Below are positions 1 to 64,000 of a stretch of 64,000 bases of DNA, piece after piece. Source of the DNA: Leuctra nigra (taxonomy: Eukaryota; Arthropoda; Insecta; Plecoptera; Leuctridae); NCBI GenBank assembly GCA_934045905.1, contig OW203767.1, positions 22,633,073 through 22,697,072 of the forward strand. Reading direction: 5' to 3'. The translations under genes were made by a program, and so were the position numbers. Each line of letters starts with the position of its first letter. The stretch's first letter is position 1. The notes below the pieces were generated by a model. It saw only the letters and a program-made list of their open reading frames with translations, searched no databases and was not told the DNA's origin.

Positions 1-113
1 GAAAACCGCCCTAAAACACTGTTTTCACGGCCCTCTAGCGCGCAAAGGGCGTAACCTATTGTTCCCAAATTTGGTATATGTGGTGGGGTGGGCCATAGCT
101 CGAAATTTAGATA
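1..113 (-). repeat. Fragment of dispersed 'tail' repeat
   Basis: Matches 1696-1810, 12640-12760 and 18990-19085 (shared text such as TTGTTCCCAAATTTGGTATA and GGGTGGGCCATAGCTCGAAA). It is cut at 113/114 by a palindromic element. No coding content seen. Strand is arbitrary. Confidence 0.7.
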
Positions 114-511
114 CCCCATAAAAAACACTTCGTGTAAAAATACCAGCCAAGTCTCTTCAACTAAAAAAAAATATGAAATCTAAAAATTTTGCACTGAAAA
201 GTAGTGATATCAAAAAATTAGCCAAGTCAAAACTTTATTTGAAAATCAAAAAATACTTGGCGCATCGTGTACTTAAATAGCTTGGAAGTATAAGCCAATT
301 ATAAATTATACATGAAATATACATATACATAGTATACCTATAATGCCCTAAAAAAAACGATGCGCCAAGTATTTTTTGATTTTCAAATAAAGTTTTGACT
401 TGGCTAATTTTTTGATATCACTACTTTTCAGTGCAGAATTTTTAGATTTCATATTTTTTTTTAGTTGAAGAGACTTGGCTGGTATTTTTACACGAAGTGT
501 TTTTTATGGGG
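114..511. repeat. Palindromic ~390 bp MITE-like element, copy 1
   Basis: The ends CCCCATAAAAAACACT and AGTGTTTTTTATGGGG are inverted. The arms continue inward as inverted repeats (AATACCAGCCAAGTCTCTTC and complement, then CTTGGCGCATCG and complement), so the whole element can fold back. Further copies lie at 17922, 21437, 28656, 46036 (truncated) and 52869. No ORF, so non-autonomous. Confidence 0.8.
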
Positions 512-1680
512 ATATCACTCCTTTTTTTAGTTTATTCTAACAACTTGTGACACATATGAAATGAACAATTACTAAATTCTTTTAAAAAATCATCACCCTT
601 AACAATTTCGTTACCACTAATGAATAGCAGCGTATGGTCCTAAATAATTGCTTTAAATGATCTTTCACGAAGAATAGCAAAGGTTTCATTCCAATCAGTC
701 AACCCAGTTCCGAGATATAGAAACACTTCGGTTTTCAAAATGGCTGCTGAACTTTCTGCAATGCCACATAGAATTTATTTCTATAAATGATGTGAATCAT
801 TTTAAGCTTTCTGAATATGTATTTATTGTATAGGAGGGAATTATAATAATTTATACATTTGAATGACGTCATTTCCGGTCTCATAAATAGGAAAATTCTA
901 TTTGTACTGTTCATATTCCATAGAGATGGCCATCCGAATCGTTTGGCGCTAGTTTCATACCGATTTGTCTACCAGTTTTTGAGATATGACGTTACTTCCG
1001 GTTTAAAAATGGCGGCTGAAATCTCTGACCCCTTGAAGTATATTTGAAACATGATTATAATTTTATAAGCTGTCTCAAATAGTATATTTATTGCATCAAA
1101 ATAAAAATTTGTGAGATTATTAAAATGTGTGACGTCATTTCCGGTTTAGGTATGAGAAACTGCAAATATTATTGATGATATTAAATAAAGATGACGTCTA
1201 AATTGTTTTGCGCTGGTTTCGTTGAAATCTATTTAGCCGTTATTGAGATATGATGTCACTTCCGGTTTCAAAATGGCGGCTTCCGGTTTGTTTTATAACA
1301 AGTCACATGAGACGTCAAAAGTACATACGTTACATAAATATCAAAATAATCGGATCAATCTTTGTTGCCAAAAAGCCAATCGATGTATTTCAAATTTCAT
1401 TACGTCATTTCCGGTTTCTTTAACATAATGTTTAGTCTTTTGCTACTTATCATGCATATAGATGACCGTCTGGATCGTTTGGCGCAATTTTCGTTCCAAT
1501 CGGTCAAGCCGTTGACGAGATATGACGTCACTTCCGGTTTCAAAATGGCGGCATAAAACCAGTTATAGCAAAAGGCACTTCAGACGCCAAAAGTGCATAT
1601 GTGGTAAAAATTTTAAATCAATCTGTTCAGCCGTTTATGCTGTGGCCTGTTTACCATATTTTAGCTCCACCCTACTACTA
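512..1680 (+). repeat. Dispersed 'GGCGGC' body repeat, copy 1
   Basis: Built from recurring blocks that alternate GACGTCATTTCCGGTTT with GAGATATGACGTCACTTCC and AAAATGGCGGC, spaced about 250-300 bp apart. The same order of blocks follows the palindromic element at 18304 and 21824 and, inverted, at 51950-52868. Short ORFs (60-64 codons) inside are not conserved between copies and are not called. Confidence 0.7.
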
Positions 1681-2655
1681 CTGAGATTATTATTATGAAA
1701 ACCGCCCTAAAACACTGTTTTCACGGCCCTCTAGCGCGCAAAGAGCGTAACCTATTGTTCCCAAATTTGGTATATGTTGTAGGGTGGGCCATAGCTCGAA
1801 ATTAAGATATATCGCAACAATGTGAGATTTTCCAATTTTAAGATCCAGTAGGCCGAAAATGCCACTTTGATGCTTACAGTAAAAGTGGGTTTGCTCCAGC
1901 CTTTTTAAATGAGTGTGTGCGCGCGCCGTACGACTTGGCTGGCGTGGAGCGACCGCTCCACTAGATTTCGCAACAATGTGAGATTTTCCAATTTTAAGAT
2001 CCAGTAGGCCGAAAATGCCACTTTGTGCTTAAAGCCCTATCACACTGAGTTGCAACCCGTGTATGGAACCGGCGGTTGGAAAATATGGTTGGCCGCGCAT
2101 GTGCAGAGACTGAATTTGGTCAACCCACGGGTTGGGTTGAAAAATAGAGAAGTCTCTATTTTTCCGGTTCCAACAATTTGTTGTGGTACCACGTGACGTG
2201 AACTTACCAATAGGATGCTATAAATATTAGCTATACATCATATTTATCAGATGAATATTGAACTTGAACATGTGTATGGATAAATAGTGCGTATTATTAT
2301 TAACTTGTACTTACTTAAATATCTTTCTTTCACAAGTAATCACTCTAAATATGAGATTTGGATTGCCGCTGTCAGATTTTGTTATTCTCTATACTTTTAT
2401 TTTGGTTACTATGGCAACTGCTTTCTGCGCAACTCATGAGTGTCAATTGTGAACCAACCAACATCAACCCAAACAGTGGCGTGTGATAGGCGGTTGCCTC
2501 CTTTTGCAACAAAAGTTTCCATACGACAGTTCCAACCACGGGTTGCAACTCAGTGTGATACCCACTTTACAGTAAAAGTGGGTTTGCTCCAGCCTTTATA
2601 TGAGAGTGTGCGCGCGCCGTACGACTTGGCTGGCGTGGAGCGACCGCTCCACTAG
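1681..2655 (+). repeat. Dispersed 'tail' repeat with nested insertion
   Basis: The tail (CCAGTAGGCCGAAAATGCCA ... GTACGACTTGGCTGG ... GACCGCTCCACTAGAT) occurs twice here, ending near 1965 and 2655. The second copy is interrupted by the inverted-repeat element at 2036-2562. Other tails end near 12912, 19239, 22752 and 51950. Confidence 0.65.
2036..2562. repeat. Nested inverted-repeat element (MITE)
   Basis: The ends are inverted: TATCACACTGAGTTGCAACC on the left and its complement on the right. It interrupts the tail repeat between GCCACTTTGTGCTTA and CACTTTACAGTAAAAG, which are contiguous in other copies. It encodes no protein I can recognise. Confidence 0.75.
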
Positions 2656-3510
2656 ATATTTGAAATAAGTTCAATATTTCTAATTAAAGTTGATCGTTTT
2701 GACACATTTGCATCGCCATCTTGCATGCGCGCGCAGAACGGTGTGACGTCTGGTATAAGGACATTTGATTTCTCCAGCTTGAACTAATTCAAACTAAAAA
2801 GTTGATGACCATTTCGAGTATTCCTCCTGCATACAATGACATAATTATATTATTATTTCACATAATTTTACTTCAAATAATGAAGGATTAATTCTAAAGT
2901 AATGGAGGGAGAACAACTTTATGACTTCACACAGTTCTGCCCGCGCATTCAAGATGTCCATACATCACGTGAACAAACGTGTCAAAATGATACAACTTTT
3001 GAACTTATATCATAGAAATACTTACTAAAATATAGCCTACGCTACCATAAAAAGGTATATTATACACTAATTTCATTGAAAATTATCTGTTTTGCAAGAA
3101 TAAATGCGTATTTATGTGGCGACGGAATAGTATAAATTTACCGCGAGGAAAATGTCACAATGGGGCCAGGTAGTCCACATAGATTTTTTTAAATTTTTTA
3201 TACAAAATAATCTAATTTAAAGCTTTTTCGGTATCTTTTAAAGAAATTTAAAATGTGTGATGTAATATTCTTGTGCCAGAAATGCAATAAAATCTGTAGG
3301 TACTACCAAAGATGTACTACCTATTTTTTCTGATTCTCCATTGACTTCGCAGAACATTGTTTAAACTTTTAATTAAAGTAAATCGAATTTGCAGCGATTT
3401 TAAGTTCTTTTTAAATAGATGACACATGGCATTCAATGTTGTCGTATGGAAAATGTAGGCGACACAACTAATATGTAGCATGTGGTTTTGGCTTAATACA
3501 GTTTAATGTG
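2656..3510. other. Unassigned AT-rich intergenic DNA
   Basis: No conserved ORF, tRNA or tandem repeat seen. Short patches only. Confidence 0.5.
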
Positions 3511-3512
3511 TA

Positions 3513-5124
3513 GGGTCAACTGGGGTAAGTGTGGTATTGGGGTAAGTGTGGCCACGGACCACAACTCTACAGATTTTTTAGCTTTTTAATTTTTTTTTGT
3601 CCTGATATATAGAGTATTATGTCAAGAACGCTCCACAATAATTTTATTATGATTGGAAAAATATCTTGATGAAATACACACATGACAGCGGTGGTACCTC
3701 AGTGAATTGAGAATCACAATTCACTGACTTTGCTTTTCAATTTGGTTAACACATGTACAATCATGATTTTTTATAACTTGAAAACTCTTGGGTCATTCCA
3801 TAGGTATGAGACAATAATATTGTGAAAACTGTTTATTTTTAATCATGTGTCATTATCAATTAATTGCAAAGCCACACTTGCCCCTTAATTAACATAGTAT
3901 GGGGCAAGTGTGGAATTCAAGAGGGGGAAAGTGTGGTCACGGTCTAACAGCTGTTATTTCTGTTATCGCAATGTGATATGGACATCTATGGCTTTGAAAT
4001 GAATTTATGTAAGTTGACTACACTGACAAGTATCAGCTGTTCTACTATTGCCGCCTTTTCTGGATTTCATGTCACCAAGAATTCTTCCGTTTATCGATAC
4101 GCGAGTTTCCGGACCAAATCAATTTTTTTAGCGTTGAAGGATATTTTTATTAATTTTTTCAAATATACCTACATTTAGAACCAGTATTCTCTGATGCATA
4201 CAATTTTTTTTGAGATGTGTAGTCTTAAATGTAGGGATTTGGTAGACAATCTAATGGATATTAAACCTTCTAAATGATACGCGAGTTACCGTGGAATGGC
4301 CCAGTTTCAGATGTTTTTGAAATGATGTCTACCTAATTGTTATGTAATTCTTACAGAAAATGCAGCTTGCTTAATTAAATGAATCAGAATTTACATGTAA
4401 ATAATAAATATGATGAATACTTTGTTATGAATCTACATTCAATTGTGGTTGCTAATAATGACATTAAGGTCTATGCTTTCAAATATTAAATGTATTTTTG
4501 ACATTCAATACCTGTAATTCGATCATAAGAAGTAAGAAATGTACATGCAAAACAAGAATTATTTAGTAATGCATCATTTTACAATGTTTCCAGTACTTAA
4601 CTATCAAATTTTCATCAAAATATCAGACGTGACCACACTTGCCTCAATTTGATCAGGTTAAATTTTCATCAATATATCAGGAGTGGCCACACTTGCCTCA
4701 ATTTGAAGAGCAACGCATTAATTTGTGACATTGAATACCTGTAATTAGCTTATGATGCAAGTAATAAAAAAGATGGTTAATACAATAATTATGTCTATAA
4801 AAACATACTTATCATTCCATATTTTTTTAAGATGAAAATTATTTTATCTTCAACCAAATTGTTACCACGACCACACTTCCTTCCCCAAGGTGCGGCCACA
4901 CTTGCCTCGTGTCGGTGGGTAAGTGTGGCCGGAAAGTTGATCGCTTGTATAACATTTTTGTAATGAAGTAAATTTTTTTGAATATCGAAAGTTTCAGATA
5001 TTGCAGAAAACATATTGGAGAAAATATCCCCAAAATTTGAAGATTGTACAATGAACAGTTTTTGTTTACCAAAGCCTTAAAGTGACTCTATGGTTTTAAC
5101 GACCACACTTACCCCAGTTGACCC
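3513..5124. mobile_element. TA-flanked inverted-repeat DNA element, non-autonomous
   Basis: Starts GGGTCAACTGGGGTAAGTGT and ends with its complement. It is flanked by TA on both sides (3511-3512 and 5125-5126), as for Tc1/mariner-like insertion. The phrase 'GGGGTAAGTGTGG' and its complement recur inside (about 3540, 3900, 4625, 4685, 4870, 4920), so the terminal motif is amplified subterminally. No transposase ORF. Confidence 0.75.
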
Positions 5125-5130
5125 TAAGTA

Positions 5131-5430
5131 ATTATTAAATTGTATCGGGCTGATCAAGTTGAATAATCGAGTCTTTGGATAATACCGACTCTGAGTAGGT
5201 AACTAGGAAAACGCTCTGTGTAACGCGTTGATGAGCGAGCACAGACACGCGAAGAATTATTGGCTTTTAATGATGTTTTCGATAGACATAATTTCGGTTC
5301 GAGGTGTTGCGCGTGTCCGTGCTCGCTCATCAACGCGTTACACAGAGCGTTTTCCTAGTTACCTACACAGAGTCGGTATTATCCAAGGACTCGATTATTC
5401 AACTTGATCAGCCCGATACAATTTAATAAT
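5131..5430. repeat. Perfect-like 300 bp palindrome
   Basis: The two arms read ATTATTAAATTGTATCGGGC ... and complement, meeting near 5275. They contain AACGCGTTGATGAGCGAGCA, which recurs at 11325, 20105 and 62670. Arms appear nearly identical, suggesting recent origin or ongoing conversion. Confidence 0.75.
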
Positions 5431-6180
5431 CATTAAAAGCCAATAATTCTTGAAATTCGTCAGACTTGTAGGTATAAAAATCTCCAAAAATGTTCCTTGT
5501 TAATATTCAAAAATCATAGGATCTATTTTTAAAAAAATATACCTGGGACCACTCATATGATAAAAGTGTGTGTACTTACACAATATTAGACGATCTGTTG
5601 AACGGTCATATCAGTTTAATACGTTTGAAAGTTGCTCTAACTACATTGGAACTATAAAGAGTCGAAGTAGCCGTGATCAACATTTTTGAGTAATTTGACA
5701 GCCAACACGCAAAATGTCCGTAAAATGTCAATAACGTTTGGATTTAAACACAGATAACTCTGAAAATTGTCAAAAATACAGATAATGTTGGTACCAATGA
5801 CCACGCGAAGTTTTAAGTTGATCGCTCAATCGGTTCTAGTTTAAATTTCAAAAATCATATGAAAGATTTTTTTAAATTTTAACCAATGGGAGGATTTGGC
5901 TGAAACTTTGTATGATTGGGTACAATGTTGGTTGCAATGACTTTGCTAAATTTCAAATTAATCGGAGCAACCAATCGAAAGATAATTTTTTTTAAACTTG
6001 AACCAATCACAGGAGCCCGTTCAAAAACGATCCCAGGGACCGCATAGATTACGTTAGCATATGTGCAAAGTTTCAGATCGATTGAATGTGCGGTTTAACC
6101 TGGGCTGTGCGGACAAAAAAAACACACAGAGAAAGTGCCATAAGAGTACCGTGGTGACGCTCGCTACGCTCGCTCAATTA
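5431..6180 (+). repeat. Dispersed repeat, copy of 62740-63566
   Basis: Begins CATTAAAAGCCAATAATTCT and ends GGTGACGCTCGCTACGCTCG. The same order occurs at 62740-63566, and a more diverged version at 20088-21183. Contains low-complexity phrases such as AACCAATGGGAGGATTTGGC. Non-coding. Confidence 0.7.
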
Positions 6181-7200
6181 GTTTTGCATATGTGAGGAAA
6201 ACTAAGGTGCTGCAAGCGCGAGCGATTTTGCTGCTTGTTGCAGGCACATTTTTGGACACGATTGGAGACAGAATGGGTTGACGAAATGATTTGAACTTTG
6301 AATCATGATTATAAAAGACAAACGTATGGTTATCATTTGGTACATTTTGAATTTGTTCATTTATAATTAGTAATAATTAGTTGATTTTTGGTTAAAAAAA
6401 TTTGTATTTTCTTGTCCCGCTGGGTGCCGTATAATAATTACTAATTTCAAAATTTGCCAAGTGATAATCCTAAGATTGTCTTTATCTAATCAAGATTAAA
6501 ATTTGAGATCAATTATTTAACGGGTTTGGTCTCCAATCGTCATTTACAGTCCTTTATCGTTCTTTACTTTATCGTCCTTTATCGTCCTTTATCGTCCTTT
6601 ACCGACATTTTCGGCATGCCGGTAAGTTTGAATTTAAACATTGATTTCAGTTTACGTCTTCGAGGGAGGGAAGGGGAGGAAAAGGAGGCGACTGAATATT
6701 TCGAATATAAACTTCATATTTGTATTTATAATGTTGGGGGGCAAGCCCCCCACACCCCCTTCATCCGTGGCAATAAGATTTACTTTGCAGAAATACTGAT
6801 GGCGTTCATGATATAACTGCTTTTTCAACTCTTTCTGGATTATGAAATCTATCCCCAAACTTCAAATAACAGCAATGGCTTATTTTAACAAACAAATAGT
6901 AATAAATCACAGATCAAACACAGTCAAACTTCCTGTAGCATTATGTGAATTGCAAAATAATAACTTCGTATCTCTCAATCTCAAAAATTCTAAAAGGCCG
7001 AGCTCTTGTCTAGGCATATTTGCAATAATATGTTTGTATATACCTGGGTATTATCTGACAAGTGTTTGCCCCACTATCCCACTTTTCATTAAATATTATA
7101 AAATAATAAGAATACATGTACCTAGGTAATTGTATACTGTAGAGTATCATGACTGTGTGTTATGTTACTAACATCAAACAATTTGCTTTACTCAGTTCCA
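6181..7200. other. Unassigned region with short tandem repeats
   Basis: Holds a short 12 bp tandem repeat near 6550-6605 (TTTATCGTCC units) and a G/C block at 6735-6762 (GGGGGGCAAGCCCCCCACAC). The overlapping short ORFs on both strands have no recognisable product. Confidence 0.4.
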
Positions 7201-8340
7201 CTGCACGCCGGGAAGAAGTTTCTGCTCATCTCACGTGAAAGAGACTGCGGATGGAGTGCTTTGGACATCATGACGTCATCACTTCACTGGAGGAGGATGT
7301 CGATGATCGAGGATGGAGTGCTTTGGACATCATCACTTCACAGTCGACATCCGGGAAATGTGAGTAACAATTCATTTATCACGGACCTCTCGCAAGCTAC
7401 GTCTTATAGTGAGGAACATGACGCGCCGCTCTTAGAGTGATTTATACAAATTTCTCTTCAAACTAAAAGAATGTGTACAAAATGAAGGAGTAAAGAAGAA
7501 AGGATTCAGGATTCTTGAAGGATTCAAGTTCACGTTCTAATAAACAATGCCACGTACATATTTATTTACCACTCTGTTTATGTAAAGACAAAACTAAATA
7601 AACACTTTGAAGACCCGCGCGCGTCCAGTTACCTCACGCAGGCCTCTTGTCAACCAAGGTTCTTGTAGTAATCAAGTGTTTCATGGCGTTATTGCAAATG
7701 TTCAGAGGGAAAACAGCCTTAAAAACAAATATACGAGTCTTGACAAGTCAACTAAAACCCATATGATTATAAAAATAACGTCGTCATACTTTAGCAAGGG
7801 GCAGCTGCCGGGAATGTTTCGCGGGCAAAGCTTTTACACAGGTGACCTTGAAGTTGCTCATGCGCAGACAAAACCTAGTTATTACATTTAGGGGCGCTGC
7901 GCTAGCTACTAGTGGTCAATATATGAACAATCCACCATCACAGTTGGTGATCAAGATGAAACTAAGTTGAAACTATTGTGGACTATAACTATAAAGGTGG
8001 ATTCACACGGCCGTTCCGAACTTCCCAAGTTTTCCGAAGTTCCGAATCGCCGTTCCAAAAACTCCCGTGTGAACTATGAAAAGATTCGAACTGCGAAGAT
8101 TGAGTTCCAAACTTTTATAGTTCACACGGGGTTTTTTGGAACGGCGATTCGGAACTTGAGCAAACTTGGGAAGTTTGAAACGGCCGTGTGAATCCACCTT
8201 AAGGTGAACAATTGAGTTTGGAACTCAATCTTCGCAGTTCGAATCTTTTCATAGTTCACACGGGAGTTTTTAGAACGGCGATTCGGAACTTCGGCAAACT
8301 TGGGAAGTTCGGAACGGCCGTGTGAATCCACCTATAGATG
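7201..8340 (+). repeat. Dispersed repeat pair, copy 1 (with 31323-32300)
   Basis: Nearly identical to 31323-32300 over GGGAAGAAGTTTCTGCTCAT ... through CATGCGCAGAC. Contains an internal direct duplication of GGAGTGCTTTGGACATCAT and a donor-like AAATGTGAGTAAC near 7357. The 60-90 codon ORF across it is partly shared between copies but has no recognisable domain. Interrupted at 7995 by a MITE absent from the other copy. Confidence 0.7.
7995..8333. repeat. Fold-back MITE nested in the dispersed repeat
   Basis: Ends AGGTGGATTCACACGGCCGT and complement. It is internally reduplicated, with a third copy of the arm at about 8170-8200. The flanks resume sequence that is continuous at 32270-32290, marking a recent insertion. 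Confidence 0.8.
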
Positions 8341-9076
8341 TCGTTCAAATCGCAGACACCAAATGACATGAGTACAACAGAATACCAAATGATATTAATA
8401 CTTAAATTGACAATTTAAACTCATTTAATCTCGTTTAAAGACTGTAATGAGTTCAATTTCTATGTGACATGTGGTCAATGTTTAAAACAAAGAATAAGTG
8501 ATGCATTTGTGAATATTGAATGTGATGGATGGTGTAATAACAACTGTAATGTAGAATAGCATATTATATTCTAACTAAAAACAAAATACAAATCTATTTA
8601 CAGTTTCCTAAGAACATATTGTAAGTGTAAAACGAAATGTCATCTTTCTCGGCTTTACTTCAGTCAATGTGAAACACAAAAATTTCATACCTGAACGTAG
8701 AGACGTGCATTAAGGATTGAATCCCAATTCACATGTTACCTAAGTAAAATCAAAATCCACTTCTACATGCTTGTTTATATTTATTTATTGCAGGAACACT
8801 TTGACATTGCAAATTCCAGGTCAAAATTCAACAAAGCACTAAATGGACACACCTTGATCTTCTCAATCATTGTCTCATGATATTATATCAAAGTAAATAT
8901 ATTTACGCCTTGCAAAATGATTTGATTTTTTGTGTATGGGCTATTTTTTGTATTTTGCTTCTATAGGACACTGCATTTAGATATTCATAACGGTTGAAGA
9001 AGTAAAACAATATCTCTATGTGTTTTAGAGATAACTTAATGTTTTTACACAAAGTTGGTAGAATGATTATTTAACC
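8341..9076. other. Unassigned AT-rich DNA
   Basis: No conserved ORF or RNA gene seen. Confidence 0.4.
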
Positions 9077-9077
9077 T

Positions 9078-9332
9078 GCAGGGCGATTGTATAACTTTCT
9101 TAGCCGAGATAATGGATCGTTATCTATACCAATTAATGAAAGTAAACATTGTTAACCATCTTGAATTGTGCAAAAGCTACGAGGATATGAAATATAATCA
9201 CATTGTTTATCTCAGGAAGTCGACTTTAAGCACTTTGAATTGCTTCACCTTCTGATAGGCTAAATTACTTTGATCAATTGGTATAGATAACGATCCATAA
9301 TCTCGGCTAAGAAGTTATACAATCGCACTGCT
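9078..9332. repeat. Inverted-repeat MITE, copy 1 (with 30591-30843)
   Basis: Terminal GCAGGGCGATTGTATAACTT and complement. The arms include GAGATAATGGATCGTTATC. The second copy at 30591-30843 has the same ends and internal order. Confidence 0.8.
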
Positions 9333-9527
9333 GGTTGAAAAAGTGGCGTGAATCCTGGTCAAATATCTCCTTATTTTTCGGTAAAATTGCCCTCTATTAT
9401 CTGAATATCTCAGTAATAAAGTCGTTGATATGTTTTTAACGATTCCAATGGCTTGATTACCATTCAAAGAGCATATTATAATCTGTTTTCATAAAAACAA
9501 TTATTCTACTAAAAACGTAAAACTAAA

Positions 9528-9721
9528 AATAGACCATTTTAAATATTATCTCGGTGGCTCTGCTTTCTAAGAAAAATCATATGCAGTATTATTTCCAGAC
9601 ACCTTAGTCCCTGTTTTACCTATTGTTGAAACGGGGCCTAAAGTGTCTGGATATCAAACTGCATAATTATGATTTTTCATAGAAAGCAGAGCCAGCAAGA
9701 TAATATTTAAAATGGTCTATT
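9528..9721. repeat. Fold-back MITE, family with 12352-12542
   Basis: AATAGACCATTTTAAAT at the left and its complement at the right. The arms share GCTCTGCTTT and TCATATGCAGTA with the 12352 copy. Confidence 0.75.
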
Positions 9722-10046
9722 GTTCTGAAGTTTAGTCATATATAGTGTCAAGGTCTCTATACAAGTGGTAACATACGTAACATTATAACGTAACATTACA
9801 CTTATGGTTATTCTTACGTCTAGACGTGTCAATATACACCGGGCAAAGATATTATGAGCTCTCCGTCGGGTCCAATGTGAGCTCAGATTTCATACGGATT
9901 CACGGCTGCGTGCGACGTCAAACCAAACACAATAATAACACGACGAGCAGATTGAATGCTGTTTCGTGGGGTATGACGTCACTTTGACGTCACTCTCGAT
10001 TATACGAGCACTCGAACGATCTTGAAAATAGGGGCCCTGAAGTTGC

Positions 10047-10190
10047 ACTATGAGGTCCCGGGTTCGATTCCTCGGCAGATCTTACAGACTAAAGTTGGTC
10101 TTTGTGTCTCTCCGTCGGGAGGTAAATGATGGGACGGTGCTTTACTAATAGGCCACGGTCGCTTCAGTCCCATCGTCCATTTTAATCTAT
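10047..10190 (+). repeat. tRNA-derived SINE fragment
   Basis: Has a pol III B-box-like GGTTCGATTCC at 10070-10080 followed by a non-tRNA body. No full cloverleaf can be drawn. Confidence 0.5.
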
Positions 10191-10227
10191 TCCTCTATCA
10201 GATCATTTTGTCATCATCAGCTTAGGA

Positions 10228-10935
10228 GGCTGGATCGATCGGTTTTCTGAAGTATTGGAAAGCTTTTACTTATTTATTAATTATAAATAATCACGTTTTA
10301 TACATTCTTTTAGCACATAATTTTCTTTTATAATATTTATACTGGTTAGTTGAAATAGACAACATTTTAATGGTAATTATCACCACCTGGTCGATCAGAA
10401 GGTAGGGAGGCGGGGGGAGGGGGAGCTAGATCGAGTAGGTGGTGGTATTTATACATTTTCTTATTATTTTGAACATTATTAATGCCCCAAACAAATTAGT
10501 TGTGAATTGATATTGAAGATTTTTCTATAATTTTAACAATACGGTACAATATGGCAACATCGTAGGTACTTTGGAAGTTTGGATTTGTGTGGAATCATGA
10601 TGGCTGAGCTTGCTGAGCTTACACCTAGAGTTTACTTTCATGAAAAGCCAAGGTATCTTTAGTAGGGATTTAGTGCCTTCTAACTACCTTGAGCACTCCC
10701 GTGTTGCCAAAAGTATTTTGACTTGATTCGCAATTTGAATTAAATCGCATATAACTTTTTATTTAGCACACGATGATATTAGTTTATATTTTTTAATGAA
10801 AGAAAATTGTAAAAAGATTCTAATTATAGCGTTTTGTGAAAATCTCTCGGCTCAATTAAATACAATCTTCATTTGTTAAAAATATTTCAAGCCTGCCATA
10901 AGATAACATGGGGAAAATACTTATTTCTATTTCCG
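10228..10935 (+). repeat. Dispersed repeat, copy 1 (with 14930-15600)
   Basis: Shares TGGATCGATCGGTTTTCTGA, ACAATACGGTACAATATGGC and CTACCTTGAGCACTCCCGTG in the same order with 14930-15600. Copy 1 has an extra segment near 10265-10440. Non-coding. Confidence 0.7.
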
Positions 10936-10974
10936 ATTTGGTTACAAATAAAAGTTGCATTTGATGCTAAATAT

Positions 10975-11104
10975 ATGCGATATTCCATGAAAAATTGCGA
11001 AAGTATTGTCCCAATCGGTCCAGCCACTTGCGAAATAAGGCATCACTCCCGGTTTTCAAAATGCCGGCTGAAATCACTACCACCTAGAATTTACATCTAT
11101 GATC
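10975..11104 (+). repeat. Fragment of 'GGCGGC' body repeat
   Basis: Contains AATCGGTCCAGCC ... TTTTCAAAATGCCGGC as in the other body repeats. Truncated. Confidence 0.6.
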
Positions 11105-11108
11105 CTTA

Positions 11109-11300
11109 CTAGGTCATTATTGATCATTAATGATCATTAATGATCAGTTTGATCATTAATCATTGATTAATCATTGATCAATGATTGATTAATGATTAAT
11201 GATTAATGGTTGATCAATGCTTGATTAATCATTGATCCTTAATTTTGATCATTAATCATTGATCATGATCATTAATGATCATTATGATCATTATTATGTA
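11109..11300. repeat. TGATCATTAA cryptic satellite
   Basis: A degenerate run of TGATCATTAA, TTAATGATCA and TGATTAATCA words. The unit is itself palindromic, so both strands look alike. Irregular, with no fixed period. Confidence 0.75.
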
Positions 11301-11307
11301 TCATTAC

Positions 11308-11530
11308 TAGGAAAACGCTCAGTGCAACGCGTTGATGAGCGAGCACAGAACATGCAACATCCCCAGTCACGATATACGAAATGGCACAAGACGATTTTCT
11401 CTGCAACTTTTCCAATCTCCATATAAATACTCTGGATTAATATCTGATCCATTGTGTCGTGACTTCCTACATACTTTTTCCAGCTGTAGACAACCCATAC
11501 TAAACTCGTAAAATGACAATTAATACTTGA
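11308..11530 (+). repeat. Partial copy of the 'AACGCGTTGATGAGCG' repeat
   Basis: Begins ACTAGGAAAACGCTCAGTG, as at 20088 and 62655, then diverges. Confidence 0.55.
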
Positions 11531-11609
11531 CTGATTGGGCTTAAGCCTGAATTACACGGTTCAAGTTTCCTTGAAGGGGTTGAATTCAACCCTTGATTTC
11601 AAGGCAACT

Positions 11610-11862
11610 CGAAGGGGAAATTTGAGCCAATGGGAGGATTTGGCTGAAATTTTTTATGATCGTTTGGCACAAATTTTGTTCCGATTGGATCAGCCGTTTT
11701 CGATACATGATGTCATTTCCGGTTTTTTAACATGGCGGCACAAAAGAGTCTTAGGGGTGAGGGCAAATCAGACGCCATAAGTGCACACGTGGTAAATATT
11801 TGAGATCAATCGGTTTAGCCGTTTAGGCTGTGGCCTGTATACTGGATTTTAGCTCCAGCCTA
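11610..11862 (+). repeat. Fragment of body repeat
   Basis: Contains GATGTCATTTCCGG and ATGGCGGC, ending in the GGCTGTGGCCTGTATACTGG junction. Interrupted at 11863 by the next element; the tail resumes at 12628. Confidence 0.6.
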
Positions 11863-12627
11863 AAGGCCCATGCACAATTGACATAACCCGCAGCCGCAAC
11901 CCGTAAGCGCAACTGCGTGAAAAGTTGAAACAATGCATACCAATGCACCCGCGCACAATCGACATACCCGCAACACACAACCCGCAGCCGTAGCCCGTAG
12001 CCCGCAAGACTTGACGAAGATTCAACAATTTTACGTAAGCTACGTCAGGCCACGCCCACATTCTGACGGGCAGCCAATCAGAATGAGATAACAAAACCGG
12101 AAACGGAAATAGACAAATATCACAGGTTAAAATCAAAGTCAAACTAGCTTCTACTTACAACAGCATAACCTAACCCAGCCGTCAAAACTGTGTTGTCATT
12201 ATTTTTCCTGGATTTTTCGTTCTTTTCTTGTTTATTTATGTCTGACGAAGAGGAAGCCGTGCCTTGCGAACAATGATGCCGTGATGTGTGCGTCATATTT
12301 TTTCACTCTATATGCTTTGGTTTCTTTGGTCCGTAACGTCTTGGTTATGTCAATAGACCACATTTTAAATTGTCTAGTTAGCTCTGCTTTTCCAAAAATT
12401 TCATATGCAGTACCGTGATCCTCATATCTATTCATGTTATGATCCATTGTTGAAAAACACTAATAGATATGAGGATCACGGTACTGCATATGAAATTTTT
12501 GGAAAAGCAGAGCTAACTAGATAATTTAAAATGTGGTCTATTGTGAACAGATAGTGATACGGGTTGCGTGTTGCGGTTGCGGGTTACGGGTTGCGGCTGC
12601 GGGTTATGTCAATTGTGCACGGGCCTT
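11863..12627. mobile_element. Inverted-repeat DNA element, ~765 bp, non-autonomous
   Basis: Ends AAGGCCCATGCACAATTGAC and near-complement, with long arms rich in CCCGCAGCCGCAACCCG. It is inserted between body and tail repeats and carries a nested fold-back MITE at 12352-12542. Its short ORFs show no transposase motif. Confidence 0.75.
12352..12542. repeat. Nested fold-back MITE
   Basis: AATAGACCACATTTTAAAT and complement, with arms ~85 bp long. Member of the family at 9528-9721. Confidence 0.8.
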
Positions 12628-12915
12628 AAGGAGATTATTATTATGAAACCCGTCCTATACACGGTTATACGGCCCTCTAGATCGCAAAGGGCGTAACCTA
12701 TTGTTCCCAAATTTGGTGTATGTTGTAGGGTGGGCCATAGCTCGAAATTAAGATATATACGCAACAATATGAGATTTCCCATTTTTAAGATCCAGTAGGC
12801 CGAAAATGACACTTTGATGCTTACAGTAAAAGTGGGTTTGCTCCAGCCTTGTTATATGAGAGTATGCGCGCGCCGTACGACTTGGCTGGCGTGGAGTGAC
12901 CGCTCCCCTAGATTA
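12628..12915 (+). repeat. Dispersed 'tail' repeat
   Basis: Runs from ATTATTATGAAACCCGTCCT through GTACGACTTGGCTGG to the CCGCTCC end. Same block as 1681-1970. Confidence 0.65.
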
Positions 12916-13031
12916 TTTAGCGAGCGAAGCGAGCGCTCTTTTTCACACTTTTGACACTTACCCATTTTTTTTTTATATATCCGTTCATTGGTTAAAATTT
13001 AGATAAATATCTCCTGATAGGTTGACAAATG

Positions 13032-13225
13032 AAAATCGAAATTAAAAAAATTAAAAATACAGCTTGGCGCATTGAATTTGCACCGACCATGTATCTCCAC
13101 AACTTCTATCTTCTTCCTACTTTCTGTCTTTCTTCGGCTCCTTAATCGTCATCTTCTTTCTTATGTTGCCTTCTTCTTGACACAATGCGCCTAGCTTTAT
13201 TTTTAATTTTTTTAATTTCGATTTT
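13032..13225. repeat. Small inverted-repeat element
   Basis: ATCGAAATTAAAAAAATT and complement enclose GCTTGGCGCATTG / CAATGCGCCTAGC and a pyrimidine-rich centre. Related in style to the palindromic family with CTTGGCGCATCG. Confidence 0.55.
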
Positions 13226-14929
13226 AAATTTATTTTTTAAGTCATTTTTAATTTGTATAATTTGTTAAAGTTTACAATGATGGTTCACTTAGATTGTATT
13301 CTTCAAATTTGGACACAACGTTAGGTTTATAGTGTTGTGCTTGGCGGCAGTAACTGGGCGAATTTTCACGAATTTTAAGTGCGAAAATGTTTAAACAATA
13401 TATTATTGCTTGGCCCTTCTTTTAGATCTCAATTGTTTTAAGTGGGAAGATGCTTGGCAGCTTTTTTTACAATATTATAAAAGTAAATTATGTGCTAAAA
13501 GAATTTATAAGCGTGATTTTTTTACACTTAATAAATTAGTGAAAGCTCTCCAATACTTCAGAAAATCGATCGACACATTTTCATACCTATCAGTTTAGAA
13601 AGTATGCAGTGTTATTGACATTGTTCTGTCAGAAATAAAGTATCGAAATGAATAGGAATCCACTGCAACTGAATTTGATTTGCTTTAGGTACCAGAGATG
13701 TTAAGATGCATTTTCTCATATTTCAACGAAAAACAGTTAGTTGATGGAGGGACTCACATTTAATTTCAATATATTTAATTTCATTTTCAAAATTCAATAT
13801 TGCACATTACTGTGCACGTACACCATGAGAGTAAAAATCGTTTAATTTTGAAATGTTTGCATCAGTATAAAGATGGTGAAAATGTCATGTTCTTCGCATG
13901 CGATCTATGTGATGCACGCGTATTTCTTGCACTCGTGATCAGAAAGTAGTTGGTTTGGTAAGCCAGATCCTTGATAGGAAATGTGAGAAAGATATAAAGT
14001 AATCCCGAAATTAAACTTAATACAGATTACATATTGAAACAAAGCGTTAACGAATGTTTTTTAAGTCCCGCATCTGCCACCATTTGTGAAATTTTTAATT
14101 ATTTTATTTTTTACTTTTGGCTTCACAGATTGGCACAATAGAATATTAACCTATAGGTTTCATGTTCCTAATATTATAATACAATGTTATTCAAATCTAC
14201 TTATATTAAATCATGGTTCTCAATTTAACGAGGCGCGACCTTTCGGACAACTGGAGTGTTGTGTTGACTCTAGGACGATTACTGGGGGGGATTGGCATCC
14301 CGTGTGACCTTGAAAACCATGTGTGTGATAACGGAAATGCCGCGCTTTTATAACAGTTGAAAATACCTCGAATCATTCAATAAAATGTCACACATTATAT
14401 ATCACACAATTCGTTAATCTTTAAGGAAGACAATGATGTATCTCAGACATCAACACGTTGCCTATGTGAGATGTAGTGAATAAAGTGCTGAAGTGATATT
14501 TTACCGTCGGCGCAGGTTTTAACATTTTGATCTAGTTCTTCGAGATATTAAACCAGTCAAAACAAGTATACTACACAACATAATGGATTTTAAAATACAA
14601 TCACACAATGCTCTGCATTGTAATGAAGACAATGATGCTACACACATATCTCTCCAATATTTATTGACGATGCAGCACGAAAAGGCAACATTTCCCTCGT
14701 CTGTATCATACATGACCAAATGCGTACTGCATCAGCTAACGTGGGTGACGTCATTAGGTTGCCAATCCCCCCCAAGCTATCATCCTAGGTTGACTTGGCT
14801 AGTTAACTTAAATTATACATGTGCGACAAATAAAATAAAATACCTTCATAACATAAACAATAAACTGTCTTTAATTAATATAAACAGAGGTAGGCAGTCC
14901 TGACATAATAAATAACTAATTTGTGGTGA
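13226..14929. other. Unassigned DNA, no gene supported
   Basis: Short ORFs (up to 106 codons at 14583-14903) show no domain, no codon bias that I can judge and no splice pattern. No RNA gene seen. Confidence 0.4.
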
Positions 14930-15600
14930 CTGGATCGATCGGTTTTCTGAAGTATTGGAGAGCTTTCACTATACGTTATCTTATTATTTAGAGCAGTATT
15001 ACTCCCCCAAAGAAGTTAGTTTTGAATTGGATATTGAAGATTTTTCCGGATTTTCCTATAATTTTAACAATACGGTACAATATGGCAACATCGTACTTTG
15101 GAAATTTGTATTTGTGCGGAATCATGATGGCTGAGCTTGCTGAGCTTACACCTAAAGTTTACTTTCATGAAAAGTCAAGGTATCTTTAGTAGGCATTAAG
15201 TGCCTTCTAACTACCTTGAGCACTCCCGTGTTGCCTAAAGTATTTTGACTTGATTTGCAATTTGAATTGAATCGCCCATAACTTTTTATTTAGCACACGA
15301 TGATATTGGTTTATATTTTTTTAATGAAAGTAAATAGATTAAAGATTCTTTCTTATATAGGTTTTTGAAAATCTATCGGGCCAATTAAATAAAATCTTCA
15401 TTTGTAGCAAATTTTTCAAACCTGCCTTAAGATAACATGGGGAAAATACTTATTTCTTATTCGCCTATCTCGAAAACTAGACACGGGAAGTATTTTATTT
15501 TTTGAAGTGTTGTTTAGGGGATACCAATGAGTGATTTCAGCAAAATTGAACACTATCTGAAAAAATGGTCGATCGACCCAGCCACCTTAATGTCTTGCCA
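14930..15600 (+). repeat. Dispersed repeat, copy 2 (with 10228-10935)
   Basis: Same ordered blocks as the first copy, with scattered substitutions and small indels. Confidence 0.7.
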
Positions 15601-16319
15601 TCATTATTAATTCAAGCTCAAGTGAGATACTTGTGGACAATAGAGTATGATTCAAATCATTATTATATTCTAATATCAATATTGTGGACTTATATTTATT
15701 TAACAGTGAGTTCTTGTTAATGTTTATAACCGAAATATAATTTAATTTTAGAGGATTTTATATTTATTTTGAATGAAAAGAAAAAGGTTGTGATTTGGAA
15801 AAAGCTAGCCAACATTACAATTAAAAATTAACCATAAAATTTATAAAACTTGTATCACATACAATTACATTATTTTGACCTTAGAGTAATTTATTGATGT
15901 TTAGATGGCATGCTTGTGGTCACATAAATGTGAAACAATTTGATTTAGTCGCGAATTACCGTTTTATAAGCATATTATGTGTACTATTGCCAACATACAA
16001 ACTGCAGAGAGTTGGTTGCAACATTGCTCTTTCGTTGCCAGGGAGACAGTTGTTTATCAGTAAAGTATAGAAAGATAATGGCTTCTGTCAAAAAAGTGGA
16101 ATTCCAGTTGTCAGGAGGCATTTTATTAAAAAGAAAGATGATGCGAGATGAATGTCCAAATGTGAAGTGACCAAAAGTTCAACATAGTCTGAAGAATGTC
16201 GCGAAAACAGTGCCCGAGGAATACCTTGATCTTTATTCGTTAACAAATGACATATGTACTGAGTGTAATCCAACAACTAACCCTCAAAAACCAAATATCG
16301 AGAACATTGTGGATTAAAC
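15601..16319. other. Unassigned AT-rich DNA
   Basis: No feature supported. The 62-63 codon ORFs on opposite strands near 15979-16276 overlap each other and have no recognisable product. Confidence 0.4.
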
Positions 16320-16860
16320 TTGCTTATTGCTTCTATGAATCGAATAAAGATTACTACATTCTATAAATGAAGACATAATATTAATTATTATTAAAAGAAT
16401 CGTGAAAGTATGTTGTTCAAATCCATGTTTGAAAACGGCTCGCTTCTAATCACCTTGATGTCTCATCTTTGCAAAGATCTCTGTTGCCAGATGTAAGGCT
16501 TGTAATTCAAAAATAGAGGATTCCATTGGCTTTAAACGAAGCTAGCACGGTAATTAGTATGGTGACAAATATTTTTAAAACGGTGATTCGATTGAGAAAT
16601 ATGTTGACTTCAATTAAATTGAATAAAAAAAGAGTTGTATGGCGTAACTTTTTTTAAAATCATGATTTGAGTGAGTTAGTAATCATGATTTCCATGTTAT
16701 CTTATGAGAAATGTCATAATTTAAAAGAAGTTATATCTCAAAAAAGAGTACCGCATGGTGGTTTTTTGACTTCACATATGGATTTGTCTATGTTGAGTGA
16801 ATACCTTGACAAAATTTCAAGGATTTTTTGAACTTTTAGAGTAATGATGGAAAGACTTTA
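16320..16860 (+). repeat. Dispersed repeat, inverted copy of 46968-47350
   Basis: Contains GAAAGTATGTTGTTCAAATC, AAAGATCTCTGTTGCCAGAT and TTATGAGAAATGTCAT. The reverse complement of 46968-47350 follows the same order. Function unknown. Confidence 0.65.
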
Positions 16861-17921
16861 ACATAATCAATTAAAAATAATAACTAATTGTAAATTTCAA
16901 CCCATCCGCTCAGATATCCACCACTGTATCACTAAATGTAAACAAGTCTACCAATGCCGCGAAACTATTTACATCACTGACCTCCCTGGATAGTGGCAAC
17001 CTATTCCACTCATTAATTCTCTTTAGAAAGAATGATTGCAGGAACAAATTAGTTGCAGCAAAAAATGGTTAAATTTTAAAGATATGATCGACTCTTGAGA
17101 AGTGTGCAGACTCCCTCAAATATAAAATGCTTGTTTATATTTACAAAGTCAAAGTACCTACATCTTAAATAACAACATGAGTCTACATTTTGTTCGTCTC
17201 TTTTCCAGAGGGGTCAAACCTCATCTTTTCATTTCATCCGTTTATAATAAATTGAATCGCTCGTCTTGGAATCTTTTCAAGATCGAAGCACGTATTATTA
17301 TTTCAGTCAAATCACTAAACAATTTACACCAATATTTCTTTCAACATCGAAGCCGTGTCATATAGTTAGGTACTGTTCTCAGCTCTGACACATCGGTTCT
17401 CTAATCAACGCGATATTTCAACGCATTTCATTGTTTCTCCATTGTTTCACATCCCGTCACTTTGTTTCATCGTACTTTCAGTTAGCGAATCCAACACTCA
17501 CAACAATTTATACGCGAGTTGTTTTCGACAATAAAACTCCGACTGCGACTTCTTTGTTCATTAAATTGAGGCTTTATTGCATCGGAAATTACAAGCGGGC
17601 TTCGTGCTGATACGAGCTCGATACGTTGATCCATCATCAGAGAGAGCGGAATTAAACACAGACAGAGCCCAGTTACTATTGTGGACCATCGTGTTGTGGG
17701 CCCAGGGCTCCAGCCATGGTGTTTAGAATTCGCGTAATTCATACTCAAAGTAGTAATATCAAAAAATGGGTCAAGTCAAAACGATTAAAAAAACTAAAAA
17801 ATACTGGGCGCATTGTTTATTTGTGTATTAGCTACATTGATTTCTGGCAAAATCTTTTCATCTTGCAGTTGGTATTTATTTTCAACATCCTACCCTAGGT
17901 CATAACTAAGGGAAAGCCATA
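16861..17921. other. Unassigned region with a partial palindrome-family arm
   Basis: Mostly unique-looking. 17755-17830 resembles one arm of the palindromic family (ATATCAAAAAATGGGTCAAG ... GGGCGCATTG). No coding evidence. Confidence 0.4.
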
Positions 17922-18303
17922 CCATAAAAAACACTCCGTGTAAAAATACCAGCCTAGTCTCTTCAACTAAAAAAAAATATGAAATCTAAAAATTCTGCAC
18001 TGAAACGTAGTGATATCAAAAAATTAGCCAAGTCGAAACTTTATTTGAAAATTAAAAAATACTTGGCGCATCGTGTATATAAATAGCTTAGAAGTATAGG
18101 CTAGATATAAATACATATACTTATAGTATACCTACAATGCCCTAAAAAAACGATGCGCCAAGTATATTTTAATTTTCAAATAAAGTTTTGACTTGGCTAA
18201 TTTTTTGATATCACTACGTTTCAGTGCAGAATTTTTAGATTTCATATTTTTTTTTTAGTTGAAGAGACTTGGTTGGTATTTTTACACGGAGTGTTTTTTA
18301 TGG
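17922..18303. repeat. Palindromic ~390 bp MITE-like element, copy 2
   Basis: CCATAAAAAACACTCCGTGT and complement at the ends. It is followed immediately by GGGATATCACT and the body repeat, as in copies 1, 3 and 5. Confidence 0.8.
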
Positions 18304-19239
18304 GGATATCACTTATTTTTTTAGTTTATTTACACAACTTGTAAAACTTATTGGGGCAACAATGGATAATTCCTTAATTCCTTTAAAAAAATACGAAAAT
18401 TTCCGAATTAGTAACTAAGAAAAAATTTGTTTGGAGCTAAATATAAACTTAAAAAGATATGCCATGAAGAATTGCGAAAGCATCGTTCCAATAGGTCCAG
18501 CCGTTTTCGAGATATTGCATCACTTCCGGTTTTCAAAATGGCGGCTGAAAGTTCTTACACATTGTATTAATATGAATATAAATACTAATATTTCATTATA
18601 AGCCTTCTGAATATGTAGTTGTTTTTTATATAAAGGGGAAGTGAATTTAGGCAGATTTCGCTAAACTATGACGTCATTTCCGGTTTCAGTAATAAGAAAA
18701 CTTTAATTTCTCTGTTGTTATTTCATATAAAGGACCGTCTGAATCGATTGGCGCAAATTTCGTTCCGATCGGCTTAGCCGTTTTTGAGATATGACGTCAC
18801 TTCCGGTTTCAAAATGGCGGCACAAAAAATTCATAAGGGCAAGGTATCATCAGGCAGACGAGCTGTATATGTGGTGAAAATTTCGGGTCAATCAACCCAG
18901 CCGTTTAGGCTGTGGCGGAGACCGCGGAATTTATTGGAAGATGAATCATCATAATTATTATTATCTGAAGAAAGCCGTCGAATTTCACGATATTCACGGT
19001 CCTCCCGCTCGCAAACGGAATAACCCATTGTTCCCAAATTTGGTACATGTGGTGGGGTGGGCCATAGCTCGAAATTAAGATATTTCGCAACAATGTGAGA
19101 TTTCCCAATTTTAAGATCCAGTAGGCCGAAAATGCCACTTTAATGCTTACAGTAAAAGTGGGTTGCTCCAGCCTTTTTAAATGAGAGTGTGCGCGCGCCG
19201 TACGACTTGGCTGGCGTGGAGCGACCGCTCCACTAGATT
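18304..19239 (+). repeat. Body plus tail dispersed repeat, copy 2
   Basis: Most complete example. Body with two TTCCGGTTT...ATGGCGGC blocks, then GGCTGTGGCGGAGACC, then the tail ending GACCGCTCCACTAGAT. No ORF is conserved with the other copies. Confidence 0.7.
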
Positions 19240-20087
19240 TCATAATCGCCTATCTCATATTTTATACACGATGCGCTAAGTACTTTTTAGATTTTTTAAA
19301 TCGTTGACGGCAGTACTATTATAAATCCATGGTTTAAACATGTTTTATTTGTTATCTTGTTGGATGATTGTGGATGATCTTAGATAAAATACACAAGTAA
19401 TAAAATACACATTTTTTGATATCACTACGTCTTGTTAGTGCTGTATTTTAGATTTCTTTCATTCTCTTCATTTTCTAACAACCCATTCATTTTAAAAAAA
19501 CAATCAAGTTTAAATTGTTCAAAATCAAATTCTCCTCCCGCCCCTTCCCTCCCCTTTCCCGATATTTAAAAATATTCCTACGCGCTTGGCAGTGGGCATT
19601 TAGAAGGAACCTTCTCAGCATTTTGCGACAAGAATGAGGTGATCACATTAAATCTGTCAGGAACGATGGTCGAGGGGATCGAACCAGTGACCTCACACCG
19701 TTAGCCTGAGCCAACTTGCCCCGCGCTTTGACAATACACTCGTATTCACGCCTTGTCCTTTTCGCCTGTGGCTGCCATTTTGTTGGCACAAGTCAAAATG
19801 AGAGTCAACCTTTATAATTTGATCGAGCATCAACCGGGAACTCTTATGACAATATGTTTTTTGAAATATGGTTTTTACTGATTTCCTCAGTTAGGTGAAT
19901 GTTAATAAATACCAACTGCAATATGCATATTGCATTTGGTGTTTATTAACATGTTTTTTGTTTTTTTGTTCGATCGATCTGAAATAATTTTTTCCACTGC
20001 CGTCTAAAAGAGAATATGGCCTGTAGCTCACTCCGTTTATCAAATCGACATTTACACATTTTTTAGGTCGTTGAATATTTTTAATAC
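19240..20087. other. Mostly unassigned DNA around a SINE fragment
   Basis: Apart from the SINE fragment at 19655-19735 nothing is supported. Confidence 0.35.
19655..19735 (-). repeat. tRNA-derived SINE head fragment
   Basis: On the minus strand it reads an A-box-like TTGGCTCAGG and a B-box-like GGTTCGATCCC about 35 bp later, the spacing of a tRNA promoter. It lacks a convincing acceptor stem, so it is called SINE-like. Confidence 0.5.
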
Positions 20088-21183
20088 TAGGAAAACGCTC
20101 GGTGTAACGCGTTGATGAGCGAGCACCGACACGCACGACATCGTCAATCAAGCACGATCCATTCAATCAAAGATAACTAACTATACATTATTTATTACCA
20201 ATTTTCCTTGCAACTTTTCATAAACACTCTGGATCAATTAAATAACAGATTATTGTACTGATATTTTTCCATCAATCTCTTTGGACAGATATTCAAACAC
20301 TTAAAACAGAAATAAGTATGTAAATTCTTGACCGATTGGGCTGGAAATGTGTAAAATATTATGCTATCTAGTCAAAACGTTGTTTTCATAACTGTGAAAC
20401 ACAATCCATATCGTAAAATAAATTATTTTAGATAAGGTTTACCTATACCTATGTATATGAAATACCTACATTACATTTTGACTACATTATGTATTGCAAG
20501 TTGATTCACTAGGAAAAGAATCTGTCTTACATTGATATTGAGAAAAGCCATCTATAAACTTTGCTTTGCTACATAGAGCAACCCAGAATGCAGTGGAATT
20601 TCTGTTTTGAAATGTCATTTCTGACAGTTATTGAAACTGTCAATAAGTGCATCTATGTTCTTGACTGGTAGGGCTGAAAATTCGTAAAATAAGAGACAAT
20701 GTTGGTCTGAACGACCATGCAAAATATGAGTTTGATTGATCAGATTAATCGAAGACCATTTGATAGGTCAAATGGTGGTGTGGCTATAGGCCGTTTTAAA
20801 TTAAGTATACAAATGTCAGTAAAATGTCTATTACTCTTGAAGCTCATTACAGATTTGTAAAAAATCACTTATAATGCTGGTAGACATGACCTTGCAAAAT
20901 TTGGTGATGATCGGTCAAACTATTGCAGTTATATACACAGAGTTTCCTTCATCCCCATTGCCAAGCTAACTATAACTACACATCAAGTTTCCGATGCAAC
21001 CAATGGAGCGAACTTGCTGAAAATCATTTTGACCATAACGAGAATAGTAATTTAAGTTGTGTGAAAAAATTGGCCTGATCCATTACTTCGTTTGGCAGGA
21101 GACGCCAAATGCACAAATACACACAAAAACAGAGATTCGAGCCATAAGTTTCAAGTGGAGACGCTCGCTACGCTCGCTTGAAA
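20088..21183 (+). repeat. Diverged long copy of the 5200-6180 / 62655-63566 repeat
   Basis: Begins with the ACTAGGAAAACGCTCGGTG block and ends near GACGCTCGCTACGCTCGCTT. The interior keeps only patchy similarity (TTTGATTGATCAG, GATCGGTCAAAC). Confidence 0.55.
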
Positions 21184-21436
21184 ATTTCAGACAAATCCGA
21201 AACGGACAACCCCTCGAACTGAAATTATATTTTACAGAAAGCTTAAGCAGATAAGCCAATTAAAAGCATATAACACGTACCACAATAACTACCCATTATT
21301 CAGATTTTCATTGCAACTTTGTAAGACTTCTAAATACCTTGGATTTAATATAACCGTATCATTGCAGTGATCATAGACATACATGTCTATAGTTGATCAT
21401 GCAGTGATCATAGTGATGATGGTCCATGTAGCTATA

Positions 21437-21823
21437 CCAAAAAAAACACTCCTAGTAAAAATACCAGCCAGCCAAGTCTCTTCAAATATAAAAAATAGAA
21501 TTAATCTTAAAATTCAGCACTGAAAAGTAGTGATATCAAAAAATGGGTCAAGTCAAAACTTAAATTTCAAAACCAAAATATACTTGGCGCATCGTGCATA
21601 CAGATAGTTTAGAAGTGCCAGATGTGAAATATAGTTCATAAAATCTACCTGCCCTAATGCCCTAACAAACGATGCGCCAAGTATATTTTGATTTTTAAAA
21701 TTAAGTTTTGACTTGGCCCATTTTTGATATCACTACTTTTCAATGCTGAATTTTAAGATTTCTTCTATTTTTTATAGTTGAAGAGACTTGGCTGGTATTT
21801 TTACACGGAGTGTTTTTTATGGG
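21437..21823. repeat. Palindromic ~390 bp MITE-like element, copy 3
   Basis: CCAAAAAAAACACTCC at the left and GGAGTGTTTTTTATGG at the right. Its right half is essentially identical to 46036-46353. Confidence 0.8.
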
Positions 21824-22752
21824 GATATCACTAATTGTTTTAGTTTATTTAAACAACTTGTAACACATTTCGGATCAACAATGACTAATTCCTTTAAAAA
21901 AATTAACCATTTCCAATTTGATTACTAAGAAAAGTTGAGTTTGGTACTAAAATATGCTTAAAGTGATATTCCATGAAGAAAAGCATAAGATTTGTTCCAA
22001 TCGGTCCAGCCGTTGTCGAGATATGGCATCACTTCCGGTTAACAAAATGGCGGCTGAAATCACTGCCACCTAGAATTTATTTATATATATGTTTTGTATA
22101 ATTATAAGCCTTCTGAATATGTTGTTATTGTAGTATTAAGAGGCGATGAAAGTCTGATTCTTTATTTTTATGACGTCATTTCCGGTTTCGGTAATAGTAC
22201 ATTTCTTTTTAGACTATTGTTATTTCATATAAATGACCGTCCAAATCGTTTGACGCTAGTTTCGTTCCGATCGGTTTAGCCGGTTTCGAGATATGACGTC
22301 ACTTCCTGTTTCAAAATGGCGGCTTCCGGTTGGTTTTATAAAATGGCACCTCAGACGCCAAAGGAGCACATGTGGTAAAAATTTCAGATTGATCGGTTTA
22401 GCCGTTTAGGCTGTGGCGGTGATAGCGACATTTCCTGATTTCTGAATCATCATCTGAAGAAGATGAAAGTGATGTAATTTCACGATTTTCACGCCCTCTA
22501 GCTCGCAAATAGTATAACCTATTGTTAGCTCACTTAAATTTTGGTAGGGTGGGCCATAGCTCCAAATTAAGATATTTTGCAACAATGTGAGATTTCCCAA
22601 TTTTGAGATCCAGTAGGCCGAAAATGCCATGTTATTGCGTACAGTAAAAGTGTTTGGTCTGCTCCTCAGTTTATTAGGCATTTACGGTATGTTGATTGAG
22701 TGTGAGTGTACAGCACGACTTGGCTAGGTGGAGTGACCGCTCCACTATATTT
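21824..22752 (+). repeat. Body plus tail dispersed repeat, copy 3
   Basis: Same order of blocks as 18304-19239, ending GTGACCGCTCCACTATAT. Confidence 0.7.
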
Positions 22753-22947
22753 TATAAACATTTGGTAAAAATCGTTGCTATGCGATAGAACAAACCTGCT
22801 AAACTAAATAATCAATTTCTAATTACACTAATGGACCAATCTTGCTAGAAATCACTCGGTTACCCCACAGGATAGTATATGGTCATATCATATCATGTAT
22901 CATCGGTCATGTATATGTATCATGTATATGGTCAATTGACAAATAAA

Positions 22948-22989
22948 GAATCTGAATCTGAATCTGAATCTGAATCTGAATCTGAATCT
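22948..22989 (+). repeat. (GAATCT)n tail of a retroposon
   Basis: Seven tandem GAATCT units directly after AATAAA. This is the usual 3' end of a non-LTR retroposon or SINE; the body upstream is too short to classify. Confidence 0.65.
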
Positions 22990-24100
22990 ATAGAAGATTC
23001 GAGGCCTTGGTTTTCTTGCTCCTCCCCAAATCAATTTCAATTTGAACCAATGAATCGATGTCAATGAATTGAGTAATAAATGTATAACAATAATTAACCA
23101 CGGGAAAGCTTTGCATAATGCCTTTTTTTAATTTTTATTTGTTGGCATTCTTGTACTGAATATACATATGTAAATTTCTCGCAATTTCGTGCATTTCGTT
23201 GTCCAAAAATGCTCCAATAATACTCACTCGTTTTTCATCCGCCTGTGCAAATGGAAATCTCCTTTCCTATTCGATAAAAAAAAGTCGCGTTTTGGCGGGT
23301 TTTCAAATTGCGTCTGTTTTTATTGACAATAGCAATTTTAATTTGTAATACATCAAGCAAATTTTCAATAATTACTATATGAATGAGCTTTTTTTAGAAT
23401 GTCAACAATTTAAAAATGATTTTGGGGCTTCAATGAACAAACTTAATCAAATAACCTTCTAATTGTTGCCCCGCAAGGGTGTTTTTATTTCAAATTTTCA
23501 AATTGTTCAATTCCAGATCTTTATTTAAATCATTAGTTAATCAAGAGCCTCCAAGGAGCCTCAGGTTGCCGCCCCCTGAGCTGTATCATCCCTTATCAAA
23601 ATGCGGCCTTTTCATTATTAACATTGATTATAAATGTATTGTTATTGTCCTGACTGGTAATGTTTGTAAATGGGTCAAATTATAAAGTAGGGGCATTTTA
23701 GTATTTGGTATAGTCATGATTTGGTATCAGCCATCATTTTACAAAATTTAACGCTGACCGGTAAATTTACCTATTGTTCAGAACCGGTAAAAGTGCCCTC
23801 CCAAAGTCAAGTGAAATCTTTTGTTTTCACATGGCGAACATTTTCAACAAACTCGGGAATAGGGCATATTCGGATGGGACATACCTAGAAATTAAAACAT
23901 TACACTACAAAGTGATGTCTTCAGTTATTGATAGGCCGAATGTCCCATGTAACGACTTGACTACGCCAATGCATTATATTCCAAGAATGTGTTGGATTAA
24001 CGGACTCTTCTTCTTCATCAGACTCTGCCGGAAGAGTTGGAGGCGGAGAGAAGACGACGCGTGAGATCTGGACGCGGAAGGAGGATGCAGAAAGCAGTCG
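22990..24100. other. Unassigned DNA upstream of kinase K1
   Basis: No gene recognised until the K1 leader. From 23965 (GCATTATATTCCAAGAA) it becomes similar to the K2 leader at 36692. A possible splice acceptor TTCTTCTTCATCAG ends near 24022. Confidence 0.45.
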
Positions 24101-24129
24101 AGATGGAGGTAAATACACAAAATGAATAA
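24073..24129 (+). promoter_or_regulatory. Upstream ORF overlapping the K1 start codon
   Basis: An ATG-initiated frame of 14 codons (ATG near 24085) ends at a TAA inside AATGAATAA, so its stop lies just after the K1 ATG in another frame. The K2 leader has the same ATGAATAA overlap. Possible reinitiation control; not proven. Confidence 0.4.
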
Positions 24130-25585
24130 AATCAAATTGATCAAAACGAGAACAACATCGCTTCGGGACACGGGAAGACGTCAGCGCTCCACTCCAGATG
24201 CTGGGGCCGACGTTCAACCCCGTGTCCTTGGAGATGCCCGCAATGGGAACTCAGTGGAACGTCCTTCCACTTGTTGGGAACGCGTGAAGACGAACTGGAA
24301 CAGACGTCGGCCGCCTAGCTGGGAGCTAGAAGAAGTAGCACGTATACTAAAAACTAGACCACTGACTCCGAGACCTGTCAAGCCGAAGAGACCATCGAGC
24401 GACGTCGGGACGCAGACATATTGGGACGAGAGGGTCAGTGTAGATGTAGCAACACAAACTCACAATGTATTAGTTTATAAGGCTACCGTTAAGTACCAAG
24501 CACAAGTCCCGAAACCCCGCAAGCTTCCAGACTTCGAGCTTCCTGCTGAACTTGACGCCTCGAGCGATGAGCGAGATGAGGAGAGATGCCGGAAAGATGA
24601 ATTGTTCGTCAAGCTAGAAGGTAAAGGTTTAATTAAGAGATGCGACCCGGTCGGCATTGATTTAGGAAGTTTAGTACCGATAGGACAGGGGGGCTACGGG
24701 CATGTAGTTAGAGGGAAAGATGCTAGTGGGGAGGAGGTAGCCATCAAGCTTGTTCGCATGCCGGACGATATGGAAATGAAGTACGTGCTCAAGGAGGTCG
24801 CCATCTTGAGCCTGTTAGACCATTGTAATATCGTCCCCATGGAACAAGCTTATTGGAGTCGCGAACATCTATGGGTTGTAATGCCGCTGTGCGCACGCGG
24901 ATGTTTACTGAGCATGATGAGAAAGGCTGATTATTTGTGGGGAGAACGAATTGTTCTCCACATAACTAAAGATTTGATCCACGCCTTAGCTTATCTTCAT
25001 GTTAGGGGCATCGCTCACAACGATGTCGCGGCGCGGAATCTCCTGGTGAAGGACGATGACACACTTCTTTTGTGCGACTTCGGGCTAGCTAGAATGCACA
25101 GGGAATGGGGGAACGAGACTTTTCATCAGGATATTCATGCTATGGGTGCGCTTGCTAAGAGGATATTTATGGGGTATGACAAAGCGCCGTTGAGTGACCT
25201 CGCGTGTGTAGCCACGTTGGATATGTTCGACTTCGTTCGCTTGTGTACTCTGCCTGAAGGTGAAACACCTAGTGTTTCCCATCTGCTCTTACACAAGTGG
25301 ATGAAGCATCGATCTATGCCAATATCTTTCTCGGGAGAACAGTTGTCAGCCCCATTAGTATCCTCTCCTAAGAATGACGATCTCACTGCCAGGGTCAACG
25401 ATCATCACACGATAAGTATGAGCCGTTTTGATACTTCATTTATAGACATGTTCGATGTTAGTGACAGACCACCATCCAGTAATCAAGTAAATCTAGAGTC
25501 AACTCCACAAACACCCACTGTTTGTCAACGTTTCAAAACATGGTTACGAAAAAATTTTAAGTGCTGTTTTCCTTCCAAAAAGTAA
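24122..25585 (+). CDS. Divergent protein-kinase-like protein K1 (HND-type), single exon
   Basis: A 487 aa intact frame with kinase motifs in order: glycine-rich IGQGGYGHV (187-195), VAIK with Lys209, helix-C Glu225, catalytic-loop HNDVAARN (299-306, HRD changed to HND but Asp301 and Asn306 kept), and DFG (319-321). After DFG only about 16 residues precede what looks like helix F (DIHAMG, 337 on). I see no APE motif, and the C-lobe is short. The N-terminal ~130 residues are basic and of low complexity. The C-terminus has a Cys/basic tail, C-x-R-x3-W-x-R-x3-K-C (468-481). An in-frame TAA lies 12 bp upstream of the ATG, so this start is the first possible. It is a paralogue of the protein at 36903. 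The best guess is an active or atypical Ser/Thr-type kinase, not assignable to a named family. AATAAA lies at 25763. Confidence 0.85.
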   Translation: MNKIKLIKTRTTSLRDTGRRQRSTPDAGADVQPRVLGDARNGNSVERPSTCWERVKTNWNRRRPPSWELEEVARILKTRPLTPRPVKPKRPSSDVGTQTYWDERVSVDVATQTHNVLVYKATVKYQAQVPKPRKLPDFELPAELDASSDERDEERCRKDELFVKLEGKGLIKRCDPVGIDLGSLVPIGQGGYGHVVRGKDASGEEVAIKLVRMPDDMEMKYVLKEVAILSLLDHCNIVPMEQAYWSREHLWVVMPLCARGCLLSMMRKADYLWGERIVLHITKDLIHALAYLHVRGIAHNDVAARNLLVKDDDTLLLCDFGLARMHREWGNETFHQDIHAMGALAKRIFMGYDKAPLSDLACVATLDMFDFVRLCTLPEGETPSVSHLLLHKWMKHRSMPISFSGEQLSAPLVSSPKNDDLTARVNDHHTISMSRFDTSFIDMFDVSDRPPSSNQVNLESTPQTPTVCQRFKTWLRKNFKCCFPSKK

Positions 25586-26160
25586 CCATAAACTCGCAAT
25601 AGAGTATTCGCATTAAATTATATTATTTATATACAGCCCGCTCACAAGTTTATTTCTCATAAATGTTACTTTTATTATTGATTCTTCATTGTAATATGGA
25701 CAATTGTCCCACAAGTACAAATCATTAAAACCAAAATATGCCATATCACAAATGTTCTTTTAAATAAAATCAAAGATTTGAATTCATATATTCATTGATG
25801 TGGTTACTTGAGAAGAGTCTGTTACTAATTTCTACATAGTAGTAGGGGACTGATTATGAGAATATCTTTGTATTAGGACCAGTGTTGAACCAGGCATATC
25901 TGAGGGGGCTGAGTGCCCCTCCCCCCCCCCCCCCGTCCCCGCGGGAAAATATTCTATTTCCACAGACACTTTTTTTTCTCAATTGAGATATTTCTATGTC
26001 TGATGCGAGTAGCCTCACGGCATTTCATATTCTATAAAACATATTTTAACCCCTACTTTCCCCCTACTTTGACACATTTTGCACTGTCAATCTTGTCATT
26101 CTAGAGCTCCATTAGATTGCATATTATTATTATGACAGATCCAACATTATCATTCATAGG
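25586..26160. other. K1 3' flank
   Basis: AATAAA at 25763-25768 is a plausible polyadenylation signal. A C-rich run lies at 25919-25934. No other gene seen. Confidence 0.5.
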
Positions 26161-26186
26161 AAGGGATGTGCGTTGTGAAAATATCC

Positions 26187-26258
26187 GACCGAACCTGGGC
26201 TCGAACCCGGGACCTCTCACTTGCCGGGCGAGAGCTCTACCTACTGAGCTACCCGGTC
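26187..26258 (-). tRNA. tRNA-like sequence (anticodon position GGC), probably SINE/element-borne
   Basis: A 72 nt cloverleaf can be drawn: acceptor GACCGGG/TTCGGTC, D stem GCTC/GAGC, anticodon stem CTCGC/GTGAG, and T arm CCGGG-TTCGAGC-CCAGG with one mismatch. The loop reads CC-GGC-AA, so the normally invariant U33 is C. The anticodon would be Ala GGC. Position 33 and the location inside a palindrome argue against a working tRNA. Confidence 0.5.
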
Positions 26259-26603
26259 GGACGGACGGACATTAGACACAACGCACTGATGAGGGTTAGA
26301 GATCTCCGAGGAGAATGGAATGAAGGTAGAGGATGCTTCTACGAACTGTCATACCACCGGTGACGATACTGTCACAATGGCTCATTGCATTTGCGTGCGC
26401 AACCCTATTTTACTCGACTGAACGAGTTGCTCAGCTCGCTCGGTCGAGTAAAAGAGCGTTGCGCACGCAAGTGCAATGAGCCATTGTGACAGTATCGTCA
26501 CCGGTGGTATGACAGTTCGTAGTGAGCATCCTCTACCATCATTCCATTCTCCTCGGAGATCTCTAACCCTCATCAGTGCGTTGTGTCTAATGTTCGTCCG
26601 TCC

Positions 26604-26675
26604 GACCGGGTAGCTCAGTTGGTAGAGCTCTCGCCCGACAAGTGAGAGGTCCCGGGTTCGAGCCCAGGTTCGGTC
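26604..26675 (+). tRNA. tRNA-like sequence (anticodon position GAC), probably SINE/element-borne
   Basis: Mirror copy of the module in the left arm, differing at the anticodon (GAC, Val) and one D-loop base. It also has C at position 33. A and B boxes (TAGCTCAGTTGG, GGTTCGAGCCC) are intact, so pol III initiation is plausible. Confidence 0.5.
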
Positions 26676-26945
26676 GGATATTTTCACAACGCACATCCCT
26701 TAACATCATTCTGACTCCAAGGAAGTTTTCCAAGAAACCTACATTCTCATCATCATTCATCATTCATTTTGCTCTAAAATGATTTTAAATAATCTAAAAT
26801 AACCAGTTTCCAAAATCTGAGTCCAGCTAAAGATAACTTTATGTTTTGCATAAGTAACCATTATGCCTCCCCCCACCTCGATGTCTGAGTTCAACACTGA
26901 TTAGGACGTGTGTGCTTTGTGACTTTGTGACTTTGTGATCTGCTA

Positions 26946-27555
26946 TGGGATATACTTCAACAGAGAAGTTCTACTGTGCTAGCTATTATGCACCCTTGGT
27001 CAGAACGAATGCCTGGTTAAGGGTTGCCTTGAACAACTTGCTGGCCATAGAAACTTTGTTTGACACTAAAGTATATATTATATTGACATCTTAGGGGATA
27101 TACTTCAACAATGAAGTTCTACTGTGCTAGCTATTATGCACCCTTGGTCAGAACGAATGCCTGGTTAAGGGTTGCCTTGAACAACTTGCTGGCCATAGAA
27201 ACTTTGTTTGACACTAAAGTATATATTATATTGACATCTTAGGGGATATACTTCAACAATGAAGTTCTACTGTGCTAGCTATTATGCACCCTTGGTCAGA
27301 ACGAATGCCTGGTTAAGGGTTGCCTTGAACAACTTGCTGGCCATAGAAACTTTGTTTGACACTAAAGTATATATTATATTGACATCTTAGGGGATATACT
27401 TCAACAATGAAGTTCTACTGTGCTAGCTATTATGCACCCTTGGTCAGAACGAATGCCTGGTTAAGGGTTGCCTTGAACAACTTGCTGGCCGTAGGACCTT
27501 TGTTTGACACTAAAGTATATATTATACTGACATCTTAGTGCATAAGTATACTTAA
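26946..27555 (+). repeat. 148 bp tandem array with hairpin, downstream of K1
   Basis: Four units at exactly 148 bp spacing, then a partial fifth (landmark TTAG at 27091, 27239, 27387, 27535). Units two to four differ by only a few bases. Each carries GCACCCTTGGTCAG-AACGAATGC-CTGGTTAAGGGTTGC at 26990, 27138, 27286 and 27434. It folds as an 11 bp stem with three wobble pairs, a 9 nt loop, a bulged T and outer pairs. The same hairpin with a different stem sequence follows K2. Confidence 0.85.
26990..27027 (+). ncRNA. Hairpin unit, K1 array (first of four)
   Basis: Stem 26993-27003 pairs with 27013-27023 around loop AACGAATGC. The bulged T at 27025 and the outer GCA/TGC pairs match the K2-side hairpins. 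Transcription is not shown by the sequence. Confidence 0.45.
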
Positions 27556-27812
27556 ACAATGAAGTTCTACTGTGCTAGTAAGTCAAACATTTACTTCACG
27601 TTACAGAACTCCTCAATATCGCGGTTTTTTGGAAATAAGAAATAAACCGTTTATAACATCAGTCAATCTAAATCAATCTAGAATCTAGCCAACCGCAATA
27701 AAATGTAAGCACTTGACACATTTGGGGAGGTATATAGTGCGTTCGGACTTGCTTAATCTACTTGTACCACCTGCATTGTTGATATTTAAATCTCTTTCAT
27801 ATAGTGAAATAT

Positions 27813-28255
27813 CACTCTAGTGGCTTCCTTGCTCGCGTATCAAATGATCTCTTCAAGATGACATTCTCGGCCTTATTGAGTGCTCTGCCATCAGCGTGTA
27901 CCGTGAGGTGCGTCAGAGGGGTCACTCTAGTGGCTTCCTTGCTCGCGTATCAAATGATCTCTTCAAGATGACATTCTCGGCCTTATTGAGTGCTCTGCCA
28001 TCAGCTGTGTACCGTGAGGTGCGTCAGAGGGGTCACTCTAGTGGCTTCCTTGCTCGCGTATCAAATGATCTCTTCAAGATGGCATTCTCGGCCTTATTGA
28101 GTGCTCTGCCATCAGCTGTGTACCGTGAGGTGCGTCAGAGGGGTCACTCTAGTGGCTTCCTTGTTCGCGTATCAAATGATCTCTTCCAGATGACATTCTC
28201 GGCCTCATAGAGAGCTCTGCCATCAGCTGTGTACCATGAGGTGCGTAAGAGGGGG
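27813..28255 (+). repeat. 111 bp minisatellite, four units, open in one frame
   Basis: Landmark CACTCTAG at 27813, 27923, 28034 and 28145: one 110 bp and then 111 bp periods. Because 111 is a multiple of three, 27896-28210 stays open and would give a 37-residue repeat with VSNDLF and SALPSAV. No start context, splice signal or family recognised, so called as a repeat. Confidence 0.8.
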
Positions 28256-28499
28256 CAATATTGATCTGGTTGATTGTCACTTGGCATGGCGGTGGTTGGG
28301 GCCATGTCATTCAAAAACAACTTTCATGAACACTTTCGTACAAGGCTGTGTCTTGATAGGGCTACGAAATGTAATACTCTCCTTGTCTAAATGGTTAGTA
28401 ATACATTTCTGAACGCCCTTTCAATTAAACCACGTTTTGAGTTTAGTAACTTTCTCACAAACATATTCTTTCATTCTATTTGCTATTTTTGAGATATTT

Positions 28500-28655
28500 C
28501 GTGTTGCTGAATATCACTTTACGCTTATTTAAGCACCAAACACAATTTTTCTTAGTAACCAATTCGGTGATTGCGTTTTTTTAAAAGGAATTAGTCATTG
28601 TTGCTCCGATATGTGTTACAAGTTGTGTAAATAAACTAAAAAAATTAGTGATATC
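28500..28655 (-). repeat. Truncated body repeat, inverted
   Basis: Reverse complement of the first ~150 bp of the body repeat (GATATCACTAATTTTTTTAG, then GTTACTAAGAAAAATTG). It abuts the palindromic element at 28656, as in the other copies. Confidence 0.65.
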
Positions 28656-29009
28656 CCCACAAAAAACACTCCGTGTAAAAATACCAGCCAATCTCTTCAA
28701 CTGTAAAAAAGGGAAGACATCCAAAAATTCAGCACTGAAAAGTATTGATATCAAAAAATGGGCCAAGTCAAAACTTAATTTTAAAAACCAAAATATACTT
28801 GGCGCATCGTGTATATAAATAGTATAGAAATATATAAATATATATAATATAATATATAAATATATATATTACCTATAATTTAAAATTAAGTTTTGACTTG
28901 GCCCATTTCTTGATATCAATATTTTTCAGTGCTGAATTTTTAGATTTCTTATGTTTTTTTATAGTTCAAAGGACTTGGCTGGTATTTTTACACGGAGTGT
29001 TTTTTATGG
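28656..29009. repeat. Palindromic ~390 bp MITE-like element, copy 4
   Basis: CCACAAAAAACACTCCGTGT and complement. The centre is degraded into a TATA-rich run and the right-hand CGATGCGCC box is missing. Confidence 0.75.
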
Positions 29010-29197
29010 TTTGAACAATACACGACATTTTACGGGACGCTATTTAGTGTTCATTATAGTTCCTTGCCACTAGTTAATTCGCGAATTGAACGAAACAGGA
29101 AGGCACTAGAGGTGACGACACTCGCGTCGGGTCACGTCACGAAATCATATTTATTTTTCACTCACACTCACGCACGTCGTTTCCATTGCTGCCCGAT

Positions 29198-29360
29198 CAC
29201 GCACACGCACACGCACACGCACACGCACACGCACACGCACACGCACACGCACACGCACACGCACACGCACACGCACACGCACACGCACACGCACACGCAC
29301 ACGCACACGCACACGCACACGCACACGCACACGCACACGCACACGCACACGCACACGCAC
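29198..29360. repeat. (CACACG)n microsatellite
   Basis: About 27 perfect 6 bp units. It creates long His-Ala, His-Thr, Cys-Val and Arg-Val frames on both strands, none of which is a gene. Confidence 0.95.
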
Positions 29361-29756
29361 TCAAACAATTTCCTTTTTAATGCACGCTTTGATAGCTCAT
29401 TCGTAATTCACGATTTAGCTATAAATTAGACCCATTTTGAAATTATCTAACAACTTGAGGTACAAAAATTACTTAGTGATCGATATTTTGTAACATTATT
29501 TCCGACGATAACAATGCTGATAAGCTTTGTTTGTTTGTCTCCAACGATTATCCATCGACTTTAAATATTATACTGTAGGTATCAGCTAGGTATACTATTA
29601 TATTACCTAGTATTATACTAGGTATACTACGTGGCTTCAGTATAACTTCATATTTCGGTCTCTTTTAATTGTTCAATTATGATTATTTTTCATGAATCCA
29701 GTAGCGTGCTTTTGATTGTTAAGTAGGTAATATTTGAAGGTAAAGTAACGGAACCT

Positions 29757-29924
29757 GGACCCTTACCTAATATCGCCATATTTCAGTAGCACCGTGTTAC
29801 TGTAGCACAACTTTTGTTTTAAAAGTTTTAGCCATAAGAGCTAGCATTGTCGCCATGGCAACTAGCCGATCGTGCTACAGTAACACGGTGCTACTGAAAT
29901 AATAGCGATATTAGGTAAGGGTCC
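29757..29924. repeat. Fold-back MITE
   Basis: GGACCCTTACCTAATATCGC and complement, with arms ~70 bp including GTAGCACCGTGTTACTGTAG. No internal ORF. Confidence 0.8.
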
Positions 29925-30379
29925 TGAGTTGCTCACAAGCATACGCGGGTCCGGGCCGCGAAGGTCCGGAAAAGATTTCAATTACACTGTTGCATTTTGT
30001 GAATTTTGATGTGATTTAAACACAATGTTTATATTGTGTGATTTTGTGTATATATTTATATATTTCTTTTCTCTTGTAACACTGAGAATTTTTACAATTT
30101 CTGTTACTCTTGACACGGATCTCTAAAATGATGCTTGAATTTTACTTTTATGTCTCCATCCCATAGTCCAAGTAACAGCTCCATAATGTTAAAATCGGAC
30201 TAAAAAGACTTTGTATAACAACATATTGATTTTCTCGTGGAAATGCTCGTTCCACTGCAATTTTCGTAATTGCTGAAAAACCTTGCTGCCAATACCTCTC
30301 TTCTCTGTATTTCTCCTCTCTCAATGACAATGTACTCGCATAGTTTCTTCTTCTCTTTCCATACTTCATCATCGGCCCA

Positions 30380-31180
30380 ACAGATCCATCCAGTTCAAGT
30401 TCATCACTCTCGAGTTCCTGAGTTCTTCATCGCCCTCGAGTTCCTGAGTTCTTCATCGCCCACGAGTGCCCCAGTGTTCGGCAGTCTTCTTCAATGAATC
30501 ACATGAAGAAAAGGTTCGTGGATTATACACATTCTAAAACGTTTTGTATCTGAGCCTGAACCTGATATATGAACCTGATGCAATGAACCTGCAGGGCGAT
30601 TGTATAACTTTCTTGGGCGAGATAATGGATCGTTATCTATACCAATTGATGAAAGTAAACTATTAATATCATTGTTAATCATTTGAATTGTGCAAAAGCT
30701 ACTAGGATATACCATTATTTATCTCAGGAAGTCGACTTTACGCACTTTGAATTGCTTTACCTTCTGATAGGCTAAATTACTTTCATCAATTGGTATAGAT
30801 AACGATCCATTATCTCGGCTAAGAAGTTATACAATCGCACTGCTGATACACCTTCAAAGATTTAAATGTTTACTCTCAATGTAGGAGTTTAAAATTAATT
30901 TCATATTGTCATAGCATAGGCAACAGGCATTCACAATCTCAGTGCCAAAGTATCAAATGGGTGAAACTAAACATATACCTATAAGTGCCAAACACACCAT
31001 AAAAGTGCCATGGGCAATAAGTACCATAAGCGCCGTATAAGTGACATAGTGCCATTAAAATATGGTACATGATTTTATTGCAGAGTGTCCCTTGAAGTGT
31101 GAAAAGTACAATCACTTATGCATACCTAATATTGTTTTGCTATGTAAATTAGACGCTTCCTGCTTATTGTTCATCTAAGG
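30380..31180 (+). repeat. Kinase-locus flank block, copy 1 (interrupted by MITE)
   Basis: Contains the GAGTTCCTGAGTTCTTCATC repeats, then TAGGCAACAGGCATTCACAATC and TGTTTTGCTA...TGCTTATTGTTCATC, in the order seen at 35408-36010 and at 40135-40659 plus 46600-46690. The MITE at 30591-30843 lies inside. It suggests a third, now kinase-less, duplication unit. Confidence 0.6.
30591..30843. repeat. Inverted-repeat MITE, copy 2
   Basis: Same termini and arms as 9078-9332. Confidence 0.8.
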
Positions 31181-31322
31181 TGTTACCACAAAAAAGTTTG
31201 GTTAGATCAATCAAAATTTGGTTGCAAAATGATTCATGTTATCAAATGATTTGGTAGTATTTACCATATGATTTGGTTGGATTTACTTAATCGATCGGTT
31301 AGATACAATGACGTTTGGTTTC

Positions 31323-32300
31323 CACATGACGGGAAGAAGTTTCTGCTCATCTCACGTGAAAGAGACTGCGGATGGAGTGCTTTGGACATCATGACGTCAT
31401 CACTTCACTGGAGGAGGCTGTCGATGATCGAGGATGCAGTGCTTTGGACATCATCACTTCACAGCCGACATCCGGGAAATGTGAGTAACAATTCATTTAT
31501 CACGGACCTCTCGCAAGCTACGTCTTAGTGAGGAACATGACGCGCGGCTCTTAGAGTGATTTATACAGATTTCTCTTCAAACTAAAAGAATGTGTACAAA
31601 ATGAAGGAGTAAAGAAGAAAGGATTCAGGATTCTTGAAGGATTCAAGTTCACGTTCTAATAAACAATGCCACGTACATATTTATTTACCACTCTGTTTGT
31701 GTGAAGACAAAACTAAATAAACACTTTGAAGACCCACGCGCGTCCAGTTACCTCATGCAGGCCTCTTGTCAACCAAGGTTCTTGTAGTAATCAAGTGTTT
31801 CATGGCGTTATTGCAAATGTTCAGAGGGAAAACAGCCTTAAAAACAAATATACGAGTCTTGACAAGTCAAATAAAACCCTTGATTATTAAAACTAGAGCT
31901 TTAGAGCTTTAGAGCTTTAACTCAGAGGTATTCTGAGAGGTCCAGGGGTGTGTTGCAGGACAGCCAAGATTGAAAGTGTATTTCCAATAACTAAATCCGA
32001 TGTGGTTTCAAAATAGAACAAAATACTTTCGCCAGAGACATCTGCCGGGAATGTTTCGCGGGCAGAAGCTTTTACACGGGTGACCTTGAAGTTGCTCATG
32101 CGCAGACGAAACCTAGTTATTACATTTAGGGGCGCTGATTAAAATCCTTTTCAAATTCTTCCTAAGCCGTTTCCATTGGCTGTCGTCAGCTTCGCTAGCG
32201 CATATATAAGCTACTAGTGGTAAATAGGTGAACAAACCACCATCACGATTGGTGATCAAGTAGTTAACTCTTCACGCTATAGATGTCGTTCAAATCGCAG
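31323..32300 (+). repeat. Dispersed repeat pair, copy 2 (with 7201-8340)
   Basis: High identity to the first copy. Here 31890-32035 replaces a short stretch of copy 1 with unrelated sequence, including a GAGCTTTA triplication. Confidence 0.7.
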
Positions 32301-32965
32301 ACAACAGCCGAATCGCCTGAAAACCCAGGGTCTGTTAATTAAGTCTTCACTTCGGTCAATGTTATCGATATAGAAGTGAGAGAACCGTTCGTTCTAGATG
32401 AATATAGTCATGAAGTCCATGAATTTGTACAAAGAAAAATCACAAAAAAACTTATCTTCTGTGCTCAGAAGTCAACAAATTGATAGCTAATATGAAATAA
32501 CACATCACAATAATGCAATATTAATAAATCGTTTGAACGCAAATAATCTTGATTTAATTTTGAAAGTGTAAATACTTGCCACGGAAACGTCTAGGAAAAA
32601 ATTGGAAAATAACTACAATTAAAAGTGCACTCATTCAAGACAATGATCAAAGATATCGGAGTGTATATTCGTACGTCTAAACGTAACAATAAGACCAAGG
32701 TTACGTCTAGGCTGAAAACGTTTTGTCAGGGGTAAGGGGGCCCCCCACTTGTACGACTTGTTTGTTTATATATCTGATATTCACTATTTAATAGACTCTT
32801 TTATATTTTTTAACTTTGAATATACTACATGCTTTTTGTGAAGGTTTAACTAAAATTCAATTGTTTCCCCTTACATTTCAATATGGGCTTGGTGTTACTT
32901 CATTTTTTTCATCTATCCACCAATGAGTGAGACTGGATTAGAATTATGATTGATTAGGATTAGAT

Positions 32966-33215
32966 TGAATGAGTAGACATGTCGCAAAAGACACCAATAG
33001 GCAAGTTGTTTTGAATACACTTAGAAAAAGTCACAATGTCGTAATGACTCATTGAATGAGTAGACATGTCGCAAAAGACACCATCTAATAGGCACAGTGT
33101 TTTGAATACACTTATAAATAGTCTCAATGTCGTAATGACTCATTAAAAGAGTTGACATGTCGCAAAAGACACCATCTCATAGGCACATTGTTTTAAATAC
33201 ACTAGCTTATTTAAA
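32966..33215 (+). repeat. ~88 bp minisatellite, three units
   Basis: GAGTAGACATGTCGCAAAAG and GTCGTAATGACTCATT recur three times (about 32966, 33054, 33145) with drift. Confidence 0.7.
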
Positions 33216-34159
33216 CACACTAGCTTTCTACACACTAGCTTTCTTACTTGTTGGTAGAATCCATATGCTTTCTTTACCCTCCTCCTCACTTCTTCTCCAC
33301 ATCTAGCGTCCTCTGTCAGTAGGCTTCCCAATACGGGAAAGCTTCCGTCTTCTTCATTTCTTCACCTCTCAACTGCAACCCTTGATCTTGTGCTTTTCTC
33401 TTCTTTGCCATGACCAAATACTCGCTCTTGTCTCTACTAATCTTCATTCTAAAACATGTGCTTACTTCATTCCATTTATCTATTTTTGCCTGTACTTCGT
33501 GCTTACTCTCACTCCACACCACAATATCATCTGCATATACTCCAGTGTTGGTATTTTCCCATTTACCACCTCCCGAATCATGTCATCCATTACTACCGTA
33601 AACAGTAGTGGCGACAGCACACTTCCCTGCCTTACTCCTGAGTTTATGGAGAACCATTCAGTCTTCCCACAACCACTCTCAACACAACTTTCACATCCCA
33701 CATACAAACTCTTTACTCTTTCTATCAACCCTTGCTCAACATTCCTCTTTTCTAAACCTTCCCACACTTTACAGCGAGGCAAATGGTCGTATGCTTTTTC
33801 CAGATCTAAGAATGCCACCCACAATTCCTTTCCTTGTTCCCAACTTCTTTCCATGATATGTCTCATTGCGAAAATCAAATCGATTGCGATCCATCCTTCC
33901 TAAATCCATATTGCTCTTCTCTTAGACTCTCTTCTACATCCCATCTTAACCGTTTCTCCAAAATCCTTTCATATATCAAAGCACATTGGCTCATTAAAGT
34001 ATTACCCCGATAATTTGAGCATTGCTTCCTATTTCTTTTCTTTAAAATAGGCACAATTACTCCTCGCGACCAATCTTTAGGTACTCTTTTTTGATGACAT
34101 GCCGCACAAACCACCCGATAAAACCATTCCAATCCTGATTTTCCTGCAGCTTTAATCAT
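33143..34159 (-). pseudogene. Degenerate RTE-like non-LTR reverse transcriptase
   Basis: Four overlapping minus-strand frames together read an RT in order: GVIVPILKK and YRGNTLMSQ with QYGFR (34159-33875); FLDLEKAYDHLP and VRQGSVLSPLLF (33878-33480); the palm-to-thumb text after a destroyed FADD box (33522-33316); and GSLLTEDARCGEEVRRR (33331-33143). Frame changes and stops separate them, and no endonuclease domain is seen. The motifs resemble the RTE-type RTs of arthropods. Dead copy. Confidence 0.8.
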
Positions 34160-35407
34160 TTCAACAACACCTCATCAACACCTCACTTCATCAACACCTG
34201 CCGATCTTCCATTTTTCATCCCCATTACTGCCAATTCTATGAAATATGAAATATCAAATCCTTCATATCAATATGACATCACTGGCCGGGATAGCGTTTC
34301 CGCCAAAATTTACACTGATTTTAATGCCATATTATTGAATGAAAATGTATGCTTTTTAGTATGAAAATAGTGTGATTTACCAACAAATATGTTGTTATTT
34401 TGAAATATTGGATTTTCGAGAAAGTAGCCATTTGAAACAAATTTCAAAGGAAAAGGGGCGTGCCGCGTGCCAGTGTCACTGTCAAATATTATCTGGCAGC
34501 GTTGTTACGTTTAAACGCTAGATGGCTCACTGCAACATTTCTACATGCCTTGGAGCATGACGTCACGAGCAGGATGCCTACATGGAATCAAAATAACCGT
34601 TATGCACTCACCAAAATCTATTAGGTCTAACTTTTTAAACTCTGCTTCCAACCAGTAAGGAATGTCACTGGTTGCCATTGCAAAACAGTCCTTTTAAGGT
34701 GGCTGAATCGATCGATATTACAAAAAAAGTCTTGAAAGTACCTGCTACCATTTGTTAAAAATAAATCGCAATACCATTTCTGCAACCAATTGTAAAACCA
34801 TATACCTACATGATTACTCACTCAAAACTTTGCACGGTCATTGGGACCAACATTTGAGGTATTTTTGAAAATTTTCAGACTGATTTGTAGTTGCCTTCAA
34901 AAGTTATTTGTCGTTTAGAGGACATTTTGTTCTATAGTCTTGAAATATTTGCAAATTTATGCCAGGAATTTCATTTGGTATTCTAGCGCAGTGCCATCTT
35001 AATGCTTCCCTGCCAAGGGCTCTAGAGCACAGGCTTACAAACGCATAAGTATCACATCGTAAGCAGTAACTAGTGGCTTTTCGATACACGCTCCATTTGG
35101 TTTATGTGATGTTAGCTCTGAAAAGGGTCGTTTGTCGTCCACTAGTTGCAAATTACGATAGTTCTCGGGCCCTCAGTCAACTCAAATCGTAAGCAGTACG
35201 AAGGCTCGCTCAACGCGAGCGGTTTCCTGGTTTTAATGTTGACAATGTGTGCGACACATAAGATATTAGTTCTCGGTTATTATCTGAACTAGTTGCTATT
35301 TGAAAGTTAGCTCCTCGAATGACACTAGAGGAATTCATTTTCATAGACCCTGGTTCGATCCCGGAGACCAAGACAAAAAAAATTTGAGGGCATCATTTCA
35401 ATCACAT
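34160..35407. other. Unassigned DNA
   Basis: Nothing coding supported. A B-box-like GGTTCGATCCC at about 35350 may be a SINE remnant. Confidence 0.4.
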
Positions 35408-36010
35408 TATCAAAAACCATTGCTTGTAGTGACAAATTACATATTAATACTTGTGTATGTTGTCTGATTCTCCTAGTTCGTCACCCTGGAGGTCCCGAGT
35501 TCTTCACCGCGCCCGAGTTCCTGAGTTCTTCACCGCGCCCGAGTTCCTGAGTTCTTCACCACGCCGAGTTCCTGGAGTTCCAGAGTTCCTCACGAAGCAA
35601 GAATTCCCAAGATTTTGGCAGGTGCGTGGTTTTTAATCATTCTGTAATAGAATTGTTTTCAAGAACCCCCGACGTTTGATATAATTAAGAAATTTGTTGT
35701 ATGTATTTGAAATGAAATTGTACTTTATGGAAATAGTAAAGAACCTGATATTCCTACGAAGATTTGAATATTTACCGTCAAAGTTGCAGTTTTAAATAAA
35801 CATCTATACCCTGGCATAGGCAACAGGTATTCACCATCTCAAGTGTCAAAAGTGTCAAATGGGTGAGACCATCACATAATTTGAGCCCATTGTGTTTCTT
35901 CTGGGCTTTTGAAGCCTTGTTATTCATACATGTAGCATAAGTGCTATACATGTATTTCATTTAAGTGTCATGGGTCACATGAATATGTTGCAGAGTAGGT
36001 CGCTTGCTTG
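35408..36010 (+). repeat. Kinase-locus flank block, copy 2
   Basis: Shares CATTGCTTGTAGTGAC, the GAGTTCTTCACCGCGCCCGA repeats, GGCAACAGGTATT and ATGAATATGTTGCAGAGTAG with 40135-40659 in the same order. It lies upstream of K2 while the other copy lies downstream, so K2 sits between direct repeats. Confidence 0.75.
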
Positions 36011-36302
36011 ATACCTTGTTCACACTATGACTTTCAACTGCAGTTGAAATCGCTTTGGCCAACTGCAGTTGAAATCTAAACTGCCTTTCCAGAACTAAAT
36101 TGAGATTTCAACTGCAGTTGAACATTTCAGATCGATTGTTTGAACGGTTTGACCTGGGCATTGATCAATAATAGAAACAAAAGAAAACGCACAGGGAAAA
36201 TGTCATGATGCTCGAATTATCCAGTTTGACTCTTATTGTGACGTGTGCCAACAAAATGGCAGTCGCAGCCGCAACTATAAGGTGCGAGAGAACATTGACA
36301 CA

Positions 36303-36463
36303 GGGGGCCATTTCTTGAGATTAACGTTTTGAAACCGTGTCTCGGTTTCATTGTTTAAAACGTAAAAAAGTTGAAAGCTAACCGATAGTTGTCAACTGTT
36401 TCCAGTTTTATAACATGTAAACGTAAAACGGTTTCAAAACGTGAATCTCAAGAATTGGCCCCC
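36303..36463. repeat. Fold-back MITE upstream of K2
   Basis: GGGGGCCATTTCTTGAGATT and near-complement, with AACGTTTTGAAACCG in the arms. Confidence 0.75.
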
Positions 36464-36589
36464 AGCGCGTAGCAAGTTGGCTCAGGCTATCGGTGTGGTC
36501 TTGTATTATACTGCGAGTGTGACGTCAGAAGCTAAGTCAGAGCACGCTCTGAATATGTAGCGGAAATTTACTTTTATTTGTGTTATTTT

Positions 36590-36691
36590 AACACCCCTCA
36601 GCCTTTTTATATTAAAGTTAGGCAATTTAACAGTATGTTGAGTGAGAGTGTGCACCCATTACGACTTGGTTGGGGGGAGCGACCGCGCAAT
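36590..36691 (+). repeat. Fragment of dispersed tail repeat
   Basis: CTCAGCCTTTTTATATTAAA ... TTACGACTTGGTTGG resembles the end of the tail repeats. It abuts the conserved kinase leader. Confidence 0.5.
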
Positions 36692-36848
36692 GCATTATAT
36701 TCCAAGAAGCTGTTGAATTAACGGACTTTTCTTTTCTTTAGCAGACCAAGATGGAGGTTGCGCATCCTCGGAGGGTGTTGATGCGTCGAGAGTTCGCGAG
36801 TTCGAAGAGCAGAGAAGACGACGCGGGAGGATCCAGAACAGCAGTGGG

Positions 36849-36910
36849 GGGCGGCAATGCTCGAGGACTGCGTCGAAACCAAAGTGAGCCCCGATAAATA
36901 TTATGAATAA
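36849..36910 (+). promoter_or_regulatory. Upstream ORF overlapping the K2 start codon
   Basis: A 17-codon ATG frame (ATG at about 36857) ends GAATAA so that its TAA falls in ATGAATAA, just past the K2 ATG. This matches the arrangement at K1, though the peptide sequences differ. Confidence 0.4.
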
Positions 36911-38414
36911 TATTATGGATACGAATACGAATGCGATGAATATTACGGAAGCTTACAACGAGGCAGCTAGCGGGAGCGCGCTGATTAAACAGGCCCGCCG
37001 TCTGGGTTTAGGTAGTGTTGGACCCAGTACGATAAGTTTGCTACACACTCCCCAGGGCTTCGGTGGAGCCTCTGTCTCCTACGGGGGGCAGGGGTGTGGC
37101 ACCGCACCTGGTATTTCAACCACAATTAACGTAGTGTCACCCGGCAGTTATGGTGGACACCCACCGCCGCATCCAGTTGTCACCTTAGCGTACCACGTTT
37201 CAGAGATTCCAGTAGGAAAGCCGCACCATCTTCCTCCGTTTTCCTTGCCCCCTGAATTAGACAAGGAGGGAGAGATGCGTGAAGAGGAAAGGTTTAAGGA
37301 TTTGTTTTTCAGGGCTTTGTTAGTGGCAGGGATACTTATCGAAGGTTTACCGCCATGTGATTTGTTAAACGTGGTACCGATAGGTCAGGGGGCGTATGGG
37401 CATGTCGTCAAGGTGAAAGACGAAAACGGAGTGGATGTAGCAATGAAGCTAGCTCGTATGAAACCTAATATGACCCTGAGGACTTTTCTAAATGAAATCG
37501 ACATTTGGTCCACTTTGGACCATGAGAACATCGTTAAAATGACTCAAGCTTATTGGAGTCGAGAGCATTTGTGGATAGTTATGCCTCTCTACACAAGGGG
37601 CACCATATTAGACCTTATGAGAGAGGCTCAGGTAAAGTTTACGGAACCTATTATTCGTCACATAATAAAAGATTTGCTCCGAGCGTTAGTTCATATGCAT
37701 GGCATTGGCATCGCTCATAATGACGTGGCTTGTAGGAATCTCTTAGTCGGGGACGACGGCGCCGTGCTTCTTTGCGATTTCGGTATATCCTCCTATCACA
37801 AGTCTCCCGGTGTCGACACCTTTACGAAAGATCTGCGCGCTACAGGTTTTATTGCTAAGAATATGATGGTAGATCGCAGCACTGGTCTTTTCTTTCATGG
37901 CGCAACCTCGGAGATGCTTGATTTCTATTTCTTTTGCATACTAAGATACTATCGAAAATGGTCTTCTTCGGAATTATTGGGACATGAGTGGGTACAAAAC
38001 CCAGACACAGAGGCACCACCTTTGCGAGCGCAAAAGCTCTTACCACCTGTTCCAAGTGTCCAACTTGTGTCACCTTTGACACAAGTTCCATGTGCCCCAC
38101 CGGTGGCACTTGTGTCTCTTGAGCCACTTGCCCCACCGGTGTCAATTCAGTGTCTTGATCCCAGTGTGTCACTTGATCCACATGTGTCACCGCCTCCTCT
38201 TCAAGCTAATGAACCACCTATTGAATCTATACCACCTGTAGCTCTGCAACCTAACATTGAACATGCACTGCATGAGGAAGTTGAAGTTCTGAATCCCTCC
38301 ACCGGGAAATCTTGTTGCAAGAGGATTCGAGATTGGTTTAGGGAGCACTGCAAGTGTCGTTTCAGGAAAAACAGAGTTCATCCTGCGCAAACGCCTGTTT
38401 GTACCGCGCCGTAA
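36903..38414 (+). CDS. Divergent protein-kinase-like protein K2 (HND-type), single exon
   Basis: 503 aa, intact, paralogous to K1. Motifs: IGQGAYGHV (160-168), VAMK with Lys182, Glu198, AYWSREHLW (shared exactly with K1), AHNDVACRN (271-279), and CDFG with Asp292. Only ~16 residues separate DFG from the helix-F-like KDLRATG, and no APE is present. The N-terminus is Gly/Pro-rich (40-100), unlike K1. A Pro/Val-rich linker (380-445) follows the kinase core, then the shared tail C-x-R-x3-W-x-R-x3-K-C (472-485). An in-frame TGA 18 bp upstream fixes the start. The conserved core, with divergent N-terminus and linker, suggests selection on the kinase fold and tail. Substrate unknown. The tail cysteines next to basic residues could serve lipid attachment (inference). 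Confidence 0.85.
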   Translation: MNNIMDTNTNAMNITEAYNEAASGSALIKQARRLGLGSVGPSTISLLHTPQGFGGASVSYGGQGCGTAPGISTTINVVSPGSYGGHPPPHPVVTLAYHVSEIPVGKPHHLPPFSLPPELDKEGEMREEERFKDLFFRALLVAGILIEGLPPCDLLNVVPIGQGAYGHVVKVKDENGVDVAMKLARMKPNMTLRTFLNEIDIWSTLDHENIVKMTQAYWSREHLWIVMPLYTRGTILDLMREAQVKFTEPIIRHIIKDLLRALVHMHGIGIAHNDVACRNLLVGDDGAVLLCDFGISSYHKSPGVDTFTKDLRATGFIAKNMMVDRSTGLFFHGATSEMLDFYFFCILRYYRKWSSSELLGHEWVQNPDTEAPPLRAQKLLPPVPSVQLVSPLTQVPCAPPVALVSLEPLAPPVSIQCLDPSVSLDPHVSPPPLQANEPPIESIPPVALQPNIEHALHEEVEVLNPSTGKSCCKRIRDWFREHCKCRFRKNRVHPAQTPVCTAP

Positions 38415-40030
38415 ATTCAGCTCTCGGCTCCTATAGCTATTTCTCTTCATTGGGTCTTGCATTAAACAACTGACTTTGTGAAACATCCCTGCCTTCGCCA
38501 TCACCTTGACATGCCGACGCCCCCACCCCCGGTGCTGATAAACAAAAAAAAAAAAAAATTATTAAATAAAAATTATCTCCTCTTATCAAAAAAAAAAAAA
38601 AAAAAATATAATATACAAATTATTTAATAAAAATTATCTCCTCTTAGGTGATATACAAAAAAACAAAAAAATGTATTAAATAAAAATTATCTTCTCTACT
38701 AATACTTATCCAAAAAAAAACTAAAAAAATATATATATTTATTAAATACAAATTATTAAATAAAAAGTATCTCCTCTTAGCTGATACACAAAAAAACAAA
38801 AAAAATTTATTCAATAAAAATTATCTCCTCTTAACTTATATAAAAAAAAAAAAAAAATTGCTTGCTTGCTTTTATGTGCACCTGATCAGAACGAATGCCT
38901 GATCGGGTTGTGCATAAAAATTAGTGTAAAAGTTATGTCTTTGTGAGACACTACAATAATTATATTGACCTCTTAGCTGATATAAAAAAAAAAAAAAAAA
39001 AAAAAAAAATATATACAAATTATTTAATAAAAATTATCTCCTCTTAGGTGATATACAAAAAAACAAAAAAATTTATTAAATAAAAATTATCTCCTCTACT
39101 AATACTTATCCAAAAAAAAATAAAAAAATATATATTTATTAAGTACAAATTATTAAATACAAATTATCTCCTCTTAGCTGATATACAAAAAAACAAAAAA
39201 AATGTATTCAATAAAAATTATCTCCTCTACTAATACTTATCCAAAAAAAAATTATTAAATAAAAATTATCTCCTCTTAGCTGATATACAAAAAAAAAAAA
39301 AATGTATTCAATAAAAATTATCTCCTCTTAATTAATATATATAAAAAAAAATTGCTAGATTTTATGTGCACCTGATCAGAACGAATGCCTGATCGGGTTG
39401 TGCATAAAAATTAGTGTAAAATTTATGTTTTTGCGAGACACTACAATATTATTATATTAACCTCTTTGCTGATACAAAAAAAAATTATTAAATAAAAATT
39501 ATCTCCTCTACTAATACTTATCCAAAAAAAACAAAAAAAAATATATATTTATTAAGTACAAATTATTAAATACAAATTATCTCCTCTTAGCTGATATACA
39601 AAAAAACAAAAAAAATGTATTCAATAAAAATTATCTCCTCTACTAATACTTATCCAAAAAAAAATTATTAAATAAAAATTATCTCCTCTTAGCTGATATA
39701 CAAAAAAAAAAAATGTATTCAATAAAAATTATCTCCTCTTAATTAATATATATAAAAAAAAATTGCTAGATTTTATGTGCACCTGATCAGAACGAATGCC
39801 TGATCGGGTTGTGCATAAAAATTAGTGTAAAAGTTATGTTTTTGTGAGACACTACAATAATTATTAGCTGATATACAAAAAAAAATTATTCAATAAAAAT
39901 TATCTCCTCTTAACTAATATTAAAAAAAAAAAAATGCTAGCTTTTATGTGCACCTGATCAGAACGAATGCCTGATCGGGTTGTGCATAAAAGTCAGTGTA
40001 AAAGTTCTGTGTTTGCGTGACATTACAGTA
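38415..40030 (+). repeat. A-rich tandem array with four hairpins, downstream of K2
   Basis: Irregular units of poly-A, ATTAAATAAAAATTATCTCC and CTCTTAGCTGATATAC. Four copies of a fuller unit contain ATGTGCACCTGATCAG-AACGAATGC-CTGATCGGGTTGTGCAT at 38874, 39364, 39775 and 39946. The unit ends GACACTACAATAATTATATT then GACCTCTTAG, matching the end of the K1-side unit (GACACTAAAGTATATATTAT then GACATCTTAG). Several AATAAA words could end the K2 transcript inside the array. Confidence 0.85.
38874..38915 (+). ncRNA. Hairpin unit, K2 array (first of four)
   Basis: A 16 bp stem with one bulged T and three wobble pairs around loop AACGAATGC. The inner stem is GATCAG/CTGATC, versus GGTCAG/CTGGTT at K1: paired changes that keep the helix. 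RNA status inferred. Confidence 0.5.
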
Positions 40031-40134
40031 TATCTTGGCCTAATATTTATTCATTTACTTTGTTTGTTTATTTTATTCTTTTATATTCATTGATAATGTT
40101 TGTTTACTTTATTAATTTGTTCTGTATATTTATT

Positions 40135-40659
40135 TTCAAACAACATTGCTTGTAGTGACGAATGGGTAATAATGCGTGTGTCTGTGTCTTATTCTGCGAG
40201 AATATTCACGCTGGAGATCCCGAGTTCTTCTCCACGCCCGAGTTCCTGAGTTCTTCTCCACGCCCGAGTTCCTGGAGTTCCAGGGCAAGAATTCCCGAGA
40301 GTCGGAAGGTACGTGTTTTTAAGCATTCTGAAATTGATGTTTTCAAGAACCCCTGACGTTTGAAATAATTTAGAAATTAGCTGCATATTTGAAATGAAAT
40401 AGTAAAGAACCTGATATTCCTACGAAGATTTGAATTTTAACTGTCAATATTGCAGTTTTAAATAAACATCTATATGTACCCTGGGTTAGGCAAGAGGTAT
40501 TGACAATCTCAAGTGTCAAATGAATGAGACTATCACATAATATTTTCAGCCAAATCAGTTTCTTCTGGGCTTTTGATCATACATGTAGCATAAGTGCTAC
40601 ACATGAATGTCATTTAAGTGTCATGGTTCACATGAATATGTTGCAGAGTAGTCGCTTTA
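40135..40659 (+). repeat. Kinase-locus flank block, copy 3 (5' part)
   Basis: Same blocks as 35408-36010. It ends at GTCGCTTTAA where the transposon begins. The uninterrupted continuation, GTCGCTTTAAGTGTGAACAA, is found at 46587-46606. Confidence 0.75.
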
Positions 40660-41571
40660 AGGAGGGATCTCCGAATTATTGTCATGTATAGAATTTCTTC
40701 ATATTTTGCATGGTTGTGTAAAATTTAATTCTCTATCACATAGGCGAAAAAAAAAATGGGCAACGTGGACTAACTTCGGAGATATTGCACTTTAAAGTTT
40801 CTTATACCCCCTATCTTTTAGCATGGCGGCCTTGAAAATCATTAGCATGTGACAACGAAACATATTTTTTAGCACCCTTCCTGCCTATAGATTTTTTTTA
40901 AAAACTAACAAAAGATACATTAGGTTGTGTAGAATATTATAAAAAATTGAGAAACGTATGATCGTGGGCATTTGAAAGAGTTATAAAGGTTTTAAATCGC
41001 AGTTTGAAAGTTGACTTGGCAACACTGCAATGGGTTGAGAAATGGCTATTATTCCAAGCGGGCTCTGATTGGCTGTTTGGAAATGTGGCGCTTGATTTAA
41101 ATCTATATTTAGTGGTAAATTCATGAGTTCCTTTATAAAATTTAAATATCTTTTGCAGTTCAATTGGATTATTTCGCCATGTTAATGGTTGTATCTATTG
41201 GTTAAAAATATTTATTTTATTTTTCAAGAAGTAAATGGTCATGATACTTTTAAAACTATTATTGAGCAATTCATTCCTTCTCTGTGAAAATCAATAATTC
41301 TATTATTCAATTCAAATAAATTGGAGGATTTATTTTAGGATTTTATTAAAATTTTGGGATAGGTACCTAAGGAAATCTATGCAACTCTGGGCACAAAATA
41401 AAAAATGAGTAGATACTATTTCAGTGACTATAATTTTATGCTAACAAGTTCTGACAAAATATTTCTTGTAAAATTAATTATGGCAAATTATGAACACATA
41501 AAATACTGGCACACAAAAAATATCTTATAAAACTAATATAAAAATGTGGTAACATATTGAGCAAAATTGAC
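40660..41571 (-). mobile_element. Terminal non-coding part of the Mutator-like element
   Basis: Begins GGAGGGATCTCCGAAT directly after TTAA (40656-40659) and runs to the transposase stop codon. The same terminus, also after TTAA, occurs at 47374. No matching inverted end was found on the far side of the gene. Confidence 0.6.
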
Positions 41572-44500
41572 TTAGGCACTTGATTCAGGTGACAAAAAGT
41601 GATTTACAATAGTTATGATAATTTTTTCATTTTTTGTCACTTTCTCCTGTAGAAGTGTCCTAATCCCAACAGCATTTGAGGCAAGGAAAGAATTTTCAAT
41701 TATGCTGTATGTCATTCCTGCGTTGGCCATTCTACCTATCATCTGTGCAGAAATACCCAAGTTCTTGAATGGAAGAAGCGATGCTTTATTGTTCTTGCTC
41801 TGGATGGCATTTGACTTTCTCATGCAATAGTCTTTGAAAGGAATAGCCTGCTTTTTAATAATATTGTCTGATGGTATTGCACATATTGCTTGGAGAGTCA
41901 AAACATCACTAAGTGCATTATGTGCCGTACCTATCGCAACTGATAAATCAGCAGCGATGTCCTCCTGTTTGTACGAGTGACGATCAGGAAATGCTGCTTT
42001 ACACACTTTCAGGCTGTCTACAATGTCAGATATCAAAACTTGGCAATGCTCTAATAGTCCTACCTCTGTCGTTTCTTTTATAAGGAACCTCAGATCAAAA
42101 CCTATATTGTGCCCAACCAAGACCACCCTTTTATTAATTTCGATCAAGAAATTGATAAATCCAGCCCATGCGTCGTGTTTGGACACTGTTTCAAGTCGGT
42201 TGCCATGCAAGAATAAACTATTATTGCTTTTAGAGAGTCCTGTAACTTCAGTAACCTTCGATGGAATAGATGTTGGTAAAACATATGCCTCGTATGTTTC
42301 ATCGTTGGAAACTGCTGCAATTTGGACAACTTCAGAATTTGTCGATAATCCCGAGGTCTCCAAATCAAAGAAAACATACTGCGATTCGCCTTCGGATCTG
42401 GACAATAGTTGAACAGGCAACACCTGGACGGTCGAGTTATTCTCTCTCAATAGTCCCATACCGGAGTGGTACATTGTCCCTTCCTTCGCTTCTTGGGCAG
42501 AAGTCTCGTTGTTTCTCTTCATTCGAAGATGGACACGTCTTTTCTTAAATGTGATCTGTTTTCTAACCATCTTCTTTTTTAGCCGAAGAGCATCCATTTT
42601 CTTACGATGAGCAACAGTGTGAACACCTGGAGACAGCGTCAGTTTCTTACAAACCGGTAGTACATAACTCGTTCCCTCATTTGTTTGTGAAACGGCACAC
42701 GCCACACGATAGTCCAGCGACTGCGAACCACTGAAGCACTTAGATTTTGGGGCCTTTGATGCCACAACAGAATTGAACGATTCGTTCACTTGGGTAGAAC
42801 CACAAGGAGCTATCTTGCTTGCATTTCTGGCAAACCGTTGTAATAACTCCTGTAAATCATTGAACAGCTCTACCTTAGTAAGACACTCGCCTCGAGGTAA
42901 ACTGTTGTATTTTGTGAGAGGGTCAGATTTATGTCGACACCAGCTCTCACAATCGGAGTGGTTACCAAAAACATGATTACTAATGTTTAGAAGCGCCTTC
43001 TCTAAACCATCAGGATTTCCCTTATTTTGACCAACAGCAAATGAAAAACAACGTTTCAAATACTTTATGACCTTAGTGGAAAGAACAGAGTGCTTCGTCT
43101 TTAATTTGTATAGTGAATTATTGAACCCCTTTTTTACATGATTCAAGTCCGACCATTTAACTATATCCGACCGCCGAGCCCTAATCCCTGCCATCGTTGA
43201 CGAGTCTTCATCGCCGATGATCACTCCTAGCTCGACACCACTCGCTTCAAAAAGAGAGTTGTCTGTAGCCAGTTCTACTGCCAGGTCTGCCTCCATGGCT
43301 TTTGCACTTCTAGAAAAGTTGCATCTGCAATCATGTTCCACGATAGGTTGGTCGGCTCGTTCAAATTGGCACTGTCGACACCATTTCACTCGTGTGCCGT
43401 AGCTTAATACCTTTTTAGAGTAATGTCCCATCAACGCGCCATGTCCTAAAACAAGGAAAACAGAACAAAAATCACCAATAGACACACTTTGAAACACCAT
43501 TACTTTTACTATTGCCAATGTTGTATTGAAATATCTGCCATCTGCAACCGCTCTCATCGTAATTGATAGGTAATACATTGTTGAATAATGAATAATCTTT
43601 GTCTTCCGATTTTTTAGTTTGGATACGATTATAAAATAATTCAGTAGACACTACTAACTTTGGCTATTTTGCATTTTGTAGTTTTCTTATTAGGTATGTC
43701 AATTTCGATTGTTTCAATACTTTTAATGAAGATCACTGAATAGTGGTGGGAAAATGTAGGTAGATTTTTAATACCTAAAATAAAGTTTGTGAAAGTTCAA
43801 AGTACCTATTGAATTATTACTTGTATTATTAGTGCCTTATGCATCATGTTTATAAATGAAAATTTATATAGGTAGGAAACTCTTTCTCAGCTGTCAACCT
43901 CTTCTGGTTGAGCTTTAGGTAATTCACTAGATTTGTAATTGTAGAATCCTTGATAACTATTTTTCAACTTAATATTTCTTTTCTTAACATAAATAATACA
44001 ACCTATATTCCAATTTACCTGACAAGCTATTATAACTCTTCCCATTGCCTCTGCTTTGCCAGCCCATGTCGAACGACCCAATAATTCTGCTGGTTACTGG
44101 TGTCGGCGGAGTTTCGAGGGATGCTGTCTTTTTGACGGAGGGCGCTGCTGGCGATGGATTGACGTTGTGCGTTGTTGTTGTTTCGAGGGATGCTGTCCTT
44201 ATCACCGAGGGCGCTGCTGGCGATGGATTGACGTTGTGCGTTGTCGTTGTTTCGAGGGATGCTGTCTTTTTGACGGAGGGCGCTGCTGGCGATGGATTGA
44301 CGTTGTGCGTTGTTGTTGTTTCGAGGGATGCTGTCCTTATCACCGAGGGCGCTGCTGGCGATGGATTGACGTTGTGCGTTGTCGTTGTTTCGAGGGATGC
44401 TGTCTTTATGACGGAGGGCGCTGCTGGCGATGGATTGACGTTGTGCGTTGTTGTTGTTTCGAGGGATGCTGTCCTTATCACCGAGGGCGCTGCTGGCGAT

Positions 44501-45538
44501 GGATTGACGTTGTGCGTTGTCGTTGTTTCGAGGGATGCTGTCTTTATGACCGAGGGCGCTGCTGGCGATGGATTGATGTTGTGCGTTGTTGTTGTTTCGA
44601 GGGATGCTGTCCTTATCACCGAGGGCGCTGCTGGCGATGGATTGACGTTGTGCGTTGTCGTTGTTTCGAGGGATGCTGTCTTTATGACCGAGGGCGCTGC
44701 TGGCGATGGATTGATGTTGTGCGTTGTCGTTGTTTCAAGGGATGCTGTCTTTATGACCGAGGGCGGTGCTGGAGTTGGATTCAAGTCGTGTGTTTCGAGG
44801 GATGATGTCCTTATGACCGAGGGTGTTGTCTCCGTAACAGCTGAAGCAGCGTTTGTTAAATCCCTCTCCAAATTTATCATTTTCAAACATGACTCCCTGG
44901 CCACAGCTTCCACAGCCGGCCCAACCAATCTCTCGTGCCTTTTTAATAGACTGGCAGGCACTGGTGGCATATTTAAAGAGCTGAACAGGGTGTTAACCTG
45001 GGAGTGTCCCAAGCCAGCATCAAGCATTCCTGCAAAGTAAATAGGTAGGGATATTAGAACATTTTCTAATTTGCTGTTGTGTAGAAGAAAATATAGATGA
45101 AAATAATAATAAAAAGTACTTACCCAGAGCAAGCTTTAAATTCCCATCGTAGGTATCTGGACCTGGTTTAATGCCGGTGGTTTCACTGTTTATTTTTGAA
45201 GTCTTTACTTTGTGAATGGTTCCACACTTCAAACATGACACGTCCAGTATTGAGCAGATGCCAATTCTTCTTTCTTTCACAACATTCCGCAATGAAAGAG
45301 TAACATCACAACTTTGGCAGAAAAGGTCGTGCGCCATAACCTGCAAGTCCACAATCCTACGACCTTGCACAATCGACTGTGGACTTATTTCTACGCCTGA
45401 ACTTACATTAACTTGTGGCTCTAATTTAAAACAAACCTTCTTTCTCTTCTCAAACTCTTTTTTACTAATGAAACCTCGTTTTCCCCGTAATTTGTCCACA
45501 TGTGGCAAATTTGAACAACTTTGCAGTGGATCCGCCAT
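41572..45538 (-). CDS. Mutator-like transposase fused to DEDDh exonuclease, three exons
   Basis: Exons 45538-45124, 45029-44019 and 43445-41572 total 3,300 nt, giving 1,099 aa plus stop. Splices are CTGG/GTAAGT...TTTGCAG/GA and TCAG/GTAAAT...TTTTAG/GA, and both rejoin the frame (LALG-MLDAGLG; SLSG-HGALMG). The N-terminal region has two CxxC pairs (FCQSC, CLKC). Then come AGLGHSQVN, GSFDMGWQSRG, CRQC, IIGDEDSST and NESFNS, typical of the arthropod/cnidarian 'Mutator-like transposase domain' family. A KR-rich linker leads to a DnaQ-type exonuclease with DLET (Asp836, Glu838), HNIGFD (Asp926) and H984-x4-D989, so all DEDDh residues are present. Exon 2 carries nine 23-aa repeats. No frameshift seen; potentially active. 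It could instead be a domesticated host gene. Confidence 0.8.
44100..44805 (-). repeat. 69 bp coding minisatellite inside transposase exon 2
   Basis: Nine full 23-codon units plus two degenerate ones (core NPSPAAPSVI-K/R-TASLETTTT). Odd and even units alternate Lys/Arg and their wobble bases, giving a 138 bp higher-order period. Plus-strand frames across it are antisense artefacts. Confidence 0.9.
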
Positions 45539-46035
45539 CTTGATTTCTTGATAGACTGCCAGAGAAGTTCAACGTTGCCTTGTTTATATTGTTACAGTGT
45601 TGCATGACTTTTTATTTTAAAAGTAGATGAGAGTTTTGGCAATTTCATGTTAACAGACTTAGTAAATTACCAAATAATAAATTTGGTTTAAAAGAATATT
45701 AAAAAATACGCTCTTAAAATAAGATATTCATATAAATACGACTCTCAAATTATACACTTGGCATCACGGCTACTTACACCCTGCCTCCGTCCTATGCGAG
45801 TCAAATCAGAGACTATATCCGTTTAGTAAAAATAATATAATTAATAAGGTATTATTTCTGTGTGAAGAATGGTGTTAATACCTAATATAAGTATAAAAAT
45901 AATAGTTTGTTTTATTAAAAGCGAAAATATAAGCACACTTATTTGATTTGTGAAAAATATTTCAGAGTAAAGACTCTAATATACTAGCTCCAGAAACACA
46001 CAGCCCCCTGAATATGAGGTGAGGAACTATTGGAA
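45539..46035. other. Putative 5' flank of the transposase gene
   Basis: AT-rich. No terminal inverted repeat matching GGAGGGATCTCCGAAT was found here, so the element's right end is missing or too diverged to see. Confidence 0.4.
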
Positions 46036-46353
46036 TCTTAAAATTCAGCACTGAAAAGTAGTGATATCAAAAAATGGGTCAAGTCAAAACTTAAATTTCA
46101 AAACCAAAATATACTTGGCGCATCGTGCATACAGATAGTTTAGAAGTGCCAGATGTGAAATATAGTTCATAAAATCTACCTGCCCTAATGCCCTAACAAA
46201 CGATGCGCCAAGTATATTTTGATTTTTAAAATTAAGTTTTGACTTGGCCCATTTTTGATATCACTACTTTTCAATGCTGAATTTTAAGATTTCTTCTATT
46301 TTTTATAGTTGAAGAGACTTGGCTGGTATTTTTACACGGAGTGTTTTTTATGG
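46036..46353. repeat. Palindromic ~390 bp MITE-like element, copy 5 (left-truncated)
   Basis: Starts inside the left arm (CTTAAAATTCAGCACTG). From there to 46457 it is essentially identical to 21500-21925. Confidence 0.8.
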
Positions 46354-46457
46354 GGATATCACTAATTGTTTTAGTTTATTTAAACAACTTGTAACACATT
46401 TCGGATCAACAATGACTAATTCCTTTAAAAAAATTAACCATTTCCAATTTGATTACA
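46354..46457 (+). repeat. Truncated body repeat
   Basis: First ~100 bp of the body repeat, breaking off at CAATTTGATTAC where kinase-locus flank sequence resumes. Confidence 0.7.
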
Positions 46458-46462
46458 TAATA

Positions 46463-46740
46463 TTTTCACATAATATTTTCAGCCAAATCAGTTTCTTCTG
46501 GGCTTTTGATCATACATGTAGCATAAGTGCTACACATGAATGTCATTTAAGTGTCATGGTTCACATGAATATGTTGCAGAGTAGTCGCTTTAAGTGTGAA
46601 CAATAAATTCAATTCATATTATCTAATTAGATATTAAATTGTTTTGCTAAAGTAAATTAAACTCATTCTGCTTGTTGTTCATCGAAGATGTTGATTGGCT
46701 TGTTTTAGATTCAGTGGACCTACAAGTCAACAAGTCTACT
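46463..46740 (+). repeat. Kinase-locus flank block, copy 3 (3' part)
   Basis: 46469-46594 duplicates 40534-40659 almost base for base, then continues past the TTAA with GTGTGAACAATAAATTCAAT. This is the empty-site continuation of the interrupted block. Confidence 0.7.
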
Positions 46741-46967
46741 TCAGCGATAGAAGAAACGAAACCGTCGGAGCTCTTGCTGAAAACTTATAAATATCAATAA
46801 ACTTATCAATTCTTTTCAATAAACAAACACATAACCGTTCATTGAAGTTAGTTTTATTTTATGTTACCATTATTATACCGCTAGGCATTATACAATGCCC
46901 GGTGGCAATATGGTACACATAATAATATATAATTAAAACATTGTAAGTCTTGCCATCACTATTCGAA

Positions 46968-47350
46968 AAGTTAAAAAAAAAATCCTTGAAATTTTGTCAA
47001 GGAATTCACAAAACTTAGACAAATGCATAATATCTAAAGTCAAAAAACCACCCTACGGTACTCATTTTTAAGATATTACATCTTTTATATGATGGCATTT
47101 CTCATAAGATAGCATGGTAATCTAATTACTTTTTGAATTACAAGCCTTTATCTGGCAACAGAGATCTTTGGAGAGATAAGATATCAAGGTGATTTTCAAA
47201 CCTTTTTTGAAATGGTTTCAAACCTTTTCAAGACGTTTTCAAACCTGGATTTAAACAACTTACTTTCATGATTATTTTAATAATAATAAATAGTATAATA
47301 TCTTTATTTATAAAATTAAAATGCATTAATCTTGATTCGATTCATAGTAA
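46968..47350 (-). repeat. Dispersed repeat, inverted copy of 16320-16860
   Basis: See AAAGATCTCTGTTGCCAG on the minus strand. Contains a local reduplication of TTTCAAACCTTTT. Confidence 0.65.
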
Positions 47351-47373
47351 CAATAATCTTCTGTTTAAGCAAG

Positions 47374-47690
47374 TTTAAGGAGGGATCTCCGAATTTCACT
47401 TATGCATAGAAATCGTTCAAATTTCGCATATAAATAGATTGTTATGTTCTGCATCATAATATGGCAAGAAAAAGTGATCAACGTGAACTAATTTTCGAGA
47501 TATATCGCTTCAAAGTCACAGCTTTATTTCAGTTAAAAATTGCGACCCTACGGAAAAAGTCATGCTGATATTTTTAAAAGAGTATTTGGCTGCTTTCCCA
47601 CGTATAGAATTTTTTTAAAACTGCTATAGCATGTATCAGCTGCAATATTTTATTATAACATATTTTAATATATTTTAATATATATATATA
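47374..47690 (-). mobile_element. Solo terminus related to the Mutator-like element
   Basis: GGAGGGATCTCCGAAT after TTTAA, then AACGTGAACTAATTTTCGAG, paralleling 40660-40960 with many substitutions. No coding part, so a relic or MITE derivative. Strand inferred from 40660. Confidence 0.6.
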
Positions 47691-47959
47691 TAGATATTTA
47701 AATATAGTTTAATTGAATTGGCAGTGGTGACGGTTTGTTTCGATGAATGTGCTGGTGGCCCTGATAAGGGCCGTTCGCGCCGTTTCGAAGGAGTTACTTC
47801 CTTCATCTTCTGGCGGCGACTGCAAAGATGTATCATCATCAGCTTTCTTCTGGTTGCCATAATGTTGGCAACGATGTTTGGATCTTGGCTGTTGCCTATA
47901 TATCCAGTCGCTGTCGGGAGTTAGGCATGGTGGTCGTCTTGAATCTGCAGGCAGCAGCT

Positions 47960-48304
47960 GATGGTTGTTTCTCACAGATCCAGCGCTGTGGTCGGCCGCG
48001 CGTAGCGGTCGAAGGGATTGACCTCAATGAGGCTCAACTCATGGATCAGCGGATTGGCGTTGTCTGCCAACTGCTCGTAGAAGTCTTGGTTGAGCTGCAG
48101 CATGTGGTCGTCCAAGTACTCGAGGTCGAGCTGTCCGCTGTCCTCGCGTACATCGAGACTCCCAGGGCGAATCTTGCTGCCTTGTTCTGCACGCGTTGCA
48201 AAAGAGCTCGCGAGCTGAGCGAGGCACAACCGCTCCACACTGGCGAGGCGTATGTCAGCGTAGGTCGTATGATGGCAGTGTAGACGCGTGTCTTGTAATC
48301 CGAC
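47960..48304 (-). pseudogene. Jockey-like RT C-terminal remnant, part 2
   Basis: The minus strand reads YKTRVYTAIIRPTLTYASPV, then LQRVQNKAARFALGVS. After a frameshift comes DFYEQLADNANPLIHELS, the usual C-terminus of Jockey-clade reverse transcriptases. Continuous in origin with 48805-48960. Confidence 0.75.
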
Positions 48305-48804
48305 GTAGGCCTAGATGGTAACAAAATGACGTAATTTCCTGCTTTGATTTCCGGTACAAATAATTACAGCACAGAGTGTTTACATTATTAAAAATGACCC
48401 AAAAATTTACGAAAAAACAAAAAAACAAACAAAAAATTAACATAGTATAAAGATGAAGCTTGATGTCGTCTCTTGTTTTCATGTGAAAACTATTTACTGG
48501 GCAGAGATTAGAACGCGGCAAGATGACGAAAATTCGAAAAATGGAAATTATAGGTATGTTGGGCTGTCAATGATGACATTTCGTTTCACAATGATTATAT
48601 TATGCATCTTGGACCCTGTAATTTACATGTTTAAATGTATTTGAGATTACAACTGAACTGACTACCAAAGGATATTAATACATAAATTGGTCATTTTAAC
48701 TCTTTAAAACTCATTTTAGTTACTATAAAAATGTTACCCAACCGCTGGAGCCATCCCACGGACATTTTGGTTACTAAAAAAAATGTTACCCATCTAGGCC
48801 CTAC
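48305..48804. repeat. 500 bp MITE splitting the Jockey-like remnant
   Basis: Ends GTAGGCCTAGATGGTAAC and GTTACCCATCTAGGCCCTAC are inverted, with a second GTTACC near the right end. The RT text resumes on both sides. Confidence 0.75.
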
Positions 48805-48960
48805 GAAGCTGCCCGTGTCTTGCAGTAAGGGATAAAGAGCGGCCATCTTCCTCGTAGCTCGCTGTTGCGTCCTCTCGATATGGGCTCGCCAGGTGAGCTT
48901 GCTGTCCAACAAGACACCAAGGTATAGTACGTCTAGCGAGCGTGGAGCCAGTTCAGCAAA
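48805..48960 (-). pseudogene. Jockey-like RT C-terminal remnant, part 1
   Basis: The minus strand reads LDSKLTWRAHIERTQQRATR then KMAALYPLL, the thumb region that normally precedes the text at 48304. The fragment is 5'-truncated: no RT palm is present. Confidence 0.75.
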
Positions 48961-49265
48961 TGCTGTGTAAAATTCAACAATGGGTTCAGCTTGTAATCCT
49001 GAGTGTTTTGACGCGTGTCCGGTTGTTAATATCTCTCAACCACTGCAGGTAATCGGGGAAGGGTTGTTTTGTTGTGGTGCCAAATATCTTTCAATGCAGT
49101 TGGCTTTTAAAATTCAAGGAAAGTTGTTTAAAATGGCAACAGTGTAGGTGGAAGGGGTGGCAGGTCATAAAAAGAGTTGTATCTTGTCAGAGCTTAACTG
49201 TCGAACAAGGGACGAACAATACTGCTCATCTTATGAAAGGAATAGCTCCACGCTCGCTGGACGTA

Positions 49266-50874
49266 CTATAGACATAGTATAAAGATCAGCCCGTTCACGT
49301 CTTCACGTAGTAGCGTCACTCCGAGATGAAACTGGTTTCAGCGCCGATGGTGGCGCCCCAAGTAGCCACCTTTGTGCAACTCATTTTCATGGGATGAAAA
49401 ATTGCCGCCAGAAATTCAAATGGCTCAGTGAATTCGCAATATATTTGATAAATATTTATGATATTAAATCATTTTTGTAATTCAAAGAAAACTCATGATA
49501 TAACTATTTAATATTTATTACATTCAATGATATTACACGCTATAAATGCAATTATAATTGGCAAGTGTTACTGTAGCAGGTTTAGTCAGTTGGTCCTAGA
49601 TTGGTCAGTCTATTACAAAAAATACATACATTATTTTATTATTCCCAATGCCTATGTGTCTTCCATGGCTTTATTAACACAAGTAGAAATGATTGAACAG
49701 TTAATTTCAGATTCCAAATAAAACACAGCTCTCTTTGCACAAAACACTTTGAGGTAGACTAATGAGCAAATGCACACCCAATAAGATTAGTGTTACCTTT
49801 GGATGCTATTACAACTCAATTTGAGGTGCCAAACCTATGAGGTATTATGCCTAGATATTATATCATACTACACTACCTATGTGTTACCTAGATATAGACA
49901 TAATATACATCTGGATACTCACTGTCAACATTGTGATCGAAAAGTATTTCACTACAATCAAATTGTTTTGAGGTAAAACTATGCTACTTAGAAATAGGTA
50001 GGTAGGTAAGTCACTTTTTTATTGAATAGTGCAAGCCGTGATTTAGATAAATGTTTATTCAGTTAGCCTACCTTACAGATCGTAGAATATACAGATACAA
50101 GCCAAACAAAGAGAAGACACTTTTCCTACCACAGACATCCAACACACTAAACAACAACACTTCACATCGAAATCTTCTTCTTGCAATTTGTCAGCTTGTA
50201 TTGGCGAAAGTCAAACTTATTGTTCAATATACCTAGGTATGAAGAAGTGTAAAGTCTTCCAGTTTGACGTGTGGTGATCGTAGGTTTGACTGAACTGCAT
50301 TCAAACTGTTTGACAGTTAGTTGGTCTTCTTTGTTGGTCTTAGTTTCAACTTTGTAGGCTGAGCCTAGGCCGCCTCTGCCAAGACTGTCGTATCATTCTT
50401 CTTTCGTCACGAACTGTCAGTCGTCGGGCCAAATCAGAATCCGGACTGTTTCTCCAAATCTATGTTTAAAGATAAATTATAGGTATAATTAATTAACTTA
50501 AACGAAAAGTATGCATCTTACTCAGTTAATTTATGGGAGAGAAAATAAGTGAACTAACCTTCATCCAGTCTCTGCGCCGCGCCGTGATGTCTTCTATCTT
50601 TCGACTTTCACAGTATTTTGCAACAAAAACTGATTTACGTGAAGCTAACTATACCATTTTATATTGTGTACTAAGTGTCACATGTCACAAGCAGCACTAT
50701 TTAATAGTAAATGGTGAAATTATGCAAAAAGACGTCAATCTTGGCTGTGTTTACATGCAAATGTCAACGTTGAAGAGCTGTTTACTACTGTGGTTACTAG
50801 GGGCGCCACCGTCGACATTTGAAACTAGCGCGCCAATGTTAAATTAGCTAAGTGACGCTACTACTATGCTATAG
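49266..50874. mobile_element. ~1.6 kb inverted-repeat element, unclassified
   Basis: CTATAGACATAGTA ... GTAGCGTCACT at the left and AGTGACGCTACTACTATGCTATAG at the right are imperfect inverted ends. A second internal pair is GATGGTGGCGCC / GGCGCCACCGTC. The largest ORF (50533-50847, 104 codons) shows no known domain. Confidence 0.55.
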
Positions 50875-51450
50875 AGGCTATTGGGCTCCCAGGCTATTGG
50901 CTCCCCGTGCAAGGACAGCTCGGACATAGGACATGTCCGAAATATAGAAAAAATCACCAAATCCATTCATGAAATTTGAAATTATTTCATGAATATTAAA
51001 AAGTTTGTTTTTGCTAAATTTCAATTAGGTAATAATTTCAAATAATGGTGATATTATTTCAAACTAAATTCATATCTAAATGCCATAGAAATCAAAATTT
51101 TCCCTTGGACTATGCCCCCCCCCCCCCCCCCCCCCGACACATTGATTATGTTGTCAACTATTTTTCGAGGCAAAGTAACTCTGCGGGGAATTTTTGTTTG
51201 AAAAAGGGAATTTTTGGGGTCCATGGAGCCGGAGGGAATACTTCATCTCACACTGATCGCGCCCATTAAAATTAGAATTATGTCCTTTGTATGCGAAAAT
51301 AAGCCGCGCGCGATTATAAGCCGCAGTAGGATTTCAAGGTAGTAAATAATTGAAAATACCCGCGGCTTATATGCGAGTAAATACGGTACTATATACGTTT
51401 CCCAACATTTCTAACAGTTATCAACTAGCAAAATTGTTGCCATTACATAC
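50875..51450. other. Unassigned, with poly-C run
   Basis: C-run at 51116-51135. TAAGCCGC words near 51300-51365 form a short inverted pair. Nothing coding. Confidence 0.4.
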
Positions 51451-51672
51451 CAGACAGTGTTTGGCATGGTAGCAACAGAGAGCAATAAGCTGTTTGCAGA
51501 TGTTACAGCCTCCGTTGGTCTTGTGCGTGCAGATCTTGGAGTGCTGGATCACTTGCTTCATCTTCCGACATGAGGGTGGTAGGCAGTTGGCGTCGTGACA
51601 CTGGCAAGCGTGGACCAGGGAGTCGATGCATCGCGGGACGGACAGCTTGCGTGCTTCCTGTAGGCCGGGACA
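51451..51672 (-). CDS. Exon encoding CBP/p300-type TAZ2 zinc-binding domain (partial gene)
   Basis: The minus strand is a 222 nt, phase 0-0 open exon (74 codons) bounded by TTCCACAG acceptor and GTATGT donor. It reads LVHACQCHDANC, KMKQVIQHSKICTHK, NGGCNICKQLIALCCYHAKHC, with the Cys/His spacing of the TAZ2 domain of the coactivators CBP/p300 (nejire in Drosophila). TAZ2 binds transactivation domains; three HCCC zinc sites are expected and the last ligands would lie in the next exon. I found no neighbouring exon for the HAT, ZZ or NCBD regions in this window. It is therefore a lone exon of a gene with very long introns, or a diverged or captured duplicate. It is not as close to CBP as a conserved orthologue usually is. 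Confidence 0.7.
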
Positions 51673-51949
51673 CTGTGGAAGATCGGATGAGAAATCGTAC
51701 CCAAAGAATACTATGGTTGTAACTCAAAAAGTTAGATACGTCAAAAAGTTCGTAATTTTTTGCTCTAATTTAGTAGAATAAGGTTGTAACTGAGAGTATG
51801 GTTGTAACTCAGAAAAAAGACTTAGTTATTTCCCTCTTGCACTGAAAGTGAGATTTTCTTCATTGTAAAACGGCGCCACTAACAACAACAAAACACGGCA
51901 GCTCAGAGGGTTTCTCTGCGATCAGGATGACATTTGGCATGTTCTAAAT

Positions 51950-52868
51950 CTAGTGGAGCGGTCGCTCCACCCAGCCAAGTCGTACTGTACACTCACACAA
52001 ACTCAACATACCGTAAATGCCTAATAAACTGAGGAGCAGACACACTTTTACTGTAAGCAACAACATGGCATTTTCGGCCTACTGGATCACAAAATTGGGA
52101 AATCTCACATTGTTGCGAAATATCTTAATTTCGAGCTATGGCCCACCTGACAACATATACCAAATTTGGGAACAATAGATAATGCCATTTGTGGGCTAGA
52201 GGGCCGTGAAAACAGTGAAATTACACCCCTTTTAAAAACTATCTGATGATATCAGGAAACACCGCTATCACTGCCGCAGCCTAAACGGCTAAACCGATCG
52301 ATCTGAAATTTTTACCACATGTGCACTTTTGGCGTCTGAGGTGCCTTTTTATAAAACCAACCGGAAGCCGCCATTTTGAAACCGGAAGTGACGTCATATC
52401 TCGAAAATGGCTAAACCGATCGGAATGAAATCAGCGCCAAATGATTCAGATGGTCTTCTTTATGAAATATCAATAGGGAGTTTAAAGTTTTCTAATTACT
52501 GAAGCCGGAAATGACGTCATAGTTATACGAAATCTGCCTAAATTCACTTCCCCTATATATAAAAACCGATATCTATTTATAAGGCTTATAATGATACATA
52601 ACATTTATAGAAATAAATTCTAGGTGGCAGTAATTTCAGCCGCCATTTCTAAAACCGGAAATAATGCCATATCTTGAAAACGGCTGGACCGATGGCGGAA
52701 ACGATGCTTTCACAATTCTTCATGGAATAGCTTATATTAAGAACCAAACAAAACTTTTCTTAGTAACCAATTCGTAAATGGCGTATTTTTTTAAGGAATT
52801 AGTCATTCTCATTGTTGCTCCGATATGTCTTACAAGTTGTGTAAATAAACTAAAAAAATAAGTGATAT
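51950..52868 (-). repeat. Body plus tail dispersed repeat, copy 4 (inverted)
   Basis: Reverse of 18304-19239: starts ATCTAGTGGAGCGGTC and ends AGTGATATCC against the palindrome. Confidence 0.7.
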
Positions 52869-53262
52869 CCCCATAAAAAACACTCCGTGTAAAAATACCA
52901 GCTAAGTCTCTTCAACTATAAAAAAATAGAAAAAATCTAAAAATTCAGCACTGAAAAGTAGTGATATCAAAAAATGGGCCAAGTCAACACCTTAATTATA
53001 AAAACCAAAATATACTTGGCGCATCGTTTTTTAGGGCATTATAGGGTAGGTAGATTGTAAGTATATTATATACACATCTGGCCTATACTTCTGAACTATC
53101 TAAATGCACGATGCGCCAAGTATATTTTGGTTTTTAAAATTATGTTTTGACTTGGCCCATTTTTTGATATCACTACTTTTCAGTGCTGAATTTTTAGATT
53201 GTTTCTATTTTTTTATAGTTGAAGAGACTTGGCTGGTATTTTTACGCGGAGTGTTTTTTATG
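52869..53262. repeat. Palindromic ~390 bp MITE-like element, copy 6
   Basis: CCATAAAAAACACTCCGTGT to GTGTTTTTTATG. Complete arms. Confidence 0.8.
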
Positions 53263-55640
53263 TTATATTTACTGCAAGCGAGTTCGTTTCAATTTGTCTT
53301 TGGGTGATAATGAAACTGGCCTCAGATTAAATAATCTAACAGATAACATTGTGAAAGCGGCTACGAATTGATAATATTGGAATACGATAATATTCATGTT
53401 TAGATAGCTTAAATATTTTCTTTTCTTTCCAAAACAATACGAGGCATAATACGCGTAATTGTAATACGATACGCTCAGTGATACACTACAAATTATATAA
53501 GAGCAATAATCAATGGATAATCTATAGAACAAATAGAAAATAAACATGAAAATGAAAGCATGAAATGAAAAGAAGCAAGATTTTTGTTATTATTCAATCG
53601 TCTACAAAAAAAGTATTGTATTTTTAATAATGAAATTGTTTTCATCGTTATTAATTTTGAGTGTTTGTTAATTTCTCAGGCAATCTGTATTGAATAATTG
53701 TATTGTATTATATTGGAAAACTAGATCGATTGTAGTGTATATCCGTCGGAGCCCAAACGCTATTTTGGTCTTATCACTTGGTTTGTCTCGTCTATCACAC
53801 AGTGATGATTTCAGACATTTTCACAAGATAGGGCAAACCAAATTTTAGGGTGGGCACAACAACTTTTGCAAACAGGTAATACCTACTTATAAGCATAACT
53901 CTCTGAAATTATAAAAACATACAAACATTTCCACATTCACAAAATACACGTGAAAACAATGAGGGGACTGACCTTATGCGGGTCCGGTGCGCAAAGCCCA
54001 GGGAAAATTTTGAATTTCTGGATTGGATTTACAGGATTTTAAGCATTTCTGAAGTTCTTCGCAGCGATATTATTTAATTTGTTGAAAAACGAAACATGAC
54101 CGCAAAACACCGATATTTCGGAGTTTTTCTATAAAATTTTGATAGAAGGGACAAAAATGTAAGCATTAAAACACTGTTTCACGGAATATTTTATCATTGA
54201 ACTTAATTTTAAAATTCTCCAAGAAGGGGGGGGGGGGGCACTGACAGATCCAAGGGGTGGCTTTGCTCCCCCTTGGGTATGCCTGGAATCATCACTGCTA
54301 TGAGCTATCACATCTATTTTTGTCTTGTAGCCTTGCAATCTGTCGCGTGGTAATGTGGGGGGGGGGGGGGGGGGGGGGATCTCGGGAGCGACTCGAACGT
54401 CCGTCTCCTGCTGAAGCTGGCGAGAAATGAGAGTGAAGGGGCGGGGCAGTGTGAGTGCGCAGTGGTTCTTGCGCATTGCCAGCGGGTTGCGGGGGTGAAC
54501 AAGAAAGTGCAGGAATGCTGCCATAAGCGTTGTGTGCATCTTATTCCTGAAATGCTGTTATGTTCTTACGTCTTCTACAGGACAAATTAGTATGTATTCT
54601 ATTAAATTATTTTGATATTAGTATCAAGAGCTACCTAATCGTGTACATCAAAAGAATCAAAATCAGGTAACCAAAATAGTACTTTTAATTATCATAGGCA
54701 AAATGCTGAAGTATGACGTAGCTTTAGAGGAAAGAAAATTCTATAAAATCCCCGTATATAAATGAAAGTAATTATATAAAATAAAATAAAATAAAATGTA
54801 ATTAGTATATTTATAACCTATTAAATGTATGAAATAAAATCACACAATACAAGAAACTATGAATGTTATTCATTTACTTATATGAAATCATTGGTTCCCA
54901 AGTCCACTACAATATAATACTTTCTGCATTTATGTTGGAAGAGAAGGGTCGTAAGTCAGAAAATAGCTACCCCAAAGTGAAATGTTATAGTAAATACTTT
55001 TCTTTATAGCCTACAACTATTTATATTTTATATCAATTTTTGCTAGCTATAGGTAATTTTTATCTTTCATTGATTTTTTTAAAGAAGGTCCAATATTTTG
55101 ATATTTTTGATATTTTTATTTTGATATTTTTTATTAGGCATCTTACAGTTGTTTATGCACGGTGGTAAGGAATCCTACTACATGCTAATGTGCACTACAT
55201 AATGGCACTTTGTTAATTATATTACAGTCGACATAATAATAATTCTTGGTAATGATAATTTCTTAATGACTAACAATTCCATATCCAAGAATAGAATATG
55301 ACAGTAATAATAAAAGTATTAATAATTCAGTAAAACATTTGACAGAGCAACAATAAACCTATGTGGATATGCCACTCTATACAACAGTCTAGAATTCAGT
55401 TCATGAATACTTTCCATAATCAAGAGTCAAAGAACAGGAACATACATCTTAATAAGTTATAATAATAATATAATAGTTATAATAATAATACCTTAATACC
55501 TACAAGTCATTTCAGCAAGTCAATAGTCAGGTCAATAAAAATTATAATAATATAAATTAATATCGCATTAATAAATCAATTCAGCAATCATCAGCAATAT
55601 CATCAAGTAACATTTCTTATGTACGCAATAAATTTAAATT
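53263..55640. other. Unassigned AT-rich region, with simple repeats
   Basis: G-runs at 54226-54238 and 54357-54379, (ATAAA)n at 54777-54796, and TTTTGATAT words at 55095-55135. The 136-codon minus ORF at 54129-54539 crosses the G-run and is not convincing. The 3' end of the CR1-like element should lie near 55440-55700, but I cannot place it. Confidence 0.4.
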
Positions 55641-55701
55641 TAACTATTTACAATAATTTTACCATCATTCATACACAGATTAATACACAGATTTTCTACA
55701 T

Positions 55702-58623
55702 TCATTCATCAGTCTCTTCAGGAGGGCCGACCAGCATTCTGTGTATGGTGGCTCGGAATTCCTTGGTGGTCAGCCCTTTCGGAATCAGGCCGCAGTCCAG
55801 TTTGTTCCAGTCCCGAGCGGTGCGGGGAATGAAGGAATATTTACCGCAGTCTTTCTTCGTTCCCGGCTCGTGTAGGAGGCCACCTGTACCAGCTCTGCCC
55901 TCGTACCGTCGCGGGATGACCTGGCTGTTGATTTCCTGCCATCCCTGTACTCCCTCTCTTGCTCGGTACAGGTTACACAGGCGAGATTCAGTTCTTCTGA
56001 GCTCCAGCGAGTCCCATCCAAGCTCCTCCATCATATCGCTGGGGCTCTCCCACACCTTGCAGATCTCACCTTTCAAGTTCCTTTCTGTCCTCCATTTCCT
56101 TGTCCTACCGGTCACTCTCCTGGCTGCTATTCTCTGTGTTTTTTCTAGCGCCCTCTTCTCACCCTCCTTATGGGGATCCCAGACCGCTCCTCCATATTCC
56201 AGCAAGGGCCTGATGAGTGTTTTGTAGGCTTGGTTCTTTGTTTCAGATGATGTTCCGTGCAGGTTCCTCATGACGAAATTTGTGCATTTGATTCCTTTCG
56301 CAGAGACTCTACCGACTTGCTCTTTCCACTCCAATTTTCTATCTAGCCATACTCCCAGATATTTATAACCCTCGCTGCATGTAAGGGTATGGTTGCTTAT
56401 CTCGTAATGAACTATTCTAACTTCTCGCTTTCTGGAGAAGGTAACAACTTCACATTTTTCTAGGTTTAGGCACATTTTATTCGCTGTCATCCAGTGTTGA
56501 ATGACATGCAAGTCGTCCTGCAGCTGCTTTACACTGTCATCCCCTTTGATGTTTGCGTAGACCACGCAGTCATCTGCAAAGAGCCGACCTTTTGATTTTA
56601 TGTTCTTTGTCAGGTCGTTGATATATATCAGGAAGAGTTGCGGCCCGACTACGCTGCCTTGTGGAACCCCCGAGGTGACGCTCGCACTTTCTGAGAGTTG
56701 GTCAGCTATCTTGACCCTTTGGGTTCGTCCCGTGAGGAAATCCTGCACCGTTCTCACCACCGCTTCGTCCTCAATGAGCGCAGCAAGCTTGGCAACGAGT
56801 ATTCCATGGTCGACCTTATCGAATGCCTTTCGCATATCAAGAAAAATGGCATCAACCTCTTCATCAGCTTCAAGGGAGTTGGATAGATCTTGGACTAATC
56901 CTGTCAGTTGGGTCTCGCAAGAGTGCCCAGCCCTGAAACCGTGCTGTATGTTGGTAATTACCTCTTCAGCGTTCAACACTTGCCAGATATACCTCACCAG
57001 GAGTTTCTCAAAAACTTTGCAGACTGCTGAGGTGAGGCTTATCGGTCGATAGTTGGTGAGCCGACATTTCTCGCCACCCTTGAAGACCGGAATTACGATG
57101 GCCTCTTTCCAGAGAAGGGGTACCCTTCCGTCTCTCAGTATGCGCTTGAATAAGTATTCCAGGTAGATGGCAATGTCCAGGTCGCAGATTTTCAGCAGTG
57201 TGTTCGTTAGTCCGTCGCCTCCAGGCGCTTTACCGTTCTTTAGCTTCCTGATAACGTGTAGGATTCCCGTGGAATGCACTGCCATCGGAAACGATCCTCT
57301 TCTGGAACAGCACAGCGCTGGGGTCGCAGATGGAGCTGAAGATGACGTGTTAAAGACCTTGGCGTAAAATGAATTTAGAGCGTTTGCCTTGTCCTTGCTG
57401 GAAGCTATCTCATTTCCATCGGTGCCAATTAACGTGGGAATAACTCGGTCTCCTCCCTTCTGCTGTCGGATGTGCTTGTACAGTCTGGCCCAGCCCCCTC
57501 CATCATCTTCCTTGCTGAACATACTCCTCATGTAAAGATCCTTTGCCTTGGACTTGGCCCTGTTGAGCTCAGCTGTGGTCGAATACAGTTTTGCCCTCTG
57601 CGATCTGTTTCGTCTGCTTACGTTGAAAAGGACCCTGGCTTTCCTCTTCAGCTTCTTAATACTGGTGTTATAGTAGGGAGGGTCTTGGTTCGCCTTCACT
57701 CTCTTCTGCGGGATGTGCTTCTTCATCGCTGCGGACACTATGCATAGCATAGACTCCCACATCGAATCAATGCTTGAGTGGTCAGCTAGGGCCCATGTCT
57801 GAAAGCTCGTCCAGAGCTCTTCCCTCAGACCCCTTATGTCAGCCTTCTTGTAGCACCACAGTGTAGCTTCTTCCTCTGTACTCTTCTGGAGTTTGTTCGC
57901 CGTTAGGATGTCCACTACCACTGCTCTATGGTCACTGAGCTCCAGGTCCAGGACCTCACTCCTACAGATAAGGTTGTGGGGCTTCACCAGGACCACGTCT
58001 AGAAGGTTGCTTCTGTCGACTGTGATGGCTCTCGTACCCTCCGAGACAGCTTGTTCGTATCCCAAGTTCATGATCCTGGACACCATTTCTTGCTTGCCCG
58101 AGCCTGCGCCAGTTGTAACTCCCGGGATCCATTTCACATTTGGGAGATTCAGGTCTCCGGCAATGATGCTCCGGTGTCGCGCTCCAAAACAACTTAGTTT
58201 CGTCTCGAGCTGTCGAAGGAATTCAGTGGCACCTTCCCCACTTCTGTACACCCCGATGATGTCGGTGACTTCACCTGTGGGGCGGGTGGCTCGTACACAG
58301 AGAATCTCCATTTCCTCGTCGGCCCACATTATCTTTCCAGCCTCGTCGGATGATGTGCCTATGAGTACACCTCCCCCATGTCGATCTCTGTCCCTCCTGT
58401 GGACGGCAAAGCCCGGCACACTGACCTCACTGTCTTTTATGTCAGCACACAGCCATGTTTCGACTACAACAAACACATTGGGGCTGCATGCCTCGACAAT
58501 TGTTCTAAGCTTGTCGATTTTGTGGACAAGACTTCTTGCGTTGACAAGCAGGATGCGCAGTATGTGAGATGCAGATTTCGATGCTGGAGGGCAAACATAT
58601 AGCACGTTCCCCATGTCCTTCAT
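55702..58623 (-). CDS. CR1-like non-LTR retrotransposon ORF2: endonuclease and reverse transcriptase
   Basis: The open frame runs from 58683 (993 codons); the ATG at 58623 is preferred because it overlaps the ORF1 stop as ATGA, giving 973 aa. Numbers below count from 58683. The AP-like endonuclease spans ~42-255 with NARS, Glu75 (VETWL), GDLN (Asp177, Asn179) and SDH (250-252). The reverse transcriptase has YRPISL, HGFR, FLDMRKAFDKVDH (Asp616), GVPQGSVVGP and FADD (702-705). The thumb/C-terminus has YKTLIRPLLEYGGAVWDPH and IPRTARDWNKL. All catalytic residues are present and no stop or frameshift is seen, so the product could be active. It nicks target DNA and copies the element RNA. Family: CR1/L2 group from domain order; a phylogeny would be needed to be exact. 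Confidence 0.9.
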   Translation of the reverse strand: MKDMGNVLYVCPPASKSASHILRILLVNARSLVHKIDKLRTIVEACSPNVFVVVETWLCADIKDSEVSVPGFAVHRRDRDRHGGGVLIGTSSDEAGKIMWADEEMEILCVRATRPTGEVTDIIGVYRSGEGATEFLRQLETKLSCFGARHRSIIAGDLNLPNVKWIPGVTTGAGSGKQEMVSRIMNLGYEQAVSEGTRAITVDRSNLLDVVLVKPHNLICRSEVLDLELSDHRAVVVDILTANKLQKSTEEEATLWCYKKADIRGLREELWTSFQTWALADHSSIDSMWESMLCIVSAAMKKHIPQKRVKANQDPPYYNTSIKKLKRKARVLFNVSRRNRSQRAKLYSTTAELNRAKSKAKDLYMRSMFSKEDDGGGWARLYKHIRQQKGGDRVIPTLIGTDGNEIASSKDKANALNSFYAKVFNTSSSAPSATPALCCSRRGSFPMAVHSTGILHVIRKLKNGKAPGGDGLTNTLLKICDLDIAIYLEYLFKRILRDGRVPLLWKEAIVIPVFKGGEKCRLTNYRPISLTSAVCKVFEKLLVRYIWQVLNAEEVITNIQHGFRAGHSCETQLTGLVQDLSNSLEADEEVDAIFLDMRKAFDKVDHGILVAKLAALIEDEAVVRTVQDFLTGRTQRVKIADQLSESASVTSGVPQGSVVGPQLFLIYINDLTKNIKSKGRLFADDCVVYANIKGDDSVKQLQDDLHVIQHWMTANKMCLNLEKCEVVTFSRKREVRIVHYEISNHTLTCSEGYKYLGVWLDRKLEWKEQVGRVSAKGIKCTNFVMRNLHGTSSETKNQAYKTLIRPLLEYGGAVWDPHKEGEKRALEKTQRIAARRVTGRTRKWRTERNLKGEICKVWESPSDMMEELGWDSLELRRTESRLCNLYRAREGVQGWQEINSQVIPRRYEGRAGTGGLLHEPGTKKDCGKYSFIPRTARDWNKLDCGLIPKGLTTKEFRATIHRMLVGPPEETDE

Positions 58624-61442
58624 TCCCTCGTCCTCCACCAGTTTCCCGGGGAACTTGGTCTGTGGGTAAGCTGTTTGAAGCAAGTCAGCCAGTGGTGAAC
58701 GCCTGCTTTGTTTAACTTAGAACGGTCCTGGCACCACATTTTTTCCTCCATAGAGAGGCCAGGGTCGAGGAATGAATGTCCCCTACTTCCTGACTCATCC
58801 CTGATTATGAAGTTGGAAATATTACACGCTTCTCTACCTAGGTCAGCCCGAGGGGGAAGCCCACTGGTGCATATTACGGCACCTCTGAATTTGTCTTCTA
58901 CCATCCTTAAAAGATTGCGGTAATCATTGGCCAGGTTGGCTTCATCTATTCCTGCCAGTAGGTCATGTGTTCCTACCTGTAGGAATACATTGTCATACGT
59001 CTGCCTGGGATCCAGTCCATTCAAGTGGGCCGTGATTTCACTGGTACGGATCCCGGGAAGGATCCAGGCTTCGTCTTCTTTCCATTGGTAAAAGTTATGT
59101 GTGTTGGAAATCGTATCATCCGAGATAATTATACTACGTTTCCTGTTGAGGATAGGCTTTGGAGTTGGTACTGGTGGGGCCGGGGGACCATACGGAAGGA
59201 ATGGATTGGTATTGGAGGATGCTACTGGCTGTTGTGAGTGTAGCTGTGGTACTTGTGAAGGACTGGTTTGCGCCTGCTGAATAATCGGCATCCTGGGGCC
59301 CCAGGGGGGCGTTAGTGAGGTGAGAAGGTCCTCTTGTTGGTGGTGGTGATTTTTTACCAGCGTGGGCCACATTTGTCTTGCCGCACTTGTCAGCTGAGGA
59401 ATTGCTTGTGGCTGAGGGATGATGTTCCTAGATGGTATGAAGGTCCTTGTTTGTATAGGGGCTTCACCAGGGCGGGGTCCCTTTTGAGTTGACCGCTTCT
59501 TTCTCCCGGGCTTGATCAACTGCGCTGTTCCACTATGCTGAGGTTGGAAGAGTGGTGACGTTCTCAGTGTCGTCTGCTGCTGCGTTGACTTGGGCTTCGG
59601 TGAACCTGGTGGTTGCTCCAGTGGTAAAGGCAGTGTTGTATGCTGAAGGGGCTCGGGCAGGGGTGATGTTGTCGGCTGCCGCTGCTCAACTTCGGTGTTG
59701 CTTGCTAAGGAGTTGCCTACTTGAGAGGATCTGGCTGTCGGGATGTTGGTGACTTCCCCCACTGGGACGTTCTGCAGCTGCTCCTGTCCCTGCTCCCTGT
59801 CCTCACCAGGGGGACGTGTTGGTGGAACCTGCATCTCTGATTGTAGCTGCGCAGCATGAATCGAGGGTTGTGGTAACGGCATCGACTGCTCAAGTATCCT
59901 ACGCAGGAGTGACTGATGGGTAGGGACTGGGACTGGCTGCAGCAAGGGCATTGGCTGCGGCTGTGAAGACTGTGTAGCGAGGGGTCTGGTCGATGTATTT
60001 GTCTTCCTGTTCTTCCCTGCTGTCCAGTTGGTGCTCCTGCTTGTCTGCAGACCCAGTCCGGCTTCCATGCTGTAGACTTGTATGTTTATGTCCTCGTCTG
60101 CAAAAACCTCTTCGATTGTGCTTTTCACCAGCGGCCAGCCCATTCTGTCAAGCCCACATCCTATTAATGGTATGGCCAGTTTTCTGATGGATTTCTTCAC
60201 GCACGTCTTTCTCAGGTTTTTTATTGCGTTAACAAAGTCGAAGAGATATGGTTTCTGATAGTATCGTGGTTTGGTGATCATATGGAGGATCGTCCTATTC
60301 TCAACCACTTGCACTGCTACCTCCCCCACAGTCTTCCGTTGTGTCCGCAGGGCATCAGTGCCTCCATATTTGGTTTTAATTACCGCAGCAATACCCTCCG
60401 ACATCTTAAAATCCGCCGATACACAGTGGGCCAGAGCGTAATCCTCATCTGAATCGAAAAGATTTCCAGCTATTTCCTCCAAATTCAGTTTACGCTTAGG
60501 GTCTGACTGCTTTATTGCATTGATGATTTTCGGGGTTGGTGATGCTATGTTCTTATGGGAAGGGGGTGTTGCAGTATCTTTAGGAGTATGTGATGTTACT
60601 TGTGATGTATGTGGTGTTGCAGTATCTTTAGGAGTATGTGATGTTACTTTGATATCACTGGTGGTAGCGGTGAAGTGAACCAGAGCGTTACGTAGGTCCC
60701 TTACTTCCATGGCTAGGGCTTGGAGGGTGCTCTTTGTACGCTCTTGTTCCTGACTGTTATTTTGGAGGATTCCTTCAAACTTTGATAAAGAACTCATCCA
60801 CATACCTGAGGCGCCAGTTTCTGTTTTCTTATCACGATGGAGAACACTACATGGTTTACACCACCACTGCGATTCTCTTATAGAGCTCAGCACGGCATAC
60901 TGTTTGTCTGTGATGTTAATGCAGATTGAGTGAGCCCACTTGTTACAATAACCATCACAGCCTACTGCTTTATCGGATTCATTGACTTCTGTTTTACAAA
61001 CAAGGCAATATGTAGACTGAGCGGAATTTGTATCTACATCCTTGGAAACTACTGTAGGTGCGCCTATTGCATCAGTATTGATCTGTTCTGCAGTACTCTT
61101 CAGTGTCCTCCTAACAGCACCTCTACCATTCCCATTCCTAGGGTCTATGGTGTTTAGTTGTGGCTTGTTACCAGCTCTGAAACAGCTCTAGCTGAAAATA
61201 GCGATTTTTGAGTACTAAAGGGTGCGAAATTTCTTCTGTGAAATTAGCCCTAGCCTAACTAGGCAAATGAGAAAATGGCCAAGGGAACAAAATTATAAGG
61301 AAAAACTTATTACAGTGATAAGATAAGTATAATCACAAACCTCAGGATTGGCCTGTTCTTGATCAGATGGCGAAGAACCGTCATCCAAGTCCAGACTGAG
61401 TTTCTCCATCTTCTGTACAACGTGTTCACTGTCACTGTCCAT
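58620..61442 (-). CDS. CR1-like ORF1: PHD finger, TARG1-like macro domain, degenerate SGNH domain
   Basis: Open minus frame from 61187 to the TGA at 58620. It has no ATG before the PHD finger. An ATG exon 61442-61341 (34 codons) can be joined by GAG/GTTTGT...CAGCTAG/AGC to give 889 aa; this splice is inferred. Domains: PHD finger CLVC-x13-C-x3-C-x4-H-x2-C ... WCKPC at the start. Then, counting from codon 60893, a macro domain ~144-276 with LAHCVSADFKMSEGIA, GEVAV, ITK (Lys208) and PLIGCGLDRMGW (Asp249). These equal the catalytic Lys84 and Asp125 of human TARG1/OARD1. A Pro/Gln-rich linker with RKKR (280-590) follows. Last is an SGNH-esterase-like domain 588-757 in which Ser, Asn and His positions read Asp593, His643 and Lys726. 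PHD plus esterase is known in CR1 ORF1; the macro domain between them is unexpected. Confidence 0.85.
61188..61340 (-). other. Putative intron in the CR1-like ORF1 leader
   Basis: 153 bp with GT...AG ends. It removes the TAG that closes the PHD frame upstream. The donor GTTTGT is weak, and the acceptor uses the second of two close AGs because only it keeps the frame. Confidence 0.4.
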
Positions 61443-61949
61443 CCTTTTCGTAACACTGTTCGAAGACGTCGCAGACTGTGCAGTGAAATCGAGTCTCTAC
61501 CAAGATACTAGTATATTATTATACAACTATACGTTGTGTCTCTACGAGGCCCTTGCAGGTTGTTGCATGTGTAGACGAATCGATCTTGTCCTTCGTTGTG
61601 CAGCTCAAACAGCACGGACAATGGACATTGACGAAAACTTGACGGAGAGATGTGAACTTCAACACGGACAAAGACAAACTGGGAGAAGAATTCTCGTAAT
61701 GGAAGAGTGGGGAAGGCAAAGGAGGGGAATGCGCTGCGCGCGCATTGTCTCCTTCACAGAGGGACCGACGTTAGACCTGTATTTCAGTTGCCGCCATATT
61801 GGAATAGCCCCCTTCTTTGTCATCTTTCACGGCCCCTCTTTTGTCTGGGGCTTAACGTCGCACTGTTCTGCAACGAGGCTAATGGCGACGGATGAATGAT
61901 TATGTTGATGATTGGGAGATGATGGTGAAGAGTAGGTAAGGATGGAAGG
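61443..61949. other. 5' flank of the CR1-like element
   Basis: No gene supported. Overlapping plus-strand ORFs (138 and 62 codons) have no domain. The element's 5' boundary and internal promoter cannot be placed by eye. Confidence 0.35.
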
Positions 61950-62085
61950 TGGGAGGGAGGCGGTCGTGGTCTATTAGTAGGGTACCTTCCCAGCATTTGC
62001 CTATCGACTAAAGGAAAACCACGAAAATCCTCCAGTCAGGAAGGACGGACGCGGGAATCGAACCCGGGCCTCCGGAATACAAGTC
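61950..62085 (-). repeat. tRNA-derived SINE fragment
   Basis: The minus strand has the B-box-like GGTTCGATTCCCGCG at about 62050-62064 and a GAGGATTTTCGTGG body ending in TGGGAAGGTACC. Partial cloverleaf only. Confidence 0.5.
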
Positions 62086-62654
62086 TGTTTATGAGGTATT
62101 TTGACAGTTTTGCCTTGAAACGAATTTAAAGAAAATTAAATTAAAGAAAATTCTATTCTATATTCTATTCTATTCCTGATAGATCACTAAAATTTCCCTA
62201 GATTTTCAATAATTTCCCTGTTTTTAGAATGTTTTTAGACATTTTTCCTACATTATCTTTCATTTCCTTGCAATAAATGCAAATATGTAAAAAGAAAAAA
62301 ATGACATGTTGTACACAATAATTATACTAATTCACAATAGTTTTTTACTAGTTCTACAAACATACATGGTCCAAATGTGTATGCATATGTTATATTTAGA
62401 TAGGTACAACGGTACAACAATATTTTACATATTGGGAATGGCAGTGGCGTAGGAACCGGGGGCGAGAATGGAAACGACAAAGAGTTGCTTATGGGAGAAG
62501 CAGCTGATTGAGCTGATTTGCTTTGCTGTGCAGTCGGATGCGCATACGTTTTACCGTTGATTGAAGAACGTTTTACTGGGCAGCCTCAGGAATAAAACTC
62601 TCTATGGGTATAGAGACAAATTCTAACTTAAGAAAATTTAAGCTGTTAAATAAA
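62086..62654. other. Unassigned AT-rich DNA
   Basis: Contains short ATTCT repeats at 62150-62175. No gene seen. Confidence 0.4.
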
Positions 62655-63566
62655 CTAGGAAAACGCTCAGTGTAACGCGTTGATGAGCGAGGACGGACAC
62701 GCGCAACACCTTGAACCGAAATTATGTCTATCGAAAATATCATTAAAAGCCAATAATTCTTGAAATTCGTCAGACTTGTAGGTATAAAAATCTCCAAATA
62801 TTCCTAAAGTATTAGTCCCAATAACCATGCAAAGTTTTAGGTTAATTGATTGAACCTTTATGATTAGAATGTTCCTTGTTAATATAAAAAAATCATAGGA
62901 TCTATTTAAAAAAATATACCTGGGACCACTCATATGATAAAAGTGTGTGTACTTACACAATATTAGACGATCTTTTGAACGGTCATATCAGTTTCATACG
63001 TTTGAAAGTTTCTGCTCTAACTATACCTTGGAACTATAAAGAGTCGAAGTAGCCGTGATCAACATTTTTGAGTAATTTGACAGCCAACACGCTAAATGTC
63101 CGTAAAATGTCAATAACTTTTGGATTTAAACACAGATAAGTCTGAAAATTGTCAAAAATACAGATAATGTTGGTCTTAATGACCATGCAAAGTTTTAAGT
63201 TGATCGGTCATACGGTTCTAGTTTAAATTTCAAAAATCAAATGTTAGATTTTTTTAAGTTTTAACCAATGGGAGGATTTGGCTGAAACTTTGTATGATTG
63301 GGTACAATGTTGGTCGTAATGACTTGTCAAAATTTCAAATTGCTCGGAACAACCAATCAAAAGATATTTTTTTAAAAATTTGAACCAATCACATGAGCCC
63401 GTTCAAAAACGATCCCAGGGACCGCATAGATTACGTTAGTATATGTGCAAAATTCCAGATCGATTGGTTGTGCGGTTTGACCTGGGCAGTGAACACAAAA
63501 AAAAAAAAAAAAAAACACAGAGAAAGTTCTATAAGAGTACCGTGGTGACGCTCGCTACGCTCGCTC
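62655..63566 (+). repeat. Dispersed repeat, copy of 5200-6180
   Basis: ACTAGGAAAACGCTCAGTGT through GACGCTCGCTACGCTCGCTC. Largely the same as the first copy, plus an A-run at 63498-63515. The palindrome's other arm is absent here. Confidence 0.7.
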
Positions 63567-64000
63567 AAAAAACAATTTAAAATAGCATTTCTACGCCATC
63601 TCAACCTCTAATTTTCAAAAAATTTCGCCGCCGCCGGCTGGGGATCTCGCCCTTGACCCCCCCCCCCCCCCCTAACTTTGAAAACGTTCCTAAGCCACTG
63701 GGGAATGTGAATCTTGGCCCCAAAATTTTTAATTCAATACCGAATTGATAATATTAAAATCTTTAAGAAGTGCATTAAAATTTGGCTCAAACAATTACCC
63801 CAATCCCATTGGGATACTGAATTAGATAGATGCTCATCAAAATTTGACTCTAGTAATTTAAGTTTCAATTAATAAACACATATATCACATCAACTACCTA
63901 TACTCCAGCTATCTTGATTTTTAATCTGTATTTAACCTACAAACTCCTCTCCCACACACAAGCATTTTGCTTATGTGGGTATTTATTTATTTATAATGTA
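63567..64000. other. Unassigned window end
   Basis: C-run at 63658-63671, otherwise AT-rich. Nothing coding supported. Confidence 0.4.

Follow-up and report, generated by a model that had tools for sequence, protein, structure and literature searches.

The locus examined here raises the question of whether a LINE can carry, within its ORF1, an enzyme that removes ADP-ribose placed by the host. It lies in a 64,000-nucleotide stretch of the Leuctra nigra genome (contig OW203767.1; hereafter the window), in which an original prediction made from the letters alone had put a TARG1-like macro domain at 59990..60460 inside ORF1 of a CR1-like element. Comparison of the domain with PDB sequences using phmmer returned seven matches, topped by five TARG1 sequences (C6orf130/TARG1, E = 5.6e-30) and followed by a DarG (5m31, E = 3.3e-4). 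The general Pfam Macro model was weak on the domain (E = 0.0011, below the cut-off). The predicted structure had a pLDDT of 90.2, and TARG1 ranked first against it in both Foldseek and VIA-align; the structural Z to alphavirus nsP3 was only ~16, and the best-studied viral macrodomains are of the MacroD type. By homology and predicted fold, the window domain is a TARG1-type macro domain, present where it had been proposed with slightly shifted bounds (60069-60485). Both catalytic residues, Lys84 and Asp125 of TARG1, were found in register in the phmmer alignment, and a structure-based alignment of 138 residue pairs (model 8..146 to TARG1 13..151) placed the Lys and Asp on positions 84 and 125 through a constant offset; the misalignment that would have spoken against the original prediction did not appear. 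TARG1 (OARD1/C6orf130, an ALC1-like macrodomain hydrolase) is a small stand-alone cellular protein, whereas here it is a module inside a retrotransposon ORF1 (Table 1).

Table 1. Features of the window element, arrangement of macro carriers by family, and proteins from other sources (positions are those of the window)
Feature	Position	Strand	Basis or arrangement
CR1-like non-LTR retrotransposon, 5'-truncated copy	55086..61169	-	Approximate ends; comparison with other copies
ORF1, 855 codons stop to stop	58620..61187	-	First ~6 codons are flank
PHD finger	60849..61007	-	Pfam PF00628, E 1.9e-6; ORF1 residues 61-113
TARG1/OARD1-type macro domain	60069..60485	-	Inside ORF1
Lys codon matching TARG1 Lys84 (ITKPR)	60270..60272	-	Residue-by-residue phmmer alignment
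Asp codon matching TARG1 Asp125 (GLDRMGW)	60147..60149	-	Residue-by-residue phmmer alignment
SGNH/GDSL esterase-like domain, SDD replacing GDS	58623..59150	-	Pfam PF13472, E 0.0017, below cut-off
ORF2, 1004 codons stop to stop	55702..58716	-	
AP-type endonuclease domain of ORF2	57928..58539	-	Pfam PF14529, E 4.1e-9; PF03372, E 9.7e-5
Reverse transcriptase (RT) domain of ORF2	56347..57060	-	Pfam PF00078, E 6e-33
Families A (window), B, C			PHD-macro-SGNH; in C, SGNH part by tblastn and as Pfam OSK
Family D			PHD-macro
Family E			Macro with weak PHD match, by tblastn only
Family G			SAP-macro-SGNH
Family J			SAP-macro
Families F, H, I			Macro-SGNH
Gypsy-like families L030, L032/L033, L034/L036, L046			Macro between protease and RT
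L044			Macro beside CCHC frame
L045			Macro; no Pfam match
P0079			RNaseH-macro-integrase; element-like
P0083			RNaseH-macro; element-like; precomputed domains only
P0086			RT-macro; Planococcus citri (mealybug) gene model, element-like
P0085			Second P. citri protein, without RT
P0087			Viral methyltransferase protein with TARG1-like macro

Analysis of the surrounding element revealed an AP endonuclease and RT in ORF2 and a PHD finger in ORF1 by Pfam, in line with a CR1-like element; the label itself is based on the ORF1 type and the 3' tail, a tail type that we take to be a CR1 hallmark. The macro domain had been predicted to lie between the PHD finger and an esterase-like domain. Pfam matches to both flank it, the SGNH match below the cut-off; the catalytic Ser motif of the SGNH domain is lost (GDS to SDD, ~59115-59123), so that its esterase activity is doubtful and the element is not filed as the CR1 esterase type. 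An esterase is not a required feature of every CR1-like ORF1 (PMC4120745). CR1-like LINEs whose ORF1 has a PHD finger or an esterase (types III and IV) resemble the window element in the PHD finger, the SGNH-like domain, the AP endonuclease and RT of ORF2, and the short-repeat 3' tail; the window element differs in joining PHD, macro and SGNH in one ORF1. Identity to a second copy (L002) stops at ~61169, a 5' truncation judged against seven copies (L002-L008) that all reach further upstream. At the 3' end, identity runs to ~55118 (L082) and ~55102 (L081) and is followed by an AAATATC-type tail. Inspection of the window ORF1 frame upstream of the PHD finger found no Met codon, and this copy is probably unable to make full ORF1, which elsewhere spans a 910-codon frame where the copy is uninterrupted.

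Other features of the window were also noted. Minus-strand stretches at 33567-34219 and 48136-48348, 25-34% identical to ORF2, are likely remnants of other RT genes. Two alike protein-kinase-like frames, judged from their translations by eye, lie on the plus strand at 24113-25585 and 36888-38414. Frames that look transposon-like by eye occupy 41572-45568 on the minus strand, where a 692-aa exonuclease-like frame adjoins another that holds NPSPAAPSVIKTASLETTTTHN-type repeats in tandem.

The macro domain is not confined to the window copy. Seven further copies of the same element (L002-L008) carry it, contradicting a one-off capture. Six of these (L002-L007) were 99.85-99.95% identical to the window copy (L001) over ~4.05 kb, and L008 was 98.8% identical over 2.8 kb. 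The flanks of these family A copies differ, showing that they occupy different sites. The 910-codon ORF1 was uninterrupted in four fetched copies and held one stop in two others. Similar levels of identity were observed in other families: 99.87-100% to L059 in B, 98.6-99.5% to L072 in C, and, among copies, 97.5-99.8% in D, 98.9-99.8% in E and 98.4-99.8% in H. The element has thus been recently mobile, as near-identical copies at different sites demonstrate.

Searches of the whole genome (536,196,549 bases, 144 contigs) with the window ORF1 gave 82 matches. Those with Littorina OARD1 and with the window macro domain each gave at least 150 scored TARG1-like matches, from 379 and 377 first-look candidates, respectively, so these match counts are lower bounds. 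We examined 82 loci, comprising the best matches and two 3'-end pieces. A macro domain was recognisable in 74, representing 42 distinct sequences. The eight loci without it were the 3' ends L081 and L082 and six matches to the SGNH end (L009, L011, L012, L016, L018 and L020); L011, L012 and L016 look 5'-truncated, and L009, a further family A copy, has no match ahead of ORF1 residue 422. Grouping of the 74 loci by us on sequence and architecture yielded 16 families: ten LINE families with the macro in ORF1, classed as non-LTR because an endonuclease frame adjoins the macro ORF; four Gypsy-like families; and two unassigned to class. Protease and RT lie on either side of the macro in all four Gypsy-like families, within fetched flanks of ~1.5 kb and with some Pfam matches below the cut-off: no protease model passes it in L030, RT falls below it in L046, and in L030, L034 and L046 the RT sits in a separate frame piece. 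Pfam was silent on the macro in F, L044, L045 and L046 and below the cut-off in several others, where the domain was identified by our own profile and BLAST. About 30 further apparent families were seen by eye among the genome matches listed. The macro domain in retrotransposons of L. nigra is therefore not a one-off. With respect to individual families, L027 and L042 have a SAP domain in the N-terminal part of a LINE ORF1 that also holds the macro. In family D (L013/L014/L015) both dyad residues are lost; L013 has no SGNH match by Pfam, and a long run of QPPVRENIPQQAPSQQYQSLQHC-type repeats closes ORF1 in L013 and L014.

A motif scan of the SGNH domain found GDS in families B, F, H and I, SDS in C and SDD in A, and no Ser motif in D, E, G and J. 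SDD also replaces GDS in L011, a relative of family A. Family B keeps GDS, and family C keeps SDS though its macro Asp125 is lost. The macro and SGNH enzymes of ORF1 seem to be decaying independently.

The catalytic dyad is widely conserved. Lys84 was kept in 15 of the 16 families (Arg in D) and Asp125 in 13 (deleted in C, Gly in D, Asn in L046). In an alignment of 15 families, from which L046 (without the Asp) was left out, mean pairwise identity was 43%, with the Lys column conserved in 14/15 and the Asp column in 13/15. Columns at least as conserved as these numbered 24 and 30 of 137, respectively, which places the dyad among the better conserved positions without setting it apart. This pattern bears on a reading in which the domain would recognise ADP-ribose instead of removing it, tethering the ribonucleoprotein to ADP-ribosylated chromatin or PARP-marked DNA nicks and so aiding insertion targeting or nuclear localisation. 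We consider such a role unlikely: a pure reader would have no need of the Lys/Asp dyad, yet it is kept in 13 families at ~43% mean identity. On the other side, the three fetched families lacking one or both residues still keep the domain, and a PHD finger or SAP domain, both known chromatin or DNA readers, stands in the same ORF1 in several families. Macrodomain activity is also reported to have been lost recurrently in viruses and PARPs (PMC10221186). Retention of the domain in C, D and L046 means either that catalysis is at times dispensable or that these domains resemble DarG, which is without the Asp, and SCO6735, which is without both residues. Both of these proteins nonetheless act on DNA (PMC9411070), so families C and D are not proven inactive.

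Purifying selection on the macro codons had been named as a feature to look for. Codons were compared in 38 hand-chosen pairs, using pieces that are profile envelopes and include some linker. In 17 of the 19 between-family pairs, synonymous sites were saturated (dN 0.34-0.70); the other two gave dN/dS values of 0.25 and 0.19. At the codon level, the between-family pattern fits purifying selection. The 19 within-family pairs held few changes, too few for a test of selection: the most informative, L038/L042, gave 0.27, with a stop in L038, and several had replacement changes only (e.g. L037/L039, 0 silent and 4 replacement).

Families A-D formed a single clade in phylogenies of the endonuclease (99/99) and of the macro (98/97), a congruence that fits descent of their macro with the element. 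We built two macro trees, leaving out 14 of 72 short TARG1 relatives from the first, and 37 of 72 together with P0085 from the second. Gypsy-like and non-LTR macros grouped together in the first (95/88); the corresponding group in the second was smaller (90/84), with L032 and L044 shifted to the A-D side. This suggests, but does not firmly establish, macro exchange between the two classes. For changes between cell and element labels, the point estimates are 4 and 8 in the two trees, and supported branches force at least 3 changes in each; these counts treat unnamed metagenome sequences presumptively as 'cell', some sequences have long branches, and bootstrap support had not stabilised. In the genome search with ORF1, the match at C8:29825145-29826569 covered only the PHD and SGNH parts. 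The 1081-base sequence from this locus (L083) reads as a single open frame. BLASTP places in it a PHD-like part and the GDSTL of an SGNH domain, joined by a Gln-rich linker; over 34 residues, the SGNH domain shares 71% identity with family B. A macro was not detected by our profile, whose score on L083 fell below zero (E = 0.039, computed on this one sequence). A similar ORF1 without the macro indicates that the macro is a separable module.

Repeated label changes also weigh on the idea that the domain is a passenger or metabolic enzyme, a captured cellular TARG1 serving O-acetyl-ADP-ribose or ORF1 solubility and standing outside any conflict with the host. We give this little credence. TARG1 does hydrolyse O-acyl-ADP-ribose as well (PMC7050489), and the partner SGNH domain has an esterase-type fold. 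A passenger would, however, be expected to decay. Instead, many families retain the domain, in copies that are nearly identical and moved recently; the trees, moreover, force at least three changes of label.

We also extended these analyses to other genomes. A search of long proteins with the window macro gave one match, P0002, a Gypsy-like polyprotein in which the macro follows the integrase. Thirteen proteins matched the Gypsy-like L032 (P0080, P0083 and P0084 were judged by precomputed domains only). No RT was found in eight of these (five from beetles, one from a thrips and two from metagenomes). In metagenomes and the mealybug, fusions occur at differing positions, and the macro is thus repeatedly associated with unlike retroelements. 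The beetle proteins P0076-P0078, P0081 and P0082 (Aquatica, Tribolium, Brassicogethes, Dendroctonus) have a TARG1-like macro and a further C-terminal region with no RT match, and are possibly a conserved beetle gene. Foldseek against viral models (BFVD) listed TARG1-like folds in insect-associated negev-, virga- and flavi-like RNA viruses and in Kadipiro virus VP8, and also, among these predicted models, in Cressdnaviricota and iridoviruses. In two scans, viral contigs yielded no relative.

The macro domain had been thought to be without precedent in CR1 ORF1. For LINE ORF1 this stands within the literature searched: among titles and abstract starts, with top matches only for broad queries and subscription papers mostly outside, there was no macro domain in LINE ORF1 and no TARG1 in retrotransposons. 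Among 448 Jockey-superfamily ORF1s surveyed elsewhere, the esterase type was confined to two vertebrate groups, and the main text of that survey has no word starting with 'macro' (PMC4120745). Bdelloid LTR retrotransposons are alike in having ORFs, GDSL and DEDDy, common to other retroelement types; the main text describing them has no word starting with 'macro' or 'ADP-rib' (PMC5408684). Retroelements with macro domains do have a precedent: macro domain proteins are reported from epsilon-like endogenous retroviruses of fish (PMC4977317). The fish elements likewise captured a macro domain, but are retroviruses with additional ORFs, whereas the carriers here are LINE ORF1 and Gypsy-like pol.

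Taken together, our preferred reading, to which we give a probability of roughly 55%, is that the macro is a working TARG1-type ADP-ribosyl hydrolase, packed in the ORF1 ribonucleoprotein, that erases host ADP-ribose and keeps the element active; its activity, substrate and counter-defence benefit are proposed from sequence. The putative hydrolase would be carried in the ORF1 ribonucleoprotein of LINEs, or in pol. The marks, set by host transferases, would sit on ORF1 or ORF2 proteins, on the RNA or cDNA of the element, or on silencing factors where it inserts; their removal by the macro would leave the element active. In mammals, LINE silencing is known to involve an ADP-ribose writer: SIRT6 mono-ADP-ribosylates KAP1 and silences L1 (PMC4695847). 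TARG1 takes ADP-ribose off Glu/Asp, nucleic-acid ends and thymidine (PMC9411070), and RNA ADP-ribosylation has been suggested as a mark on transposon or viral RNA (PMC7050489). The PARP-family L1 restrictor ZAP/PARP13 gives no support for an ADP-ribose mark, because its zinc fingers suffice for restriction (PMC4441479).

A related alternative is that the macro mainly protects the element's own nucleic acid by stripping ADP-ribose from RNA ends or single-stranded cDNA bases, as DarG does against DarT. This appears distinctly improbable, as no DarT-like enzyme is known in the host and protein-linked substrates are as plausible. DarG itself is only 21-22% identical to the window macro, lacks the Asp (PMC9411070) and is paired with DarT in bacteria. 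Coronavirus Mac1 and alphavirus nsP3 are likewise proposed as erasers of host ADP-ribose (PMC10499221); these act in RNA viruses.

The many carrier families in one genome hint at a conflict over ADP-ribose between retrotransposons and host. A broader and more tentative proposal is that the host lineage uses ADP-ribosylation as a general means of defence against retroelements, and that the TARG1-type macro is a shared anti-defence module. LINEs, Gypsy-like elements and perhaps RNA and DNA viruses associated with insects would have captured this module on several occasions and exchanged it among themselves, in a eukaryotic counterpart of the conflicts between DarT and DarG and between PARPs and viral macrodomains. 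Active domains would point to ADP-ribose as something that retrotransposons have to remove before they can spread, and would open the part played by PARPs and other transferases in transposon control to direct tests, with natural versions with and without the catalytic residues on hand for comparison. The pattern takes the use of macrodomains, known from viruses, to ordinary genome-resident LINE and Gypsy-like elements.
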